DNA from: Agromyces ramosus
GTDB lineage: Bacteria; Actinomycetota; Actinomycetes; Actinomycetales; Microbacteriaceae
Reading direction: 5' to 3'
DNA length: 64,000 bases
NCBI RefSeq assembly: GCF_030817175.1
Contig: NZ_JAUSYY010000001.1
Coordinates: 744,001-808,000, forward strand
The notes under the pieces are model-generated. The model made no database searches. It worked only from the letters and a program-made list of their open reading frames with translations, and was not told the origin of the DNA. Shown here one piece after another: positions 1-64,000 of this stretch. The position numbers and the translations under genes are program-made. How positions within the stretch are numbered: the first letter of the stretch is position 1; each line of letters starts with the position of its first letter.

Positions 1-416
1 AGTGAGAGCAGCAGGCGGAACCCCTTCGGGAGCCGCGCGAGCATGAGGGCGATGAGGGTGGCCGCGACCATCGTGATGACCACGCAGGCCGCGGCGAAGA
101 GGATCGTGCGCACGAGGACCGCGAAGAAGACGGGGTCGGTCAGCACGTTGGTGTAGTTCTCGAACCCGATCCACGCGGGCGGCGCGCCGAAGACCTGGGC
201 CCGGCCGAACTCCTGGAACGAGGTGACGAGGAGCTGCACGAGCGGCCAGCCGATGAGGAGGGCCAGCACGATGAGCGCCGGGGTGAGCAGCGCATACGGC
301 GTGAAGCCGCCCGAGCGACGACGTGGGCGCCCGGCGGGCTTGGGCTGCGGCGCCATCAGGCGCTCGCCCTCGACGGTGCTCTGCACCGGATCGAGTCCGC
401 GGTCGACGGTGGTCAT
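1..416 (-). CDS. Sugar ABC transporter permease (MalF-like), 3' end outside window
   Basis: Inner-membrane permease of a carbohydrate importer; 138 codons are visible and the gene runs off the left edge. It starts MTTVDRGLDP, has a cytoplasmic tail of about 40 residues with a basic RRRSGG patch, a first membrane segment at about 41-62 (YALLTPALIVLALLIGWP), an external stretch containing GFENYTNVL, and a second segment at about 96-126. The LTPAL start of segment 1 and the F-x-N-Y-x-x-V motif are usual in MalF/UgpA-type permeases. It lies 95 bases downstream of the binding-protein gene in the same direction, so an operon is likely; a second permease should follow outside the window. No ATPase is visible, and such systems often use a shared MsiK-type ATPase. 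Substrate unknown. Confidence 0.85.
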   Translation of the reverse strand, partial: MTTVDRGLDPVQSTVEGERLMAPQPKPAGRPRRRSGGFTPYALLTPALIVLALLIGWPLVQLLVTSFQEFGRAQVFGAPPAWIGFENYTNVLTDPVFFAVLVRTILFAAACVVITMVAATLIALMLARLPKGFRLLLS

Positions 417-460
417 TGTTGGTGCTCCCGGGAGGTCGAGGGGTTCGGGGTTTGGGGTTG

Positions 461-492
461 CGGTGCGGCGGCGAGGGAGTGCCGCCGCACCG
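461..492 (-). promoter_or_regulatory. Stem-loop between binding-protein and permease genes
   Basis: Perfect 12-bp stem (CGGTGCGGCGGC at 461-472, its complement at 481-492) with an 8-base loop, in the gap between the lipoprotein stop and the permease start. There is no T-run on the transcribed (minus) strand. Such structures often partially terminate or protect the upstream message, giving more binding protein than permease. The role is inferred from position. Confidence 0.55.
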
Positions 493-511
493 CGCAGCCG
501 GACGGATCCGA

Positions 512-1774
512 CTAGCTGTTGAGGATCGCCTCGATCTCCTCGTCGGCCGCTTCGGCGAGCGCCTGGACGTCGCCGCCCTGTGCGATGTTGACGAAGAGGT
601 CGGTCAGGATGCCGGCCGCCTCGACGTCGGCCCACTTCGGCGAAGCCGGGGTGAGCTTGGCGTTGCCCGCGGCCGCCGCGATCGCCTGGGCGACCTCGTC
701 GGTGCCGAGGGTGTCGGCGAGCGAGAGCTTGGCCGGAACGAGGCCGTTCTCGCCGTAGATCGTCTGGAACTCGTCGGAGAGGATGATCTCCAGCGCGCTC
801 AGAGCGAGCTCGGGGTGAGCCGACTTCGCCGAGATGCCGATGTTCGATCCACCGGCGAAGACCTTCGCCGCGCCGCCGTCCATGCCCGGGAGGGCGTAGA
901 CGCCGAGGTTGGCCTCCTGGTCGGGGCATCCGGGAGCCTCAGCATCGGCCGGGGCGAGGATCGACCACTTGACCCAGCTCGGCGCCGACAGCTGCAGCGT
1001 CGTGCCGTCGCAGAAGCCGACCTCTGGTCCGGTCTCGTTGCCGTCCTTGGGGGCGGCCGAGGCGTTGGTCATGACCTGCTGGACCTGCTCGAGGCCTGCG
1101 ACCGACTCAGCGGAGGAGAGCTGTGCGTCCCACTCCTCGCCGTCGGGCACGGCGATCTCGCCGCCGTTCTCCCAGATGTAGGGAAGGGCGTTGTACCAGT
1201 CCTGGCCGGGCCACCAGATGCCCGACTTGCCGGGGTTCGCCGCCGCGAGCGCCTCGCCGTTGGCGATGTACTCGTCGAGCGTCGTCGGGACCGACAGTCC
1301 GGCCGCCGCGAGGGCGTCCTTCTTGTAGAACACGAGGCGGGCGCCCGAGTACAGCGGAGCGGCGTAGAACTTGTCGTCGTACGAGCCCGCCTCGACGAAC
1401 CCGGGCAGCAGGTCGTCGCCGCCGAGCGTGTCGTAGTGCTCGGTGAGGTCGAGGAACGCACCGGCCGAAGTGAAGGCCGAGGCCTGGGTGTTGCCGACCT
1501 CGACCACGTCGGGGCTGTCGGAGCCGGAGAGGCTCGTGGTCAGGCGGTCGACGAGACCGTCCCAGGACTGCTCCTCGATGACCAGGGTCGAGCCCGGGTT
1601 CTCCTCTTCGAAGGTCTCCACGAGATACTCGCGGGCCTCGTCGGGCGTGTCGGTGCCGACGAGCCACACGCGGATCTCAGCGCCATCCTCGGAGGCGCCG
1701 GTGCCTCCCGAGGCACAACCGGCGAGGGTGAGCGCAGCAACGGCGCCGAGCGCCGCGATGCCGAGTTTCCTCAT
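512..1774 (-). CDS. Extracellular sugar-binding lipoprotein of ABC importer
   Basis: Solute-binding protein that captures the sugar outside the membrane and delivers it to the permease. The 420-residue product begins MRKLGIAALGAVAALTLAGC: a short signal peptide with lipobox LAGC and Cys20 as the lipid-modified residue, followed by a Gly/Ser linker. The body matches family 1 extracellular binding proteins (VEVGNTQASAF, GKSGIWWPGQ, KVFAGGSNIGIS), and the length is normal. A GGAAA-type ribosome site lies just upstream of ATG 1774. It is 68 bases downstream of the ROK regulator and upstream of the permease, so it is probably the middle gene of the operon. The sugar is not determinable here; the XylR-like operator ahead of the regulator hints at a pentose or oligosaccharide. 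Confidence 0.9.
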   Translation of the reverse strand: MRKLGIAALGAVAALTLAGCASGGTGASEDGAEIRVWLVGTDTPDEAREYLVETFEEENPGSTLVIEEQSWDGLVDRLTTSLSGSDSPDVVEVGNTQASAFTSAGAFLDLTEHYDTLGGDDLLPGFVEAGSYDDKFYAAPLYSGARLVFYKKDALAAAGLSVPTTLDEYIANGEALAAANPGKSGIWWPGQDWYNALPYIWENGGEIAVPDGEEWDAQLSSAESVAGLEQVQQVMTNASAAPKDGNETGPEVGFCDGTTLQLSAPSWVKWSILAPADAEAPGCPDQEANLGVYALPGMDGGAAKVFAGGSNIGISAKSAHPELALSALEIILSDEFQTIYGENGLVPAKLSLADTLGTDEVAQAIAAAAGNAKLTPASPKWADVEAAGILTDLFVNIAQGGDVQALAEAADEEIEAILNS

Positions 1775-1842
1775 TGTCGTTTCCTTTCATGGGGTGTGGG
1801 AGACAGCGGGGGTTCGCCGTCACCCTTGGTGCGTGGAGTCCC

Positions 1843-3090
1843 TCACGAGACTCCGAGTTGTCCGGAGAGGACCATGACGGCCGCACCGCGGAGGACGATG
1901 TCCTGCGCCTGTGCGGTCATCCGGAGCCTCAGATCACGGTTGAACTCCGCCATCGTCCGCATCCGGAGCGTGTCGACGGCCGCATCGTGCAGCGCACCGT
2001 CAAGCAGTTCGGCGGGGCCGCTCAGCACGACCTCCGACAGGTTGAGCGCGCCGACGACCGGCGCGAGCACGATGCCGAGTCGCCGGCCGGCCTCGCGGAG
2101 GATGTCGTCGCGAGCGGATTCGCCCTCGTCGCCGTCGGCCTCGACGGCGTCGAGGCGGGCGGTCAGCCGGGGCACCGAGAGCCAGGTCTCGAGGCATCCG
2201 TGCTTGCCGCAGGCGCAGTCGGGGCCGCTGTCGGTGCCGACCACGACGTGGCCGATCTCACCTGCGGCGAAGCCGCCGCCGATGACGGGGCGGCCGCCGA
2301 CGATGAGCCCGGCGCCGACGCCGTGGCCGATCTTCACGAGCAGCAGGTCGTCGAGCTGCGACTCGCCGTGTTCGGCGAGCACGGCGACATTCGCGTCGTT
2401 CGCGACGTGCGCGGGCAACGAGGTCAGCGCCGCGAGGCGTGCCTGGAGCGGGACGTCGCTCCAGCCGAGGTTCGGAGCGGAGCGGACGACACCGTGCGGG
2501 TCGACGACGCCCGGGGAGCCGACGCCGATGCCGAGCACGGGGGTCGTCGTCGAGGCGACGAGCCGTTCGACGAGGGCGTCGACGAGCGCGATGGCAGCAT
2601 CGCCCGTGGCGCCGTCGCGGGCCACCTCGGCCCGGGCGACGATGCCGCCGTCGAGGTCGATCACGGCGCCGCGGAACACTTCGTGCTCCGAGAGGTCGAC
2701 GCCGATGAGGTGGAAGGCCGTGCGGTCGACGTCGATGAGGGTCGCGGGCTTGCCCGGGCGGGCGTCTTCGCGCTGGCCGAGTTCGATGACGAGTCCCTCG
2801 GTGATGAGATCGGCGACGAGGTCGGAGACCGTGACCCGGGTCAGGCCGGTGCCGCGCGCGACATCCGCTCGGCTCTGCGCACCGGAGCTGTAGAGGGTCT
2901 GCAGCACGAGCGCGCGGTTGTGGCTGCGGGCATGCTCGGGGAGCACCTTGCCCGTCGGGCGCAGGGCACGTGCGCGGGTGAAGATCGGGGCGCCGGCGAA
3001 CGGCACGGTGAGCAGGTCGGAAGTGGCCCTGTGCGGGGTCGCGGGTGTCGTCTCCGTCGTGGAGGGGCCTCGCTGCGCTTCAGTGCTCAC
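1843..3090 (-). CDS. ROK-family (NagC/XylR-like) transcriptional regulator
   Basis: Sugar-responsive repressor of 415 residues. A disordered N-terminal tail is followed by a winged helix-turn-helix at about 58-103 (NRALVLQTLYSSGAQSRADV, then TGLTRVTVSDLV), then an ATP-grasp-free ROK sugar-kinase fold with the zinc motif CACGKHGCLETW near residue 290 and GGG/GEIGH glycine turns. ROK regulators bind inverted repeats and release DNA on binding a sugar. The GTG start at 3090 has no Shine-Dalgarno; a -10-like TTTACT ends seven bases before it, so the message is probably leaderless. The operator palindrome abuts the start codon, implying autoregulation and control of the downstream binding protein and permease. 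A downstream start cannot be excluded. Confidence 0.9.
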   Translation of the reverse strand: MSTEAQRGPSTTETTPATPHRATSDLLTVPFAGAPIFTRARALRPTGKVLPEHARSHNRALVLQTLYSSGAQSRADVARGTGLTRVTVSDLVADLITEGLVIELGQREDARPGKPATLIDVDRTAFHLIGVDLSEHEVFRGAVIDLDGGIVARAEVARDGATGDAAIALVDALVERLVASTTTPVLGIGVGSPGVVDPHGVVRSAPNLGWSDVPLQARLAALTSLPAHVANDANVAVLAEHGESQLDDLLLVKIGHGVGAGLIVGGRPVIGGGFAAGEIGHVVVGTDSGPDCACGKHGCLETWLSVPRLTARLDAVEADGDEGESARDDILREAGRRLGIVLAPVVGALNLSEVVLSGPAELLDGALHDAAVDTLRMRTMAEFNRDLRLRMTAQAQDIVLRGAAVMVLSGQLGVS

Positions 3091-3126
3091 GTTTGTTAGT
3101 AAACATTACGAACAAACTCGCCGCAA
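3091..3126 (-). promoter_or_regulatory. XylR-like operator overlapping a leaderless promoter of the ROK gene
   Basis: Plus-strand arms GTTTGTTAGTAA (3091-3102) and TTACGAACAAAC (3106-3117) form an inverted repeat with 11 of 12 positions paired and a 3-base spacer. The core AGTTTGTT...AACAAAC resembles operators of XylR-type ROK repressors. On the minus strand, TTGCGG (3121-3126), a 17-base spacer and TTTACT (3098-3103) could be -35 and -10 elements, and +1 would fall on the GTG start codon at 3090. Repressor binding would therefore block the promoter. Palindrome seen directly; promoter and regulator assignment inferred. Confidence 0.7.
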
Positions 3127-3201
3127 GACCTTCACGGAGGTATTTCCCGGTGTTACCGACTTGTGATCTGCCGCCGCTGCCGCCGCAGCAGGCGCGAAGG
3201 A

Positions 3202-3231
3202 GGGGGTCGGATGCCGCGGCATCCGACCCCC
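3202..3231 (-). terminator. Terminator-like 30-bp perfect palindrome after icd
   Basis: GGGGGTCGGATGCCG at 3202-3216 is followed immediately by its reverse complement at 3217-3231. It lies 18 bases past the icd stop codon. There is no T-run, as is common for terminators in GC-rich actinobacteria. The centre is GGATGCCGCGGCATCC, a sequence recurring elsewhere in the window. Confidence 0.7.
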
Positions 3232-3249
3232 TTCGCGAGGCGCTGCCGG

Positions 3250-4467
3250 CTACGCGGCCAGTCGCGCCTTGAGGTTGTCGGCGAGCGTCGCGAGGAACTC
3301 CTCGGTCGTCTGGTACGCCTGCTCGGGGCCGACGAGCGCCGCGAGGTCCTTCGTCATCGCGCCGGACTCGACCGTCGTGATGACGACGTCTTCGAGCGTG
3401 TGCGAGAAGTCGATGAGCTCCTGGTTGCCGTCGAGCTTGCCGCGGTGCGCGAGGCCGCGCGTCCAGGCGTAGATCGAGGCGATCGGGTTCGTCGACGTGG
3501 GCTTGCCCTGCTGGTGCTGGCGGTAGTGGCGCGTGACCGTCCCGTGCGCCGCCTCGGCCTCGACGACCTTGCCGTCGGGCGTCGCGAGCACGCTCGTCAT
3601 GAGGCCGAGCGAGCCGAAGCCCTGCGCGACGGTGTCGGACTGCACGTCGCCGTCGTAGTTCTTGCAGGCCCAGACGTAGCCGCCCTCCCACTTGAGCGAC
3701 GCGGCGACCATGTCGTCGATGAGGCGGTGCTCGTAGGTGAGGCCGGCCTCGTCGAAGGCCTGCTTGAACTCGGTGTCGAAGATCTCCTGGAAGAGGTCCT
3801 TGAAGCGGCCGTCGTAGGCCTTCAGGATCGTGTTCTTCGTCGAGAGGTACACGGGGTAGTTGCGCGAGAGGCCGTAGTTCAGCGAGGCCCGGGCGAAGTC
3901 GCGAATCGAGTCGTCGAGGTTGTACATGCCCATGGCCACGCCCGAGCCCGGCGACTGGAACACCTCGAACTGCTGCGGCTCGGAGCCGTCTTTCGGGGTG
4001 AAGGTCATCGTGAGGGTGCCCTCGCCCTCGAACCGGAAGTCGGTGGCGCGGTACTGGTCGCCGAACGCGTGGCGGCCGACGATGATCGGCTTGTTCCAGC
4101 CGGGCACGAGGCGCGGGATGTTCGAGATGATGATCGGCTCGCGGAAGATCACGCCGCCGAGGATGTTGCGGATCGTGCCGTTCGGCGAGCGCCACATCTT
4201 CTTCAGGCCGAACTCCTCGACGCGCGCCTCGTCGGGCGTGATCGTGGCGCACTTGACGCCGACGCCGTGCTTCTGGATCGCGTGCGCCGCGTCGACCGTG
4301 ATCTGGTCGTCGGTCTCGTCGCGCTTCTGGATCGAGAGGTCGTAGTACTCGAGGTTCACGTCGAGGTACGGGTGGATGAGCTGGTCCTTGATGGCCTGCC
4401 AGATGATGCGCGTCATCTCGTCGCCGTCGAGTTCGACGACGGTGCCTTCAACCTTGATCTTGGACAA
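3250..4467 (-). CDS. icd: NADP-dependent isocitrate dehydrogenase
   Basis: TCA-cycle enzyme oxidising isocitrate to 2-oxoglutarate with NADP, cytosolic. The 405-residue protein is of the homodimeric eukaryote-like subfamily. Recognisable are the N-terminal [14 protein letters not shown], the substrate loop [12 protein letters not shown] with the phosphorylatable-type Ser, the metal-binding region [14 protein letters not shown], and the C-terminal cofactor segment [14 protein letters not shown] followed by [13 protein letters not shown]. Translation starts at TTG (4465-4467), preceded by AAGGAGA at an 8-base distance, which fixes the start. The gene is monocistronic, closed by a 30-bp palindrome. 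A TCTCGA-CA-TCGAGA repeat shared with sucC lies about 100 bases upstream. Confidence 0.97.
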
Positions 4468-4550
4468 AAGGGTGTCTCCTTGGATCTACTGGGGGAAACG
4501 GGAAGCCTGCGGGCGGGCGGGCGGACACGCCGTCCGCCAGCTTACCGCGT

Positions 4551-4574
4551 CGGCCGAATATCTCGACATCGAGA
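4551..4574 (-). promoter_or_regulatory. Candidate TCA-cycle operator upstream of icd
   Basis: Perfect inverted repeat TCTCGA-CA-TCGAGA (4561-4574), preceded on the plus strand by TA and CGGCCGAA (4551-4558). The same combination occurs upstream of sucC at 38644-38671. A possible -10 TAAGCT (plus-strand AGCTTA, 4539-4544) would put the repeat over the -35 region. The binding protein is unknown. Confidence 0.6.
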
Positions 4575-4650
4575 CAAACACCCCCGCGCTTCAGTGGCAG
4601 GTGGAGACGGCGCTACCGGCTGTGCCACCGCACAGGTTAGCCTTGGCAGC

Positions 4651-5103
4651 ATGGCTGAGCTGAGACTTGAAGACCTGTCCGCGTCCAACATCGTGGCAGC
4701 GAACTCGCTCTCGCTGAAGCCCGGGCAGGAGCAGTTCATCGCGCCCGTCACCTACTCCGCCGAGTCCTCGGTCGTGAACCCCGCCACGGCCTGGCAGCGG
4801 GTCGCGCTCCTGAAGGACCGCGTCGTCGGCTTCATCCACGGCAACTTCGACCCCGAGAACCCCCACGAGGAGTTCCGCGCCTGCATCTGGCGCATCAACG
4901 TCGACGCTGAGGTCCAGGGCAAGGGCGTCGGCCGCTTCCTCGCGACCGCACTCGCCGAAGAGGCCAAGCGCCGCGGCTTCGACCGCATCACCGTGCTGTG
5001 GGAGCCGGGCAGCGAAGGCCCCGAGGCGTTCTTCCACCGCATCGGCTTCGTCGACATCGGCGAGACCGCCTACGGCGACGTGATCGGCGCGCTCGAACTC
5101 TGA
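4651..5103 (+). CDS. GNAT-family N-acetyltransferase
   Basis: Small acetyltransferase of 150 residues, one GNAT domain with no other parts. The acetyl-CoA binding motif A is clear at about 85-110: VDAEVQGKGVGRFLATALAE (pattern Q/R-x-x-G-x-G/A), followed by motif B with FFHRIGFVDIGETAYGDV near the end. The start at ATG 4651 is chosen because the protein then begins directly with the fold (MAELRLEDLSASNIV) and the length is normal for the family; the long open frame upstream is antisense to icd. The acceptor substrate cannot be told; proteins of this shape acetylate amines, amino acids or ribosomal proteins. The next gene starts 15 bases downstream. Confidence 0.85.
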   Translation: MAELRLEDLSASNIVAANSLSLKPGQEQFIAPVTYSAESSVVNPATAWQRVALLKDRVVGFIHGNFDPENPHEEFRACIWRINVDAEVQGKGVGRFLATALAEEAKRRGFDRITVLWEPGSEGPEAFFHRIGFVDIGETAYGDVIGALEL

Positions 5104-5117
5104 GCCGGGCGCACACC

Positions 5118-5432
5118 GTGCCGCAGCAGCCGGTCGGATTCGTCGACGCGGTGCTCGCCGTCGTCGCCGAGATCCCGCCGGGGCAGGTCGCCACGTACGG
5201 CGACGTCGCCGCCGTGCTCGGTTCGCGCGGTGCGCGTGCGGTCGGGCAGGTGATGGCGCGGTACGGGTCGGATGTCCCGTGGTGGCGCGTCGTGCGCGCC
5301 GGCGGCCGCCCGCCCGCCGGTCACGCCGAAGCCGCACGTCCGCGCTACGAGGCCGAAGGCGTGCCGATGCGCGCGACGGCCGATGACGACGGCTACCGCA
5401 TCGACCTCGCGGCGTGCCGCTGGCGGCCCTGA
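5118..5432 (+). CDS. Alkyltransferase-like protein (ATL, MGMT family)
   Basis: DNA-repair sensor of O6-alkylguanine, 104 residues, only the C-terminal DNA-binding domain of the MGMT/Ada family. The helix-turn-helix region PPGQVATYGDVAAVLGSRGARAVGQVM is present. The active-site motif P-C-H-R-V of true alkyltransferases reads PWWRVV: Trp55 replaces the acceptor cysteine, the hallmark of ATL proteins. ATLs bind alkylated bases, flip them out and recruit nucleotide excision repair instead of removing the alkyl group. The GTG start at 5118 gives a protein beginning right at the domain; the ribosome site is weak, and coupling to the preceding gene (gap 14 bases) is likely. Second position His is also replaced by Trp. 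Confidence 0.85.
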   Translation: MPQQPVGFVDAVLAVVAEIPPGQVATYGDVAAVLGSRGARAVGQVMARYGSDVPWWRVVRAGGRPPAGHAEAARPRYEAEGVPMRATADDDGYRIDLAACRWRP

Positions 5433-5445
5433 CCCGAGCCGGCGC

Positions 5446-7248
5446 TCAGGCTGCGGCGGGCTTGTCGACGCCGCTGTCGACCGGGATGTGCACCGCGATC
5501 GACGTGCCCGCGCCCGACGGACTCTCGACCTCGAGCCGCCCGCCGACCGCGTCGACGCGGTCGGTCATGCCGAGCATGCCGCTGCCGTCGGGGGCCGCGC
5601 CACCGACGCCGTTGTCGCGCACGACGAGCTCGAGCTCGTCGTGCTCGATGCGGGCGCGAACCCACGCGCGCGTCGCCCCCGAGTGCTTGGCCACGTTGGC
5701 GAGCGCCTCGGCGACGACGAAGTACGCGGTGGACTCGATGACCTCGGGCAGGCGCCCCTCGGCCTGCACGTCGAGCTCGACGGGCACCGGGCAGCGTCCG
5801 GCCAGCTCGGGCACGGCGAGCGCGAGGCCGCCCGACGAGAGCAGGCTCGGATGGATGCCGTGGGCGAGCTCGCGCAGTTCCCGCAGCGCCTGGTTCAGCA
5901 TGGCGATCGTGCCGTCGAGCTCGACGCCGAGCGCCTCGACGCCGCGATCGCGCGCCTGGTTCGCGGCGAGCCGGAGCCGCATGCCGAGCGAGACGAGCTG
6001 CTGCTGCGCGCCATCGTGCAGGTCGCGCTCGATGCGCCGCCTGGCCTCGTCACCCGCTTCCACGATGCGGCTGCGCGATTGCCGCACGTGTTCGAGGGTG
6101 CGCTCGATCTCGGATCGCAGCCGCCCGTTGTCGACCGAGAGCCGCAGGGCGCTCGAGACGCCGTCGAGCAGCCGCATGTTGTCGGTGAGCACCCGATCGT
6201 GCCGGATCAGCGCGATCGGCATGCCCGTGGGCGAGGCGACGGGCAGCAGGCTGTGATCGCCGTGCCGGTCGGCGGGGTCGTGGTCGAGGGGCTGGCCGGC
6301 GGCATCCGCGTACCTGCCCCGCTCCTCATCCCACCAGTAGACCCGCACCGACGCGTCGCGCAGGGTGCGGGCGAGCGACTCCGCCCAGAGGCCCCGGTCG
6401 GCGCCTTCGCGGGTGATGCGCATGAGGTCGGCGACGCGGGCGCGCATGTTGCGCGCGTGCGCGACCCCGGCGACGAAGCTCACGGGGATCGAGGCGATCG
6501 CCACGAGGGACACCGTCGCGAGCACGCCGTCGGAGGTGCCGGATGCCGCGTACGTCGCCGCCTGCGCCGCGAGCGTCGTCGCCCAGGCGAGGAGCGCGAG
6601 GGGCATGAGGAAGGCGACCGTGCGGGCCGGGACGCTGCCGCGCACCCAGCGCGCGAGCAGCCGGCCGGCGATGATCAGGGCGAGCATCACGCCGACGATG
6701 CGGTAGCCGATGTCGATGGCCGCGAACAGCGCGGGCGCGTCGGCGATGCGGTACGGGTTCGGGGCGCAGTCGCACGTCGCGGCGTCGGGCTGCGCGAGCA
6801 GCAGCACGCCGACGAAGAACACGAGGGCGGCGGCGAGGGCGATGCCCGCGATCCAGCGGTCGGCGCGGCCGACGAGCCAGCCGCGTGGGTAGATGAGCAC
6901 GAGGATGCCGGTGAGCACCGCCCACCAGAGATGCACGCCGTAGAGGATCGGCCACAGCCACCCGATGTCCTCGATCACGCGGAAGAACGACAGCGGGATC
7001 CAGACCAGCGGGAACGCGGCCATCAGCCGAGCGGGCGCCCGCGAAGGACCGATGCTCCACGCGACGCCGGCGCACGCGGCGAACACGAGCGCCACGGTCG
7101 CGTGCAGCGTGGTCCACGACACCTCGCCCCGCGCCTCGGCCGGGGTCGCGAGGTACCCTGACACCTCCATCGCGAGGCTCGCCGTGACGACCGCCGTGAT
7201 GATGATGGTGCGCCTGACGATCCGGCCTCTGCGGCCGGGGGCCATCAC
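5446..7248 (-). CDS. Membrane sensor histidine kinase (NarL/DesK-type, HisKA_3)
   Basis: Sensor of a two-component system, 600 residues. The N-terminal half (to about residue 265) is a membrane domain with several hydrophobic segments (for example VVTASLAMEVSGYL, TVALVFAACAGVAW, LWWAVLTGILVLIY, WIAGIALAAALVFFVGVLLL), followed by a GAF-like linker, a HisKA_3 dimerisation helix with the phospho-acceptor His411 in RIERDLHDGAQQQLVSLGMR, and an ATPase domain with N-box YFVVAEALANVAKHS and G-box DNGVGGA. It starts with ATG overlapping the stop of the upstream response regulator by four bases (ATGA), so the pair is translationally coupled. The stimulus is unknown; the many membrane segments suggest a membrane-sensed signal. 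Confidence 0.92.
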   Translation of the reverse strand: MMAPGRRGRIVRRTIIITAVVTASLAMEVSGYLATPAEARGEVSWTTLHATVALVFAACAGVAWSIGPSRAPARLMAAFPLVWIPLSFFRVIEDIGWLWPILYGVHLWWAVLTGILVLIYPRGWLVGRADRWIAGIALAAALVFFVGVLLLAQPDAATCDCAPNPYRIADAPALFAAIDIGYRIVGVMLALIIAGRLLARWVRGSVPARTVAFLMPLALLAWATTLAAQAATYAASGTSDGVLATVSLVAIASIPVSFVAGVAHARNMRARVADLMRITREGADRGLWAESLARTLRDASVRVYWWDEERGRYADAAGQPLDHDPADRHGDHSLLPVASPTGMPIALIRHDRVLTDNMRLLDGVSSALRLSVDNGRLRSEIERTLEHVRQSRSRIVEAGDEARRRIERDLHDGAQQQLVSLGMRLRLAANQARDRGVEALGVELDGTIAMLNQALRELRELAHGIHPSLLSSGGLALAVPELAGRCPVPVELDVQAEGRLPEVIESTAYFVVAEALANVAKHSGATRAWVRARIEHDELELVVRDNGVGGAAPDGSGMLGMTDRVDAVGGRLEVESPSGAGTSIAVHIPVDSGVDKPAAA

Positions 7249-7910
7249 CTCGCGCCGAGGAGCGTCAGTACCGCGAGCACCCGCCGGTGGTGCTCGGGTG
7301 ACTCCTCGAGGTCGAGCTTCTGCAGGATCGAGCGCACGTGGGTCTCGACCGTCTTCAGGCCGAGGAACAGGGTCTGGGCGATGCCGCCGTTCGAGTAGCC
7401 CTGGGCCATGAGCTCCAGCACCGAGCGCTCACGCTCGGTGAGGCGGGAGAGGGGATCGTCGGCGCGCGTGCGCTGCACGAGCTGCTCGACGACCTCGGGG
7501 TCGACGACGGAGCCGCCCGAGGCGACCGTCTCGACGGCGCGAACGAGGGTCTGCGGCTCGGACACGCGCTCTTTCAGGAGGTAGCCGGTGCCGCTGCCGG
7601 CGCCCATGACGCGCAGGGCGTACTCGGGCGTCGCGTACATCGAGAGCAGCAGCACGCCGATCGTCGAGCCGGCGGCGCGCATCTGCTCGAGCGCGACGAT
7701 GCCCTCGTCGCGGAAGCTCGGCGGCATGCGGATGTCGAGCACCGCGGCGTCGAGGTTGCCGGCGCTCGCGATCTCGACGAGCTCGGCGCCGGTGCCGACC
7801 GAGGCGACGACCTCGATGCCCCCGCCCTCGAGCACGGTGGAGATGCCCTCTCGGAGGAGCAGGGCGTCGTCGGCGATGGCCACTCGCAGCGACCGGCTCA
7901 CCTCGCCCAT
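7245..7910 (-). CDS. LuxR/NarL-family response regulator
   Basis: DNA-binding partner of the kinase directly downstream, 221 residues. Receiver domain at about 7-125 with acidic pair ADD, phospho-acceptor Asp59 in VLDIRMP, Ser/Thr in LLLSMYA and Lys in LLKERVSEP; LuxR helix-turn-helix at about 150-210 (LTERERSVLELMAQGYSNGG, then KTVETHVRSILQKLDL). ATG 7910 is preceded by GGAGGCGAC, a strong ribosome site, so the longer upstream frame is not used. Typical targets are the own operon or stress/transport genes; none can be assigned here. Confidence 0.95.
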   Translation of the reverse strand: MGEVSRSLRVAIADDALLLREGISTVLEGGGIEVVASVGTGAELVEIASAGNLDAAVLDIRMPPSFRDEGIVALEQMRAAGSTIGVLLLSMYATPEYALRVMGAGSGTGYLLKERVSEPQTLVRAVETVASGGSVVDPEVVEQLVQRTRADDPLSRLTERERSVLELMAQGYSNGGIAQTLFLGLKTVETHVRSILQKLDLEESPEHHRRVLAVLTLLGAR

Positions 7911-8236
7911 GTCGCCTCCGTTCGTTCGGGTTTTTCGGGCAGGCGAGACCGGACCGGTCCCCCCGCCTGACGCGACTGTACCGCTTCCCGGCGCCGGCCG
8001 CCCTCCCCGATTCAGGGGGCATCCTGATGCGGGGCGGCCGGTCGCGTGCCAGTCTGGCGCTGCGGGGCGTGTGCGGTCTGCCGGAACTCGGCGCTCAGTC
8101 GGCTGCCCCGGCTCGCGCACCTTCGATCGAACCGTTCGCATGAGCTGTCGAGAACATGCCACGCTGTCAGTACGCGCGCACCCTACCCGCCGCGCGATCC
8201 CCCGAGGCGCCCCGCGCCACCCGACCGAGGAGCACG
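7911..8236. other. Divergent intergenic region between response regulator and patatin gene
   Basis: 326 bases without a convincing gene. For the minus-strand regulator a good -10 TACAGT is visible (plus-strand ACTGTA, 7975-7980), with a weak -35. For the plus-strand gene no clear promoter hexamers are recognised. A short repeat GCATC-CT-GATGC lies near 8018-8029. No RNA gene or ORF with a ribosome site was seen. Confidence 0.5.
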
Positions 8237-11200
8237 ATGGTCAGCAGCGACGCGACCCGGGCCGCATCCGCACCCGCACCCGTCACCACCTCGACGCGGA
8301 AGGTCCGCGTCATCGTGGTGCGCCCCGACGAGCGCATCGACGAGGTCGTCGAGCGTCATCCCGGCGCGGTGCCGTCGTTCAACCGCACACTCCGCATCGC
8401 GCTCGCCATGCGCGGTGGGGTGAGCCTCGCGGTGTGGATCGGCGGCGCCGTCGCCGAGCTCGACCTGCTCCGCCGCATCCGCCTCTACGACGACGGTCCC
8501 GAGACCCTCGCGCTCGTGCCCGAGACGCCGGCGTCACCCGTCACCCCCGCCCTGCTCGCCCGCCTCCAGTCGTATGCCGAGATGCTCGACGCGAGCGGCT
8601 ACGACCGGGTCGAGTTCGACCTGCTCGCCGGTGCGAGCGCGGGCGGGCTGAATGCCGTCGTCTACGCCGTGGCGCAGCGCGCCGGCACGGGGCTCGAACG
8701 ACTGCTCGACACGTGGGGCAGGGTCGGCGGATTCTGGGGCCTCCTGCACCCCCCAGGAACCCGCCGCATCCTCGCGCTCATGCAGGGCGAGGACTACTTC
8801 CGCGCCCAGACGTTCGACGCACTGCGGGCGATCTACGACACGGACGACCGACACCCCGACCTCGTCTCCGAGTACACGAGCGTCGACCTCTCCGCCACCG
8901 TCATCGACGCGAACGACGAGTTCGAGGAGGACGCGCACGAGGGTCGCGGCCACTTCCGCTTCGTCGGCAGCGACGAGCATCCGTTCGACAACCGCATCCC
9001 TCGCCGACTCGATGGCATCGACGAGACCCGTGAGCTCGACGACCTCGCGAACCTCTCACGCCTCGCGCTCGCCGCGCGGTCGACGTCGTCGCTTCCCGGC
9101 GGCTTCGAGCCCGCGCACGTCGACTCGTTCAACGGCATCGCCGGCGAGCCCGAGGTCGCGGAGGAACGTGGCATGCGGTTCGCGTTCGCCGCCCATCGAG
9201 AGCAGGCCGGCACGCCGTACCGCATCGTCGACGGTGCCGTGTTCGACAACGTCCCGATCGACCGCGCGCTGCGGGCGGCCCGCTCGCGCACATCGGACCG
9301 CAAGGCCGACCGGGTGATGCTCTTCCTCGATCCCGAGCCCGACGCGCCCGTCGGCGGAACCTTCGCCTGGGACGAGCACGCCTCGCGGTTCTTCCGCGCC
9401 ATCGGCGCGATGCTGTCGCGGCAGCTGCGGAGCGAGTCGGTCGCGCGAGAGGTCGCGGACCTCGAGCGCTTCAACGCCGAGCGGCTGGTCGCCGCCGCGC
9501 GGCTCGACAGCGTGGCACCGCTCGTGGCGGCGGCACAGTGGTCGCAGCCCGCGATCGCCGAGCGGCGCGGCGCCTACGTGCGCGCGCTCGGCACGACGCT
9601 CGCCGAGCACCTCGCCGACACGCTCTCGGCACCGAGCGTGTGGCAGCTGCACTCCACGCTGCCGACCCGGCGGCGGTACCGCCCCATCGCGCGGATCGCC
9701 CTCGCGGGCCTCGGCCAGGCCTGCGCACGCCGCTTCGCCGAGCTCTCCCCCGCGGATGCCGCGGCCGTCGCCCGTTCACCGCTCGCCCTCGCCGACGCGG
9801 CCAACTGCGTGCTCGGCTGGACGCGCGCGCTCGAGTCCCTTCCCGAGGAGGAGGGCTCGCGACGCGGTCTCGCCCTCCCCGAAGTGCGGCGCGCCGGGTA
9901 CGACGCGCTCCTCGCCGCGAACCGCTGGCGCGATGAACTGACCGCCGCGGTGCTGGCGCAGTCCGACCGGCTCGCGGCGACGGGCGGCGCGCCCACCGCC
10001 GCCGACTACGACGACTGGATCGACGGCTGGCTCCGGGCATCCGCTCGCATCGCGACCTCCGAGCAGTGGCGCGACCTCGACATGTCGGTCGCGCGCCTGC
10101 GGATCATGAGCTCCGGGTTCGAGCGCGATGCTCGCGTGGGGCGACGAACGCTGCCCGCGACGTGGACGGACTCGGCGTGGCGCCCGCTGGCGACGACCCC
10201 CGGCTCGCTCTCGGCGGCCGACCTGCCTCCGCTCTACCACGCGAGCGGCATTCCGGCCGCGCTCTCGCACGTGCGGTACTGGCCCATCGGCGTCGACGAG
10301 GAGCCAGACGATCCGGCGAGCTACCGCACCCTCGCGGCCGACCGCTGGTATGCCATGCTCGGCCGCGCGATGCGCCAGCCGCGCACGACCCCCGCCGAGA
10401 TTGCTGCGGCGGTCGACGCGGCATCCGACCGCGTGGTGATCGACCGGCGTTCGAAGCTCGCCGGCTACGGGTTCGGCAACTTCCTCGGGTTCCTCGCCCG
10501 CGATTGGCGAGTGAACGACTGGTGGTGGGGCCGGCTCGACGCGGCCGCCGGCATCGCGCGGTTCTTCACCTCGCTCGCACCCGAGGCGGTGCACACCGGG
10601 CCGGCGATCCGCATGCTCCAGGACGCGGTGCTCGAGGAGGCGGACGCGCCACGGCTCGTGGCCGAAGGACTGTCGCCGCTCGAGGAGGCGCCGGCCGCAC
10701 ACGAGGCTGCCGGCGGGCCCGACGAACCGGAGCGGCGGGCGGCGGCACGGCGGGCGCGGCTGCGCGCCGGTACCGACACGATCGTCAACCTCGATCCCTC
10801 GTACCGGTTCGCGATCGCCTCACGCACCGTGCGACTCCTCGACCGGGTCATCGTGCAACCGCTGAACCGGGGGGTCACCGCACTCGCCGCCGCGGTGCTC
10901 GCCCTGCTGCGGCCGGTGCTCGTCGCGCTGCCGACGGTGGCCGACCCGCCGCGACTCGCGCTCGTCGCGGGGCTCGTCGCCGGCGTCGCATGGCTTCTCA
11001 CGTGGGTGCCGATCAGGCCGCCGAGCCCCGGCTGGATCGCCGCGACCACGATCATCACGGTGGGAATCGCGGGCATGATCGTAGGCGGCGTGTGGTCGAC
11101 GCGCCGGCGGTGGTCGGCGGTCGCCGAGGCGCTCGACGCGCCACTCGACGGGTTCGCGCGAGGCGCTGCAGAACGGGCGTGGGGACCCACGCTCCGCCTC

Positions 11201-11866
11201 ATGCTCCTGGCGCTCGCGAGCCTCGTGCCGCTGACCGTCTCGCTCCTGCAGACGAACGTGCTGCTCGTCCTGCTCTGCCTCGGCGTCACGGGCGTGCTCA
11301 CCGCGATCACCCTCAGGGTCGCCTCATCCGCTCAACGCACCCGGATTCCGGCCCGCGATGTCCGCACCGGGTTCATGATCGCCTGGTTCGCCATCTTCGG
11401 CGGGCTGCTCCCCCTGGTCCAGCTGGTCTTCGCGGTGCCCGGCAACTGGCTCTCGCCGCCCGTGTCGTGGAACCCGTGGGTGCTCGCGACCGGGGCGGCG
11501 GCCGTCACGATCGCGCTCACGGCCGACTGGCTCCGCCTCGGCCGCACCGCGCTCGCGATCCGGCTCACACGCGGCATCAACTGGATCACGGTCACCCCGC
11601 TGTCCGTCGCGGCCGGGCTCGGCGGCTACGCCATCGCCTGGGCGCTCACCGCCGGGGTCGCGCCGCTGCTCGCCGAGAACCTGCGCGCGGCGGCGTTCAT
11701 CGTGGCGTGGGCGAACGCCCTCTGGTGGCTGCCCGAGCTCGCGAAGGCGACGCCCGACGTCGTCGACCGCGTGGAGCGAGCCCCGCTCGTCGCGGCCGAC
11801 CTCGGCGCCGCGACGCAAGCCGTCGCCGAGGCCGCCCGCACCGGGGATGCCGCACGTCGCGCCTGA
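8237..11866 (+). CDS. Giant patatin-like phospholipase with C-terminal membrane domain
   Basis: Predicted lipid acyl hydrolase of 1209 residues. The patatin catalytic site is complete: an oxyanion glycine stretch MRGGVSLAVWIGG near residue 55-70, nucleophile elbow GASAGG with Ser134, and catalytic Asp332 in DGAVFDN. The central part (about 400-870) resembles the DUF3376 region found behind patatin domains in actinobacteria. The last third (about 880-1190) has about nine hydrophobic segments, for example ALVAGLVAGVAWLLTWVPI and WVLATGAAAVTIALTADWL, so the protein is probably membrane anchored. ATG 8237 follows GAGGAG and is preferred over an upstream in-frame ATG at 8156 that lacks such a site. 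The gene stands alone. Substrate and membrane topology are unknown; DUF3376 assignment is from memory of the family. Confidence 0.82.
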   Translation: MVSSDATRAASAPAPVTTSTRKVRVIVVRPDERIDEVVERHPGAVPSFNRTLRIALAMRGGVSLAVWIGGAVAELDLLRRIRLYDDGPETLALVPETPASPVTPALLARLQSYAEMLDASGYDRVEFDLLAGASAGGLNAVVYAVAQRAGTGLERLLDTWGRVGGFWGLLHPPGTRRILALMQGEDYFRAQTFDALRAIYDTDDRHPDLVSEYTSVDLSATVIDANDEFEEDAHEGRGHFRFVGSDEHPFDNRIPRRLDGIDETRELDDLANLSRLALAARSTSSLPGGFEPAHVDSFNGIAGEPEVAEERGMRFAFAAHREQAGTPYRIVDGAVFDNVPIDRALRAARSRTSDRKADRVMLFLDPEPDAPVGGTFAWDEHASRFFRAIGAMLSRQLRSESVAREVADLERFNAERLVAAARLDSVAPLVAAAQWSQPAIAERRGAYVRALGTTLAEHLADTLSAPSVWQLHSTLPTRRRYRPIARIALAGLGQACARRFAELSPADAAAVARSPLALADAANCVLGWTRALESLPEEEGSRRGLALPEVRRAGYDALLAANRWRDELTAAVLAQSDRLAATGGAPTAADYDDWIDGWLRASARIATSEQWRDLDMSVARLRIMSSGFERDARVGRRTLPATWTDSAWRPLATTPGSLSAADLPPLYHASGIPAALSHVRYWPIGVDEEPDDPASYRTLAADRWYAMLGRAMRQPRTTPAEIAAAVDAASDRVVIDRRSKLAGYGFGNFLGFLARDWRVNDWWWGRLDAAAGIARFFTSLAPEAVHTGPAIRMLQDAVLEEADAPRLVAEGLSPLEEAPAAHEAAGGPDEPERRAAARRARLRAGTDTIVNLDPSYRFAIASRTVRLLDRVIVQPLNRGVTALAAAVLALLRPVLVALPTVADPPRLALVAGLVAGVAWLLTWVPIRPPSPGWIAATTIITVGIAGMIVGGVWSTRRRWSAVAEALDAPLDGFARGAAERAWGPTLRLMLLALASLVPLTVSLLQTNVLLVLLCLGVTGVLTAITLRVASSAQRTRIPARDVRTGFMIAWFAIFGGLLPLVQLVFAVPGNWLSPPVSWNPWVLATGAAAVTIALTADWLRLGRTALAIRLTRGINWITVTPLSVAAGLGGYAIAWALTAGVAPLLAENLRAAAFIVAWANALWWLPELAKATPDVVDRVERAPLVAADLGAATQAVAEAARTGDAARRA

Positions 11867-11885
11867 CGCGCGCCGTGCGGCATCC
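11845..11885. terminator. Bidirectional terminator stem-loop
   Basis: Perfect 12-bp stem (GGATGCCGCACG at 11845-11856, CGTGCGGCATCC at 11874-11885) with a 17-base loop, overlapping the stop of the patatin gene and lying between two convergent genes. No T-run. The stem again carries GGATGCC/GGCATCC. Confidence 0.65.
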
Positions 11886-11908
11886 GCCCGCTTGGACTTC
11901 CCTGCCCG

Positions 11909-13714
11909 CTACACCAGCGAGTCGCGCCACGCGGCGTGCAGCGCGGCGAACCGGCCCGTGCCGCCGATGAGCTCCGACGGCGAACCGTCTTCGACGATGC
12001 GGCCGTGCTCCATGACGAGTACCCGGTCGGCGATCGCGACCGTCGACAGGCGGTGCGCGATGATGACGGCCGTGCGGTCGGCGAGGAGCGTCGTGAGGCC
12101 CTCCTGCACGAGCCGCTCGCTCGGGATGTCGAGCGAGCTCGTCGCCTCGTCGAGGATCAGCACCGCGGGGTCGGCGAGGAACGCGCGTGCGAACGAGATG
12201 AGCTGCCGCTGCCCGGCGCTCACCCGGCCGCCGCGCTTGTTCACGTCGGTGTCGTACCCGTTCGGCAGGCTCTCGATGAACTCGTGCGCGCCCACGGCCT
12301 TCGCCGCCGCCACGATCTCCTCGAACGACGCGTCGGGCTTGCCGAGCGCGATGTTGTCGGCGACCGATCCCGAGAAGAGGTACGCCTCCTGCGTGACCAT
12401 GACGATCGCGCGCCGAAGGTCCTTCGGGTGCAGCGAGCGCAGGTCGACGCCGTCGAGCTCGACGACGCCGTCGCTCGGGTCGTAGAACCGCGCAAGCAGC
12501 TTCGCGAGCGTCGACTTGCCCGCGCCGGTCGACCCGACGAGCGCGATCGTCTGCCCGGCCGGCACGTCGAGGTCGAAGCGCGGGAGGATGACGCGATCCT
12601 TCGTGTACGCGAACTCGACGGCTTCGAAGCGCACATGCCCCGACGCCTTCCACAGGTCGACCGGATGCCGCGGCTCGGGCACGCTCGGCTCCTCCTCGAG
12701 CACGCCCGAGATCTTCTCGAGCGCCGAGGCGGCCGACTGGTACCCGTTGTAGAACATCGCCATGTCCTCGATCGGGTCGAAGAACCGCTTCGTGTAGAGG
12801 AGCGCCGACAGCAGCAGGCCGACCGCGAGCTCGCCGTCGACCGCGCGGAAGCCGCCGACGACGAGCACCGCCGCCACGCACGCGTTGCCGATGAGCAGCA
12901 GCCCGGGGTCGTAGATGCCGAAGAGCTGGATGACCTTCGCGTTGACGTCGCGGTAGTCCTCGACGAGCCCCGCGAACTCCTTCTCGTTGCGGCGCTCCTT
13001 GCGGAACGCCTGCACCGCCCGAATGCCCGTCATCGACTCGACGAAGTGCACGATGAGGTTCGCCGAGGCGACTCGGGAGCGACGGAACAGCTTCTGCGAG
13101 CGCACCTGGAACCAGCGCGTGAGCACCGTGAGCGGCACGAGCGCGACGACCAGCACGAGCGCCGACTTCCAGTCGACCAGGGCGAGCGCGACGGCCGTGA
13201 ACGTCATGTACAGCACCCCGCGCACGAGCTGGTTGATGCCCTCGTCGAGGAGCTCGCGGATCGCGTCGAGGTCGCTCGTCTGCCGGGAGATGATGCGCCC
13301 CGAGGTGTAGGACTCGTGGAACTCGAGCGAGAGCTTCTGCGTGTGCAGGAACACTCGGGTGCGCAGGTCGAGCAGCACGGCCTGGCTGATGCGGGCCGAC
13401 AGCTTGATGTACCACGCGATGAGGAACGCGCCGACGACCCCGGTGACGAGGTACGCCAATCCATAGAAGCCGATCGGGAACCAGTCGCCCTCGATCAGGG
13501 CAGGCAGGCCCTGGGTGATGCCGAAGCCGATCAGCGCCGGCCCCGCCACCTGCGCGGCCGTGGAGACGACGACGACCGCCATCGTCACCCAGAGTCGCGC
13601 TCGCACGGGCAGGAGCAGCGAGCCGAGCAGGCGCAGCGAGCGCTGCCGGATCTGCTTGGATTCGGACTTCGTGAACTCGTGGCGTTCCTCGCCTTCGACG
13701 CCCAAGACGCTCAT
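11909..13714 (-). CDS. Heterodimeric ABC exporter, subunit with catalytic Walker B
   Basis: Half-transporter of 601 residues: six-helix exporter membrane domain (about 35-330) and nucleotide-binding domain (about 365-590). Walker [10 protein letters not shown] (about 392), signature VSAGQRQ (about 496, degenerate compared with LSGGQ), Walker [12 protein letters not shown] with catalytic Glu, switch His in AHRLST. The stop of the upstream exporter gene overlaps this ATG (ATGA), so the two subunits are co-translated. Its intact Walker A/B with the LSGGQ of the partner would form the active ATP site. The pair is of the LmrCD/BmrCD/TM287-288 kind, which export drugs or lipids; the substrate here is unknown. 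Leader peptide and RNA elements precede the operon. Confidence 0.92.
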
Positions 13715-15696
13715 CGGGCCGCCTCCTCTCGTTCGCTGGGTTCGATTCCGGTCTTCGCCGCGGTCGCGGCATCCGACACGTCGGCCTCGACGGCCGTCGC
13801 GAGCTCGGCCGAGATGACCTCGGCCGCCTCGACCTCGGCTGCCTCGCGGTCGATGCGCCCTGATGCCTCCGCCGCCTCGCGGCGAACCTCGTCTTCGAGG
13901 CTCGAGATCACGAAGGCGTAGTGCTCGCTCTCGCGCAGGAGCTCGGAGTGGGTGCCGACCGCGGTGATGCGGCCGTCTTCGAGCAACGCGACACGGTCGG
14001 CGAGCATGACGGTCGACGGGCGGTGCGCCACGATGAGCGCGGTCGTCGAGTCGAGCACCCGGCGGAGCTCGGCCTCGACCCTCGCCTCGGTGGCGACGTC
14101 GAGCGCCGACAGCGGATCGTCGAGCACGAGCACCGCGGGCGCCGCCGCGACGGCCCGCGCGAGCGCGAGTCGCTGGCGCTGGCCGCCGGAGAGGCTCATG
14201 CCTTCTTCGCCGACCTTCGTGTCGACGCCGTCGGGCAGCTCGTAGGCGAAGCCCGCCTGTGCGATGGCGAGCGCCTCATCGAGCACGCGCTCGGCCTCGG
14301 CGCGCACGCCGGGCTCGTCACTCGCGAGTTCGGGCCGGCCGAGCAGCACGTTGTCGCGTACCGACGCGGAGAACAGCGTCGCATCCTCGAACGCCATGGC
14401 GATGTGGGTGCGGAGCTCCTCCCGGCTGAGCGCGCGGATGTCGACACCGTCGAGCGTGATCGAGCCGGCGGTGACGTCGTAGAGGCGGGTGGTGAGCGCC
14501 GTCATCGTCGTCTTGCCGGAGCCCGTGAGGCCGACGAGGGCCATCGTCTCGCCCGGCTCGAGCGTGAGGTCGATCCCGTCGAGCAGGTCGCCGAACCGGT
14601 CGGGCGAGTCCTGGTAGCGGAACCGCACCCCGGTGAAGGCAAGCTCGCCCCGGGGCCGCTCGATCGTCGCCGGGCGCTCGGGGTCGGTGATGACGTTCTC
14701 GCTGTCGAGGATGTCGAAGAACCGGTCGGTCGCGGTGCGCGCATCGACCGAGAACGCGAGCAGGAACCCGATCGACTCGATCGGCCAGGCGAGCACGCTC
14801 GCGGTCGCGAAGAAGGCGACGAGCTGACCGACGGTGAGCACGCCCTGCGCGGCGAGCACGACGCCGAACACGAGGCAGACGGCGAGGGCGACGGCCGGGA
14901 CCAGGAGGATCCACGCCCAGATGCTCGCCTCGAGGCGCGCCTTCTCCATCTCGGTGCTCCGCAGCGACTCAGCCTGCTTGCGGAAGGTCGACAGGGCGTG
15001 CTTGCCGCGCCCGAAGGCCTTCAGCACGCGGATGCCGTGCACCGACTCCTCGACGGCCGTCGCGAGGTCGCCGGCCTGGTCTTGGCTCAGCCGGGACACC
15101 TCGGAGTACCGGCCCTCGAAGCGGTAGCCGACGATCCAGAGCGGGATCGAGCAGAGGAGGAACACGATGCCGAGTACCCAGCTCATCGAGATGAGGATGC
15201 CGAGGCCGACGACGATCACGATGAGGTTCACGACGAGGAGCACGAGCCCGAACGAGAGCCAGCGGCGGATCAGGCCGAGGTCGCTCACGGCGCGTGAGAG
15301 CAGCTGCCCGCTCGGCCAGCGGTCGTGGAAGCTCACCGGCAGGTCCTGCAGCTTCGCGTAGAGGGCGTTGCGCATGCGCGCCTCGACGCGCGTGCCCGGG
15401 GTGAGCACGAACCAGCGCCGGAGCGCGACCATCGCTGCCTCGAGCACGCCGAGGGCGAACACGAGCGCCGCGAGCGGCCAGATCGCCGACGCGTCGCCAT
15501 CGGTGAGCGGGCCGTCGACGATCGCCTGCAGGACCTGCGGGATCGCGAGCGCGACGAGCTGCGACAGGAGCGCGGCCACCATGCCCGCGATGATCGCGGG
15601 AAGAGCTGGGCGAGCGTACTCGATGAGGCGTGCGAGCGCGCGAACGGTGCCGACGCGTGTGGTGGGAGCGTCCTGTGACACGGGGGTGGCGGACAA
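13711..15696 (-). CDS. Heterodimeric ABC exporter, subunit with degenerate ATP site
   Basis: Partner half-transporter, 661 residues from the TTG start at 15696. Exporter membrane domain (about 35-345) with six hydrophobic segments, then a nucleotide-binding domain: Walker [10 protein letters not shown] (about 388), canonical signature LSGGQRQ (about 502), Walker [13 protein letters not shown] in which Asp replaces the catalytic Glu, and switch His in AHRPST. An acidic/Ala-rich tail of about 70 residues follows. TTG 15696 is preceded by GGAAGGA at a suitable distance; GTG 15681 is an alternative. The frame stays open far upstream, but that part is antisense to the next operon. The Shine-Dalgarno sits in the palindrome CCTTCCGGAAGG, so translation may be controlled. 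Confidence 0.9.
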
Positions 15697-15704
15697 GCCG
15701 GGTT

Positions 15705-15758
15705 CCTTCCGGAAGGGCGCCGAACGGTCGCAGGGCGAGCCGGTTCGGTCGTGTTCGG
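15705..15758 (-). promoter_or_regulatory. Candidate regulatory mRNA structure ahead of the exporter genes
   Basis: In the 146-base leader between the small ORF and the exporter, the Shine-Dalgarno lies in the palindrome CCTTCCGGAAGG (15705-15716). Just upstream in the RNA is one GUUCGG (plus CCGAAC, 15720-15725) that can pair with either of two CCGAAC copies (plus GTTCGG at 15743-15748 and 15753-15758), giving mutually exclusive stems. A GCAGGC-GCA-GCCTGC hairpin lies directly after the small ORF. Pairings are seen by eye; folding was not computed. Confidence 0.45.
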
Positions 15759-15842
15759 ATCGAGTGGACGCGAAGAGAGGCGTCGGATGCGGGGCTACCG
15801 CAGAGAGCTGGGCAGGCTGCGCCTGCGCGGGACGGGGCGGAG

Positions 15843-15926
15843 TTAGCCCGTGAACCCCTGGGCGAGGAGCGACGGGCGGGCAGCGCCATCGACCGCGATC
15901 CAGCGGGCGTAGCTGTCTGTCTGCAT
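15843..15926 (-). CDS. 27-residue candidate leader peptide upstream of ABC exporter
   Basis: Short ORF of 27 codons plus TAA, beginning [14 protein letters not shown] and ending [11 protein letters not shown]. It has the best ribosome site in the region, AGGAGG seven bases or so before ATG 15926, and a plausible promoter 60-95 bases upstream. It is followed by 146 bases of structured leader and then the heterodimeric exporter. Leader peptides control several drug exporters by ribosome stalling or attenuation (BmrB ahead of bmrCD in Bacillus subtilis is the closest described arrangement). It contains one Trp and one Arg-Pro but no codon run typical of amino-acid attenuators, and no Cys. It might instead be a small functional protein or a peptide substrate of the exporter. 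Not recognised as a known family. Confidence 0.65.
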
Positions 15927-15992
15927 GGTGTCCTCCTGCGTCGTCTTTGGAACCCTCGAGGCCGCGGGATGTCTCACGTCGGCCAGCCCTAC

Positions 15993-16022
15993 AGACTACG
16001 GGTCTTTCGTGGTCGCGTGCAA
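15993..16022 (-). promoter_or_regulatory. Promoter of leader peptide-exporter operon
   Basis: Minus-strand TTGCAC (16017-16022), 18-base spacer and TAGTCT (15993-15998) fit a housekeeping-type promoter (4 of 6 matches each). The start would lie near 15986, giving a 60-base untranslated region before the 27-codon ORF. A divergent promoter for the plus-strand FtsX operon (possible -10 TAGGCT near 16038) is adjacent. Confidence 0.5.
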
Positions 16023-16134
16023 GACCACCCGCGACGATAGGCTGTGCGGATTCGCCGCCGCGCGGGCGTGCGTGCCGTGGCCCGTCGAGGCCCGCACCGC
16101 CGGCGCGAGCGACGCCGATCGATGAGGAGAGCGT

Positions 16135-19100
16135 GTGGGTTCGGCACGGACGTCGTTCGCCCGCGCTGCCGCGCGTGCGGGCGTCCTCGGCTCGATCGCC
16201 GCAGTGGTGTTCCTGCTCGCCGGGCTCGGCACGGCCGTCGTCGACTCGCTCGCGGGCGCCTCCGTGGGCGGTCTCCGCTCTGGGCTCGCCGCGGCTTCCG
16301 GCATCGACGGCGCGGCGAGGTGGCAGATCCGCCTCTCGAGCGATCCGGCCGCGCAGGCCGATGCGGCGGCATCCGTGCTCGACCGCATGATCGTGCCGCA
16401 CGGCGCGAGCTGGAGCCGGTCGGTCGAGACCGCACCTGTCGATGCCACAGGGCCGGCTGGCCCGTTCGGTGCGGTGCTGCTCGCCGATGACGGCGTTGCC
16501 GATCGCTCCCAGCTCGTGAGCGGCAGCTGGCCGACCGAGCCGCAGGCCGTCGCCGACGCCGACGGGGCCCTTCCTGCGACCCTGCACGCCGAGGCGGCCG
16601 CCGCCCTCGGGCTCGAGCCCGGCGACCTCGTCGAACTGGGCGGCGGCGGGCGCCTGCTGGTCGTCGGCACGTGGCTGCCGCTCGACCCCAACGAGCCCGT
16701 GTGGTTCGGCGAGCCCGCGGTCGCGACCGGCCTCGTCGACGACGGCGCCGGGCCGTTCCTCGTGCCCGAGGAGGCGCTCCTCGACGTGCCGGCCGCCACG
16801 GACGTGCGCTGGACCGCACTCGTCGACGCGGGCACGATGACCCCCGAGGTCGCCCGCACCCTGCGTGCCGCGCTGCCGAACGTGGAACCCGCGCTTCGCG
16901 CGCAGGAGGCCATCGGCGCCGACGGGCTCAGTGCGCTCGGCGCACTCGACGCGACGCTCGACCGTCTCCTCGCCGGCCTGGGCGCGGTGCGTGCGATCGC
17001 CCCGCTGCCCGTGCTCCTCCTCGCCTTCGCGGGCTTCGCCGCGCTCGCGCGCCTCGCCGCCCTCCTCGGCGCCTCGCGGCGAGGCGAGACGGTGCTCCTC
17101 CGCGCGCGCGGCGCCTCCGCGACCCGCCTCACCCGCGACGCCGCCGCCGAGGTGCTCGTGCTCGGCGTGCCGGCCGCGACATTGGGTGCTGCGGCCGGGC
17201 TCGCGCTGCTCGTGCTCCTCCGGCCCGGCGAGGCTCGCGACGTGGCGATCGCGTGGGTCGCGGCATCCGTCGCCGTCGTCGGCGCGCTCGTGCTCGTCGC
17301 CGGGCAGGCCTGGCGTGAGTCCAGGCGACCGGTCGTGCGCGGGTCGGGTGACGAGGTCGGGCGGATGCCCCGCACGCTCGTCGCGGGCGGCGTCGTGCTC
17401 GTCGCCGTGGTGGCGGCGGTGTCGCTGTGGCAGTTCCGCCTGTACGGCTCGCCGCTCGTGCCGACCGTGTCGGGCGCGCTCGAGATCGACCCGATCGCGG
17501 TGCTCGCGCCGGTGCTCGTGCTGCTCGCTCTCTCGCTCGCGGCCGTCGGGCTCTCGCGGCCCATCGACCTGCTGCTCGAGCGAGCGGCCGCCGCACGCCC
17601 GGGGCTGACCCCGGCGTTGCCGATGCGGCAGCTGGCACGCCGGGCGGCGCTCTACGCCTCCGCCTCCCTCGTGTCGATCCTCGCCGTCGCGGGCCTCACG
17701 CTCGCGGCGGCGTTCGCGGGCGCATGGCAGGACTTCGACCGTGCCGCGGCCGCCGTCACCACGGGCGGCGACGTGCAGGTCGCCTTCGCGGGCCGCGACG
17801 TCGTGCGCGGCGACGACCCCTTCGCGCTCGGCGACCCCTTCGCCGGCGTCGAGGGCATCACGGCGAGCGGGCCGGTGTACCGCGGCGAGATCCGCATCGG
17901 CTCCGACCGGTCGACGATCGTCGCGGCACCGGTCGCGCAACTGCCGGCGATCGCACCCGGCACGCACGCCGCGGCCGATGGCGGCGCCCTCGCCGAGTCG
18001 GCCGCCACCGCGGGCGTCGAGATTCCCGGCGGCGCCGTGGCGCTCGAGTACGTCGCGCGCGTCGCGGCTCCCCCGCGAACGCCCGGTACGGTCTCGATCT
18101 CGGCGTGGCTCCTCGGCGACGGCGGCGCGGCGACCCGCCTTCCCGCGGGCTCGTTCGCGGTCGAGAGCGGTGGCGGCACCGGCCGATTCGAGCTTCCGGA
18201 TGCCGCAGGGCTGCGCTTCCTCGGGCTCGAGGCGACGCTCACCGGGGCGCAGGGCGCCGACGACGTACGGGTCTCGCTCGGCGACGTCGCCCTCGACCCC
18301 GCCACCGACCCCGCTCCCGACCTCCAACTCGACGGTGAGCTCACGGTCTCGTCGGCCGACCCGAGCGACCGAGCGCCGCTCGCCGCCGGCGCCGACATCG
18401 GGCTGCCGGTGACGCTCGGCTCCGCGCTCGCGGCACGGATCCAGGCCCGGGTGGGCGACGAGTTCTCGTTCCGCATCCTCTCGGGCGGCGCGGAGGTCGA
18501 TGCCGTCGTGGCCGACATCGTCCCCGCCGTCCCGGCGGCGGGCGGCGACGGCGTCCTGGCGGACCTCGGTGCCCTCGAGCAGTATGCGTTCTCCGCCGAC
18601 GCCGGGGTGCCGCAGTACGGGCAGCGGTGGCTCGCGACATCCGACCCCGCCGTCGTGGCGGCGGAGCTCGAACGCGACCGGCAGGTCGCCATGACCGTCA
18701 CCACGCGACAGCTCGCGTCGTCGGCGATGCTCATCGGCCCCGCGGTGACGGCGCTCTGGGCGGGCGCGGTCGGTGCGCTCGTGTTCGCGCTCATCGCGAT
18801 CATCGCCCTGGTCGCCGCGCTCCGCACCGCACGGCTCGGCGAGGTCAGCGTGCTGCGCGTGCTCGGCATGCCCGCCCGAGCACAGGCGCGCGCCCGGCTC
18901 GCCGAGCTCTCGGTCACCCTCGGCACCGCGGTCGTGGTCGGCGTGGCCGTGGGCCTCCTGACCGCCCTCGTGACGGCGCGCGAGCTCGCACGCGCGGCGG
19001 TCGCCGGCGCACCCGAGGTGCTCCCAGTGGGCTTCGCGGTCGACTGGCTGCCGTGGGCGACCGCCCTCGTGGCCTTCCTCGTGGCCGCGGTGACGATCGG

Positions 19101-19167
19101 GGCGGTGGCCTCGAACGCCGTGCGCCGCGACGCCTCCCGACCCGCGAGGCCGGAGGAGGAGCGATGA
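16135..19167 (+). CDS. Large FtsX-like ABC permease (first of two)
   Basis: Membrane subunit of a MacB/LolE-type ABC system, 1010 residues. The N-terminal segment at about 15-38 anchors the protein, a large extracytoplasmic domain follows, then two FtsX blocks: about 280-400 ([25 protein letters not shown]-type loop with [10 protein letters not shown]) and the C-terminal block at about 870-1000 ([20 protein letters not shown], then [20 protein letters not shown]). Such proteins couple ATP use in the cytoplasm to movement of an outer domain. GTG 16135 follows GAGGAG. It is the first gene of a four-gene operon with ATGA overlaps. Cargo unknown; no binding protein or peptidase partner is present. 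Confidence 0.88.
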
Positions 19168-21905
19168 GCGCCCGCCACCACTCCCGTCTCTCGACGGCCG
19201 GACTGCTCCGGCGCCAGTTCTTGGCCGGTCCGGGCGCCTCGATCATGCTCGCCCTGCTCGTGCTCGTCGGCGCACTGCTCGCCACCGCGGTGCCGCGCGC
19301 CGTCGCCGCGATGCACACGGCGGCGCTCGGCGTCGCCCTCGGCGACTTGCCCGCGAACGAGCTCGACCTCACGAGTGCCCTGCGGGCGACCCCCGAGATC
19401 GCCGCGTCGAACGGTGCCACGACCTTGCCTGACGACGTCGAGGCGGTCTGGGGCCATCAGGAGCAGCGCCTGCTCGACATCCGAGCCGGCATGCCGCAGC
19501 CGCTCCGCGGCATCACGGAGGCGCCGCTGTCGGTGCTCACGACCGGGCCGGCGCAGGTGTTCGTGCCCGGTGCCGCGCCGAGCGGGCCGGTGTTCCGGGT
19601 CCTGCCCGGGTTCGACCCGCGGCTGCGCGAGCACGTGACGCTGACGAGCGGCGAGTGGCCCGCCCCGGTCGACGAAGCCGTGCCCGGGGCCGCCGCCGTC
19701 GAGGTCGTGTTCACCGACGCGATCGCCGAGGGCATGCAGTGGGAGCTCGGCGAGGAACGGCGCCTGCCGGCAGGCAGCGGCGACCAGCAGGTGCGCCTCG
19801 TCGGCACCGTGTCGGCGGTCGATCCCGACGACGGCTTCTGGACCCACCTGCCGCTCGCGCTCGAACCGTCGATCCTCGGCATCGACCCGCCCGTGATCAC
19901 CGGTGTCGCCTTCGTCGACCCCGCCTCATGGCCGGCCTTCGTCGACGTACGCATGCCCGCGACCATGCACGCCTGGTTCCCGGCCGTCGGCGACCGCATC
20001 GAGGCCGACGAGACCCGCACCCTCATCGGGCAGCTCGACGAGTTCACCTCCCAGGTGCAGTCGCTCGGCGATGGCCCGCAGCAGTTCTCCGACCTGACGG
20101 TCGGCGAGGTGAGCTTCTCGAGCGGCCTCCGCGACGCGCTCATCGAGGCCGCCGCCGCCGCGAGCGCGAGCGATGCCGTGCTCGCGACGATCGCGTCGGG
20201 GCCGATCGGGGTCATGGTCGCCGTGCTCGTGCTCGGCGCCCGCGTCGTGTTCGAGCGGCGACGCACGGGCCTCGAGCTCGCCGCGGCCCGCGGCGCGTCA
20301 CCGGGCCAGCTCAGGGGCATCCTCGCCATCGAAGGCCTCGCGATCGGCGTTCCGGCTGCGCTCGTCGGCGGCATCGCGGGCACGGTCGCAATCGCCGCCG
20401 ACGCGGGCTGGGCCGGATGGGTCATCGCCGCCGTGTTCGCCCTCACGCCCGTGGTGCTGCTCGTCTCCCGGGCTCCGTCGCTGAGTCCGCTGCGGCGCGC
20501 CCGCGCCGACCTCGGCACAGCGGATCGCGACCGTTGGCGTTGGATCGTCGAGGCCCTCGTCGTCGTGCTCGCGACGGTCGCACTCGTGCTGCTCCTTCGT
20601 CGTGGGCTCGCGACCTCGGCCGTCGACACGGGCGTCGACCCGCTGCTGGCCGCGGTGCCGTTGCTGCTGTCGCTCGTCGCGTGCGTCGTGGTGCTCCGCC
20701 TCTACCCCGTGCCCCTCGCGGGATTCGTGCGCCGCGCCTCGCGGCGCCCGTCGCTCGTGCCGTTCCTCGGCTCCGCGCGGTCGCTCCGCGATCCCTCGGC
20801 GGGCCTCGTGCCCGTGCTCGCGGTCGTCGTCGGCGTCTCGGTCGCGGTCTTCTCCGCCGTGCTGCTCGGCACGGTGCAGTCGGGCGTCGAGCGCACCGCC
20901 GACGCCGAGGTCGGGGCGGATGCCTCGGTGTCGGGCACCCCGTTCACGCTCGAGCAGCAGGCGGCCTTCGCCGACGTGCCGGGCGTCGCCGCGACGGCGC
21001 CGGTCTACGCGACCACCGCGATCCGGGTGAGCATCGACGGGCGCAACCGCTCGACGACCCTCATCGTCGTCGATGTCGCCGAGATGCGGGCGGTGCAGGC
21101 GGGCCGCGTCGACGCGACGCCCCTGCCCGAAGTGCTCGCCGAGAGCGGCGACGACGGCGTCCCGGTGGTGCTCTCACGCGTCATCGCCTCGTCGATCGAG
21201 GGCGCCGACGAGGTCGAGATCGACGGCGAGGCGTTCGAGGCGATCGGCGTCGTCGACGGCTCGACCGCCTACCTCGACCGGGCCAGCTGGGTGCTCATGG
21301 ACCGAGCCAACGCCGAGCCGTTCACCGATACCCTCGTGCCGCGCGTCGTGCTCGTGCGGTTCGAGCCCGGGGCCGATGTCGCTCGGGTCACCGCCGAGCT
21401 CGCCGAGATCGCCGGACCCGATGCGCACGTCACGACGCCAGACGATCTCCGCACCGAGCTCCACGCCAGGCCCACGACCCGCGGACTCGTCGTCGCACTC
21501 ATCGCCGCGATCGTGCTCGCGAGCCTGCTCACCGCCCTCGCGATCGTGCTCACCCTCGTCGTCGGCAGGCCCGCGCGCGAACGCCTGCTGCCGCTGCTCA
21601 CGACGCTCGGACTCCCCCGTCGCGGCGAGCGTGCGCTCGTCGCCTGGGAGATCGGTCCGGTCGCCGTCGTCGCGCTCGTCGCGGGCGCCGTGCTCGGCGT
21701 GCTGCTGCCGCTCGTCGTGCTCCAGGGCGTCGACCTCCGCGCGTTCACGAGCGGTGACCACCAACCCGTGGTCACCTACGAGCCGTGGCTCATCGCCGCG
21801 GTGCTCGCCGGCTCGGTGCTCGTGACGGTCGTCGCGGCCGCCGCGGCCTCTCGCGTCGACGGTCGCGTGAACGTCGCGCGCGCGATGCGCAAGGAGGAGG
21901 AATGA
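19164..21905 (+). CDS. Large FtsX-like ABC permease (second of two)
   Basis: Second permease of the operon, 913 residues. N-terminal membrane segment at about 17-40 ([18 protein letters not shown]), large external domain (about 45-345), then FtsX membrane blocks with the typical loop [20 protein letters not shown] near 360-380 and a C-terminal block [20 protein letters not shown] with hydrophobic segments on both sides. The ATG at 19164 overlaps the preceding stop by four bases and follows GGAGGAG. Together with the first permease it could form a heterodimer served by the two ATPases downstream. Domain order matches the first gene, suggesting an old duplication. Confidence 0.88.
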
Positions 21906-22999
21906 TGAACCCCATGGCCAACGCCTCGAGTGAACCGCACATCCTCTGCGCCGACCTCGTGCGGATCTTCACCGCCGACGGCGTCGAGGTGCAGGCCCTG
22001 CAGGGGTTGAACCTCCGCGTCGACCCCGGTGAGATGGTCGCCGTCGTCGGCGCCTCCGGCTCGGGCAAGTCGACGCTGCTCACGATCCTGTCGGGGCTCG
22101 ACACCGCCACGGCCGGTGTCGCCCGCGTCGCGGGGCACGACCTGCTCGCGATGGGCTCCCGTGAGCGCGTCGCCTACCAGCGCCACACCGTCGGCTTCGT
22201 CTGGCAGCAGACGTCGCGCAACCTCCTCCCCTACCTCACGGCGGCCGAGAACGTCGCCCTCGCGATGAACGTCGCGGGCACGCTCCGCGGTGCGGCGCGC
22301 GCGGCACGAGTCGATGAGCTCCTCGAGCTGCTCGACGTGGGAGCCGAGCGCGACCGCCGTCCGGGTGAGCTCTCGGGCGGCCAGCAGCAGCGAGTGGCCA
22401 TCGCCGTCGCCCTCGCGAACTCGCCGCTCGTGCTGCTGGCCGACGAGCCCACGGGCGAGCTCGACGAGGCGACCTCCGTCGCCGTGCTCGAGGCGATGCG
22501 CGGCGTCAACGACGAGCTCGGGGTGACCACCCTCATCGTCACGCACGACCCGGCCGTCTCGGGCCACGTGCGCCGAACCGTGCAGATCCGCGACGGTCGC
22601 ACGTCCACCGAGGTGCTGCGCTCCACCCGCGTCGACGAGCACGGTGAAGAGCAGCACGTGGCCGAGGAGTTCGCGGTGCTCGATCGCGTCGGCCGGCTGC
22701 AGCTGCCGCACGACTTCATGCAGACCCTCGAGCTGCGTGACCGCGTGCGGCTCGCGCTCGAGCCCGATCACGTCGGCGTGTGGCCGGGCCACGAAGGGCG
22801 AGCGGATGTCCCGGCGGCCACGGTCCCGCCGGCTCCCGCGGCTCCCACGGCGTCTCCCGACGCACCCGCCGCGCCGTCGCCGGCCCGCCCGGCTGCCGCC
22901 GCCGCGCCGCGCCGGCCGCGTCACGTCGCCGAACCGGAAGCCGCAGCATCCGGCCCCGCGGCATCCGGCCCCGCACCCGAGCAGGAGGAGGAACGATGA
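21902..22999 (+). CDS. ABC transporter ATPase (MacB/LolD type) with Pro/Ala-rich tail
   Basis: ATP-binding subunit of the FtsX operon, 365 residues. The ATPase core occupies about 10-235: Walker A GASGSGKST, Q-loop region VGFVWQQTSRNLLPYLT, signature LSGGQQQR, Walker B VLLADEPTGELD and switch His in VTHD. After it come about 130 extra residues, the last 75 rich in Pro and Ala (PAAPTASPDAPAAPSP and similar) ending in EQEEER, so probably disordered. The start ATG 21902 overlaps the preceding stop; a second ATG follows directly at 21905. Such an extension is not typical of LolD-type ATPases and may interact with a partner. Confidence 0.9.
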   Translation: MMNPMANASSEPHILCADLVRIFTADGVEVQALQGLNLRVDPGEMVAVVGASGSGKSTLLTILSGLDTATAGVARVAGHDLLAMGSRERVAYQRHTVGFVWQQTSRNLLPYLTAAENVALAMNVAGTLRGAARAARVDELLELLDVGAERDRRPGELSGGQQQRVAIAVALANSPLVLLADEPTGELDEATSVAVLEAMRGVNDELGVTTLIVTHDPAVSGHVRRTVQIRDGRTSTEVLRSTRVDEHGEEQHVAEEFAVLDRVGRLQLPHDFMQTLELRDRVRLALEPDHVGVWPGHEGRADVPAATVPPAPAAPTASPDAPAAPSPARPAAAAAPRRPRHVAEPEAAASGPAASGPAPEQEEER

Positions 23000-23694
23000 C
23001 GACGCTCCGCGCCGAATCCGTCAGTCGCGTGTTCGAGAGCCGGGCGGGCGCGGTGCACGCCGTCGCCGACGTCTCGCTCGAGGTTCGCCCCGGCGAGCTC
23101 CTCGTCGTCACCGGGCCCTCCGGCGCGGGCAAGACGACGCTGCTGAACCTCCTCGGCGGCCTCGACCGGCCGACGTCGGGGCGGGTCTTCCTCGGCGACG
23201 ACGAGCTCTCGGCGCTCGGCGAAGACGCTCTCGCGGCGGTGCGGCGCGACCGGCTCGGCTACGTGTTCCAGTCGTTCGGCCTCATCCCGGTGCTCTCGGC
23301 CGCCGAGAACATCGAGGTGCCGCTGCGGTTGCAGCGCATGGCACCCGCCGAGCGCGATGCGCGCGTCGCGGAGGCGCTCGAGCTCGTGGGCCTCTCAGGG
23401 CATGCGGCCCAGCGGCCCTACGAGCTCTCGGGTGGACAGCAGCAGCGCGTGGGCATCGCCCGCGCGCTCGCGGCGCGGCCGCAGCTGCTGCTCGCCGACG
23501 AGCCGACGGGCCAGCTCGACAGCGGCACCGCCGCGACCGTCATGGACCTCATCGGTGAGCTCGTGCACGCACGAGGGGTCGCGGCCGTGGTGACCACGCA
23601 TGACGCCGCGCTCGTGAGCCGCGCCGATCGCGTGCTCGAGCTGCACGACGGTCGGGCGGTGTCGCTCAGCGAACCCGCACCGACAGGCACGTGA
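22996..23694 (+). CDS. ABC transporter ATPase (MacB/LolD type)
   Basis: Second ATPase of the operon, 232 residues, normal length for the family. Walker A GPSGAGKTT, Q-loop YVFQSFGLIPVLSAAENIEV, signature LSGGQQQR, Walker B LLLADEPTGQLD, switch His in TTHD. The ATG overlaps the upstream stop by four bases and follows GGAGGAGGAAC. The last 29 bases overlap the end of the dimethylargininase gene on the other strand. One ATPase per permease, or a mixed dimer, are both possible. Confidence 0.93.
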   Translation: MTTLRAESVSRVFESRAGAVHAVADVSLEVRPGELLVVTGPSGAGKTTLLNLLGGLDRPTSGRVFLGDDELSALGEDALAAVRRDRLGYVFQSFGLIPVLSAAENIEVPLRLQRMAPAERDARVAEALELVGLSGHAAQRPYELSGGQQQRVGIARALAARPQLLLADEPTGQLDSGTAATVMDLIGELVHARGVAAVVTTHDAALVSRADRVLELHDGRAVSLSEPAPTGT

Positions 23695-24922
23695 CGCAGC
23701 CCTCGAGCTTCTCGAACTCGCTGATGTCGACCGTGACCACGCGGTAGCCGAGTCCGGCGATCATCGCCGCCGTCTCAGGCGCCGACGACGACATGAGCAG
23801 CGAGCCCGCCGACAGCTCGACGACGGCGACCCCCTCGGGCTCGGGCACGGGCAGGAACCTCGGGAACAGGCTGACCGCGTCGAGCAGCGCGGGGTCGCCG
23901 ATGATCGTGCCGTCGGGCAGCGCCGTCGCCGCGCTCTTCAGGTGCAGCGCCTTCGTGTGCGGCACCGCGACCACGGCGTAGCCGTGCGGGGTGAGCAGCG
24001 ACCGCAGCTGGTGGATGCCCTCGGCGTTCGTGCGCGACGACGCGCCCACGTAGACGGTGGAGCCCACCTTCAGCACGTCGCCGCCGTCGAGGGTGCCCGG
24101 CCGTTCGATGCGCTCGATCGTGAGGCCGGGGATGCCGCGGACGGTGCGTTCGACGGCCTCGACCTCGTCGCGCCGCGACTCGGCACCGGGGCTCGTGAGC
24201 ACGGCGAGGTCGCCGAACATCACGACCGTGTCCTCGACGAACACCGAATCCGCCAGCTCGGGCGCGGCGTCGACCTCGATGGTCTCCCACCCCTCGGCGA
24301 CGAGCGCGGCGCAGTAGTTGTCCCACTGCTCGTCGGCGAGTGCCGTGTCGACGACCTGCCGTTCGAGATGCGTGAGCTGTCCGTCGGCGAGGTTCGAAGC
24401 CGGGATGCGCACGAGTGCGATGCGTCGAGGTGCGCGCCGGGGCGCATAGCCGAGGATGCCGCGGAACACACGCGGCGCGAGGAACACCTCGCCGGCGATG
24501 ACGGCGAGGATGAAGACGAGGTTGAGGCTCACGAGGGAGCCGAGCACGAAGAGGACCAACGGCCCGCTGAACGGGTTGCCGATCGCGCTCGCCGTCGCAG
24601 TGGTGGCGATCAGTGCGGCGAGGCACGCCGAGGCGAAGCCGGCGATGAGCGCGAGGAACCACGCGCGCGTGGCGCCGACCGAGTTCGCGACGGCGAGCAG
24701 CACGAACGCGATGAGGGCGGCGAGCGAGAAGTGGCCGAAGACCTGGCCGACGACCTGCGGCGACTGGTTGCCGCCGATGAAGAACGCGAGCACCGCGACG
24801 AGGAGCGCGAGGACCGCGACGGCGGCCGCGGATGCGAGCACCGCCAGCGCCCGCCGCCCCGGGGTGACGGCCGGTGTGAACCGGGCGGGGGTGGGCGGGA
24901 GCGTGGCGGCGGGGGTCGTCAT
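23666..24922 (-). CDS. Dimethylargininase-like amidinohydrolase with N-terminal membrane domain
   Basis: Predicted hydrolase turning methylated arginine into citrulline and a methylamine, or a close relative. The 418-residue protein has two parts: residues about 25-150 with four hydrophobic segments (VLASAAAVAVLALLVAVLAF, SLAALIAFVLLAVANSV, WFLALIAGFASACLAALI, PLVLFVLGSLVSLNLVFILA), then a DDAH/amidinotransferase domain from about 165. Seen in the latter are SVFVEDTVVMFGD (acidic pair), catalytic His in TKALHLKSAATALPDG and nucleophile Cys412 in EGCVTCLSV near the C-terminus. The membrane part is unusual for DDAH, which is normally about 260-290 residues. It follows the Leu/Val dehydrogenase gene by 30 bases in the same direction. 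A different amidine substrate is possible. Confidence 0.82.
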   Translation of the reverse strand: MTTPAATLPPTPARFTPAVTPGRRALAVLASAAAVAVLALLVAVLAFFIGGNQSPQVVGQVFGHFSLAALIAFVLLAVANSVGATRAWFLALIAGFASACLAALIATTATASAIGNPFSGPLVLFVLGSLVSLNLVFILAVIAGEVFLAPRVFRGILGYAPRRAPRRIALVRIPASNLADGQLTHLERQVVDTALADEQWDNYCAALVAEGWETIEVDAAPELADSVFVEDTVVMFGDLAVLTSPGAESRRDEVEAVERTVRGIPGLTIERIERPGTLDGGDVLKVGSTVYVGASSRTNAEGIHQLRSLLTPHGYAVVAVPHTKALHLKSAATALPDGTIIGDPALLDAVSLFPRFLPVPEPEGVAVVELSAGSLLMSSSAPETAAMIAGLGYRVVTVDISEFEKLEGCVTCLSVRVR

Positions 24923-24952
24923 GGCACGAGCCTACTGGCCCGCGCCGGGCCG

Positions 24953-26047
24953 TCAGCGCGCCGCGTCGAGCCGCGTTCGAGCGAGCTGCTCGGCCGCTTC
25001 GAGCGTCGTCGATCCGCTCGCGTCGGCGCTGCGCAGCACCGAGGCGACGGTGTCGCCGATGCCCGCGATGCGAGCGTCGAGCGCGGCCTGGTCGGCGCCG
25101 GGAGCGCTCGCGACGTCGAGGTAGATGACGCCGCCGGCGTTCGCCAAGAAGTCGGGGGCCCAGACGATGCCGCGACCCTTGAGCATGTCGGCGACGTCGC
25201 GTGAGGCGAGCTGGTTGTTGGCGGCGCCGACGACCGCGCGCACGCGCAGTTCGCGCACGACGGAGGGCGTGAGCACGCCGCCGAGGCCGCACGGCACGAA
25301 GACGTCGGCGTCGACGAGGTGCGCGTCGGCGGGGTCGACCCAGGCCGCGCCGAGCTCGTCGGCGAGGGCGCGCTTGGACTCCGCGACATCCGTGACGGTG
25401 AGGCGGGCGCCGGATGCCGCGAGGCTCCGTGCGAGGCGCCCGCCGACCTGTCCGAGGCCCGCGATCACGAAGTGCCGCCCGGTGGCCTCGCTCGAGCCGA
25501 AGACGTGGCCGAGGGTGGCGAGGATCGAGGCGTGGACGCCCGCGGCCGTGGCATCCGCCGGCTCGCCGACGCCGCCCTGCTCGGGCGGGAGTCCGCAGAC
25601 GTGCTCGGTGCGCTCGTGCACGACGGCCATGAGCTCGGCGCTCGTGCCGACGTCTTCGGCGGTCATGTAGGCGCCGCCGAGCGACTCGACGGCGTCGCCG
25701 AGGTCGAGCATGGCATCGCGGGTGCGCGCCTCGTCGAGCGTCACGCCCGCGGGAATCGCGATCACCGACTTGCCGCCGCCGCGAGCGAGGCCGGCGGCGG
25801 CGTTCTTCAGGGTCATCGCCTGCGAGAGGCGGAGGGCGTCGGCGAGGGCGTCGGTCCAGTGGCCGTAGCGCCAGAGGCGGGCACCGCCGAGTGCCTGGCC
25901 GAGGCGGGTCGAGTGCACGGCCACGACGATGGTGAGGCCGGAACGGGGGCCGCGGGTGATGAGCACTCGTTCGTGCTCGGGCGCCTCGATCGGCAGAGCT
26001 GCGCTGACCTCGGCTGCGCGGGTGGCCGGGGCGTGGGTGATCGTCAT
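24953..26047 (-). CDS. Leucine/valine dehydrogenase (Glu/Leu/Phe/Val family)
   Basis: NAD-dependent oxidative deaminase that converts branched-chain amino acids to 2-oxo acids, first step of their catabolism. 364 residues, the same length as Streptomyces valine dehydrogenase. Catalytic Lys lies in LARGGGKSVIAIP (about residue 88), acidic active-site region in YMTAEDVGTSAELM, and a Rossmann domain with IAGLGQVGGRLARSL; DFLANAGGVIYLD is a family hallmark. ATG 26047 is preceded by AAGGAGAAC, which rules out the longer frame to 26374. Likely first gene of a two-gene unit with the dimethylargininase. Leu versus Val preference cannot be decided. Confidence 0.92.
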   Translation of the reverse strand: MTITHAPATRAAEVSAALPIEAPEHERVLITRGPRSGLTIVVAVHSTRLGQALGGARLWRYGHWTDALADALRLSQAMTLKNAAAGLARGGGKSVIAIPAGVTLDEARTRDAMLDLGDAVESLGGAYMTAEDVGTSAELMAVVHERTEHVCGLPPEQGGVGEPADATAAGVHASILATLGHVFGSSEATGRHFVIAGLGQVGGRLARSLAASGARLTVTDVAESKRALADELGAAWVDPADAHLVDADVFVPCGLGGVLTPSVVRELRVRAVVGAANNQLASRDVADMLKGRGIVWAPDFLANAGGVIYLDVASAPGADQAALDARIAGIGDTVASVLRSADASGSTTLEAAEQLARTRLDAAR

Positions 26048-26171
26048 CGATCGTTCTCCTTGAGTCATCCGCTTCGTGGGCGGAACCGTGCCCGCGCCTC
26101 GTGAGCGCAGGTTCACTTCAAGGGTACCTCCGAGCGTATCCGGCCGCGCGCATGGAGAGCCGGCGCTGGCC

Positions 26172-27782
26172 TCAGTGGAAGAAGTGCCGCTCGCCCGTGA
26201 AGTACATCGTGACGCCCGCCGCGCGAGCCGCCTCGACGACCTCCTCGTCGCGAACCGAGCCACCGGGCTGCACGACCGCGCGCACCCCACCGTCGATGAG
26301 CAGCTGCAGCCCGTCGGCGAACGGGAAGAAGGCGTCGGATGCCGCGACCGACCCCGCGGCCCGCTCGCCGGCACGCTCGACGGCGAGCTTGCACGAGTCG
26401 ACGCGGTTGACCTGGCCCATGCCCACGCCGACCGAAGCCCCGCCGGAGGCGAGCAGGATCGCGTTCGACTTCACGGCCCGGCACGCCCGCCACGCGAACT
26501 CGAGATCGGCGAGGGTCGCCGCGTCGGCGGGGGCACCGGCGGCGAGGGTCCACTCGGCCGCGGGCGTGAAGTGTCGGTCGGCCTGCTGCAGGAGCATGCC
26601 GCCCGAGACCTGGCGGAGCTCGACGACCGTGGGCGTGAACCCCTCGGGCAGCGTGAGCAACCGCACGTTCTTCTTCTTCGTGAGCAGCTCGAGCGCATCG
26701 TCGTCGAAGGCGGGGGCGACGAGCACCTCGGTGAAGATGCCCGAGACCGCCTCGGCCATGGCGAGGGTCACGGTGCGGTTCGCCGCGATCACGCCGCCGA
26801 ATGCCGAGACCGGGTCGCACTCGTGCGCTCGCAGGTGCGCGTCGGCGATGGGGTCGGATGCCCCCGGCGACGCCACCGCGATGCCGCACGGATTCGCGTG
26901 CTTGATGATCGCGACGGCGGGCTCATCGAAGTCGAATGCACTGCGCACCGCGGCATCCGCATCGACGTAGTTGTTGTACGACATCTCCTTGCCGTGCAGC
27001 TGCACCGCCTGCGCGATGCCCGGGCGCCCGCCCTGCGAGGCGTAGAGCGCCGCCCGCTGGTGCGAGTTCTCGCCGTAGCGGAGGTCGCTGTCTTTCGTCC
27101 AGCTGCCTCCGACCCATGCGGGGAACGGCGACTGTTCGACCGGCTGGTCGGGCGCGACGACACTGCCGATCCACGAGGCGACCGCGATGTCGTAGGCGGC
27201 CGTGTGCCGGAACGCCTCGCGCGCGAGCTCGCGGCGCTGGGCGAGCGTCGTGCCGCCCGCGGCCACCGCGGCGATGACCTCGTCGTAGCGATCGGGCGAG
27301 ACGACGACGGCGACGTTCGCGTGGTTCTTCGCCGACGCGCGCACCATCGCGGGACCGCCGATGTCGATCTGCTCGACGACGACCTCGGCGTCGGCGCCCG
27401 CGGCGACCGTCTCGGTGAACGGGTAGAGGTTGACGACGACGAGCTCGTAGGGCTTGATGCCGAGTTCGGCGAGCTGCGTCTCGTGGCTCTCGAGCCGCAG
27501 GTCGGCGAGGAGGCCGGAGTGCACTCCCGGATGCAGCGTACGCACACGCCCGTCGAGGTGCTCGGCGTACCCGGTGACCTCGGAGACCTGGGTGACCGGA
27601 AGGCCGGCGTCGGCGATGACCGCGCCGGTGCCGCCCGTCGAGACGATCTCGACGCCGGCGCCCGCGAGTGCGGTCGCGAGCTCGACGAGGCCGCGCTTGT
27701 CGCTCACGGCGACGAGCGCCCGGCGCACGGGGATCACGTCGCGGTCGCGGTAGAGGCTCGGGTCGTGCTGGGGGCCGCTCAT
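26172..27782 (-). CDS. purH: Bifunctional AICAR transformylase/IMP cyclohydrolase
   Basis: Last two steps of purine synthesis, from AICAR through FAICAR to IMP, cytosolic. 536 residues: MGS-like cyclohydrolase domain at about 18-160 ([40 protein letters not shown]), then the transformylase domain with the Lys-His active-site region [15 protein letters not shown] and [14 protein letters not shown], and the terminal [17 protein letters not shown] 27782 overlaps the purN stop by four bases. Expected partner genes elsewhere; the purN-purH pair next to a DUF6350 membrane protein is a conserved actinobacterial order. Confidence 0.97.
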
Positions 27783-28372
27783 GATCGTGCCAGTTCCTTC
27801 AGGTCGAGGTGTGCGTTGGCGATGTCGAGCACGGCCTGGATGAGCAGGCGCCGCTCGACGGGCTTGATGCGGTCGTGGAGGCTCGACTCGGTGTCACCCG
27901 GCAGCACCGGGATGCGCTCCTGCGCGATGATCGGCCCGCCGTCGACGCTGTTGTCGACGACGATGAGGCTCGCGCCGGTCTCGGTCACGCCCGCGGCGAG
28001 CGCGTCGCGCACCCCGTGGGCGCCCGGGAACTCGGGCAGGTACGCGGGATGCGTGTTGATGAGGTGCGGCGAGAAGGCGTCGACGACGGTCGGCGGCACG
28101 AGCCGCATGAGCCCGGAGAGCACGACGAGGTCGGGCTCCCACTGCCGCACCTGCTCGATGAGCGCGGCGCCCCACGCCTCGCGGTCGGGGTAGGCCGTGA
28201 ACGGCACGGTGAAGGTCGGCACGCCGAACTGCTCGCCGAGGAGCAGCCCGTCGGCCTCGCGGTCGGCGCCGATCGCCACGACCCGCGCCGGGAATTCGGC
28301 GTCTTCGGCGGCTTCGAGCAGAGCTCGGAGGTTCGAGCCTGTGCCCGAGATCAGGACGACGAGCTTCAGCAC
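27779..28372 (-). CDS. purN: Phosphoribosylglycinamide formyltransferase
   Basis: Transfers formyl from 10-formyl-THF to GAR, third step of purine synthesis. 197 residues, typical length. Recognisable: [17 protein letters not shown] at the N-terminus (phosphoribosyl binding), [10 protein letters not shown], the catalytic set [20 protein letters not shown] (Asn, His) and the [10 protein letters not shown] motif with catalytic Asp. The GTG start at 28372 has only a weak AAGG upstream; it is nine bases from the end of the DUF6350 gene, so translational coupling is likely. Confidence 0.96.
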
Positions 28373-28381
28373 CCTTCGAGC

Positions 28382-29692
28382 CTACCGGCTGCCGAGTGCG
28401 CCCTCCGCGGCGTCGGAGCCGCGCTGGCCCGCGCCGTACGCGTCCTCGCGGCGGCGCATCCATGCCGCGTACGCACCGGCGATGGCGCCGATTCCCACAG
28501 TGGCGGCGGTGACCATCGCGACGGCCCACGGGTCGGGGCCGACCTCCGCGAGGCGCCCCGGGCCGGCCGCGCCGCCCGACCACCAGGCGAGGAGCCCGAG
28601 CACCATGGCGGCGACCACGGCGGCCGCGACGCCGATCGCCGCGGGCTGCCACCACGGGGCATTCGCCCGCCGCCGGAAGCCGGACACGGAGGAGGCACCG
28701 AGGTCGGCGCCATCGCCGCCACGAACGACCCACGCGCCGACGAAGGCGAAGAGCACCGGCACGATCAGCCAGAGCGCCCCGAGCACCGGCGCACCGCTCG
28801 GCAGCGCCCCGAGGATCGGGATGCCGGGCATCGGGCCGAGCACGGTGCCGCCTGGCGACACCTCAGTGCCGGCGCCGATCGCGAACCCGGGCCCGAGGAG
28901 CCACGCGGCGGCCCAGATGATGAAGTTCGGCACGAGCGAGAGCTCGGCGACGGTGAGCGCGATCCCCCCGTCGATGCCCGCGCCGAGCGATTGCCCGAGG
29001 CCGGCGATGGTCGCGTAGTCGGCGGCGATGAGCACCGCGACGGCGACTGCCGCGACGGTGAGCACGCCGAACGCGGCGCCGGCGCCGATGCGAACGGCGA
29101 CTCGTGCGCCGTCGACGAGCGACGCCGGCAGCAGGGCGAGGGCGCGACGCAGCATGCCACTCGTGGCATCCGCTTCACCGGCCTCACCGAGCGCGCCCGG
29201 AACGGCCCCGATGACCACGCCGAGGGCCATGGCGAATGCCGGCAGCGCCACCGCCTGCCAGAGCGACGGCATCGCCCCTGGGACCTGTGCGGTGAGGGCG
29301 AGCGCGCCACCGACGAGCGCGTAGACGACGATGGCGGCGACGGCACCGGTGAACGCGTGCCCACCGGCGACCGAGCGCACCCCGATGCGGCGCCCGGAGG
29401 CCACCGACATCAGCGCGAAGCCGAGGAGCGCGATCGTGATCGGGAACGGGTCGCCCGCTCCCGGCAGGCCGATGCGGCCCGCGGTCAGCGCGTCGAGCTG
29501 CACCACCACGTCGACCCCGTGGCCGAGGAGCCACACGTCGGCGGCGGCGCGGAGGAACAGCGCGGCGTCGACGGCGAGCCCGAAGTGCACCGCCCACAGC
29601 AGCATGAGCGGCACGAGGACGATGCCGAGGCCGATGAGGGCGGCGACGGATGCCTCGAGGCCGGCCAGCAGGGCGATCGTCGTGCGTCTCAT
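28382..29692 (-). CDS. DUF6350 / PerM-like polytopic membrane protein
   Basis: Integral membrane protein of 436 residues with about nine to ten hydrophobic segments (for example TIALLAGLEASVAALIGLGI, LMLLWAVHFGLAVDAALFL, VAAVAVAVLIAADYATIAGL, VLGALWLIVPVLFAFVGAWV). Its place directly upstream of purN-purH corresponds to Mycobacterium tuberculosis Rv0955 (PerM), implicated in cell division and persistence; the family name rests on this context plus overall character. GGAGGA lies only two bases from ATG 29692, an unusually tight spacing. Molecular activity unknown. Confidence 0.78.
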   Translation of the reverse strand: MRRTTIALLAGLEASVAALIGLGIVLVPLMLLWAVHFGLAVDAALFLRAAADVWLLGHGVDVVVQLDALTAGRIGLPGAGDPFPITIALLGFALMSVASGRRIGVRSVAGGHAFTGAVAAIVVYALVGGALALTAQVPGAMPSLWQAVALPAFAMALGVVIGAVPGALGEAGEADATSGMLRRALALLPASLVDGARVAVRIGAGAAFGVLTVAAVAVAVLIAADYATIAGLGQSLGAGIDGGIALTVAELSLVPNFIIWAAAWLLGPGFAIGAGTEVSPGGTVLGPMPGIPILGALPSGAPVLGALWLIVPVLFAFVGAWVVRGGDGADLGASSVSGFRRRANAPWWQPAAIGVAAAVVAAMVLGLLAWWSGGAAGPGRLAEVGPDPWAVAMVTAATVGIGAIAGAYAAWMRRREDAYGAGQRGSDAAEGALGSR

Positions 29693-29723
29693 TCCTCCGG
29701 GAGCTTAGCCCGGCCCGGCCGCC

Positions 29724-31220
29724 TCAGTCGGCAGGACGTGCGGTCGTGCGCGGAGTCTGCACCTCGATATCGGGCCCTTGGAGGGAACCCCCGGCGGGGA
29801 CGAGCACCTCGGAGGTCTCGGCGTCGACGTCGACGGGCACGACCTCGAGGTCGGCGAGGGCGACCTCCTCCGCCGGCCGGCGCAGCAGTTCCACGAGCAG
29901 CACGGCGATGAGGGCGAGTATCACGGTCGTGACGATCATGCCCGTCGTGACGGGCCGCGACAGGAGCACCGCGACGGATGCCACGACGGCGATGGCGGCG
30001 TACGCGAAGCCCCGCCAGCGATCGAGCCAGATGCCGAACCGGCCCGTCGTGACGCCATGGCTCGCGGCCGAGCGGCGCACGGACGAGAAGCCCGAGTCGG
30101 CGAACCCGCGCACGGCGCGCGCCGGACGTGACGGCCCGGAGAACCACGCGATGAGGGCGACGGACACGCTGAGCACGATCAGGGCGAGGATCGTCGAGAG
30201 CATGAGCTCGAGGAGCCCGTCGTACACGACCTCCGCGGTGTCGGAGGGCATGATCGATGGACTCACGGTGCCGATGAAGAAGGCGCGACCGATGCCGATG
30301 CCGGCCGCGAGGGCGGCCATCGTGAGCGCGAGGCCACCGGCGGTCCAGACGAGCGCGTTCGAGCGGCGCTTCGCGACCAGGACCCCGGCGGCGAGCAGGA
30401 GCAGCACGATCCACGGAAGCCAGGTGCCGACCGCCACCGCGAGCGTGTAGAGCGTTCGGATGAGCACGAAGGCGTCATCCTGCGCGATGACGATGCTGCG
30501 ATCGACCTCGGGGATCGCCGACGCGAAGCCGACGCCCTGGTCGATGAGTCGCTGCTTCACCTCCGCGATGATGGGGCCGAGCTGCACGGAGATGGCGCCC
30601 TCGCCGTCGATCGCGAGGACCGCATCGGGATCGCCCTGAACGGCCGCGATGAACTGGGTGTGGGTGGCGCGGAGTGCTGCCGCCCAGACATCGGCGAACG
30701 CCTCCGACGTCACGACGCGGTCGACGACGCCGGCGACGAGTTGCTGGAGGCCTTGAGCCGCCGGCGCCTCGAGCAGGGTCAGGGCGTCTGCGGCGCGCGG
30801 CGGCAGGTCGAGCGACTTGATGCCGTCGAACACGTCTTTCGTGAGGCCGGGGATGTCGACCTGCTCTTCGATCGCCGCCGTCGCCTGGGCGCCGATGTAC
30901 TCCTGCACCGCGGGCTCCTCGGCCAGGGGTGCGAACGTCGCGACGAACCGCTCGGTGTCGACGAGCTCGAGCCGCGCCCAGGCGCTGATGACCGCGACGG
31001 GCGCGAGCAGCAGCCCGACGACGACGAGCACGATCGCGGCAGCCGTGCGGCCCCACCGTCGGCGCTCCCGTATCGGGGCGACGGATGCCGCGGCATCCGC
31101 TCGGCCCACTCCCGCGGTTTCGACCGTGACGGCGCCAGCCCGCAGCGCCGCGTTCTCCGCCTCGAGCTCGGCGATCCGTGCCTCGAGTTCGCCGCCGTTC
31201 GTCCCGCTCTTTCCGGCCAT
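29724..31220 (-). CDS. Membrane protein with N-terminal coiled coil, function unknown
   Basis: 498 residues. The cytoplasmic N-terminus contains a leucine-zipper-like stretch (GELEARIAELEAENAALRAG), followed by a membrane segment at about 56-76, an external domain of about 190 residues (WARLELVDTERFVATFAPLA onwards, helical, no Cys), three to five further segments (LPWIVLLLLAAGVLVA, TAGGLALTMAALAAGIGIGR, LMLSTILALIVLSVSVALIA, FAYAAIAVVASVAVLL, GMIVTTVILALIAVLLVELL) and a charged tail. ATG 31220 follows a G-rich ribosome site and is preferred to GTG 31268. An 18-bp perfect palindrome built from GGATGCC/GGCATCC is embedded at 31082-31099. No family was recognised. Confidence 0.75.
   Translation of the reverse strand: MAGKSGTNGGELEARIAELEAENAALRAGAVTVETAGVGRADAAASVAPIRERRRWGRTAAAIVLVVVGLLLAPVAVISAWARLELVDTERFVATFAPLAEEPAVQEYIGAQATAAIEEQVDIPGLTKDVFDGIKSLDLPPRAADALTLLEAPAAQGLQQLVAGVVDRVVTSEAFADVWAAALRATHTQFIAAVQGDPDAVLAIDGEGAISVQLGPIIAEVKQRLIDQGVGFASAIPEVDRSIVIAQDDAFVLIRTLYTLAVAVGTWLPWIVLLLLAAGVLVAKRRSNALVWTAGGLALTMAALAAGIGIGRAFFIGTVSPSIMPSDTAEVVYDGLLELMLSTILALIVLSVSVALIAWFSGPSRPARAVRGFADSGFSSVRRSAASHGVTTGRFGIWLDRWRGFAYAAIAVVASVAVLLSRPVTTGMIVTTVILALIAVLLVELLRRPAEEVALADLEVVPVDVDAETSEVLVPAGGSLQGPDIEVQTPRTTARPAD
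31082..31099. repeat. Intragenic copy of the GGATGCC-GGCATCC palindrome
   Basis: CGGATGCCGCGGCATCCG is a perfect 18-bp palindrome inside the coding region; its 16-bp core also forms the centre of the icd terminator at 3209-3224 region. Here it encodes Ala-Ser-Ala-type residues, so it is not a terminator. Confidence 0.8.
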
Positions 31221-31272
31221 GAGACCCCCCTCAGCATGACGATAGACCTCGGGGGTGCTCTTCCGCACCGAT

Positions 31273-31830
31273 TCAGTGGATGACGGCCTTCAAGACGATC
31301 ATGGCGATCCCGAACGCAGCGGTCGCGAGGGCGCCGACCACCTGCATGGGCCACGGGGCGCCGCGCCGACGGAAGGCGATGAACCCCAGCACCGCGAGCA
31401 CGATGACCCCCGACCAGAGCGCGGCCCACAGGGCGAGCGGGTCGGGGATCGCCCTCGTCGCGCCGAGCAGCAGGATGAACGCCGGAATGAGCGCCGAGGC
31501 GAGCAGCCCGAGCGATCTCCGGAGCGCGCTGCGGAAGGCGTCGCGAAGCCCGACGATGCGATCGTGGTCGAGCCCGTGGTGGGCGACGGTGCCGGCGTAG
31601 AGATGCGCCGCCCAGAACACGATCACGGTCACGACGACGGTCCAGAACACGCTCCATGAGCTCGCGCCGTGGCCCCCCGAAGCGACGATCATGCCCGAGA
31701 CGAGAATGACGCCGTAGACGGATTCCTCGGTGACGAACGCTGCACGCACGAGCGGGCTCGGCTTGTGTGCGGGACGACCGCCCAGGACTGCCGAATCGCC
31801 GGTCGCTGCATCCGGGGACGTCTCGTTCAT
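31273..31830 (-). CDS. Small polytopic membrane protein, function unknown
   Basis: 185 residues from ATG 31830 (MNETSPDAATG). After a polar N-terminus of about 30 residues there are four to five hydrophobic segments: SVYGVILVSGMIVASGGHGA, FWTVVVTVIVFWAAHLYAG, LLASALIPAFILLLGATRAI, LALWAALWSGVIVLAVLGFI and VVGALATAAFGIAMIVLKAV. A conserved-looking HHGLDHDRIVGLRDA loop lies between segments two and three. No ribosome site is evident and translation may be leaderless. It is 52 bases upstream of the coiled-coil membrane protein gene, same strand. No family recognised with confidence. Confidence 0.7.
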   Translation of the reverse strand: MNETSPDAATGDSAVLGGRPAHKPSPLVRAAFVTEESVYGVILVSGMIVASGGHGASSWSVFWTVVVTVIVFWAAHLYAGTVAHHGLDHDRIVGLRDAFRSALRRSLGLLASALIPAFILLLGATRAIPDPLALWAALWSGVIVLAVLGFIAFRRRGAPWPMQVVGALATAAFGIAMIVLKAVIH

Positions 31831-31986
31831 GCGTCCAACTGTCTCATGACGGGGCCTCCGACAGGGCGGGTTCACGCCATGGCGCTCACTCGCCGCGGTG
31901 GTCGATTGACCCGAGAGCCGCCGCGCTGGGAGATTCGGACGCGAGTTCGAGGAGCCTCAGGATCACCGGGTCCGCTCCCCGCTCGA

Positions 31987-32009
31987 ACCGGCGTCGACCT
32001 GACGCCGGT
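31987..32009 (+). promoter_or_regulatory. 5' leader hairpin of subtilase gene
   Basis: ACCGGCGTC, 5-base loop, GACGCCGGT: a perfect 9-bp stem ending about 14 bases before the TAGGAG ribosome site of the subtilase gene. It might stabilise or regulate the message; no matching system was recognised. Confidence 0.35.
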
Positions 32010-32032
32010 CCTGACCCTCGTCTAGGAGCACG

Positions 32033-35000
32033 ATGAGAACACGCAAGAAGCTGGTCGGCGCCGCATCCGCGGCACTGATCTCCGCCGCGATGATGCTCGC
32101 GCCGATCGGGGCAGCCACCGCGTCGCCCACATCGCCCCCCGACCAGGGATCCTCGGCCACCCCCGACCCCGACGGGCCGTTCGCCCCTGGCCGGCCCGGC
32201 GCCGCGGACCCCCGAGATCCATCCGCTGGAATCGGACAGCACGCGACCGGCGAGCCGCAGCTCTACGAGCCCGAGGCGGATTCCGGCTTCCACCCGATCG
32301 ACTCGACCGGGTCCTCCGACGATGCCGCCGAGAAGCTCGGCCAAGCCGACACCAGACTCCTGCAGCAGGCGCAGATCGAGGAGACGACCACCGTCACCGT
32401 CATGATGCTCGCCCGCAAGGGGGCGACCGACGACGTCGTCACGGCCGTCCGCGAAGCGGGCGGAACCGTCGGATCGGTGACCGAGAAGCTGGGCTACGTG
32501 CGGGCCGCCGTGCCCACCGACAGCGTCTCCACCCTGGCCGGCTTGTCGGCCGTCAAGGCGATCGACCTCAACCGCACGTACCGGATACCCGTCCCCGACC
32601 TGAGAACGGGCATCGCCCCGACGCGGTCCGCACGTGACGCCGGGCCGAGCGCCCCGGACGCGAGCACGCCCGGCGCGAACCCGTACCTGCCCATCGACGA
32701 GACCGGCGCCACCTCGTTCGTGGAGGCGAACCCGGAATGGGATGGTCGAGGCACCGTCGTCGGCGTGCTGGACACGGGCGTCGACGTCGGACACCCGGCG
32801 CTGCAGAAGACCAGCGACGGCAAGCCCAAGATCATCGACTGGGTCACCGCGACCGATCCGCTTCTGGACGGTGACGGCTCGTGGGTCGAGATGTCGATCC
32901 CGAAGAGCGGCCCCTCGTTCACGTACAGGGGCGACACCTGGAGCGCGCCCGCCGGGGACTTCCTGCTGGGCGTCTTCTACGAGTACTCGACCTCGGGCAG
33001 CGACTTCGCGGGCGATCTCAACGGGAACGGCGACGTCTGGGACGCCTTCGGGGTGCTCTACGAGCCGTCGACCCACAAGATCTGGGTCGATGCCGACAAC
33101 GACAAGGACTTCACCGACGCGCCGGCCATGGCGCCGTACGCGATCGACCAGCAGGTGGACCACTTCGGCGTCGACGAGCCGACCACCCCCGAGAACGAAC
33201 GGATCCCCTTCGTCGTGGAGTACCGCGACGACGTCGACCTCTCTCCCATCGGCAACGACGGCGCGACCGGCACCTACGTCAACATCGGTCTCCCGGCCGC
33301 CTCGCACGGAACCCACGTGGCGGGCATCGTCGCCGCGACCTCGATGTTCGGCGGCGAGATGCACGGCGCCGCCCCCGGCGCGCAGATCGTCTCCTCCCGC
33401 GCCTGCACCTTCGACGGCGGCTGCACCCAGGCCGCGCTCACCGAGGGCATGATCGACCTGGTGCTCAACCGCGACGTCGACGTCGTCAACCTGTCGATCG
33501 GCGGACTGCCGGCACTCAACGACGGCTCCGACGTGGTCTCCGACCTGTACGACCAGCTCATCGACGAGTACGACGTGCAGATCGTCATCGCCGCCGGCAA
33601 CGACGGCCTGGGCAGCAACACCGTCAGCTCGCCCTCGGTGGCCGGCCAGGCCATCTCGGTCGCGGCATCGGTCAGCTCCCGCACCTGGTGGGCCGACTAC
33701 GGGGCCACGGTGACCGCTGCGCAGGGAATCTTCGGGTTCTCCTCACGTGGCCCTGCCGAGAACGGCGCCCTGGCGCCGCAGGTCTCGGCCCCCGGTGCGG
33801 CGGTCTCGTCGATCCCGATGTGGCTGCCCGGCCAGCCCGTCCCCGAGGCCGGATACGGGCTTCCCGCCGGGTACGGCATGGCCAACGGCACCTCCATGGC
33901 GGCGCCACAGGTCGCAGGGTCCGCGGCGCTGCTCCTGTCGGCTGCGAAGGCCGACTCGGTACCGGTTTCCGCGGCCGCGCTGAAGACCGCCCTCATCGGG
34001 ACGGCGAGCCTGATCCCCGGCATCCCCACGACGGCGCAGGGTGCCGGCATCGTCGACACGGTCGCCGCCTGGAGAGAGCTGGCCGCGACGGTCTCGGTCA
34101 ACACCCTCGAGGTCTCCGCCCCCGTGTGCAGCTCGCTGTCCGGCCTCCTCGAGACGCCGCACACCGGAGCAGGTGTCTACAACCGGTGCCTGCCCGAGGA
34201 GGGCGGTCAGGTGACGGGTGACGAGAAGACCTACAAGGTGGGCGTCACCCGTACGACCGGTGCCGACAAGAGCATCGTCCACCGCGTCGGGTGGATCGGC
34301 AACGACGGAACGTTCAGCGCCCGCACCAGCCTGCCCCTGCAGAAGGGCAAGGCCGCCAGTGTCACCGTGACCGCGACCGCGAAGGCGTCCGGGGTTCACA
34401 GCGCGATCATGACCGTCGACGACCCGGCGACGGCCGGCATCGACCAGTTCGTCCCGGTCACCGTTCTCGCGACGACGCCGCTGGCGCGCCCCGACTACTC
34501 GGTGACGGATTCGGGCACGCTCCCGCGCGGCGGAAGCACCTCGCTGCTGGTCCCGGTCCCTCCGGGCGTCGAAGCGCTGCAGATGACGCTCGAGGGAATC
34601 GCGGACGGCAGCCAGGTCCGCATCCTGCCCATCGACCCGGATGGCATTCCCGCAGATTCGAACGCCAGCGACCACTGCTACACCGCCTACGCCGATCCGG
34701 GCAACTGCGACGCCACCGCAAGGCCGGTGTATCGACCCAAGCCGGGCATCTGGGAGTTCGTCATCGAGGCGCGTCGCACCTCGGGCACCGACGCCAACAC
34801 GTACACCGCGGAGGTCTCGCTGCAGGGCATGAGCGTGGAGCCGGGATCGACCACACTCGACTCGGTGACGATGAACGAGCCGACCGAGGTCGGCATGTCG
34901 GGCACGAACACCTTCGGTCCCGTCGATGCGCATGTCGCGACCGGTGAGATCGGCACTGTCGTCGATCTGTTCTCGACGGTCGCGCAGGGAGAGGTCACCG

Positions 35001-36433
35001 CCAACCAGCTGTACGTCCCGCGTGGGGCGACCCGGCTGGATCTGACGCTCACCCCGAGAGCGGACGCCGATCTGGATTTCTACGTGTACTTCGGCGGACG
35101 TGCGGTCGGTCAGAGCACGGCGACCGGCAACGCAGCGGAGCGCATCGTCATCGACGATCCGCAGCCTGGCACCTACTACGTCGTGGTCGCCGGACTCAGC
35201 GTCCCCGCAGAGGGCGTCACGTTCGACTATCACCAGGAGATGTTCTCGAAGGGGCAGGGCACCGTTGCACCGAAGTCCGAGGCGACGTTCGAGCTGTCCG
35301 CGGGCGAGTCCATGCCGGTCGACGGCGCGCTGACCGTCAGCGCCCGTCAGCTGACCGGCGCGCCGATGGTCGGCCGAGTGAGGGTGGCCAACGAGTACGG
35401 CACGATCATCGGCGCGGCGAGCGTCGAGATCACCACCGTGGAGGTCCCTCAGCTCGATGTCGTCAGCTGGGCTCCGCCGTTCGTCGGAGCTGAGATGACC
35501 GACGGCGGCGTCGCCGCGGGCGACCGGCAGTACGAGGGCCGGATGACGCCGACCACCTGGACCGCGGAGGACGGCCTGGTGAACCTGGCCCTCGAAGACC
35601 GCGAGTACGGTGCGGCGCTCGGCATCAACGAGGACCGGACGGCCGTGGGGGTCGTGACCGACAGCGCCGGGAACTTCCTTCCCTCCCTGTGGGCCGCGGA
35701 CGGGTCGCTCACGGTGATCGGCATGCCTGGCTGGCGGCCGTACTCGAATGGCTACGCGACCGCGGTGAACGACGAGGGTGTCGTCGCCGGGTTCGCCGAA
35801 CTCCTCCAGCAGGATCCCGACGGCGCGTGGCACAGCTACAGCGAGGGGTACGCGCGCACTCCTGACGGGACGTTCGGCAAGCTCGAGCACTTGTCGTCCA
35901 ACCCCTCGGGAACCCAGCCGCGTGCCATCAACGCTGCCGGGACGGTCGTCGGCAACTCCCTCGCCGAGGACGACGCACCGCATGCGGTGACGTGGGATGC
36001 CGCGACCGGCGCCGTGCGCGACCTCGGCACTCTCCCGGGTCAGTGGACGGCGCAGGCCATGGACGTGAACGCGACCGGCACCGTCGTGGGAACGAGCGGT
36101 GACGACGCGTTCGCGTGGACCGAGGCGAACGGGATGACGCGTCTCGCCGACTACGGGTTCGACGCGACCGCGGAGAAGGTGACCGACGACGGTTGGGTCC
36201 TCGGCACGGTCGAGCTCGAACCGTACTTCGCCGTCGCAGCGATGTGGGATCCCCAGGGCCGGCTCTGGGATCTCTCGGGCATGATCCCCGTCGAGGACGG
36301 CGGCTGGTTCCTGCCGACCTACAGCTTCGACATCAACAACCGGCACCAGCTGATGCTCTATGGAGAAGGAGGACCCGATTCTGCGCCGTCCAGCACGGTG
36401 ATGCTGAGCATCCCCGCCGGACTGCGCGAGTAG
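32033..36433 (+). CDS. Secreted subtilisin-like serine protease (S8) with HAF-repeat C-terminus
   Basis: Exported protease of 1466 residues. Signal peptide at about 1-31 ending AATASP; inhibitor-like prodomain to about 190; S8 catalytic domain at about 225-690 with Asp247 (VVGVLDTGVD), His425 (SHGTHVAG), oxyanion Asn523 (AAGNDG) and Ser621 (NGTSMAAPQVAG). About 178 residues separate Asp and His, far more than in subtilisin and similar to TPPII-like S8 members. Then come beta-rich domains and, from about 1170, HAF-type repeats (AVNDEGVVAGFA, AINAAGTVVGNS, DVNATGTVVGTS, and DLGTLPG). No sortase motif or terminal membrane helix, so it is probably released. TAGGAG precedes ATG 32033. Leucine codons include many CTG where neighbours prefer CTC, a possible sign of transfer. 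Confidence 0.92.
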   Translation: MRTRKKLVGAASAALISAAMMLAPIGAATASPTSPPDQGSSATPDPDGPFAPGRPGAADPRDPSAGIGQHATGEPQLYEPEADSGFHPIDSTGSSDDAAEKLGQADTRLLQQAQIEETTTVTVMMLARKGATDDVVTAVREAGGTVGSVTEKLGYVRAAVPTDSVSTLAGLSAVKAIDLNRTYRIPVPDLRTGIAPTRSARDAGPSAPDASTPGANPYLPIDETGATSFVEANPEWDGRGTVVGVLDTGVDVGHPALQKTSDGKPKIIDWVTATDPLLDGDGSWVEMSIPKSGPSFTYRGDTWSAPAGDFLLGVFYEYSTSGSDFAGDLNGNGDVWDAFGVLYEPSTHKIWVDADNDKDFTDAPAMAPYAIDQQVDHFGVDEPTTPENERIPFVVEYRDDVDLSPIGNDGATGTYVNIGLPAASHGTHVAGIVAATSMFGGEMHGAAPGAQIVSSRACTFDGGCTQAALTEGMIDLVLNRDVDVVNLSIGGLPALNDGSDVVSDLYDQLIDEYDVQIVIAAGNDGLGSNTVSSPSVAGQAISVAASVSSRTWWADYGATVTAAQGIFGFSSRGPAENGALAPQVSAPGAAVSSIPMWLPGQPVPEAGYGLPAGYGMANGTSMAAPQVAGSAALLLSAAKADSVPVSAAALKTALIGTASLIPGIPTTAQGAGIVDTVAAWRELAATVSVNTLEVSAPVCSSLSGLLETPHTGAGVYNRCLPEEGGQVTGDEKTYKVGVTRTTGADKSIVHRVGWIGNDGTFSARTSLPLQKGKAASVTVTATAKASGVHSAIMTVDDPATAGIDQFVPVTVLATTPLARPDYSVTDSGTLPRGGSTSLLVPVPPGVEALQMTLEGIADGSQVRILPIDPDGIPADSNASDHCYTAYADPGNCDATARPVYRPKPGIWEFVIEARRTSGTDANTYTAEVSLQGMSVEPGSTTLDSVTMNEPTEVGMSGTNTFGPVDAHVATGEIGTVVDLFSTVAQGEVTANQLYVPRGATRLDLTLTPRADADLDFYVYFGGRAVGQSTATGNAAERIVIDDPQPGTYYVVVAGLSVPAEGVTFDYHQEMFSKGQGTVAPKSEATFELSAGESMPVDGALTVSARQLTGAPMVGRVRVANEYGTIIGAASVEITTVEVPQLDVVSWAPPFVGAEMTDGGVAAGDRQYEGRMTPTTWTAEDGLVNLALEDREYGAALGINEDRTAVGVVTDSAGNFLPSLWAADGSLTVIGMPGWRPYSNGYATAVNDEGVVAGFAELLQQDPDGAWHSYSEGYARTPDGTFGKLEHLSSNPSGTQPRAINAAGTVVGNSLAEDDAPHAVTWDAATGAVRDLGTLPGQWTAQAMDVNATGTVVGTSGDDAFAWTEANGMTRLADYGFDATAEKVTDDGWVLGTVELEPYFAVAAMWDPQGRLWDLSGMIPVEDGGWFLPTYSFDINNRHQLMLYGEGGPDSAPSSTVMLSIPAGLRE

Positions 36434-36451
36434 TCTCTTCGCCACACCATC

Positions 36452-36487
36452 GAGAAGGCCCCGCCGGCAAGCCGGCGGGGCCTTCTC
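36452..36487. terminator. Strong bidirectional terminator between subtilase and sucD
   Basis: Perfect 17-bp stem (GAGAAGGCCCCGCCGGC at 36452-36468 and its complement at 36471-36487) with a 2-base centre, between two convergent genes. The A-rich and T-containing flanks (CATCGAGAAGG, CCTTCTCCTG) are symmetrical, suiting both directions. Confidence 0.9.
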
Positions 36488-36498
36488 CTGTGCATCGA

Positions 36499-37413
<915 letters not shown>

Positions 37414-37417
37414 TTAC

Positions 37418-38584
37418 TTACGCGGCGTTCGCCAGCTCGGCGGCCTTGTCGGCGCCCTGGTCCATGTTCTCGGCGAGCGTCACCAGCGGGTGGTTCGCCT
37501 CGGCGAGGATGCGGCGACCCTCTTCGACGTTGTTGCCGTCGAGTCGCACGACGAGCGGCTTGTTCGCGGCAGAGCCGAGTTCGGCGAGCGCACCCACGAT
37601 GCCCTTGGCGACCTGGTCGCACGCGGTGATGCCGCCGAAGACGTTGACGAAGACACTCTTGACCTGCGGGTCGCCGAGGATGACGTCGAGACCGGCGGCC
37701 ATGACCTCGGCGGAGGCGCCGCCGCCGATGTCGAGGAAGTTCGCGGGCTTCACGCCGCCGTGGTTCTCGCCGGCGTATGCGACGACGTCGAGCGTCGACA
37801 TGACGAGGCCCGCGCCGTTGCCGATGATGCCGACCTCGCCGTCGAGCTTCACGTAGTTCAGGTCGGCAGCCTTCGCCTTGGCCTCGAGCGGGTCGGCCGC
37901 AGCCTTGTCTTCGAGGAGCGCGTGGCCGGCGTGACGGAACTCGGCGTTCTCGTCGAGCGAGACCTTGCCGTCGAGCGCGACGATGTTGCCGTCTTCGTCG
38001 AGGATGAGGGGGTTCACCTCGACGAGGGTCGCGTCTTCCTTGTCGTAGACCTCGTAGAGCTTCACGAACGCGTCGGCGACCTTGTCGACGAGCTCGGCGG
38101 GGAAGTTCGCGGCGACCGCGATCTCGCGGGCCTTCTCGATCGTGACGCCCGCGATGGGGTCGACCTCGATGCGCGCGAGCGCCTCGGGCTTCTCGACCGC
38201 GAGGACCTCGATCTCCATGCCGCCCTCGACGCTCGTGAGCGAGAGGTACGAGCGGTTGGCCCGGTCGAGGAGCACGGAGAAGTAGAACTCCTGCGCGATC
38301 TTCGCGCCGCCCGCGACCATGACGCGCTTGACGACGTGGCCCTTGATGTCGAGGCCGAGGATGGCCTTCGCCGCCTCGTACGCCTCGTCGGGGTTCTTCG
38401 CGACCTTGACGCCGCCCGCCTTGCCGCGGCCACCGGTCTTCACCTGGGCCTTGACCACGACCACGCCGCCGAGCTGCTCGGCCGCGGCGCGAACCTCGTC
38501 GGGGGTGTCGGCCACGATGCCCGGGAGCACCGGGACCCCGTAGTGCTCGAACAGGTCTCTGGCCTGGTACTCGTAAAGATCCAC
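37418..38584 (-). CDS. sucC: Succinyl-CoA synthetase (ADP-forming) beta subunit
   Basis: Nucleotide-binding partner of SucD, converting succinyl-CoA, ADP and phosphate to succinate, CoA and ATP. 388 residues: [21 protein letters not shown]-terminus, ATP-grasp region ([20 protein letters not shown]), metal site [20 protein letters not shown] and C-terminal CoA-ligase domain with [19 protein letters not shown] start at 38584 with GGAAG upstream. First gene of the sucCD operon, headed by an inverted repeat shared with icd. Confidence 0.97.
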
Positions 38585-38643
38585 GCTCTACTTCCAATCG
38601 ATCCGCACGCGCGGTCGCGCACAGGGGCTGGTGGGGTGTGGCC

Positions 38644-38671
38644 CGGCCGAAGGTCTCTCGAAGTCGAGATA
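38644..38671 (-). promoter_or_regulatory. Candidate TCA-cycle operator upstream of sucCD
   Basis: Inverted repeat TCTCGA-AG-TCGAGA (38656-38669) with CGGCCGAA at 38644-38651; on the minus strand it reads TATCTCGACTTCGAGA, nearly identical to the icd site TATCTCGACATCGAGA. It lies 72-87 bases before the sucC start. Confidence 0.6.
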
Positions 38672-38777
38672 CGCGGGGCCGACGACCATGGTACTCCCCC
38701 TCGATGAGGCGACCGAACCGGGCAGTGGTCAGCGCAACCCGCTGGCGTGCTGCACAGCCCGATGCGAGACTGGCGTG

Positions 38778-39497
38778 ATGACGCACCCCGGGGAGCCGAT
38801 CCATCGAGCTGATCCGCACGAGGTCTCGGTGCATTCGAAGCTCAACTGGCTCCGCGCCGGGGTGCTCGGCGCGAACGACGGCATCGTGTCGGTCGCCGCC
38901 CTCGTCGTGGGTGTCGCAGCCGCCACGCCGGAGGTCGGTCCGGTGCTCATCGCCGGCGTCGCGTCCGTCGTCGCCGGCGCGACCTCGATGGGACTCGGCG
39001 AGTACGTCTCGGTGTCGAGCCAGCGCGACACCGAGCGGGCGCTCATCGCGAAGGAGCGCTGGGAACTCGAGACGATGCCCCAGCAGGAGCTCGCCGAGCT
39101 CACGGGCATCTACCGCGCGAAGGGGCTCTCCGACGCGACCGCCGAGGCGGTGGCGCGCGAGCTCACGGCTCGGGACGCCCTCGCGGCGCACCTCGAGGTC
39201 GAGCTCCGCATCGATCAAGACGATGTGGTGAATCCGTGGCACGCGGCCGGGGCATCCGCACTCTCGTTCGTGGTCGGAGCGGTGCTGCCGATGCTCGCCA
39301 TCCTGCTTCCGCCGCCCGAATGGCGCATTCCGACCACGTTCGTGGCGGTGCTCGTCGCCCTGGCCATCACGGGCTGGCTGAGCGCGTGGATCGGCGGCAG
39401 CCCGAAACCGCGCGCCGTGCTGCGGGTGACGATCGGCGGGGCGCTCGCCCTCCTCGTCACGTGGACGATCGGCGCCATGCTCGGGGTGGCCGTGTAG
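38778..39497 (+). CDS. VIT1/CCC1-family transporter
   Basis: Predicted Fe2+/Mn2+ transporter of 239 residues. Family features: the amphipathic N-terminus WLRAGVLGANDGIVSVAALV with Gly-Ala-Asn-Asp-Gly, GATSMGLGEYVSVSSQRDTE after segment two, a cytoplasmic helical insert (about 85-145) rich in Glu that usually binds metal, then NPWHAAGASALSFVVGAVLP and two further segments. In plants and yeast such proteins move iron into vacuoles; in bacteria they export iron or manganese. ATG 38778 chosen (GTG 38775 adjacent). Direction is away from sucC. Confidence 0.88.
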   Translation: MTHPGEPIHRADPHEVSVHSKLNWLRAGVLGANDGIVSVAALVVGVAAATPEVGPVLIAGVASVVAGATSMGLGEYVSVSSQRDTERALIAKERWELETMPQQELAELTGIYRAKGLSDATAEAVARELTARDALAAHLEVELRIDQDDVVNPWHAAGASALSFVVGAVLPMLAILLPPPEWRIPTTFVAVLVALAITGWLSAWIGGSPKPRAVLRVTIGGALALLVTWTIGAMLGVAV

Positions 39498-39499
39498 GA

Positions 39500-40369
39500 A
39501 TGGCGGGCAGCGGAATGACCGGCCACGCGGAGGTGCGGATCGGCATCTCCGGCTGGCTGTACCCGCCGTGGCGGGGCGTGTTCTATCCCAAGGGCGTGCG
39601 GCAGGCCGACGAGCTCGAGTACGCGTCGCAGCAGGTCACCTCGATCGAGGTCAACGGCTCCTTCTACTCGCTGCAGCGGCCGGCGAACTGGGCACGCTGG
39701 CGTGACACCGTGCCCGACGACTTCATCTTCGCCGCGAAGGGCCCGCGATTCGTCACCCACATCAAGCGGCTCCGCGACATCGACGCGCCGCTCGCGAACT
39801 TCTTCGCCTCCGGCCTGCTGACCCTCGGGCGCAAGCTCGGCCCGGTGCTGTGGCAGTTGCCGCCGAATCTGCAGTTCGATGAAGCCCTCCTCGACGCGTT
39901 CCTCGCCCGGCTGCCGCGAACGCACGGCGAAGCGGCGACCCTCGCGCGACACCGCGACCGGCGGATGATCGGACGCACGGCGTTCGCGCTCGGGGCGCCC
40001 GCCGACCGGGTGCTGCGTCATGCGGTGGAGGTGCGGCATCCGAGCTTCGAGACGGATGCCTGGCGGTCGATGCTCGAACGACACCACGTGGCATCCGTCA
40101 TTGCCGACACGGCCGGCAAGTATCCGCGCCTCGATTGGACCACGGCCGATTTCGCCTATGCCAGGCTGCACGGCGAGCAGGAGCTCTACACCTCGGGCTA
40201 CGACGACGAGTCGCTCGACCGGTGGGCGGTCTGGGCGCGTGCGCACCTCGAGGCCGGCCGCGATGTCTATGCCTACTTCGACAACGACATCAAGGTGCGG
40301 GCGCCGTTCGACGCGATGGCGCTCATCGAACGGCTCCCCCGGCCCACAGGGCACGCTCGGCCATCATGA
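39500..40369 (+). CDS. DUF72 (YecE-like) TIM-barrel protein
   Basis: 289-residue protein of the DUF72 family. Typical sequence marks are RIGISGWLYPPWRGVFYPKG at the start, EVNGSFYSLQRPANWARW, FIFAAKGPRFVTHIKRLRD, GPVLWQLPPNLQFD, the middle EVRHPSFETD and the terminal VYAYFDNDIKVRAP. The biochemical role of the family is unclear. ATG 39500 lies two bases after the preceding stop; ATG 39515 is an alternative. The last 47 bases overlap the end of the TetR gene on the other strand. Confidence 0.9.
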   Translation: MAGSGMTGHAEVRIGISGWLYPPWRGVFYPKGVRQADELEYASQQVTSIEVNGSFYSLQRPANWARWRDTVPDDFIFAAKGPRFVTHIKRLRDIDAPLANFFASGLLTLGRKLGPVLWQLPPNLQFDEALLDAFLARLPRTHGEAATLARHRDRRMIGRTAFALGAPADRVLRHAVEVRHPSFETDAWRSMLERHHVASVIADTAGKYPRLDWTTADFAYARLHGEQELYTSGYDDESLDRWAVWARAHLEAGRDVYAYFDNDIKVRAPFDAMALIERLPRPTGHARPS

Positions 40370-40952
40370 CGAGGCGTGCGGCGGTCTGCTCCTCACTGAG
40401 ACCCCGCCCCGTGTACAGCTGGTCGAACGTCTCGAAGCTCGTGATCACCCACAGCATGTCGGTCGCCTCCTCGACGGTGACGTCGGAGTGCAGGTGCCCC
40501 TCCTCGGCGAGCCGCCGTGCCAGCCAGCTCTCCCCCTCGGCGCGGCCGCGCTCCACCACCTCGAAGGCGCGGCGCACGGCTTCGGGCTCGAGCGACCACA
40601 TCGAGTAGATGGTCCGGCTGACGTCGCGCTCGGATGCGTACACGCCGGCCGCCGCCCGGAGGCTTTCACGCACCGCATCGCGCGCGTCGGGGAGCGCGAC
40701 CGCGTCGACGATGCGCTGGAAGCCGGTGCGCTCGAGCAGGTCTTGGCCGAGCGCCTCGAAGAGCCCGGCCTTGGAGCCGAACACCAGGTAGACGGTCGAC
40801 CGGGCGACGCCGGCCTCCTGTGCGACCCGCTCGATGCTCAGCGCTTCACTGGGAGCAGCGCGGAGCCGGTCGCGCATCGCATCGAGGATGCGGCGGCGGG
40901 TTTCGTCGGCCGCTGCAGCGCGTGCCTGCTGGGTGTACCTGCGTGTCGTCAC
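40323..40952 (-). CDS. TetR-family transcriptional repressor
   Basis: 209-residue one-component regulator: helix-turn-helix at about 20-65 (RRRILDAMRDRL, LSIERVAQEAGVARSTVYLV, FGSKAGLFEALG), then a helical ligand-binding domain. It is divergent from a flavin monooxygenase and most likely represses it and itself. The GTG start has no Shine-Dalgarno; TAGGAT (plus ATCCTA, 40959-40964) ends six bases before it, which fits a leaderless message. Inducer unknown, probably an aromatic substrate of the monooxygenase. Confidence 0.9.
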   Translation of the reverse strand: MTTRRYTQQARAAAADETRRRILDAMRDRLRAAPSEALSIERVAQEAGVARSTVYLVFGSKAGLFEALGQDLLERTGFQRIVDAVALPDARDAVRESLRAAAGVYASERDVSRTIYSMWSLEPEAVRRAFEVVERGRAEGESWLARRLAEEGHLHSDVTVEEATDMLWVITSFETFDQLYTGRGLSEEQTAARLVMMAERALWAGGAVR

Positions 40953-40958
40953 TCGAAC

Positions 40959-41022
40959 ATCCTACTTTCACTTGACATTGCGTCCGACAAAAGACACACT
41001 GTCTCTTGAAAGACATACTGTC
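40959..41022. promoter_or_regulatory. Divergent promoters with tandem TetR operators
   Basis: Two copies of GACAyACTGTC (GACACACTGTC at 40993-41003, GACATACTGTC at 41012-41022) lie 19 bases apart, each a GACA-N3-TGTC inverted repeat. A plus-strand -35 TTGACA (40972-40977) with a 17-base spacer to CACACT (40995-41000) would be covered by the first copy; the second lies at the start of the message. The minus-strand -10 TAGGAT (40959-40964) serves the regulator. Operator assignment inferred from symmetry and position. Confidence 0.65.
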
Positions 41023-41051
41023 CGATGAATTTGAATCAGGAAGATCTGCAC

Positions 41052-42497
41052 ATGCACCCGACCGCTCAACCCACCGTGATCGTCGTGGGAGCCGGCCCCG
41101 CCGGCCTCACCACGGCAATCGCCCTCTCACGCCACGGCGTGCGCACGCTCGTCGTCGAGCGCCGCACCGCCCTGTCCCCGTTCCCGCGCGCCACCGGCAT
41201 CAATCTCCGCACCATGGAGCTCATGCGCGCCTGGGGGCTCGAGGCCGCCATCCGCTCAGGAGCGATCGACGTGAAGCCCACCGCGTGGGTCGGTCGCACG
41301 CTCGCGTCGCCCGAAGGCGCTGAAGCCCCGATGGGCTTCCCGTCGGCCGAGGTCGCCGCATCGATCAGCCCGACGACGGGGGCCATCGCTCCCCAAGATC
41401 ACCTCGAGCCGGTGCTCATGCAGCACCTGCTCTCGCTCCCGGGCACGTCGGTGCGGCTCGGCGCCGAAGTGATCGCACTCGACCAAGACCGCGACGCCGT
41501 CACAGTGACGCTTCGCGAGGGCGACGAGACCTCGACCGTGCGCGCCGCCTACGTGATCGGTGCCGACGGTGCGCACAGCACTGTGCGTCGTCAGGCCGGC
41601 ATCGCGATGCAGGGTCCGGGCGAGCTCGGCGCCTACCTCGCCGTGCTGTTCCGGGCACCACTCGCCGACATCGTGGGTGAACGCCGCCACGGGCTCTACC
41701 TGCTCATGCGCCAGGGGCCGCCCTGGGTGTTCCTGCCCACCGATCGTCACGACCGTTGGGTCTTCTCGATGACGTGGGACCCCACGCGTGAGACGCGGGC
41801 CGACTACCCGCCCGAGCGCCTCGTCGAGCTCATCCGCGCCGGCGCCGGAGTGCCCGACCTCGAGACGGAGATCGTCTGGACCGGCGACTTCGCATTCACC
41901 GCACAGATCGCCGACAGGTACCGCGAGCGACGGGTGTTCCTCATCGGCGATGCGGCGCACCGGATGACCCCGCGTGGGGCCACCGGTATGAACACGGCGA
42001 TCCACGACGGGTACGACCTGGGATGGAAGCTCGGCTGGGTGCTGAGCGGATGGGCCGACGAGTCGCTGCTCGACTCGTTCGAGGCCGAGCGCCGGCCGGT
42101 CGGCCTGCGCAACATGCAGCGCTCCGCGAACGGTTCGGAACAACGCGACGTGTCACTCGATTACCTCGACGACATCGCCGACCGGATCCCGCACCGGTGG
42201 CTGGCGGATGGGCGCACCTCGACGCTCGACCTCCTCGGCGACGGGCTGACGATGCTCGCCGGCCCTGGCGCGCACGTGTCGCCGGCACCGTCGCATGCCG
42301 TGCCGATCACGCAACAGCGCGTGGACCGGGCGACCGCCGAGGCCCTCGGGATCGGTGCCGACGGAGTGGTGCTGGTTCGGGCCGACGGCCGACCGGTCGC
42401 GCGGTGGGTCGCGTCGGCCGACACCACGTCGGTCTCGTTGGCCGTGGAGGCCGCTGTCCGCGGAACGACGGACGCCGGCCTGCCTCAGGCGGCGTGA
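41052..42497 (+). CDS. FAD-dependent aromatic monooxygenase (PHBH family)
   Basis: Flavin hydroxylase of 481 residues that uses NAD(P)H and oxygen on an aromatic or polyketide-like substrate. Three family fingerprints are present: VVGAGPAGLTTAIAL (ADP of FAD), VIGADGAHSTVRR (DG motif) and FLIGDAAHRMTPRGATGMNT (GD motif), followed by a C-terminal thioredoxin-like domain remnant. ATG 41052 is preceded by AGGAAG at 8 bases, so it is preferred over ATG 41025. It is regulated by the divergent TetR protein. No further pathway genes are adjacent, which fits detoxification or antibiotic inactivation as well as degradation. Confidence 0.9.
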   Translation: MHPTAQPTVIVVGAGPAGLTTAIALSRHGVRTLVVERRTALSPFPRATGINLRTMELMRAWGLEAAIRSGAIDVKPTAWVGRTLASPEGAEAPMGFPSAEVAASISPTTGAIAPQDHLEPVLMQHLLSLPGTSVRLGAEVIALDQDRDAVTVTLREGDETSTVRAAYVIGADGAHSTVRRQAGIAMQGPGELGAYLAVLFRAPLADIVGERRHGLYLLMRQGPPWVFLPTDRHDRWVFSMTWDPTRETRADYPPERLVELIRAGAGVPDLETEIVWTGDFAFTAQIADRYRERRVFLIGDAAHRMTPRGATGMNTAIHDGYDLGWKLGWVLSGWADESLLDSFEAERRPVGLRNMQRSANGSEQRDVSLDYLDDIADRIPHRWLADGRTSTLDLLGDGLTMLAGPGAHVSPAPSHAVPITQQRVDRATAEALGIGADGVVLVRADGRPVARWVASADTTSVSLAVEAAVRGTTDAGLPQAA

Positions 42498-42521
42498 GGG
42501 CCACGGCGGGTCGGTGACGGA

Positions 42522-44987
42522 TCAGAGTTTCTCGATGGGCGCGATCTTGATGAGGAGCTTCTTCTGCCCGGAGGTGTCGAAGCTCACGTGGGCCACCCGT
42601 TTGGTGCCCTCGCCGGTGACCTGCGTGACCTTGCCATCACCGAAGTCGACGTGCCGGATGCGGTCGCCCGCCTGCAGTGTGAGGTCGCCGTTGTCGCGTA
42701 CGGTGCCGGTGACCCGGTTGGCCCACTCGGTCTTCGGCTTGTCGGCCCTCGTGACGCTGAAGCGCTCGAGGTCGCGATCACGCGTGCCCCACGCACCGCC
42801 CTGGCCGGGGCGCGAGTTGAGCGCGCGCGGCCGGGTTCCGCCGCGCGACGTCGCCATGCCGGGCGACTGCCTCCAGTCGATGAGGCCCTCGGGGATCTCC
42901 TGCAGGTAGCGCGACGGCATGGCGACCGCGACCTCGCCGAACTGGGCCCGGCTCATCGCGAGCGAGAGGTACAGGCGCTTGCGGGCGCGCGTGATGCCGA
43001 CGTAGAAGAGCCGCCGCTCTTCGGCCGGGCCGCCCGGCTCTGACGCCGACATCTGGTGCGGGAGGAGCCCCTCTTCGAGGCCCGTGAGGAACACCGCGTG
43101 GTACTCGAGGCCCTTCGCGGTGTGCAGCGTCATGAGCGACACCGTGCCCGAGGCGTCGTCGAGCTCGTCGGCTGCGGCGACGAGCGAGACCTGGGTGAGG
43201 AAGTCGACGAGGGTCGCATCGGGGTTCTCGCGGTCGAAGTCCTTCGTCTGCCCGACGAGCTCCTCGACGTTCTCGGCGCGCGTCTCGTCTTGCGGGTCAC
43301 GGCTGTTGCGCAGGGCGTCGATGAGGCCGGAGCGCTCGAGCAGGAACACCAGCACGTCGGAGACCTTGGCCGCGCCGGCGTTGGTGCCGGCGGCGATCGC
43401 CTGGGGCGTGGGCACGAGCATCGCGGCGGCCTCGTCGAGCAGGGTGGCGAGCCCGGTGATGGCGGCCGTCACCTTGGACCCGAGGCCGAGCCCGTCGGCG
43501 GCGCGCATCGCCTGCCGGAACGAGAGGCCGTTCTGCTCGGCGAAGCTCGCGAGCGCCGTCTCGGTGGCTGGGCCGATGCCGCGCTTCGGCGTGTTCAGCA
43601 CCCGCCGCAGCGCGAGCTCGTCGAGCGGGTTCGCGACGGCGATGAGGTAGGCCATGGCGTCTTTGATCTCGGCACGCTCGTAGAACTTCGTACCCCCGAC
43701 GACGCGGTACGGCAATGCCGACCGCACGAAGATCTCTTCGAGGGCACGGGTCTGCGCGTTGGTGCGGTAGAACACCGCGATGTCGCGGTAGGCCACGCCT
43801 GCGCGATGCAGCGACTCGATCTCGTCGGCGACGAACTGCGCCTCGTCGTGAGCGGTGTACCCGGTGTACCCCACGATCTGGTCGCCATCACCGTCGGCCG
43901 TCCAGAGTTTCTTCTCCTTGCGGTCGAAGTTGTTCTGGATCACCGCATTCGCGGCAGAGAGGATGTTCTGCGTCGACCGGTAGTTCTGCTCGAGCAGCAC
44001 GACCTTCGCGCCGGGGAAGTCGCGCTCGAACTCGACGATGTTGCGGATGTCGGCGCCGCGGAACGCGTAGATCGACTGGTCGGAGTCGCCGACCACCGTG
44101 AGGCTCGCGCCGGGGATGCCGCCGGACGCGTCGGTCATCGACTGCACGAGAATGCCATGCGCGTCGAGGTCTTCGACGATGTCGCGGGTCACCGGCTTCG
44201 TGAGCTCGCGGATGAGCGAGTACTGGGCGTGGTTCGTGTCTTGGTACTCGTCGACGAGCAGGTGCCGGAACCGACGCTGATAGAGCGCCGCCACCTTCGG
44301 GAACGCCCGGAAGAGGTAGACCGTCTCGGCGATGAGGTCGTCGAAGTCGAGGGCACTCGCCTCACGAAGACGTCTCGTGTACTGGCGGAAGATCTCGAGG
44401 AACATGACCTCTTGCGGGTCGTTCATGTTCGCGTTGCGTGCGAACGACTCGACGTCGGCGAGTTCGTTCTTCAACTTGGAGATCTTGGCCTGTGCGCTCG
44501 CGGGCGTGAACCCCATCGTGTCGGCGTCGAGCGCCTTGATGATGCGCTTCAGGATGGTGCGCTGGTCGGCGGAGTCGTAGATCGTGAACGTCGACGAGAG
44601 GCCGAGCGCCTCGGCCTCTCGGCGGAGGATGCGCACGCACGCGGAGTGGAACGTGGAGATCCACATTCCGGATGCCCCCTCGCCGAGCAGCGCCTCGACG
44701 CGCTCGCGCATCTCGGCGGCCGCCTTGTTCGTGAACGTGATCGCGAGGATCTGGCTCGGCCACGCCTCGCGGCTCTCGATGAGGCTCGCGATGCGATGGG
44801 TGAGCACCCGGGTCTTGCCCGAGCCCGCGCCGGCGACGATGAGGAGCGCCTGGCCGCGGTATTCGACGGCCTCGCGCTGCTCGGGGTTCAGCCCGTCGGT
44901 GAGGCGGGAGCCGGAGGGGCCGCCGGATGCCGCGGGCTGGGCCTCGCGCCAGCCGGCCGGGTCGTCGGGGTCGAGGATCAGCGTCAT
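42522..44987 (-). CDS. pcrA: ATP-dependent DNA helicase PcrA/UvrD
   Basis: 3'-5' SF1A helicase in nucleotide excision repair and clearing of stalled complexes, 821 residues. Motifs: Q-motif LNPEQREAV, I AGAGSGKTRVLTHR, Ia ITFTNKAAAEMRER, II VDEYQDTNHAQY, III VVGDSDQSIYAFRGA, IV LEQNYRSTQNIL, V LMTLHTAKGLEYHAVFLTG, VI EERRLFYVGITRARKRLYL. The C-terminus ends with a Tudor-like segment (RIRHVDFGDGKVTQVTGEG) that binds RNA polymerase in PcrA. ATG 44987 follows GAGGG. The end is 24 bases from the convergent monooxygenase gene. Confidence 0.97.
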   Translation of the reverse strand: MTLILDPDDPAGWREAQPAASGGPSGSRLTDGLNPEQREAVEYRGQALLIVAGAGSGKTRVLTHRIASLIESREAWPSQILAITFTNKAAAEMRERVEALLGEGASGMWISTFHSACVRILRREAEALGLSSTFTIYDSADQRTILKRIIKALDADTMGFTPASAQAKISKLKNELADVESFARNANMNDPQEVMFLEIFRQYTRRLREASALDFDDLIAETVYLFRAFPKVAALYQRRFRHLLVDEYQDTNHAQYSLIRELTKPVTRDIVEDLDAHGILVQSMTDASGGIPGASLTVVGDSDQSIYAFRGADIRNIVEFERDFPGAKVVLLEQNYRSTQNILSAANAVIQNNFDRKEKKLWTADGDGDQIVGYTGYTAHDEAQFVADEIESLHRAGVAYRDIAVFYRTNAQTRALEEIFVRSALPYRVVGGTKFYERAEIKDAMAYLIAVANPLDELALRRVLNTPKRGIGPATETALASFAEQNGLSFRQAMRAADGLGLGSKVTAAITGLATLLDEAAAMLVPTPQAIAAGTNAGAAKVSDVLVFLLERSGLIDALRNSRDPQDETRAENVEELVGQTKDFDRENPDATLVDFLTQVSLVAAADELDDASGTVSLMTLHTAKGLEYHAVFLTGLEEGLLPHQMSASEPGGPAEERRLFYVGITRARKRLYLSLAMSRAQFGEVAVAMPSRYLQEIPEGLIDWRQSPGMATSRGGTRPRALNSRPGQGGAWGTRDRDLERFSVTRADKPKTEWANRVTGTVRDNGDLTLQAGDRIRHVDFGDGKVTQVTGEGTKRVAHVSFDTSGQKKLLIKIAPIEKL

Positions 44988-45053
44988 GTCACCCTCAAGT
45001 CTAGGCGCGGCATCCGACACCCGGCCCCCTGCGACGGCGTCGCGAGGCCGCCC

Positions 45054-46112
45054 TCAGCCTGCGCGCCCGAGCGACCAGTCGCGCGCCACGACGCCGAGGT
45101 CGGGGTGGTCGACGAAGATCCCGTCGACGCCCATGTCGACGATGTGCGTGAACTCCCCGAGCCAGTCGCCGAAGGCGGCGCGCACGGTGCCTCGGCGGTA
45201 CCCGCCGGCGAGGAAGCGGTTCTCGGGCCGCAGGGTCCACGTGAAGATCTCGAGGCCGGCCGCGTGCGCGGCGTCGACGAGCTCCGCGCCCGTGAGGGGT
45301 GCCCCCGGGGCATCCGCTCCCCGTCTCGTCTGGGTCCCGCCGACGAGCCGCGGCTTGCCGACACTGACCCCGTCGAACCGGCCGGTGAGCCCGAGCAGGC
45401 CCTGCTCGGTCACGAACGAGTCGTAGCTGCGGGCGCCGTGTCCGTCGGCGAGCACGAGGTCCCACGGCGCCCCGGTCGCCTCGATGAGGAACACCCGCTT
45501 GCCCCGGATGCCGCGGGCTCCGAGGCGCTCGAGCAGGGTCGGCTCGAACGCCTCCATGATGAGACGATCGTCGCCGCGGCCCCAGCCGGCCGCGTCGAGC
45601 TCCGCCACGAACAGCTCGTCGAGGGGCAGCCCGAGCTCGTCGAAGTAGGCGGCGTGCTTGAACTCGGCGACCATGCGCAGGACCCGGCCGCGTTCGTCGG
45701 CGGCCGCGTCGATGAGCTCGAACAGGTCGCGGAGGCGGATCACGGGGTAGCGGTCGTCGAAGCTCGCACTCGCCTGGCGCACCCGCCCGAGTCGCTCGCG
45801 GGCACGGAGGGTGGAGAGCTCGGCCCACGTGAAGTCCTCGGTGAACCATCCGGTGAGGGCTCGCCCGTCGACCTCGCGCGTGGTGCGCCGGCCGACGAAC
45901 TCGGGCCGCCTCGCGACATCCGTCGTGCCTGAGATCTCGTTCTCGTGACGCAGGACGAGCACGCCGTCGCGGGTGGCGACGAGGTCGGGCTCGACCGCGT
46001 CGGCGCCGAGCGCGAAGGCCAGCTCGTAAGCCGATCGCGTGTGCTCGGGGCGGTAGCCCGGCGCGCCGCGATGGCCGATGACGAGCGGGCGCGAGGCGGT
46101 GTCCGACAGCAT
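45054..46112 (-). CDS. Glycerophosphodiester phosphodiesterase
   Basis: Hydrolyses glycerophosphodiesters to glycerol 3-phosphate and an alcohol. 352 residues, one GDPD barrel: VIGHRGAPGYRPEHT (catalytic His, Arg), ADAVEPDLVATRDGVLVLRH (metal ligands Glu, Asp; second catalytic His), later VAEFKHAAYFDELGLPL with Lys, and the terminal FTWTLRPENRF and GVDGIFVDHPDLG. The sequence is close to GlpQ-type enzymes, but it lacks a signal peptide, so it should act in the cytoplasm. The product would feed GlpD, encoded at 51648-53378. ATG 46112 chosen so that the domain begins at residue 10. Confidence 0.92.
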   Translation of the reverse strand: MLSDTASRPLVIGHRGAPGYRPEHTRSAYELAFALGADAVEPDLVATRDGVLVLRHENEISGTTDVARRPEFVGRRTTREVDGRALTGWFTEDFTWAELSTLRARERLGRVRQASASFDDRYPVIRLRDLFELIDAAADERGRVLRMVAEFKHAAYFDELGLPLDELFVAELDAAGWGRGDDRLIMEAFEPTLLERLGARGIRGKRVFLIEATGAPWDLVLADGHGARSYDSFVTEQGLLGLTGRFDGVSVGKPRLVGGTQTRRGADAPGAPLTGAELVDAAHAAGLEIFTWTLRPENRFLAGGYRRGTVRAAFGDWLGEFTHIVDMGVDGIFVDHPDLGVVARDWSLGRAG

Positions 46113-46209
46113 GCGCCCCAGCGTAGCGATGCGGCCCTCGGGCACGCGGGAATCCCCCGGAAACTCAGGGCGTTGTCTCACTCAGAGCGGGTAGGTTTGA
46201 TTCCGGCGA

Positions 46210-46224
46210 CGGATGCCGCATCCG
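46210..46224 (+). promoter_or_regulatory. Small hairpin in the leader of the BI-1 gene
   Basis: CGGATGC-C-GCATCCG, 7-bp arms, just after a possible promoter (TTGTCT 46173-46178, 17 bases, TTTGAT 46196-46201) and 45 bases before the BI-1 start. Another instance of the GGATGC/GCATCC motif. Role unknown. Confidence 0.35.
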
Positions 46225-46269
46225 ACCGCCGCTCCCCCGCACCGACGACAGCCGAAAGCAGAGGAAACC

Positions 46270-47082
46270 ATGGCTCTCGACAACCCCGCGTATTCGCGGA
46301 ACCCCGCATTCTCTTCGCAGGGAGCCGTGGCCGCAGCACAAGACGTCTCGGCCCAGCAGCTCCAGGAGATGTACAACCAGCCCGCCACGCCGCCCGCCGG
46401 TGAGACGATGACGGTCGAGACGACGCTCCAGAAGGCGGCCGTCTCGTTCGGCCTGCTCGTCGTGGGCGCCGCGCTCGGCTGGGTCACCACCGAGTCGCTG
46501 CCGTTCCTGTGGATCGGCGCCGGCATCGTGGGCTTCGTGCTCGCGCTCGTCAACATCTTCAAGAAGGAGCCGTCGCCCGGCCTCGTGCTCGCCTACGCGG
46601 GCGTGCAGGGCATCTTCGTCGGCGGCATCTCGGCCTGGTACGAGACGGCATTCGGCGGCGGCATCGTCGCCCAGGCCGTCATCGCGACCCTCGTCGTGGT
46701 CGGCGTGACGCTCGCCCTGTTCGCCTCTGGCAAGATCCGCGCCTCGAAGAAGGCGACGAAGATCTTCCTCATCGCCATGGTCGGCTATGCGGTGTTCTCG
46801 CTCGTGAACCTCGGCATGATGCTCTTCGGCGCGACCGACAACGCGTTCGGCCTGCGTTCCATTGAGATCATGGGTATCCCGCTCGGCCTGATCCTCGGCG
46901 TGCTCGTCGTCATCATGGCGGCCTACTCGCTCGTGCTCGACTTCGACTTCATCCAGCAGGGCGTGCGCAACCGCGCCCCGAAGAAGTACGAGTGGACCGG
47001 CGTGTTCGGCATCATGGTCACGGTCATCTGGCTCTACCTCGAGATCCTGCGCATGCTCGCCATCGCGCAGTCGAGCGACTGA
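46270..47082 (+). CDS. Bax inhibitor-1/YccA-family membrane protein
   Basis: 270-residue integral membrane protein of the BI-1 family, seven hydrophobic segments after a polar N-terminus of about 50 residues (NPAYSRNPAFSS and a Gln/Ala-rich stretch). Family marks: YAGVQGIFVGGISAWYE in segment three region, DFDFIQQGVRNRAPKKYEW near the C-terminus with conserved Asp residues, final WLYLEILRML. BI-1 homologues act as pH-sensitive calcium leak channels; the bacterial role is not established. ATG 46270 follows AGAGGAAA. Monocistronic with its own terminator. Confidence 0.92.
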   Translation: MALDNPAYSRNPAFSSQGAVAAAQDVSAQQLQEMYNQPATPPAGETMTVETTLQKAAVSFGLLVVGAALGWVTTESLPFLWIGAGIVGFVLALVNIFKKEPSPGLVLAYAGVQGIFVGGISAWYETAFGGGIVAQAVIATLVVVGVTLALFASGKIRASKKATKIFLIAMVGYAVFSLVNLGMMLFGATDNAFGLRSIEIMGIPLGLILGVLVVIMAAYSLVLDFDFIQQGVRNRAPKKYEWTGVFGIMVTVIWLYLEILRMLAIAQSSD

Positions 47083-47102
47083 CGCACTGACGCTCCAGCC
47101 GA

Positions 47103-47130
47103 GAACGGCCGCCCCTCGGGGCGGCCGTTC
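47103..47130. terminator. Bidirectional terminator between BI-1 gene and guaA
   Basis: Perfect 13-bp stem (GAACGGCCGCCCC at 47103-47115, complement at 47118-47130) with a 2-base centre, followed by TTGCGTT on the plus strand. It is 20 bases after the BI-1 stop and 16 bases after the end of guaA on the minus strand. Confidence 0.9.
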
Positions 47131-47145
47131 TTGCGTTCGTCAGCG

Positions 47146-48734
<1,589 letters not shown>

Positions 48735-48738
<4 letters not shown>

Positions 48739-49220
48739 GGCTGGGCCTCCACGGAGTCGATGGTCGGGTCGGATGTCGCGGGCGCGGCACCGGCTGCCAC
48801 GCCGGCGGAGCCCGCCTCGCGCCCCTCGAGGTACGCCCGCACCTCGCGGCCGATGCGCGCCTCGAGGAAGAAGGAGAGGAACGGGATGATGCCGCCGAGC
48901 GCGATGAGGATGAACCGGCCGAACAGCCACCGCATGAGGCTCCAGAGGCGGAAGTCGCTGAAGAGGTACACGACGTAGAACCAGCCGTGCACGATGAGGA
49001 TGCCGGTCGAGAGGTTCACGGCCGTGACGGCGTCGCCCGGCACGAACGCGAGGAAGCCGTGCTGGCCGCCGAGCTCGAGCTCGAGGCCGAAGGCGTACTT
49101 CATGATCATCTCGGCGCAGAGTGCGAGGAGCAGCACGCCGGTGATGATCGAGGCGACCTGGTAGAACTTCAGTGCCCCGCGAATGCGCGGCAGGTCGGCG
49201 AGTTTCGGCTCGAGGGGCAT
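48735..49220 (-). CDS. DUF3817 membrane protein
   Basis: 161 residues with three to four hydrophobic segments: [40 protein letters not shown] and [20 protein letters not shown], matching the small DUF3817 family (helix, conserved HG-W-F-Y-V-x-Y). An Ala/Gly-rich tail of about 25 residues follows. No activity is known. It sits directly before guaA with an overlapping stop/start, an arrangement common in actinobacteria. Confidence 0.85.
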
Positions 49221-49255
49221 GCGACCAGTCTACTTCGCGCGCACGAGGCGGCGTC

Positions 49256-50179
49256 TCACACGTCGACGAGCTCGCGAGGCACGACGAAGACGTCGACGAG
49301 CGCCCCGTTGCGCCAGACCGTCATCTCGAGTTGCCGGTCGATCGCGTTCTCGACCATCAGCTTCTGGATCGACGTGGAGGTCACGACGTCCTGCTTGTCG
49401 AGCGAGACGACGATGTCGCCGCGGTGAATCCCGGCGAGCTCGGCCGGGCTGTCGGGCGCGACACCCGCGACCTGCAGTCCGGTCGGCGAGCCGATGCGGG
49501 CGGCGAGCGCCGGTGCGAGCTGCACCTTCGCCCCCGCGATGCCGAGCCACGCGCGACGCACGCGACCCGTGCTCATGAGCGCGGCGATGATCTCGCGGGT
49601 GGCGCGGTTGATGGGCACGGCGAGTCCGAGGCCGATGCCGGCGACCGCGGTGTTCACTCCCACCATGCGGCCGCGGCCGTCGGCGAGCACGCCGCCGGAG
49701 TTGCCGGGGTTCAGCGCGGCATCCGTCTGGATGACCTCGTCGATGACGCGACCCGACGCGGTGGGCAGCGACCGTCCGAGGCTCGAGACGATGCCGGCGG
49801 TGACGCTGCCCGCGAGGCCGAGCGGGTTGCCGAGCGCGACGACGAGCTGCCCGACCTTGAGTTCGCCCGCTTCGCCGAGCTCGACGGGCGCGGGCACCGT
49901 GGCGCGGGCACGCAGCACCGCGAGGTCGGAGAGCACGTCACGACCCACGACGTCGACGGCGACCGAGGTGCCGTCGCCGAACAACGCCTCGGCCGCCGTC
50001 GCGCCCGCGACGACGTGCGCACTCGTCAGCAGGAAGCCGTCGGCGGTGATGACGCTCGCGCTGCCGGCGCCGTCGCCCCGCCGGGTGCGCACGGCGAGGC
50101 TCGCCACGCTCGGCAGCACGTCCCTGGCGACGGCCGTGACGATGGCGGAGTACGCGTCGAGCGGGTCTTCGGTGTCCAC
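49256..50179 (-). CDS. HtrA-like serine protease (S1C) lacking a signal peptide
   Basis: 307-residue trypsin-like protease with a C-terminal PDZ domain. Catalytic triad His ([11 protein letters not shown]), Asp ([11 protein letters not shown]) and Ser ([16 protein letters not shown]) are all present; the PDZ domain spans about 215-300 ([20 protein letters not shown]). Unlike usual HtrA proteins there is neither a signal peptide nor a membrane anchor from GTG 50179: the protein begins [14 protein letters not shown], so it should stay in the cytoplasm. No in-frame upstream extension with a hydrophobic stretch was found. It lies 35 bases upstream of the DUF3817 gene. Confidence 0.88.
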
Positions 50180-50215
50180 ACGGAAATCATCGCCCCGCGC
50201 GCGGGTCGCGCTTCC

Positions 50216-50240
50216 GGCGTTCGCCGCAGGCGGAAACGCC
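50216..50240 (-). terminator. Possible terminator after SURF1 gene
   Basis: GGCGTT...AACGCC outer stem with inner CGCC-GCA-GGCG (2-base bulge), three bases past the SURF1 stop and before the protease gene. No T-run. Confidence 0.45.
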
Positions 50241-50242
50241 CG

Positions 50243-51091
50243 TCACTCGGTTCCGGATGCCCCGGCGCTCGACTCGGCGGCCTTCACACCGGTGCCCGGA
50301 ACGGCGTTCTCCGCCTCGGCGGCCCCGGCCGCGGCGAGCTCCCGCTCGCGCTCGACGGCGTCGCGCACGAGCCGGTACCAGAGGAATACCGCGAACCCCG
50401 CGAACACCGCCCACTCGAGCGCGTAGAAGATGTTCAGCCAGTTGAGCTCGACCGACTGCTCGGGCGGGGGCGAGACGATGGCCTCGAGCCCCGCTGCCGG
50501 CTCTGTCGTGGTGACGTAGCCGAAGTACACGGGCCGGTCGTCGTAGTCGGCCCACAGGTTGATGAGCTGGGCGACGGCCACGGTCTGCATTGCAAAGGGG
50601 TCGTCGCCCTCGTCGGGCACGATCGGTGCCTCGCTCGGCAGGAAGCGTCCGACGATCGTGACCGGGTCGCCCGCCGCCTCGGCCGCGTCGGCGTCGACGC
50701 GCTCGAGGGCCGCGCGGGCGGATGCCTCGTCGGGCGCCCAGCCGAGTGCGATGGGCAGCCCGCCTGGCGCGGCATCCGTCACCTCGAGGTGGGCCACCAC
50801 CCAGAAGCCGGCCACGCCGTCGTTGAGCCGCCCCTCGATGAGCACCGTGTCGCCCGGCACGATCTCGCCCGAGACCTCGACGCGCTGCGCGGTCGCGGCC
50901 TGCTCGGTCGGACGGTCGGGCTCGGCAACGTCGGCGAGCGGCCGCACCTCCTCAGTCGGTCGTTCGACGACCGCGGCCTGCTCGACGGCACGCTCGAGCT
51001 GCCATTGCCCGAGCAGCGCGAATGCCGCGGCGATGCCGAGGGCGAGGAGGAGCGCGAGCACCCAGCGTGGGCGCACCATCATCGTGAGCAT
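50243..51091 (-). CDS. SURF1-family protein
   Basis: Assembly factor associated with heme-copper cytochrome c oxidase, 282 residues. Two membrane helices bracket an external domain: N-terminal RPRWVLALLLALGIAAAFAL immediately followed by the family motif LGQWQLERA (consensus W-Q-x-x-R), and C-terminal NWLNIFYALEWAVFAGFAVF-type helix with YRLVRDA. The middle contains the usual GxWVVAHLE and GWAP elements. A polar tail of about 45 residues follows. ATG shares one base with the stop of the upstream KhtT-like gene (TGATG). The oxidase itself is not in this window. Confidence 0.9.
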   Translation of the reverse strand: MLTMMVRPRWVLALLLALGIAAAFALLGQWQLERAVEQAAVVERPTEEVRPLADVAEPDRPTEQAATAQRVEVSGEIVPGDTVLIEGRLNDGVAGFWVVAHLEVTDAAPGGLPIALGWAPDEASARAALERVDADAAEAAGDPVTIVGRFLPSEAPIVPDEGDDPFAMQTVAVAQLINLWADYDDRPVYFGYVTTTEPAAGLEAIVSPPPEQSVELNWLNIFYALEWAVFAGFAVFLWYRLVRDAVERERELAAAGAAEAENAVPGTGVKAAESSAGASGTE

Positions 51092-51594
51092 CAGGCGCCG
51101 GTGTCCTCACGGAATCCGGCGCCGTCGTGGACTGCGCGGAACATCGTCTCGATGCCCTCGGTCGGACCGACCGCGACGATGGTGTCGCCGGCCTGCACGA
51201 CGAAGTCGGCTGCGGGTGACGGATGCGCGTGGTCGTCGCGCACGATGGCGACGAGGGCGACACCGGGTGCTGCGGGCATCACGCCGAGGGGACGCCCGGC
51301 GATGGCGTCGTCGGCGTCGATCGTGATCCAGTCGATGGGAACACCCGGCAGCTCGTCGAGCTCGGTGATGGACTCGACGATGCGCGTGCCGCCGAGGAGG
51401 TCGGCGAGGGTCCGTGCCTCGTCTTCGTCGAGGCGCACCATCGAGGCCGCGTCGTCATCGCCGCTCGCCGGCCGCGTGACGAGGTCGCTCGACCCGGTGC
51501 GATGCGCGACGACCGCGAGCTCGACGCCGTCGGCCGTCTCGAACGAGTGCAGCACGCCGACCCCGGGGAGGGTGACCCGGCGGACATCGACCAT
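51091..51594 (-). CDS. KhtT-like TrkA-C regulatory protein (orphan)
   Basis: 167-residue cytoplasmic protein. The N-terminal part (VDVRRVTLPGVGVLHSFETA, GVELAVVAHRTG) matches the N-terminus of KhtT-type regulatory subunits of CPA2 potassium/proton antiporters; the C-terminal part (about 95-155, ALVAIVRDDHAHPSPAADFV and QAGDTIVAVGPTEG) is a TrkA-C/RCK ligand-binding fold. KhtT normally pairs with a KhtU antiporter encoded next to it, but here the neighbours are SURF1 and glpD. The antiporter may lie elsewhere, or the protein may have another partner. Confidence 0.8.
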   Translation of the reverse strand: MVDVRRVTLPGVGVLHSFETADGVELAVVAHRTGSSDLVTRPASGDDDAASMVRLDEDEARTLADLLGGTRIVESITELDELPGVPIDWITIDADDAIAGRPLGVMPAAPGVALVAIVRDDHAHPSPAADFVVQAGDTIVAVGPTEGIETMFRAVHDGAGFREDTGA

Positions 51595-51647
51595 TGCGCA
51601 GACTCCTCGGTCTCGAGTGCGTCGCGCTCCAGTCTATCTGCGCCGGC

Positions 51648-53378
51648 TCAGTCGACCTTCACGATGTCGCGCGCCTCGAGCCGCACGCGGTCGGCCGACT
51701 CGTCGTCGGGCTGCTCCTGCGAGGCGCGCTCGGCGGCGACGCGCTCGAGATAGCGCTCCACCTCGAGCGCCTCGCGCGCGGCATCCCAGCCCAGCACCTT
51801 GCCCATGAGCTTCGCTGCGACCGGTGCCGCCGAGACCCCGCGGTCCCACGCCTCGATCGAGATGCGGGTGCGGCGTGCGAGCACGTCGTCGAGATGCAGG
51901 GCTCCCTCGTGGGATGCCGCGTACACGACCTCGGCCCCGAGGTAGTCGTCGGCGCCGGGCAGGGGCTCGCCGAGCGAGGCATCGTCGCGGATGAGGTCGA
52001 GGAGTTCGTCGGTCATCGTGCCGTAGCGGTTCAGGAGGTGCTCGATGCGCACCTTGTGCACGCCGAACGCGCTGGCGATCTTGCCGCGCTTGTTCCACGC
52101 CGCCTGGTAGCCCTCGGCCCCGAGGAGCGGGATGTCCTGCGTCGTCGACGCGGGCACCTTGCCGTCGAGCGCGTCGGCGGCCGCGTCGATGGCGTCCTTG
52201 GCCATGACCCGGTAGGTCGTCCACTTGCCGCCGGCGATCACGACGAGCCCGGGCACGGTGTGCGCCACGAGGTGCTCCCGGGAGAGCTTCGAGGTCTGGT
52301 CGCTCTCGCCGGCGAGGAGCGGCCGCAGGCCGGCGAAGACGCCCTCGACGTCTTCGCGCGTGAGCGGCACCGCGAGCACGGCGTTCACGTGCTCGAGCAG
52401 GTAGTCGATGTCGGCTGCCGTGGCCGCGGGGTGCGCCTTGTCGAGGTTCCAGTCGGTGTCGGTCGTGCCGATGAGCCAGTGCCGGCCCCAGGGGATGACG
52501 AACAGCACGCTCTTCTCGGTGCGGAAGATCATGCCCATGGCCGACTGGATGCGGTCGCGGGGCACGACGAGGTGGATGCCCTTCGAGGCCCGCACCTTGA
52601 AGGTGCCGCGTTCGCCGACCATGCGCTGCGTGTCGTCGGTCCAGACGCCCGTCGCGTTCACGACCTGCTTGGCACGCACCTCGAAGCGCTCATCGGTCTG
52701 CAGGTCGTGCGCCTTCACGCCCACCACGCGCTCGCCGACCTTGATGAAGCCCTCGACCTTGACCCGGCTCGCCACGTGCGCGCCGTAGAACGAGGCCGTT
52801 CGGGCGAGCGATGCCACGTAGCGTGCGTCGTCGACCTGCGCGTCGTAGTACGTGAGCCCGCCGATGAGCGCGTTCGGCGCGAGCGAGGGAATGGCCTTGC
52901 GCACCTGGCGCTTCGAGAGGTGCCGGTGGTGCGGGACCCCGGGGGGCCGGCCGCCGCTGTAGCTGAAGATGTCGTAGAGCATCATGCCGGCGCCCACGTA
53001 GAACCGCTCGATGAACCGCGTCTTCAGCGGGTAGAGGAAGCGCACGGGCTTCACGAGGTGCGGCGCGATGCGCTGCAGCAGGAGGCCTCGTTCGATGAGC
53101 GCCTCCCGCACCAGGCGGAAGTCGAGCTGTTCGAGGTAGCGGATGCCGCCGTGCACGAGCTTCGACGACCGGCTCGACGTGCCCGACGCCCAGTCGCGCG
53201 CCTCGAGCAGTCCGGTCGAGAGGCCCCGCGTCACCGCGTCGAGGGCCGCACCGGTGCCGACGATGCCGCCGCCGACCACGAGGATGTCGAGCTCTTTCTC
53301 CTTCAGCCGCGTGATGGCGGCCTCTCGCTCCTCGGGTCCGAGCTTGGTCGAACGCGTCACGGACTTGAGTCTCGCCAT
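51648..53378 (-). CDS. glpD: Aerobic glycerol-3-phosphate dehydrogenase
   Basis: FAD-dependent membrane-associated enzyme oxidising glycerol 3-phosphate to dihydroxyacetone phosphate and passing electrons to quinone. 576 residues: FAD-binding LDILVVGGGIVGTGAALDAV near the N-terminus, the SGTSSRSSKLVHGGIRYLEQ motif, KVRASKGIHLVVPRD, GTTDTDW and the C-terminal DAO domain (LNRYGTMTDELLDLI). It connects glycerol or glycerophosphodiester use to glycolysis. ATG 53378 has a weak ribosome site. Upstream of the KhtT-like gene by 53 bases, same strand. No glpF or glpK is nearby. Confidence 0.96.
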   Translation of the reverse strand: MARLKSVTRSTKLGPEEREAAITRLKEKELDILVVGGGIVGTGAALDAVTRGLSTGLLEARDWASGTSSRSSKLVHGGIRYLEQLDFRLVREALIERGLLLQRIAPHLVKPVRFLYPLKTRFIERFYVGAGMMLYDIFSYSGGRPPGVPHHRHLSKRQVRKAIPSLAPNALIGGLTYYDAQVDDARYVASLARTASFYGAHVASRVKVEGFIKVGERVVGVKAHDLQTDERFEVRAKQVVNATGVWTDDTQRMVGERGTFKVRASKGIHLVVPRDRIQSAMGMIFRTEKSVLFVIPWGRHWLIGTTDTDWNLDKAHPAATAADIDYLLEHVNAVLAVPLTREDVEGVFAGLRPLLAGESDQTSKLSREHLVAHTVPGLVVIAGGKWTTYRVMAKDAIDAAADALDGKVPASTTQDIPLLGAEGYQAAWNKRGKIASAFGVHKVRIEHLLNRYGTMTDELLDLIRDDASLGEPLPGADDYLGAEVVYAASHEGALHLDDVLARRTRISIEAWDRGVSAAPVAAKLMGKVLGWDAAREALEVERYLERVAAERASQEQPDDESADRVRLEARDIVKVD

Positions 53379-53475
53379 GGTCGTAACCCCATCCCCGCGG
53401 CCTCACGGGCACGGCCGCGCGATCCGATTTCCACGCTACCCGAGGGGGTGCCGGTTCGCCATCGAACGCGCGGGC

Positions 53476-54600
53476 TCACACCGCGTCGTAGGGCGCGACG
53501 ATGATGTCGACGCGCTGGAATTCCTTGAGGTCGGAGTATCCGGTGGTCGCCATCGACTTGCGCAGCGCCCCGATGAGGTTCGCCGTGCCGTCGGCGGCGG
53601 GTGCCGGCCCGTAGAGGATCTCCTCGAGCGGTGCGACCTGCCCGACCTCGACGCGCTGGCCGCGCGGGAGCTTGGAGTGGTGCGCCTCGGCGCCCCAGTG
53701 ATAGCCGGCGCCCGGGGCATCCGTCGCCCGTGCCAGCGCCGCACCGAGCATGACGGCGTCGGCGCCGCACGCGATGGCCTTCACGATGTCGCCCGACTTG
53801 CCCACGCCGCCGTCGGCGATGACGTGCACGTAGCGTCCGCCCGACTCGTCGAGGTAGTCGCGACGTGCGCCCGCGACATCCGCGACCGCCGTGGCCATGG
53901 GTGCGTGGATGCCGAGCGTCGCGCGCGTGGTGGACGCCGCTCCCCCGCCGAATCCGACGAGCACGCCCGCAGCACCCGTGCGCATGAGGTGCAGGGCGGC
54001 GGTGTAGGTGGCCGCCCCACCGACGATGACCGGAACGTCGAGCTCGTAGATGAACTTCTTGAGGTTCAGCGGCTCCTGGTTCTTCGAGACGTGCTCGGCC
54101 GACACGGTGGTGCCGCGGATCACGAAGAGGTCGACGCCCGCCGCCACGACCGTCGAATAGAGCTCTTGGGTGCGCTGCGGCGAGAGGGCGCCGGCGACCG
54201 TGACGCCGGCCGCGCGGATCTCGGCGAGCCGCGCCGTGACGAGGTCGGGCTTGATGGGCTCGGAGTAGAGCTGCTGCATGCGGTCGGTGGCATCGGCGTC
54301 GGCGAGCGAACGGATCTCGGCGAGCACCGGCTCGGGGTCTTCGTAGCGGGTCCACAGGCCCTCGAGGTCGAGCACGCCGAGGCCGCCGAGCTGGCCCATC
54401 ATGATCGCCGTGCGTGGTGAGACGACGGAATCCATGGGGGCCGCGAGGAACGGGATGTCGAACTGGTAGGCATCGATCGACCAGCTGACGGAGACGTCTT
54501 CGGGGTCGCGCGTGCGTCGGCTCGGCACGATCGCGATGTCGTCGAACGCGTACACGCGGCGGCCCCGTTTGGCGCGGCCGATCTCGATCTCCTGGGTCAC
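53476..54600 (-). CDS. guaB3: GuaB3-type IMP dehydrogenase family protein
   Basis: 374-residue TIM barrel of the IMPDH/GMPR family without CBS domains. Family elements: AFDDIAIVPSRRTRDPEDVS, LAAPMDSVVSPRTAIMMGQL (nucleotide and inhibitor region), HVIADGGVGKSGDIVKAIAC and the flap HHSKLPRGQRVEVGQ. The loop holding the catalytic Cys in IMPDH (GSICTTR in the guaB of this window) reads GFGGGAASTTRATLG here, with no Cys. GuaB3 of cyanobacteria has been reported as a GMP reductase; the actinobacterial role is unsettled. GTG start at 54600. It is not next to the other gua genes, but within 7 kb of both. Confidence 0.88.
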   Translation of the reverse strand: MTQEIEIGRAKRGRRVYAFDDIAIVPSRRTRDPEDVSVSWSIDAYQFDIPFLAAPMDSVVSPRTAIMMGQLGGLGVLDLEGLWTRYEDPEPVLAEIRSLADADATDRMQQLYSEPIKPDLVTARLAEIRAAGVTVAGALSPQRTQELYSTVVAAGVDLFVIRGTTVSAEHVSKNQEPLNLKKFIYELDVPVIVGGAATYTAALHLMRTGAAGVLVGFGGGAASTTRATLGIHAPMATAVADVAGARRDYLDESGGRYVHVIADGGVGKSGDIVKAIACGADAVMLGAALARATDAPGAGYHWGAEAHHSKLPRGQRVEVGQVAPLEEILYGPAPAADGTANLIGALRKSMATTGYSDLKEFQRVDIIVAPYDAV

Positions 54601-54691
54601 CCTGCAACCCTACCCGGCCGATACTCCGCCGGTTGAGAGGAGCAGGGCGTCCACCGGAACTCGCATTGATCCACAGCGGCGACATGACGCT

Positions 54692-55288
54692 CTACAGCGC
54701 TGGCATGACGCCGAGAGCGACCAGCAACGTCGGCACGAGCACCAGGATGCCGGCGAGGAGAATCGGCGCGCCCAGGAGGCCGGCCACGATCGGGGCCGGT
54801 CGCCAGCGTGTGCGCCGAGAGTACGAGCTCGCCGCGACACCGAAGCACGCCGCGAAGAACACCGTGCCCAGCAGGTAGACGACGCCGGGCGCATCGATGT
54901 CGTCGGGGCCTCCGGCGATCCCGGTTGCCAGTGCGGCGGCCTCGCCGATCGTGCCGAGCGCATAGATGGCGAAGGTGCCGAAGGCTCCCCACAGCAGCAG
55001 CGCCATCGTGTTCGGTGCGAACGCAGTCGCCCGCTTGCTCACCGACAGCATCAAGACGACGGCCCCGAACAGCTTGAGGCTCACCACCAGCCAGTTCATG
55101 ACGGTCAGACCGGAGGCGTAGCCCGCCAGAGGTCCGTCGGCGAAGTGGTTCGTTCCCTCGAACTGCACGTTCACCGCCGCGAACGCGAGCAGCCCCAGCA
55201 TGCCGAGCACTGCCGTGACTGTTGCGGTCGTCGACGCAGTTGTCGAGCCGACACCCTGCGACCCGACAACGGACTGGACGGAACTCAT
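54692..55288 (-). CDS. Small polytopic membrane protein, function unknown
   Basis: 198 residues with five hydrophobic segments after a Ser/Thr-rich N-terminus: TVTAVLGMLGLLAFAAVNVQ, LTVMNWLVVSLKLFGAVVLM, MALLLWGAFGTFAIYALGTI, VVYLLGTVFFAACFGVAAS and the terminal IVAGLLGAPILLAGILVLVP region. ATG 55288 overlaps the stop of the upstream membrane-protein gene by four bases (ATGA), so the two proteins are made together and may interact. No family was recognised. Confidence 0.75.
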   Translation of the reverse strand: MSSVQSVVGSQGVGSTTASTTATVTAVLGMLGLLAFAAVNVQFEGTNHFADGPLAGYASGLTVMNWLVVSLKLFGAVVLMLSVSKRATAFAPNTMALLLWGAFGTFAIYALGTIGEAAALATGIAGGPDDIDAPGVVYLLGTVFFAACFGVAASSYSRRTRWRPAPIVAGLLGAPILLAGILVLVPTLLVALGVMPAL

Positions 55289-55773
55289 GCCGTGCTCTTT
55301 CCTGATCGTGATGAGTGCTCGGGAACGGCGCCCTCCGACGCAGACGGGTTCACTGCTTCGACCGGACGTTCGCCCCTGCCCGGGTCAGCCGATGGACGCT
55401 GACGGCTCTGGCGCGCCGACTGCACGACAGCGATGACCGCCGCCACGAGCACGAGCAGGAACCCGGACACCGGCGCTGCGCTCACCCCGATCAGCGCGAT
55501 CATCAGCAGCGCGATGCTGACCGACCATGGCAGCCGCCCGGCGTGCTCGAGGGCGGTCATCGCCAGGCCGGTGACCATTCCGAAGAATCCGGTCATCAAG
55601 AACCAGAGCGCCACCTCGAGGTTGCTCGTCATCGCTCCGAACCAGCCGCTGGCCAATGCCTCGCCCAGCGCCGGAGCAGATGCAAGCACTCCAACGGCAG
55701 TGTGCAGCACGCACACGATGATGAGCGCCGGTCCGGCAATCGCCGTTCGCCTGTTGTTTCTCTGTCTCGTCAT
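55285..55773 (-). CDS. Small membrane protein, DUF6463-like
   Basis: 162 residues from ATG 55773: four hydrophobic segments (AIAGPALIIVCVLHTAVGVL, EVALWFLMTGFFGMVTGLAM, LPWSVSIALLMIALIGVSAA, VSGFLLVLVAAVIAVVQSA) and a charged, Arg/Ser-rich tail. The pattern resembles small DUF6463-type proteins, an assignment of low certainty. An in-frame TTG at 55797 lies directly against a GGAGGGA and is less likely as start. A 16-bp perfect palindrome lies 37-52 bases upstream of the ATG and probably controls this two-gene unit. Confidence 0.65.
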   Translation of the reverse strand: MTRQRNNRRTAIAGPALIIVCVLHTAVGVLASAPALGEALASGWFGAMTSNLEVALWFLMTGFFGMVTGLAMTALEHAGRLPWSVSIALLMIALIGVSAAPVSGFLLVLVAAVIAVVQSARQSRQRPSADPGRGERPVEAVNPSASEGAVPEHSSRSGKSTA

Positions 55774-55809
55774 GCCGATCAGTCTGAGTGCGGGCAATCC
55801 CTCCGCGCC

Positions 55810-55825
55810 TCACCCGATCGGGTGA
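55810..55825. promoter_or_regulatory. 16-bp perfect palindrome (candidate operator)
   Basis: TCACCCGATCGGGTGA between the ABC-F stop (55872) and the small membrane-protein pair (start 55773). Too short and without loop to be a terminator; its position suits a repressor site for the pair. The regulator is not adjacent. Confidence 0.55.
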
Positions 55826-55871
55826 CCCGACTCCGCGCCCACAACTCACCCCGTGACTCTCAGCACGAAAG

Positions 55872-57572
55872 CTAGCGGGCGCGCACCACGCGCTGCTCGT
55901 CCCACACCGGGACATCCGACTCCACGACCTCACCCGTGCCGCTGAACACCACGAACCGGTCGAAGCTGCGCGTGAACCAGCGGTCGTGGGTCACCGCGAG
56001 CACGGTGCCGTCGAATCGCGAGAGCCCCTCTTCGAGCGCCTCGGCCGAGACGAGGTCGAGGTTGTCGGTGGGTTCGTCGAGCAGCAGCAGGGTCGCGCCC
56101 GAGAGCTCGAGCAGCAGGATCTGCAGTCGTGCCTGCTGGCCGCCCGAGAGCGACTCGAAGGTCTGCTGGGCGGATGCCGCGAGCCCGTAGCGATCAAGGG
56201 CCGAGCTCGCGGCCTCCCGCGCCATGCCGTCGCGGTTGGCGTCGCCGCGGTGCAGGATGTCGAGGAGGGTCCGCCCGCGGTACTCGGGATGGTCGTGGTT
56301 CTGCGCGAACCAGCCGGGCACGACGCGCGCGCCGAGCATCGCGCGGCCGGTGTGGGGCACGCGGGCGAGGGTCTCGCCGACCGTCGTGACGTGCCCGAGC
56401 AGCCGATCGGGCTCCGTGCCGCCGCCGGCGAGCAGCCGCAGGAAGTGCGACTTGCCCGAGCCGTTCGAGCCGAGTACCGCGACGCGGTCGCCGTACCAGA
56501 CCTCGAGGTCGAACGGCTTCATGAGGCCCGTGAGCTCGAGCCGCTCGCACACCACGGCCCGCTTGCCGGTACGGGCGCCGCGCAAGCGCATCGACACTGC
56601 CTGCGCGGGCGGGCGCTCCTCGGGCGGCCCGGCCTCCTCGAACTTGCGCAGTCGCGTGAGCGCGGCCTGGTATCGCGACGCCATGCCGTCGTTGTAGGTC
56701 GCCTTCACCTTGAGGGTCGCCACGAGCTGCTTGAGCGCCACGTGCTGCTCGTCCCAGCGACGGCGCAGCTCGTCGAGCCGCTCGAATCGCTCATCGCGGG
56801 CGCGGTGGTAGCCCTCGAAGCTGCCGCCGTGCACCCACGCGGTGTTGCCGGCGGCGCCGAGCTCGAGGGTCACGATGCGGTCGGCGGCGCGGGCGAGCAG
56901 CTCGCGGTCGTGCGAGACGAGCAGCACCGTCTTCGGCGTCGCGCGCAGTTGCGCCTCGAGCCAGCGCTTGCCCGGCACATCGAGCGAGTTGTCGGGCTCG
57001 TCGAGGAGCAGCACCTGCTCGGGCCCGCGGAACAGCGCCTCGAGCGCGAGGCGCTTCTGCTCGCCGCCCGACAGGGTCGACAGTTCGCGCCACCGGGCGC
57101 GCTCGAACGGGATGCCGAGGGCTGCGCTCGTGCAGTGGTCCCACACGACCTCCTGCTCGTAGCCGCCCGCCTCGGCGTACTCGGCGAGCGCGGTCGCGTA
57201 CCGCATCTGCGCGGCCGTGTCGTCGCGTTCGATGAGGGCGTCCTCGGATGCCTCGAGCTCGAGCGCCACCGCCCGCACCCGCGCGGGCGCGACCGACACG
57301 AGGAGGCCGGCCACCGTCTCGGTCGCGCCGGGAGCGGTGCGTCCGGTGCCGACGAACTGGTCCATCACGCCGAGGCCGCCGTCGACCTGCACGCTGCCCT
57401 CATCGGGGCGGAGCTCGCCGCGGATGATGCGGAGGAGGGTCGACTTGCCGGCGCCGTTCGCGCCGATGAGCGCCGTGGTGGCGGCATCCGTCACCCGGAA
57501 CGCGAGGTCGGCGAGGAGCGGCCTGCCGTCAGGCAGCGAGAAGGAGACGCCGTTGACGTCGATGAAGCCCAT
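55872..57572 (-). CDS. ABC-F family ATPase (ribosome-associated)
   Basis: Soluble tandem ATPase of 566 residues with no membrane segments, acting on the ribosome (translation factor or antibiotic protection). First domain: Walker A GANGAGKST, signature LSGGEQKRLALEA, Walker B VLLLDEPDNSLD, His in SHD. Interdomain linker at about 245-330 is charged and helical (DERFERLDELRRRWDEQHVA, SRYQAALTRLRKFEEAG). Second domain: Walker A GSNGSGKSH, signature LSGGQQARLQ, Walker B LLLLDEPTDNLD, His in THD. DEPDN in place of the common DEPTN marks an actinobacterial subgroup. ATG 57572 (MGFIDVNGVSFSLPDG) begins at the domain. Whether it confers resistance cannot be told. Confidence 0.92.
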   Translation of the reverse strand: MGFIDVNGVSFSLPDGRPLLADLAFRVTDAATTALIGANGAGKSTLLRIIRGELRPDEGSVQVDGGLGVMDQFVGTGRTAPGATETVAGLLVSVAPARVRAVALELEASEDALIERDDTAAQMRYATALAEYAEAGGYEQEVVWDHCTSAALGIPFERARWRELSTLSGGEQKRLALEALFRGPEQVLLLDEPDNSLDVPGKRWLEAQLRATPKTVLLVSHDRELLARAADRIVTLELGAAGNTAWVHGGSFEGYHRARDERFERLDELRRRWDEQHVALKQLVATLKVKATYNDGMASRYQAALTRLRKFEEAGPPEERPPAQAVSMRLRGARTGKRAVVCERLELTGLMKPFDLEVWYGDRVAVLGSNGSGKSHFLRLLAGGGTEPDRLLGHVTTVGETLARVPHTGRAMLGARVVPGWFAQNHDHPEYRGRTLLDILHRGDANRDGMAREAASSALDRYGLAASAQQTFESLSGGQQARLQILLLELSGATLLLLDEPTDNLDLVSAEALEEGLSRFDGTVLAVTHDRWFTRSFDRFVVFSGTGEVVESDVPVWDEQRVVRAR

Positions 57573-57687
57573 GGGATGATCCGTTCGAGTTCGCGGCCGT
57601 GCCGCACCGCCCTTCGGGCAGCCGATCAGGATATCCCCTCGACGTGCCGCCCTGCCACCCCGCCCCGATCTGCGGCAAGCTGGAGGC

Positions 57688-58845
57688 ATGCAACGCATCG
57701 CCGCAGAGCCACTCGACGCACTCCGCACCCGCACGAGCGCCAAATGGCGCCTGTATCCGGCCGACGTGCTGCCGCTGCCGGTCGCCGAGATGGACTACCC
57801 GCTCGCCGAGCCCATCGCGGCCGCGCTGCACGCCGCGATCGACCGCTCCGACACCGGCTACACGAACGGCAGCCTGCCCGTGGCCGAGGCGTTCCAGGAC
57901 TTCGCCTCCACCCGACTCGGGTGGGAGGTCGACCCGGCACGCGTCACCTGCACGGCCGACGTCAGCATGGGCATCGTCGAGGTGCTCCGACGGGTCACGA
58001 CTCCCGGCGACGGGGTGATCATCACCCCGCCCATCTACCCGCCCTTCTTCGACCTCGTGGCCGAGGCGTCCTGCGCTGTCGTCGAGGTGCCGATGCTCGG
58101 CGGCATCGACGAGGGCTGGGCGCTCGACCTCGACGGCATCGACGCGGCCTTCGCGGCCGGGGCGCGGGCGATGGTGCTCTGCAACCCGCACAATCCGATC
58201 GGATTGGTGCCGGATGCCTCGACCCTCGCCGCGCTCGCCGAGATCGCCGCCCGCCACGACGCCACGATCGTCGCCGACGAGGTGCACGGCCCGCTCGCGC
58301 AGCCCGCGACCCCGTACACGCCGTTCCTCACCGTGTCGGAGACCGCTCGCGAGCACGGCATCGCCATCACGTCGGCGAGCAAGTCGTTCAACATCGCCGG
58401 GCTGAAGTCGGCGCTCGTCGTGACGGCGAGCGAGCGCGCCGACCGGGTGCGGCAGCAGCTGCCCTACGAGGTCGAGTGGCGCATGGGCCAGTTCGGCGCG
58501 ATCGCCTCGATCGCTGCGTTCCGCGAGGGCGGGCCCTGGCTCGACGGCGTCCTCGCGAGCCTCGACGACAACCGGCGACTGCTCGCCGACCTCATCGCCG
58601 ACGAGCTTCCCGGCGTTCGGTATCGCATCCCGGATGCCACGTACCTCGCGTGGCTCGACCTCTCAGCGCTCGGCTGGGGCGACGATCCCGCCGCCTACGC
58701 ACTCGAGCACGCGAAGGTCGCGCTCGCGATCGGGCCGACGTTCGGTGCGACGGTCGGACGCGGGCACGCCCGGCTCAACTTCGCGTGCACGCCCGAGGTG
58801 CTCTCGGAGGCGATCACGCGGCTCGCCGACGCCCGCATCGGCTGA
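57688..58845 (+). CDS. MalY/PatB-type PLP aminotransferase (cystathionine beta-lyase)
   Basis: PLP enzyme of fold type I, 385 residues, cytosolic. Family features: WRLYPADVLPLPVAEMDYPL near the start (P-x-W-V-A-D-M-D-like motif), DTGYTNGSL, VTCTADVSMGIVEVLRRVT, CNPHNPIG, VADEVHGPLA and the PLP lysine in TSASKSFNIAGLKSA. Members cleave cystathionine to homocysteine and some also modulate regulators (MalY). Start at ATG 57688. It ends nine bases from the convergent guaB. No methionine genes nearby, so the exact substrate is unproven. Confidence 0.92.
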   Translation: MQRIAAEPLDALRTRTSAKWRLYPADVLPLPVAEMDYPLAEPIAAALHAAIDRSDTGYTNGSLPVAEAFQDFASTRLGWEVDPARVTCTADVSMGIVEVLRRVTTPGDGVIITPPIYPPFFDLVAEASCAVVEVPMLGGIDEGWALDLDGIDAAFAAGARAMVLCNPHNPIGLVPDASTLAALAEIAARHDATIVADEVHGPLAQPATPYTPFLTVSETAREHGIAITSASKSFNIAGLKSALVVTASERADRVRQQLPYEVEWRMGQFGAIASIAAFREGGPWLDGVLASLDDNRRLLADLIADELPGVRYRIPDATYLAWLDLSALGWGDDPAAYALEHAKVALAIGPTFGATVGRGHARLNFACTPEVLSEAITRLADARIG

Positions 58846-58854
58846 CGCGTTGCG

Positions 58855-60393
<1,539 letters not shown>

Positions 60394-60498
60394 TCAAGTG
60401 GGTGTCGCACGATCTACCAATGTTAAGCGAGTTTGCACGAGGGGCATTCCCCGGATAACAATCAAGGGCCATTGTGACCATGCATGAAACACATGGGA

Positions 60499-60532
60499 CA
60501 TAATCGGCACGTACTGTCGACGACGTCGTCGA
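60499..60532 (+). promoter_or_regulatory. Promoter -10 and 16-bp palindrome upstream of liv operon
   Basis: CATAAT (60499-60504) is a good -10 in an otherwise GC-rich gap; the -35 (TGACCA 60475-60480, 18-base spacer) is weak. TCGACGAC followed by GTCGTCGA (60517-60532) is a perfect 16-bp palindrome just after the expected start, well placed for a repressor. The liv start codon is 51 bases further on. The regulator is unknown. Confidence 0.45.
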
Positions 60533-60582
60533 TAGGAAGACCGGACCCCGAGGCCAACAGCCCCGGGACTCTTGGAGGTGCA

Positions 60583-61905
60583 GTGGAACCCACGCAATCA
60601 GTCGCCAGACGGTCGCCAGGGAGGTGGCTCATCCTCCTCGGAATCCTTTTGTCAGCACTCACTCTGTCCAGCATCGCAGCGTCCCCTGCGGTGGCGGATG
60701 AAGTGAGTACCGACGAGAGCTCCGAGGAGTTCGAGTTCCACTTCCGTGGCAACGTCCAACACGACGGCGAACCGCTCGAAGGCGTGCACATCACGCTCGA
60801 GGGCAACGGCTTCGAAGCCGAGACCGACACCGACGCCGACGGACGGTGGAGCATCGGCGTGCCCGAGAAGGGCACCTATACGGTGACCCTCGACGAAGAC
60901 ACCCTTCCCGAGGGCGTCGTCGTCGCCGAGGGCAGTGCCACACGGGAGGCGAGCTTCGGCCTCACGCGCAACGCGTCGGTGAACTTCTTCCTCGGCGAGG
61001 GCGTCCGCACGACCGTGAGCTTCTTCGACCAGTTCGTCCAGCGACTGATCAGCGGCATCAACTTCGGCCTGCTGCTCGCGCTCGCGGCGATCGGCCTCTC
61101 GCTGATCTTCGGCACCACCGGCCTCTCGAACTTCGCCCACGCCGAGCTCATCACGTTCGGCGCGCTCATGGTGCTGACGTTCGGGGTGAATCTGGCGTGG
61201 CCGCTGTGGATCGCGATCGGGGTGGCGCTCGTGTTGAGCGCCGCGCTCGGATGGGGCCTCGATGCGGTGATCTGGAAACCGCTGCGCCGCAAGGGCGTCG
61301 GCCTCATCCAGCTCATGATCGTGAGCATCGGCCTCTCGCTCGCCATGCGCTACACGTACCAGTTCTTCTACGGCGGCTCGACGAGCCAGCTCCCCGGGGC
61401 GACGCTTCCATCCGACATCCGGTTCGGGGCGGTCGCGCTCTCGTGGGTCGACATCGCGAGCATGGGGGTGAGCATCGTGGTGCTCCTCGGCGTCGGCTAC
61501 TTCCTGCTGCGCACCCGCATCGGCAAGGCGACCCGAGCCGTGTCCGACAACGCGAGCCTCGCCTCCGCGAGCGGCATCGACGTCGACCGGGTCATCCGCA
61601 TCGTCTGGGTGCTCGGCGCGTTGCTCGCCGGCCTCGCCGGAATCCTCTGGGCCTACTTCCGTCCGGGCGTCAGCTGGGACATGGGGTTCCAGATCCTGCT
61701 CCTCGTCTTCGCAGCGGTCACGCTGGGCGGGCTCGGCACGGCGTTCGGCGCCCTGGTCGGCTCGATCATCGTGGGCCTGTTCGTCGAGCTCTCGACGCTG
61801 TGGCTCCCGAGCGACATGAAGTACGTCGGCGCCCTGGTCATCCTGATCGTGGTGCTGTTGTTCCGACCACAGGGAATCCTGGGTCGTCGAGAGCGAATCG
61901 GATAG
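60583..61905 (+). CDS. livH: LivH-type permease with secreted N-terminal beta-sandwich domain
   Basis: Membrane subunit of a branched-chain amino acid (or related amide) importer, 440 residues. The C-terminal 290 residues are a normal LivH permease (FGLLLALAAIGLSLIFGTTG, LSNFAHAELITFGAL, MRYTYQFFYGG, TRAVSDNASLASASGIDVDR). Ahead of it are about 150 extra residues: a cleavable-looking signal peptide (WLILLGILLSALTLSSIAAS, AVADE), an acidic stretch, and a carboxypeptidase-regulatory/Ig-like fold (GNVQHDGEPLEGVHITLEGN, TDADGRWSIGVPEKGTYTVT). GTG 60583 is preceded by GGAGGTG. After cleavage the added domain would face outside and could touch the binding protein, which is not in this window. Confidence 0.88.
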   Translation: MEPTQSVARRSPGRWLILLGILLSALTLSSIAASPAVADEVSTDESSEEFEFHFRGNVQHDGEPLEGVHITLEGNGFEAETDTDADGRWSIGVPEKGTYTVTLDEDTLPEGVVVAEGSATREASFGLTRNASVNFFLGEGVRTTVSFFDQFVQRLISGINFGLLLALAAIGLSLIFGTTGLSNFAHAELITFGALMVLTFGVNLAWPLWIAIGVALVLSAALGWGLDAVIWKPLRRKGVGLIQLMIVSIGLSLAMRYTYQFFYGGSTSQLPGATLPSDIRFGAVALSWVDIASMGVSIVVLLGVGYFLLRTRIGKATRAVSDNASLASASGIDVDRVIRIVWVLGALLAGLAGILWAYFRPGVSWDMGFQILLLVFAAVTLGGLGTAFGALVGSIIVGLFVELSTLWLPSDMKYVGALVILIVVLLFRPQGILGRRERIG

Positions 61906-61917
61906 GAGGGGACGACC

Positions 61918-62901
61918 ATGATCGACTGGGGAGCAATCTTCGGAAACGCGGCCGTCGAGCTGATCAGCCCGACCACTGCCGCCTACGCACTCGCCGCACT
62001 GGGTCTGGCGATCCACTTCGGCTTCACCGGCTTGCTGAACTTCGGCCAGGCGGGCTTCATGCTGCTCGGCGCCTACGGGTACGCCATCCCCGCCCTCAAG
62101 CTGGGGTGGCCCGTCTGGGCCTGCGTGCTCACCGCACTCGCGGCATCTGTCGTGTTCGCACTCATACTCGGTATCCCGACGCTGCGACTGCGCGCCGACT
62201 ATCTGGCCATCGTGACGATCGCCGCCGCCGAAGTGCTGCGGCTGGTGTTCACCTCGAACGAGTTGCAGGCGGTGACCGGTTCGGCGAACGGCCTCTCGGA
62301 GTATCAGGCGGGCCTGCTCGCCTTCAACCCGTTCCCCGCCGGACGCTACGGCTGGGGCCCGTTCATCTTCGACAACCGGGTGTGGTTCTTCCTGGTGATC
62401 GCGTGGATCGTCGTGGCGATCGCCGCGGTGCTCACCTGGCTCATCATGCGCAGCCCGTGGGGCCGGGTCATCAAGGGCATCCGCGAAGACGAGGACGCCG
62501 TCCGCGCGCTCGGCAAGAACGTCTACTCCTACAAGATGCAGAGCCTCGTGCTCGGTGGTCTCCTCGGCACCATCGCCGGCATGTTGTTCGTCATGCCGCG
62601 AGCGGTGGTGCCGTCGTACTTCCAACCGTCGCTGACGTTCTTCATCTACGCGATCCTGCTCCTCGGCGGCGCCGCGACGATCTTGGGGCCGATCCTCGGC
62701 TCGATCGTGTTCTGGGTGCTGCTGTCGTTCTTCTCGGGCTTCATCGCCCGCGCGGTCGAAGCGGGCTGGCTCCCCTTCATGACGCAGGTGCAGGCCGGCC
62801 AGATCCGGTTCATCCTCGTCGGGGTCGCGATCATGCTGATCGTGGTGTTCATGCCACAGGGCATCCTCGGAAACAGGAAGGAGCTTGCTTTTGTCAAGTG
62901 A
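61918..62901 (+). CDS. livM: LivM-type branched-chain amino acid permease
   Basis: Second permease, 327 residues with about eight hydrophobic segments: SPTTAAYALAALGLAIHFGF, LLNFGQAGFMLLGAYGYAIP, VLTALAASVVFALILGIPTL, the conserved loop LRADYLAIVTIAAAEVLRLV, then MRSPWGRVIKGIREDEDAVRALGKNV (coupling helix) and the terminal VFMPQGILGNRKE. ATG 61918 follows AGGAGGGG, 12 bases after livH. Its last 11 bases overlap livG. Confidence 0.93.
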   Translation: MIDWGAIFGNAAVELISPTTAAYALAALGLAIHFGFTGLLNFGQAGFMLLGAYGYAIPALKLGWPVWACVLTALAASVVFALILGIPTLRLRADYLAIVTIAAAEVLRLVFTSNELQAVTGSANGLSEYQAGLLAFNPFPAGRYGWGPFIFDNRVWFFLVIAWIVVAIAAVLTWLIMRSPWGRVIKGIREDEDAVRALGKNVYSYKMQSLVLGGLLGTIAGMLFVMPRAVVPSYFQPSLTFFIYAILLLGGAATILGPILGSIVFWVLLSFFSGFIARAVEAGWLPFMTQVQAGQIRFILVGVAIMLIVVFMPQGILGNRKELAFVK

Positions 62902-63802
62902 AACCGCCTCCTCGAGGCCCGTCAAGACGACCGGACTCCACATCGGCGATTCGGCACCCGGAGTCAAGAAGCACGACCCCATCCTCATCGCCGACGGTGT
63001 CAAGCGCACGTTCGGCGGCCTCACCGCCGTCGACGTCGACCACGTCGAGATCCCGCGGGGCGCGATCACCGCGCTCATCGGCCCGAACGGTGCCGGCAAG
63101 ACGACCTTCTTCAACCTGCTGACCGGCTTCGACAAGCCCGACACCGGAAGCTGGTCGTACGAAGGGCGCTCGCTGGCCCACGTGCCCGCCTACCGGGTGG
63201 CGCGCATGGGACTCATCCGCACGTTCCAGCTGACCAAGTCGCTCGCGCTGCTCTCCGTCATGGACAACATGAAGCTCGGCGCGAAAGACCAGATCGGCGA
63301 GAATCTCTTCCGCTCACTCGTGCCGGCGCTCTGGCGCAAGCAAGACGAGGAGATCGAGGTGAAGGCCCTCGAGCTGCTCGGGCGGTTCAAGCTCGACGCC
63401 AAGAAAGACGATTACGCGGCCAGCCTCTCGGGCGGACAGCGCAAGCTCCTCGAGATGGCGCGCGCCCTCATGAGCGACCCCACGCTCGTCATGCTCGATG
63501 AGCCGATGGCCGGCGTGAACCCCGCGCTCACGCAGTCACTGCTCGACCACATCCTCAACCTCAAGGCGGAGGGCATGACCGTGCTGTTCGTCGAGCACGA
63601 CATGCACATGGTGCGCCACATCGCCGATTGGGTGATCGTCATGGCCGAAGGTCGTGTGGTCGCCGAGGGCGACCCGCACACGGTGATGGAGGATCCCGCC
63701 GTGATCGACGCTTACCTCGGCGCGCACCACGACGCCGATCTCGGCGCCCCGACCACCGGGCACGTTGAAGCGCTGAAGGAGCTTATCGATGACGAACAGT
63801 AG
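62891..63802 (+). CDS. livG: LivG-type ABC transporter ATPase
   Basis: ATPase of the importer, 303 residues. Walker A GPNGAGKTT, LivG-specific loop GLIRTFQLTKSLALLSVMDN, signature LSGGQRKLLEMARA, Walker B LVMLDEPMAGVNP, switch His in VEHD with the DMHMVRHIADWVIVM sequence. An N-terminal extension of about 30 residues and a C-terminal one of about 30 are a little longer than in E. coli LivG. TTG 62891 is placed seven bases after AAGGAG; TTG 62885 would be too close. Confidence 0.93.
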   Translation: MSSETASSRPVKTTGLHIGDSAPGVKKHDPILIADGVKRTFGGLTAVDVDHVEIPRGAITALIGPNGAGKTTFFNLLTGFDKPDTGSWSYEGRSLAHVPAYRVARMGLIRTFQLTKSLALLSVMDNMKLGAKDQIGENLFRSLVPALWRKQDEEIEVKALELLGRFKLDAKKDDYAASLSGGQRKLLEMARALMSDPTLVMLDEPMAGVNPALTQSLLDHILNLKAEGMTVLFVEHDMHMVRHIADWVIVMAEGRVVAEGDPHTVMEDPAVIDAYLGAHHDADLGAPTTGHVEALKELIDDEQ

Positions 63803-64000
63803 CCCAGCACCCGCTGTGGCGCCGACGCCCGCCACCGACCTGGTGGTCGAGGTCCGCGACGTCACCGCCGGATACATCACCGGCGTGAACATCCTCACCG
63901 GCTGTTCGCTGACCGCCGCCCCCGGTGAGTTGATCGGCATCATCGGACCCAACGGAGCGGGCAAGTCGACGCTCCTGAAGGCGATCTTCGGTCTCGTGAA
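63789..64000 (+). CDS. livF: LivF-type ABC transporter ATPase, 3' end outside window
   Basis: Second ATPase of the importer; 70 codons are visible. After a Pro/Ala-rich start (MTNSSPAPAVAPTPATD) the fold begins VVEVRDVTAGYITGVNILTG, with Walker A GPNGAGKST and LLKAIFGLV, as in LivF. The start overlaps the end of livG by 14 bases. The remainder and probably the substrate-binding protein gene lie beyond the window. Confidence 0.9.
   Translation, partial: MTNSSPAPAVAPTPATDLVVEVRDVTAGYITGVNILTGCSLTAAPGELIGIIGPNGAGKSTLLKAIFGLV

Follow-up and report, generated by a model that had tools for sequence, protein, structure and literature searches.

The question raised by this locus is what a short open reading frame with a strong ribosome site does ahead of the genes of a heterodimeric ABC exporter. 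The locus lies on the minus strand of a 64,000-nucleotide stretch of Agromyces ramosus DNA, hereafter the window. As translated in the ORF list, the leader ORF (uORF; 15843..15926, minus strand) encodes 27 residues followed by TAA, and a short ORF is kept in this place across Microbacteriaceae loci. AGGAGG at 15932..15937 (minus strand) stands five bases before its ATG, and exactly 146 bases separate the TAA (15843) from the TTG start of the exporter (15696). An earlier note on this DNA had reported a 28-codon ORF with AGGAGG 146 bases ahead of the exporter, and these coordinates were confirmed. Strong ribosome sites at a spacing of 4-9 bases occur 14 times in the 64-kb window, against 1.5 expected from shuffling, and most of the 14 are apparently at gene starts. 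The leader peptide has no Pfam or NCBIfam match. No Rfam family reached its gathering score anywhere in the window, and none appeared at E up to 1 in 15650-16060.

The uORF had also been credited with a promoter of its own. This agrees with a promoter-like pair that was read by eye on the minus strand, a -35-like TTGCAC (16017..16022) and, 18 bases after it, a -10-like TAGTCT (15993..15998), both with counterparts in aligned leaders across the genus. The -10 variants in 40 aligned Agromyces leaders include TAGTCT, TAGGCT, TATTCT and TAGCCT. The pattern TTG[CT]../TA...T with 17-19 bases between its halves is present in 51/54 Agromyces leaders, a count that has no chance control, and a looser promoter pattern is present in 92/109 leaders. 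A generic sigma-70 scan of 15600-16140 returned no site.

The exporter is encoded by two overlapping genes for proteins with an ABC membrane part and an ATPase part, and is thus heterodimeric. Subunit 1 (13711..15696, minus strand) starts with TTG, and subunit 2 (11909..13714, minus strand) with an ATG that overlaps the TGA of subunit 1. Both match Pfam PF00664 and PF00005; in the domain, homologue and structure searches the query for subunit 1 had one extra codon upstream of the TTG. The Walker B motifs, VLVLDDP (subunit 1) and VLILDEA (subunit 2), imply one site without the usual catalytic Glu, and judged by them the pump is of the degenerate-site heterodimer kind. Among the best 80 of 263 named loci, 76 have subunit 2 after subunit 1. 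The top-scoring solved relatives by sequence are long eukaryotic P-glycoprotein-type chains, and the bacterial ones include TM_0288, 6raf, 8t1p/7m33 (YheI/YheH) and 8wcw/9iqe. Both subunits are matched by 8wcw, which we take to be the mycobacterial MsRv1273c/72c pump. PADLOC matches of both subunits were partial, mostly over the ATP-binding end, and were given no weight.

When 199 family genomes were searched with the peptide, the sole match was its own genome, and the exporter was therefore used as the anchor for collecting loci. These were the best 80 of 263 named loci, 20 from the genus, more from the family, and 40 at order level, three of which fall within the family. Under a strict filter (GGAGG, 3-9 bases, ATG, 12-60 residues, at most 450 bases upstream), a uORF was found in 136/153 Microbacteriaceae exporter loci, as against 1.2% of dinucleotide shuffles, 3/153 reverse complements of the same upstream DNA and 0/37 loci outside the family; L074, L096 and L107, with too little upstream DNA, were left out of the 153. 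The loci are best matches that include some species twice, so the counts cannot be treated as independent, and kinship is ignored in all tests given here. Of the 17 family loci that fail the strict filter, three (L070, L092 and L097) have a short ORF under a looser one. As a background from the same genome (20 stretches of 20 kb), a strict uORF precedes 3/164 genes whose upstream gap measures 120 nt or more; by a crude gene caller, the gaps of these three are 795, 957 and 1842 nt long. The earlier note had made its proposal depend on the ORF and its ribosome site being kept in relatives that have the exporter, and kept they are.

The 137 leaders found include 110 distinct ones, and L107 was dropped for its short flank from all counts that are given over 109. 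AGGAGG precedes the uORF in 96/109 leaders, a set selected for GGAGG, and precedes the exporter start in 0/109. Within the genus, the exporter is present in 58/60 genomes at E up to 1e-100, and the 334-base leader is matched at the DNA level in 48/60. Most of the better DNA matches run from the promoter through the uORF to the first hairpin, and a smaller number extend to the exporter. From these comparisons, the existence of a conserved leader ahead of the exporter is well supported.

The uORFs also have the composition of translated sequence. Their GC content by codon position is 0.695/0.659/0.809, whereas the stretch directly downstream is flat (0.745/0.729/0.744); for these values, as for the strict-filter counts above and the length, stop-codon, composition, folding, hairpin and last-130-base C/G counts below, the aligned exporter start was used, which is one base, and at some loci tens of bases, off. 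The first codons are rich in A (38% in codons 2-5, 10% afterwards). A conserved ORF with coding-like composition and a promoter-like pair before a heterodimeric exporter therefore makes leader-type control likely. As a side observation, ACA is the commonest codon at positions 2-4 (80/327), despite ending in A in a GC-rich genome, and it occupies codon 3 in 31/32 Agromyces leaders.

The product of the ORF is another matter. Mean pN/pS is 1.25 over 32 aligned Agromyces leaders, selected by peptides that start MQTD, MQTE, MTTD or MQTH, which biases the set towards similar N-termini, whereas the readable exporters of those loci give 0.38. It follows that the reading of the ORF is kept and not its product, and that one part of what the earlier note had expected, selection on the amino acids, did not hold. 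In the same 32 leaders variation is lowest at third codon positions (entropy 0.57 vs 0.78 and 0.76), which may partly reflect GC bias. MQT, AR and a final G recur in their peptides. Lengths range from 16 to 55 residues in the 109 leaders, with 98 of them within 21-36; the 55-residue ORF of L100 and the 16-residue ORF are probably non-homologous to the others. Judged from these patterns, the exact peptide seems unimportant and translation important.

The same data bear on readings in which the peptide itself would act. Small-peptide genes do occur beside exporters, and the product could be an exported peptide, a regulator in trans or a small membrane partner of the exporter. We consider a functional peptide of this sort very improbable, in view of the pN/pS, the spread of lengths and the empty Pfam and NCBIfam searches. 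A trans-acting peptide was rejected on the lack of amino-acid selection. Conserved stalling residues of the TnaC or ErmCL type were not found in the 32 Agromyces leaders or, by eye, across genera. An amino-acid attenuator was likewise rejected, because the peptide is not under selection and the 109 leaders share no codon run. Runs of at least three codons for one amino acid are scattered (Ala 14, Thr 8, Arg 4, Val 3 and Pro 1 of 109), and the A. ramosus peptide has none, just as the earlier note had observed. The Trp to which that note drew attention is exceptional, being present in just 4/109 peptides, and no role for it is supported.

Composition is nevertheless distinctive. Ala makes up 22% of uORF residues, compared to 13.8% in proteins of the same genome and 14.8% at their N-termini, and Thr makes up 11-12%, compared to 5.8% and 6.8%; Asp+Glu, Leu and Trp are low. 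Ala, Ser and Thr together average 40% (lowest 24%) vs 25% in own-genome proteins and 29% at N-termini; for these Ala/Ser/Thr values, and for no others, L100 was dropped. The 40% level is reached by 60/109 uORFs but by 7.2% of 26-residue stretches of own-genome proteins. The A. ramosus peptide, at 34.6%, is below the uORF mean, and when the uORFs are read in one of the wrong frames the value is 34.8%, largely owing to Ser.

The place where translation ends appears to be constrained as well. The uORFs stop at TAG in 88, TAA in 14 and TGA in 7 of 109 cases, TGA being used in 2/54 Agromyces leaders, 2/13 of the genus labelled g85 and 3/42 elsewhere. By contrast, among 280 genes delimited with a crude gene caller in 400 kb of the own genome, 192 stop at TGA, 73 at TAG and 15 at TAA. 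The contrast is weaker against genes elsewhere in the flanks of these loci (TGA 16/51). The exporter's own stop, TGA in 97/98, was discarded as a control in favour of the own-genome genes, because 94/97 overlap a start-like codon at the start of subunit 2. The short length of the uORFs together with their non-TGA stops suggests that the position at which translation ends matters.

Past the stop, a hairpin (GCAGGC-GCA-GCCTGC; 15812..15826, minus strand) begins 16 bases downstream in A. ramosus and has counterparts in Agromyces leaders. Its general form, GC[A/C]GG...CC[T/G]GC, is present in 44/54 Agromyces leaders (1.9% of shuffles) at a median of 16 bases after the stop, and is well kept within Agromyces only. 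One of its pairs shows a double change, A-T to C-G, in 7 of 32 aligned leaders; for the pair counts, 32 Agromyces-type leaders were hand-picked from a list of 44. Across all 109 leaders, the 60 bases that follow the stop fold little more than expected (median z -0.40).

A hairpin in this position brings to mind ribosome-mediated attenuation with an intrinsic terminator and an antiterminator, of the BmrB/BmrCD or whiB7/wblC type, and the earlier note had proposed a counterpart of BmrB. The layout is shared, with a short ORF followed by genes for a heterodimeric multidrug-type exporter and with short, GC-rich hairpins past the uORF stop, and in 20 leaders the minimum free energy of the gap is slightly below that of shuffles (mean z -1.27). 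However, a terminator-like site, that is, a hairpin with a T-run, was found in the uORF end and gap of just 1/109 leaders, and a search of 15600-16140 for an intrinsic terminator found none. Codons 16-18 could form a stem with the stop codon, but most pairs of this candidate are broken in about a quarter of the 32 leaders, which makes it unreliable. The leader is set apart from the BmrB type because this terminator was looked for and is nearly always missing. We regard attenuation of that type as unlikely here; of the BmrB proposal, the conserved ORF ahead of a heterodimeric exporter and the likelihood of leader-type control stand, and a likeness in mechanism is not supported.

Control could instead be exerted at the exporter's own ribosome site, if the leader hid that site and a stalled ribosome freed it, as in translation attenuation of the ermC or toiL type. 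In A. ramosus this site (GGAAGGA; 15704..15710, minus strand) is within a palindrome, CCTTCCGGAAGG (15716-15705), and the start codon is TTG, which would suit such a scheme. Palindromes of at least 8 bases cover the site in 12/53 Agromyces leaders, compared to 1/53 control stretches. On the other hand, in structure predictions for 40 of 107 leaders the probability that the site is unpaired is 0.49, vs 0.47 with shuffled upstream sequence, and is lower than in shuffles in 16/40, or in 14/40 when the uORF is included. Pairing between the uORF and the exporter site, with starts roughly placed, exceeds that of shuffles in 13/30, which is no excess. Taken together, we think it rather improbable that the leader works in this way. 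Exporter starts could be assigned for 107/109 leaders, and the ribosome-site, palindrome and stop-to-start C/G counts rest on these assignments. Their ribosome-site matches are 0-6 bases long, and none has GGAGG. The start codon is TTG or GTG in 55/107 and ATG in 52/107, so a weak start codon is not general. The palindrome varies in sequence (CTTCCGGAAG, CCTCTCGAGAGG and others in Agromyces relatives), and could be an operator or a small hairpin.

What the gap between uORF and exporter does have is an unusual composition. In A. ramosus its 146 bases (15697..15842, minus strand) are C-rich and G-poor, and in this respect rut-like (A19 C68 G38 T21). Measured from the uORF stop to the assigned exporter start, the gaps have a median length of 149 bases and a median C/G of 1.66, and C exceeds G in 106/106 of them. 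Among 164 upstream gaps of at least 120 nt in the own genome, C/G of at least 1.77 occurs once, in what looks like a mis-set start inside a beta-galactosidase gene. Over the last 130 bases before the exporter, the family median is 1.69, vs 1.18 in 37 loci outside the family. The best rut-like 78-nt window of the A. ramosus leader has a C/G of 2.18, which 0.6% of background stretches equal or exceed. Among 14 family loci that lack a strict uORF the ratio varies (0.80-1.82, with 6 of them at 1.4-1.8), and the C-rich gap and the uORF are therefore imperfectly linked. A second ORF of at least 8 codons behind AGGAG, GGAGG or AAGGAG was found in the gap of 0/109 leaders. As to composition, then, the RNA after the uORF is what Rho would be expected to bind, being C-rich and G-poor and free of further strong ribosome sites, and the own genome carries a Rho gene. 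The gap thereby points to a Rho-type ending, which the earlier note had left out of account. The C-rich gap could also serve another end, for instance keeping the exporter start open.

It must also be considered that the uORF senses nothing and is a constitutive helper, protecting or stabilizing the mRNA, keeping transcription and translation coupled or loading ribosomes. The missing conserved peptide and shared sensor codon run would fit such a role, and so would the vegetative-type promoter and the A-rich first codons, which favour initiation. We nevertheless find it doubtful, although worth bearing in mind. About 150 C-rich bases with no further strong ribosome site would be a poor design for coupling or reinitiation, and the short length and non-TGA stop, by suggesting that the position of the translation end matters, speak against it.

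The uORF is kept, its peptide is free to change, and the C-rich gap contains neither a strong ribosome site nor, as a rule, a terminator-like site. From these three observations together we infer that the leader is translated and that its translation governs the exporter through attenuation, which is probably Rho-dependent, a reading that we prefer tentatively and with slightly less than even confidence. The uORF would probably sense translation and switch the pump accordingly. Its translation in the cell, the action of Rho on the transcript, the nature of the signal and the direction of the response are what we infer from the DNA.

In such a Rho-dependent attenuator, the vegetative-type promoter would give rise to a leader transcript on whose uORF ribosomes would load very well, thanks to AGGAGG, ATG and A-rich first codons, and from which they would exit at a stop that is rarely TGA. 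The C-rich gap of about 150 bases would then be the Rho loading region, and transcription would usually stop short of the exporter gene or soon after entering it; the gene's own start would be weaker than that of the uORF. Ribosomes slowed or stalled on the uORF would change Rho loading, and the exporter would be made or not made as a result. A ribosome held at the uORF stop would, given its footprint size, shield the gap just as far as roughly the hairpin. Were ribosomes to stall near the start of the uORF, RNA polymerase would be left uncoupled and Rho could be favoured instead of blocked, so that the control might run in either direction.

The enrichment in Ala and Thr hints that drugs acting on the peptidyl transferase centre, for example, could be a signal, as Ala/Thr-rich peptides would offer many of their preferred Ala/Ser/Thr contexts. 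In excerpted accounts, chloramphenicol (PMC12121999), and chloramphenicol and linezolid alike (PMC8987054), stall ribosomes most efficiently after Ala, with Ser and Thr less effective. One might go further and imagine that the whole family has a sensor informed by amino-acid composition and by the translation end rather than by peptide sequence. It would have stall sites for phenicols and oxazolidinones, which prefer Ala, Ser or Thr in the penultimate position, and a stop, rarely TGA, that would sharply divide the RNA covered by ribosomes from the Rho loading region on which exporter transcription would depend, but so complete a scheme strikes us as unlikely.

Several known systems share parts of this arrangement. 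In B. subtilis, the excerpted description of BmrB/bmrCD likewise has a short ORF directly before a heterodimeric multidrug ABC exporter, with a promoter upstream (PMC4191407). There, according to the same excerpt, control depends on an intrinsic terminator inside bmrB and on alternative stem-loops, whereas in our leaders a terminator-like site is the exception and the kept Agromyces hairpin comes after the stop (PMC4191407). The whiB7/wblC leaders are actinobacterial uORFs that control an antibiotic-response gene by premature termination; in the text excerpted, however, the terminator is Rho-independent and the target is a transcription factor rather than an exporter (PMC11550727). As to the pump, the excerpted description of mycobacterial MsRv1273c/72c is also of a heterodimeric exporter with one degenerate site (PMC12038006).

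Rho has been linked to uORFs in other leaders. Rho-dependent premature termination is described for Mycobacterium tuberculosis leaders with translated uORFs, in a partial account (PMC12810186, citing D'Halluin 2023). These resemble our case in being actinobacterial and in having a uORF and a pyrimidine-rich region of the Rho-binding type, and differ from it, as far as that account goes, in having an Mbox riboswitch and a conserved uORF2 peptide (PMC12810186), whereas here there is no Rfam match and the peptide is divergent. In E. coli, the uORF toiL of topAI-yjhQ is excerpted as sensing, with Rho, several antibiotic classes (PMC12121999). It has in common with our proposal a uORF, Rho-dependent termination and many possible stall positions (PMC12121999). 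In contrast to the leaders studied here, pairing with the topAI ribosome site extends along toiL, and toiL is described in that excerpt as lacking Ala, Ser and Thr codons (PMC12121999); we saw no excess of such pairing, and our uORFs are rich in these codons.

Among the matches listed in the open-licence literature that was searched, there was no description of this leader. We have filed a uORF ahead of a multidrug-type pump as a known kind of arrangement, and the Microbacteriaceae leader as one not of the BmrB type. What is conserved is a layout and not a sequence, namely a strong ribosome site, short length, richness in Ala and Thr, rare TGA, a hairpin and a C-rich gap, and ordinary homology searches, such as the one with the peptide, miss it. 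If a Rho-type sensor coded by composition proved true, these actinobacteria would control a pump with neither a conserved arrest peptide nor an intrinsic terminator. This reading of the leader is directly testable with one reporter.

Some features of the surroundings may also be recorded. In one Agromyces genome (G233 contig 1, 1629547-1631369), subunit 1 is in two overlapping pieces, and a relative of 54% identity is located elsewhere. Divergently from the A. ramosus exporter, on the plus strand, there are large membrane-protein ORFs followed by an ATP-binding ORF (16135-19167, 18627-21905 and 21785-22999, from their first listed starts), which by eye look like MacB/FtsX-type ABC proteins. 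In several genera (L048, L075 and L098, as well as L095), the leader is preceded in the same orientation by a reading frame with the ending EKLEGCVTCLSVRVR or a similar one, some 500-600 bases from the exporter; this ending resembles that of dimethylarginine dimethylaminohydrolase.
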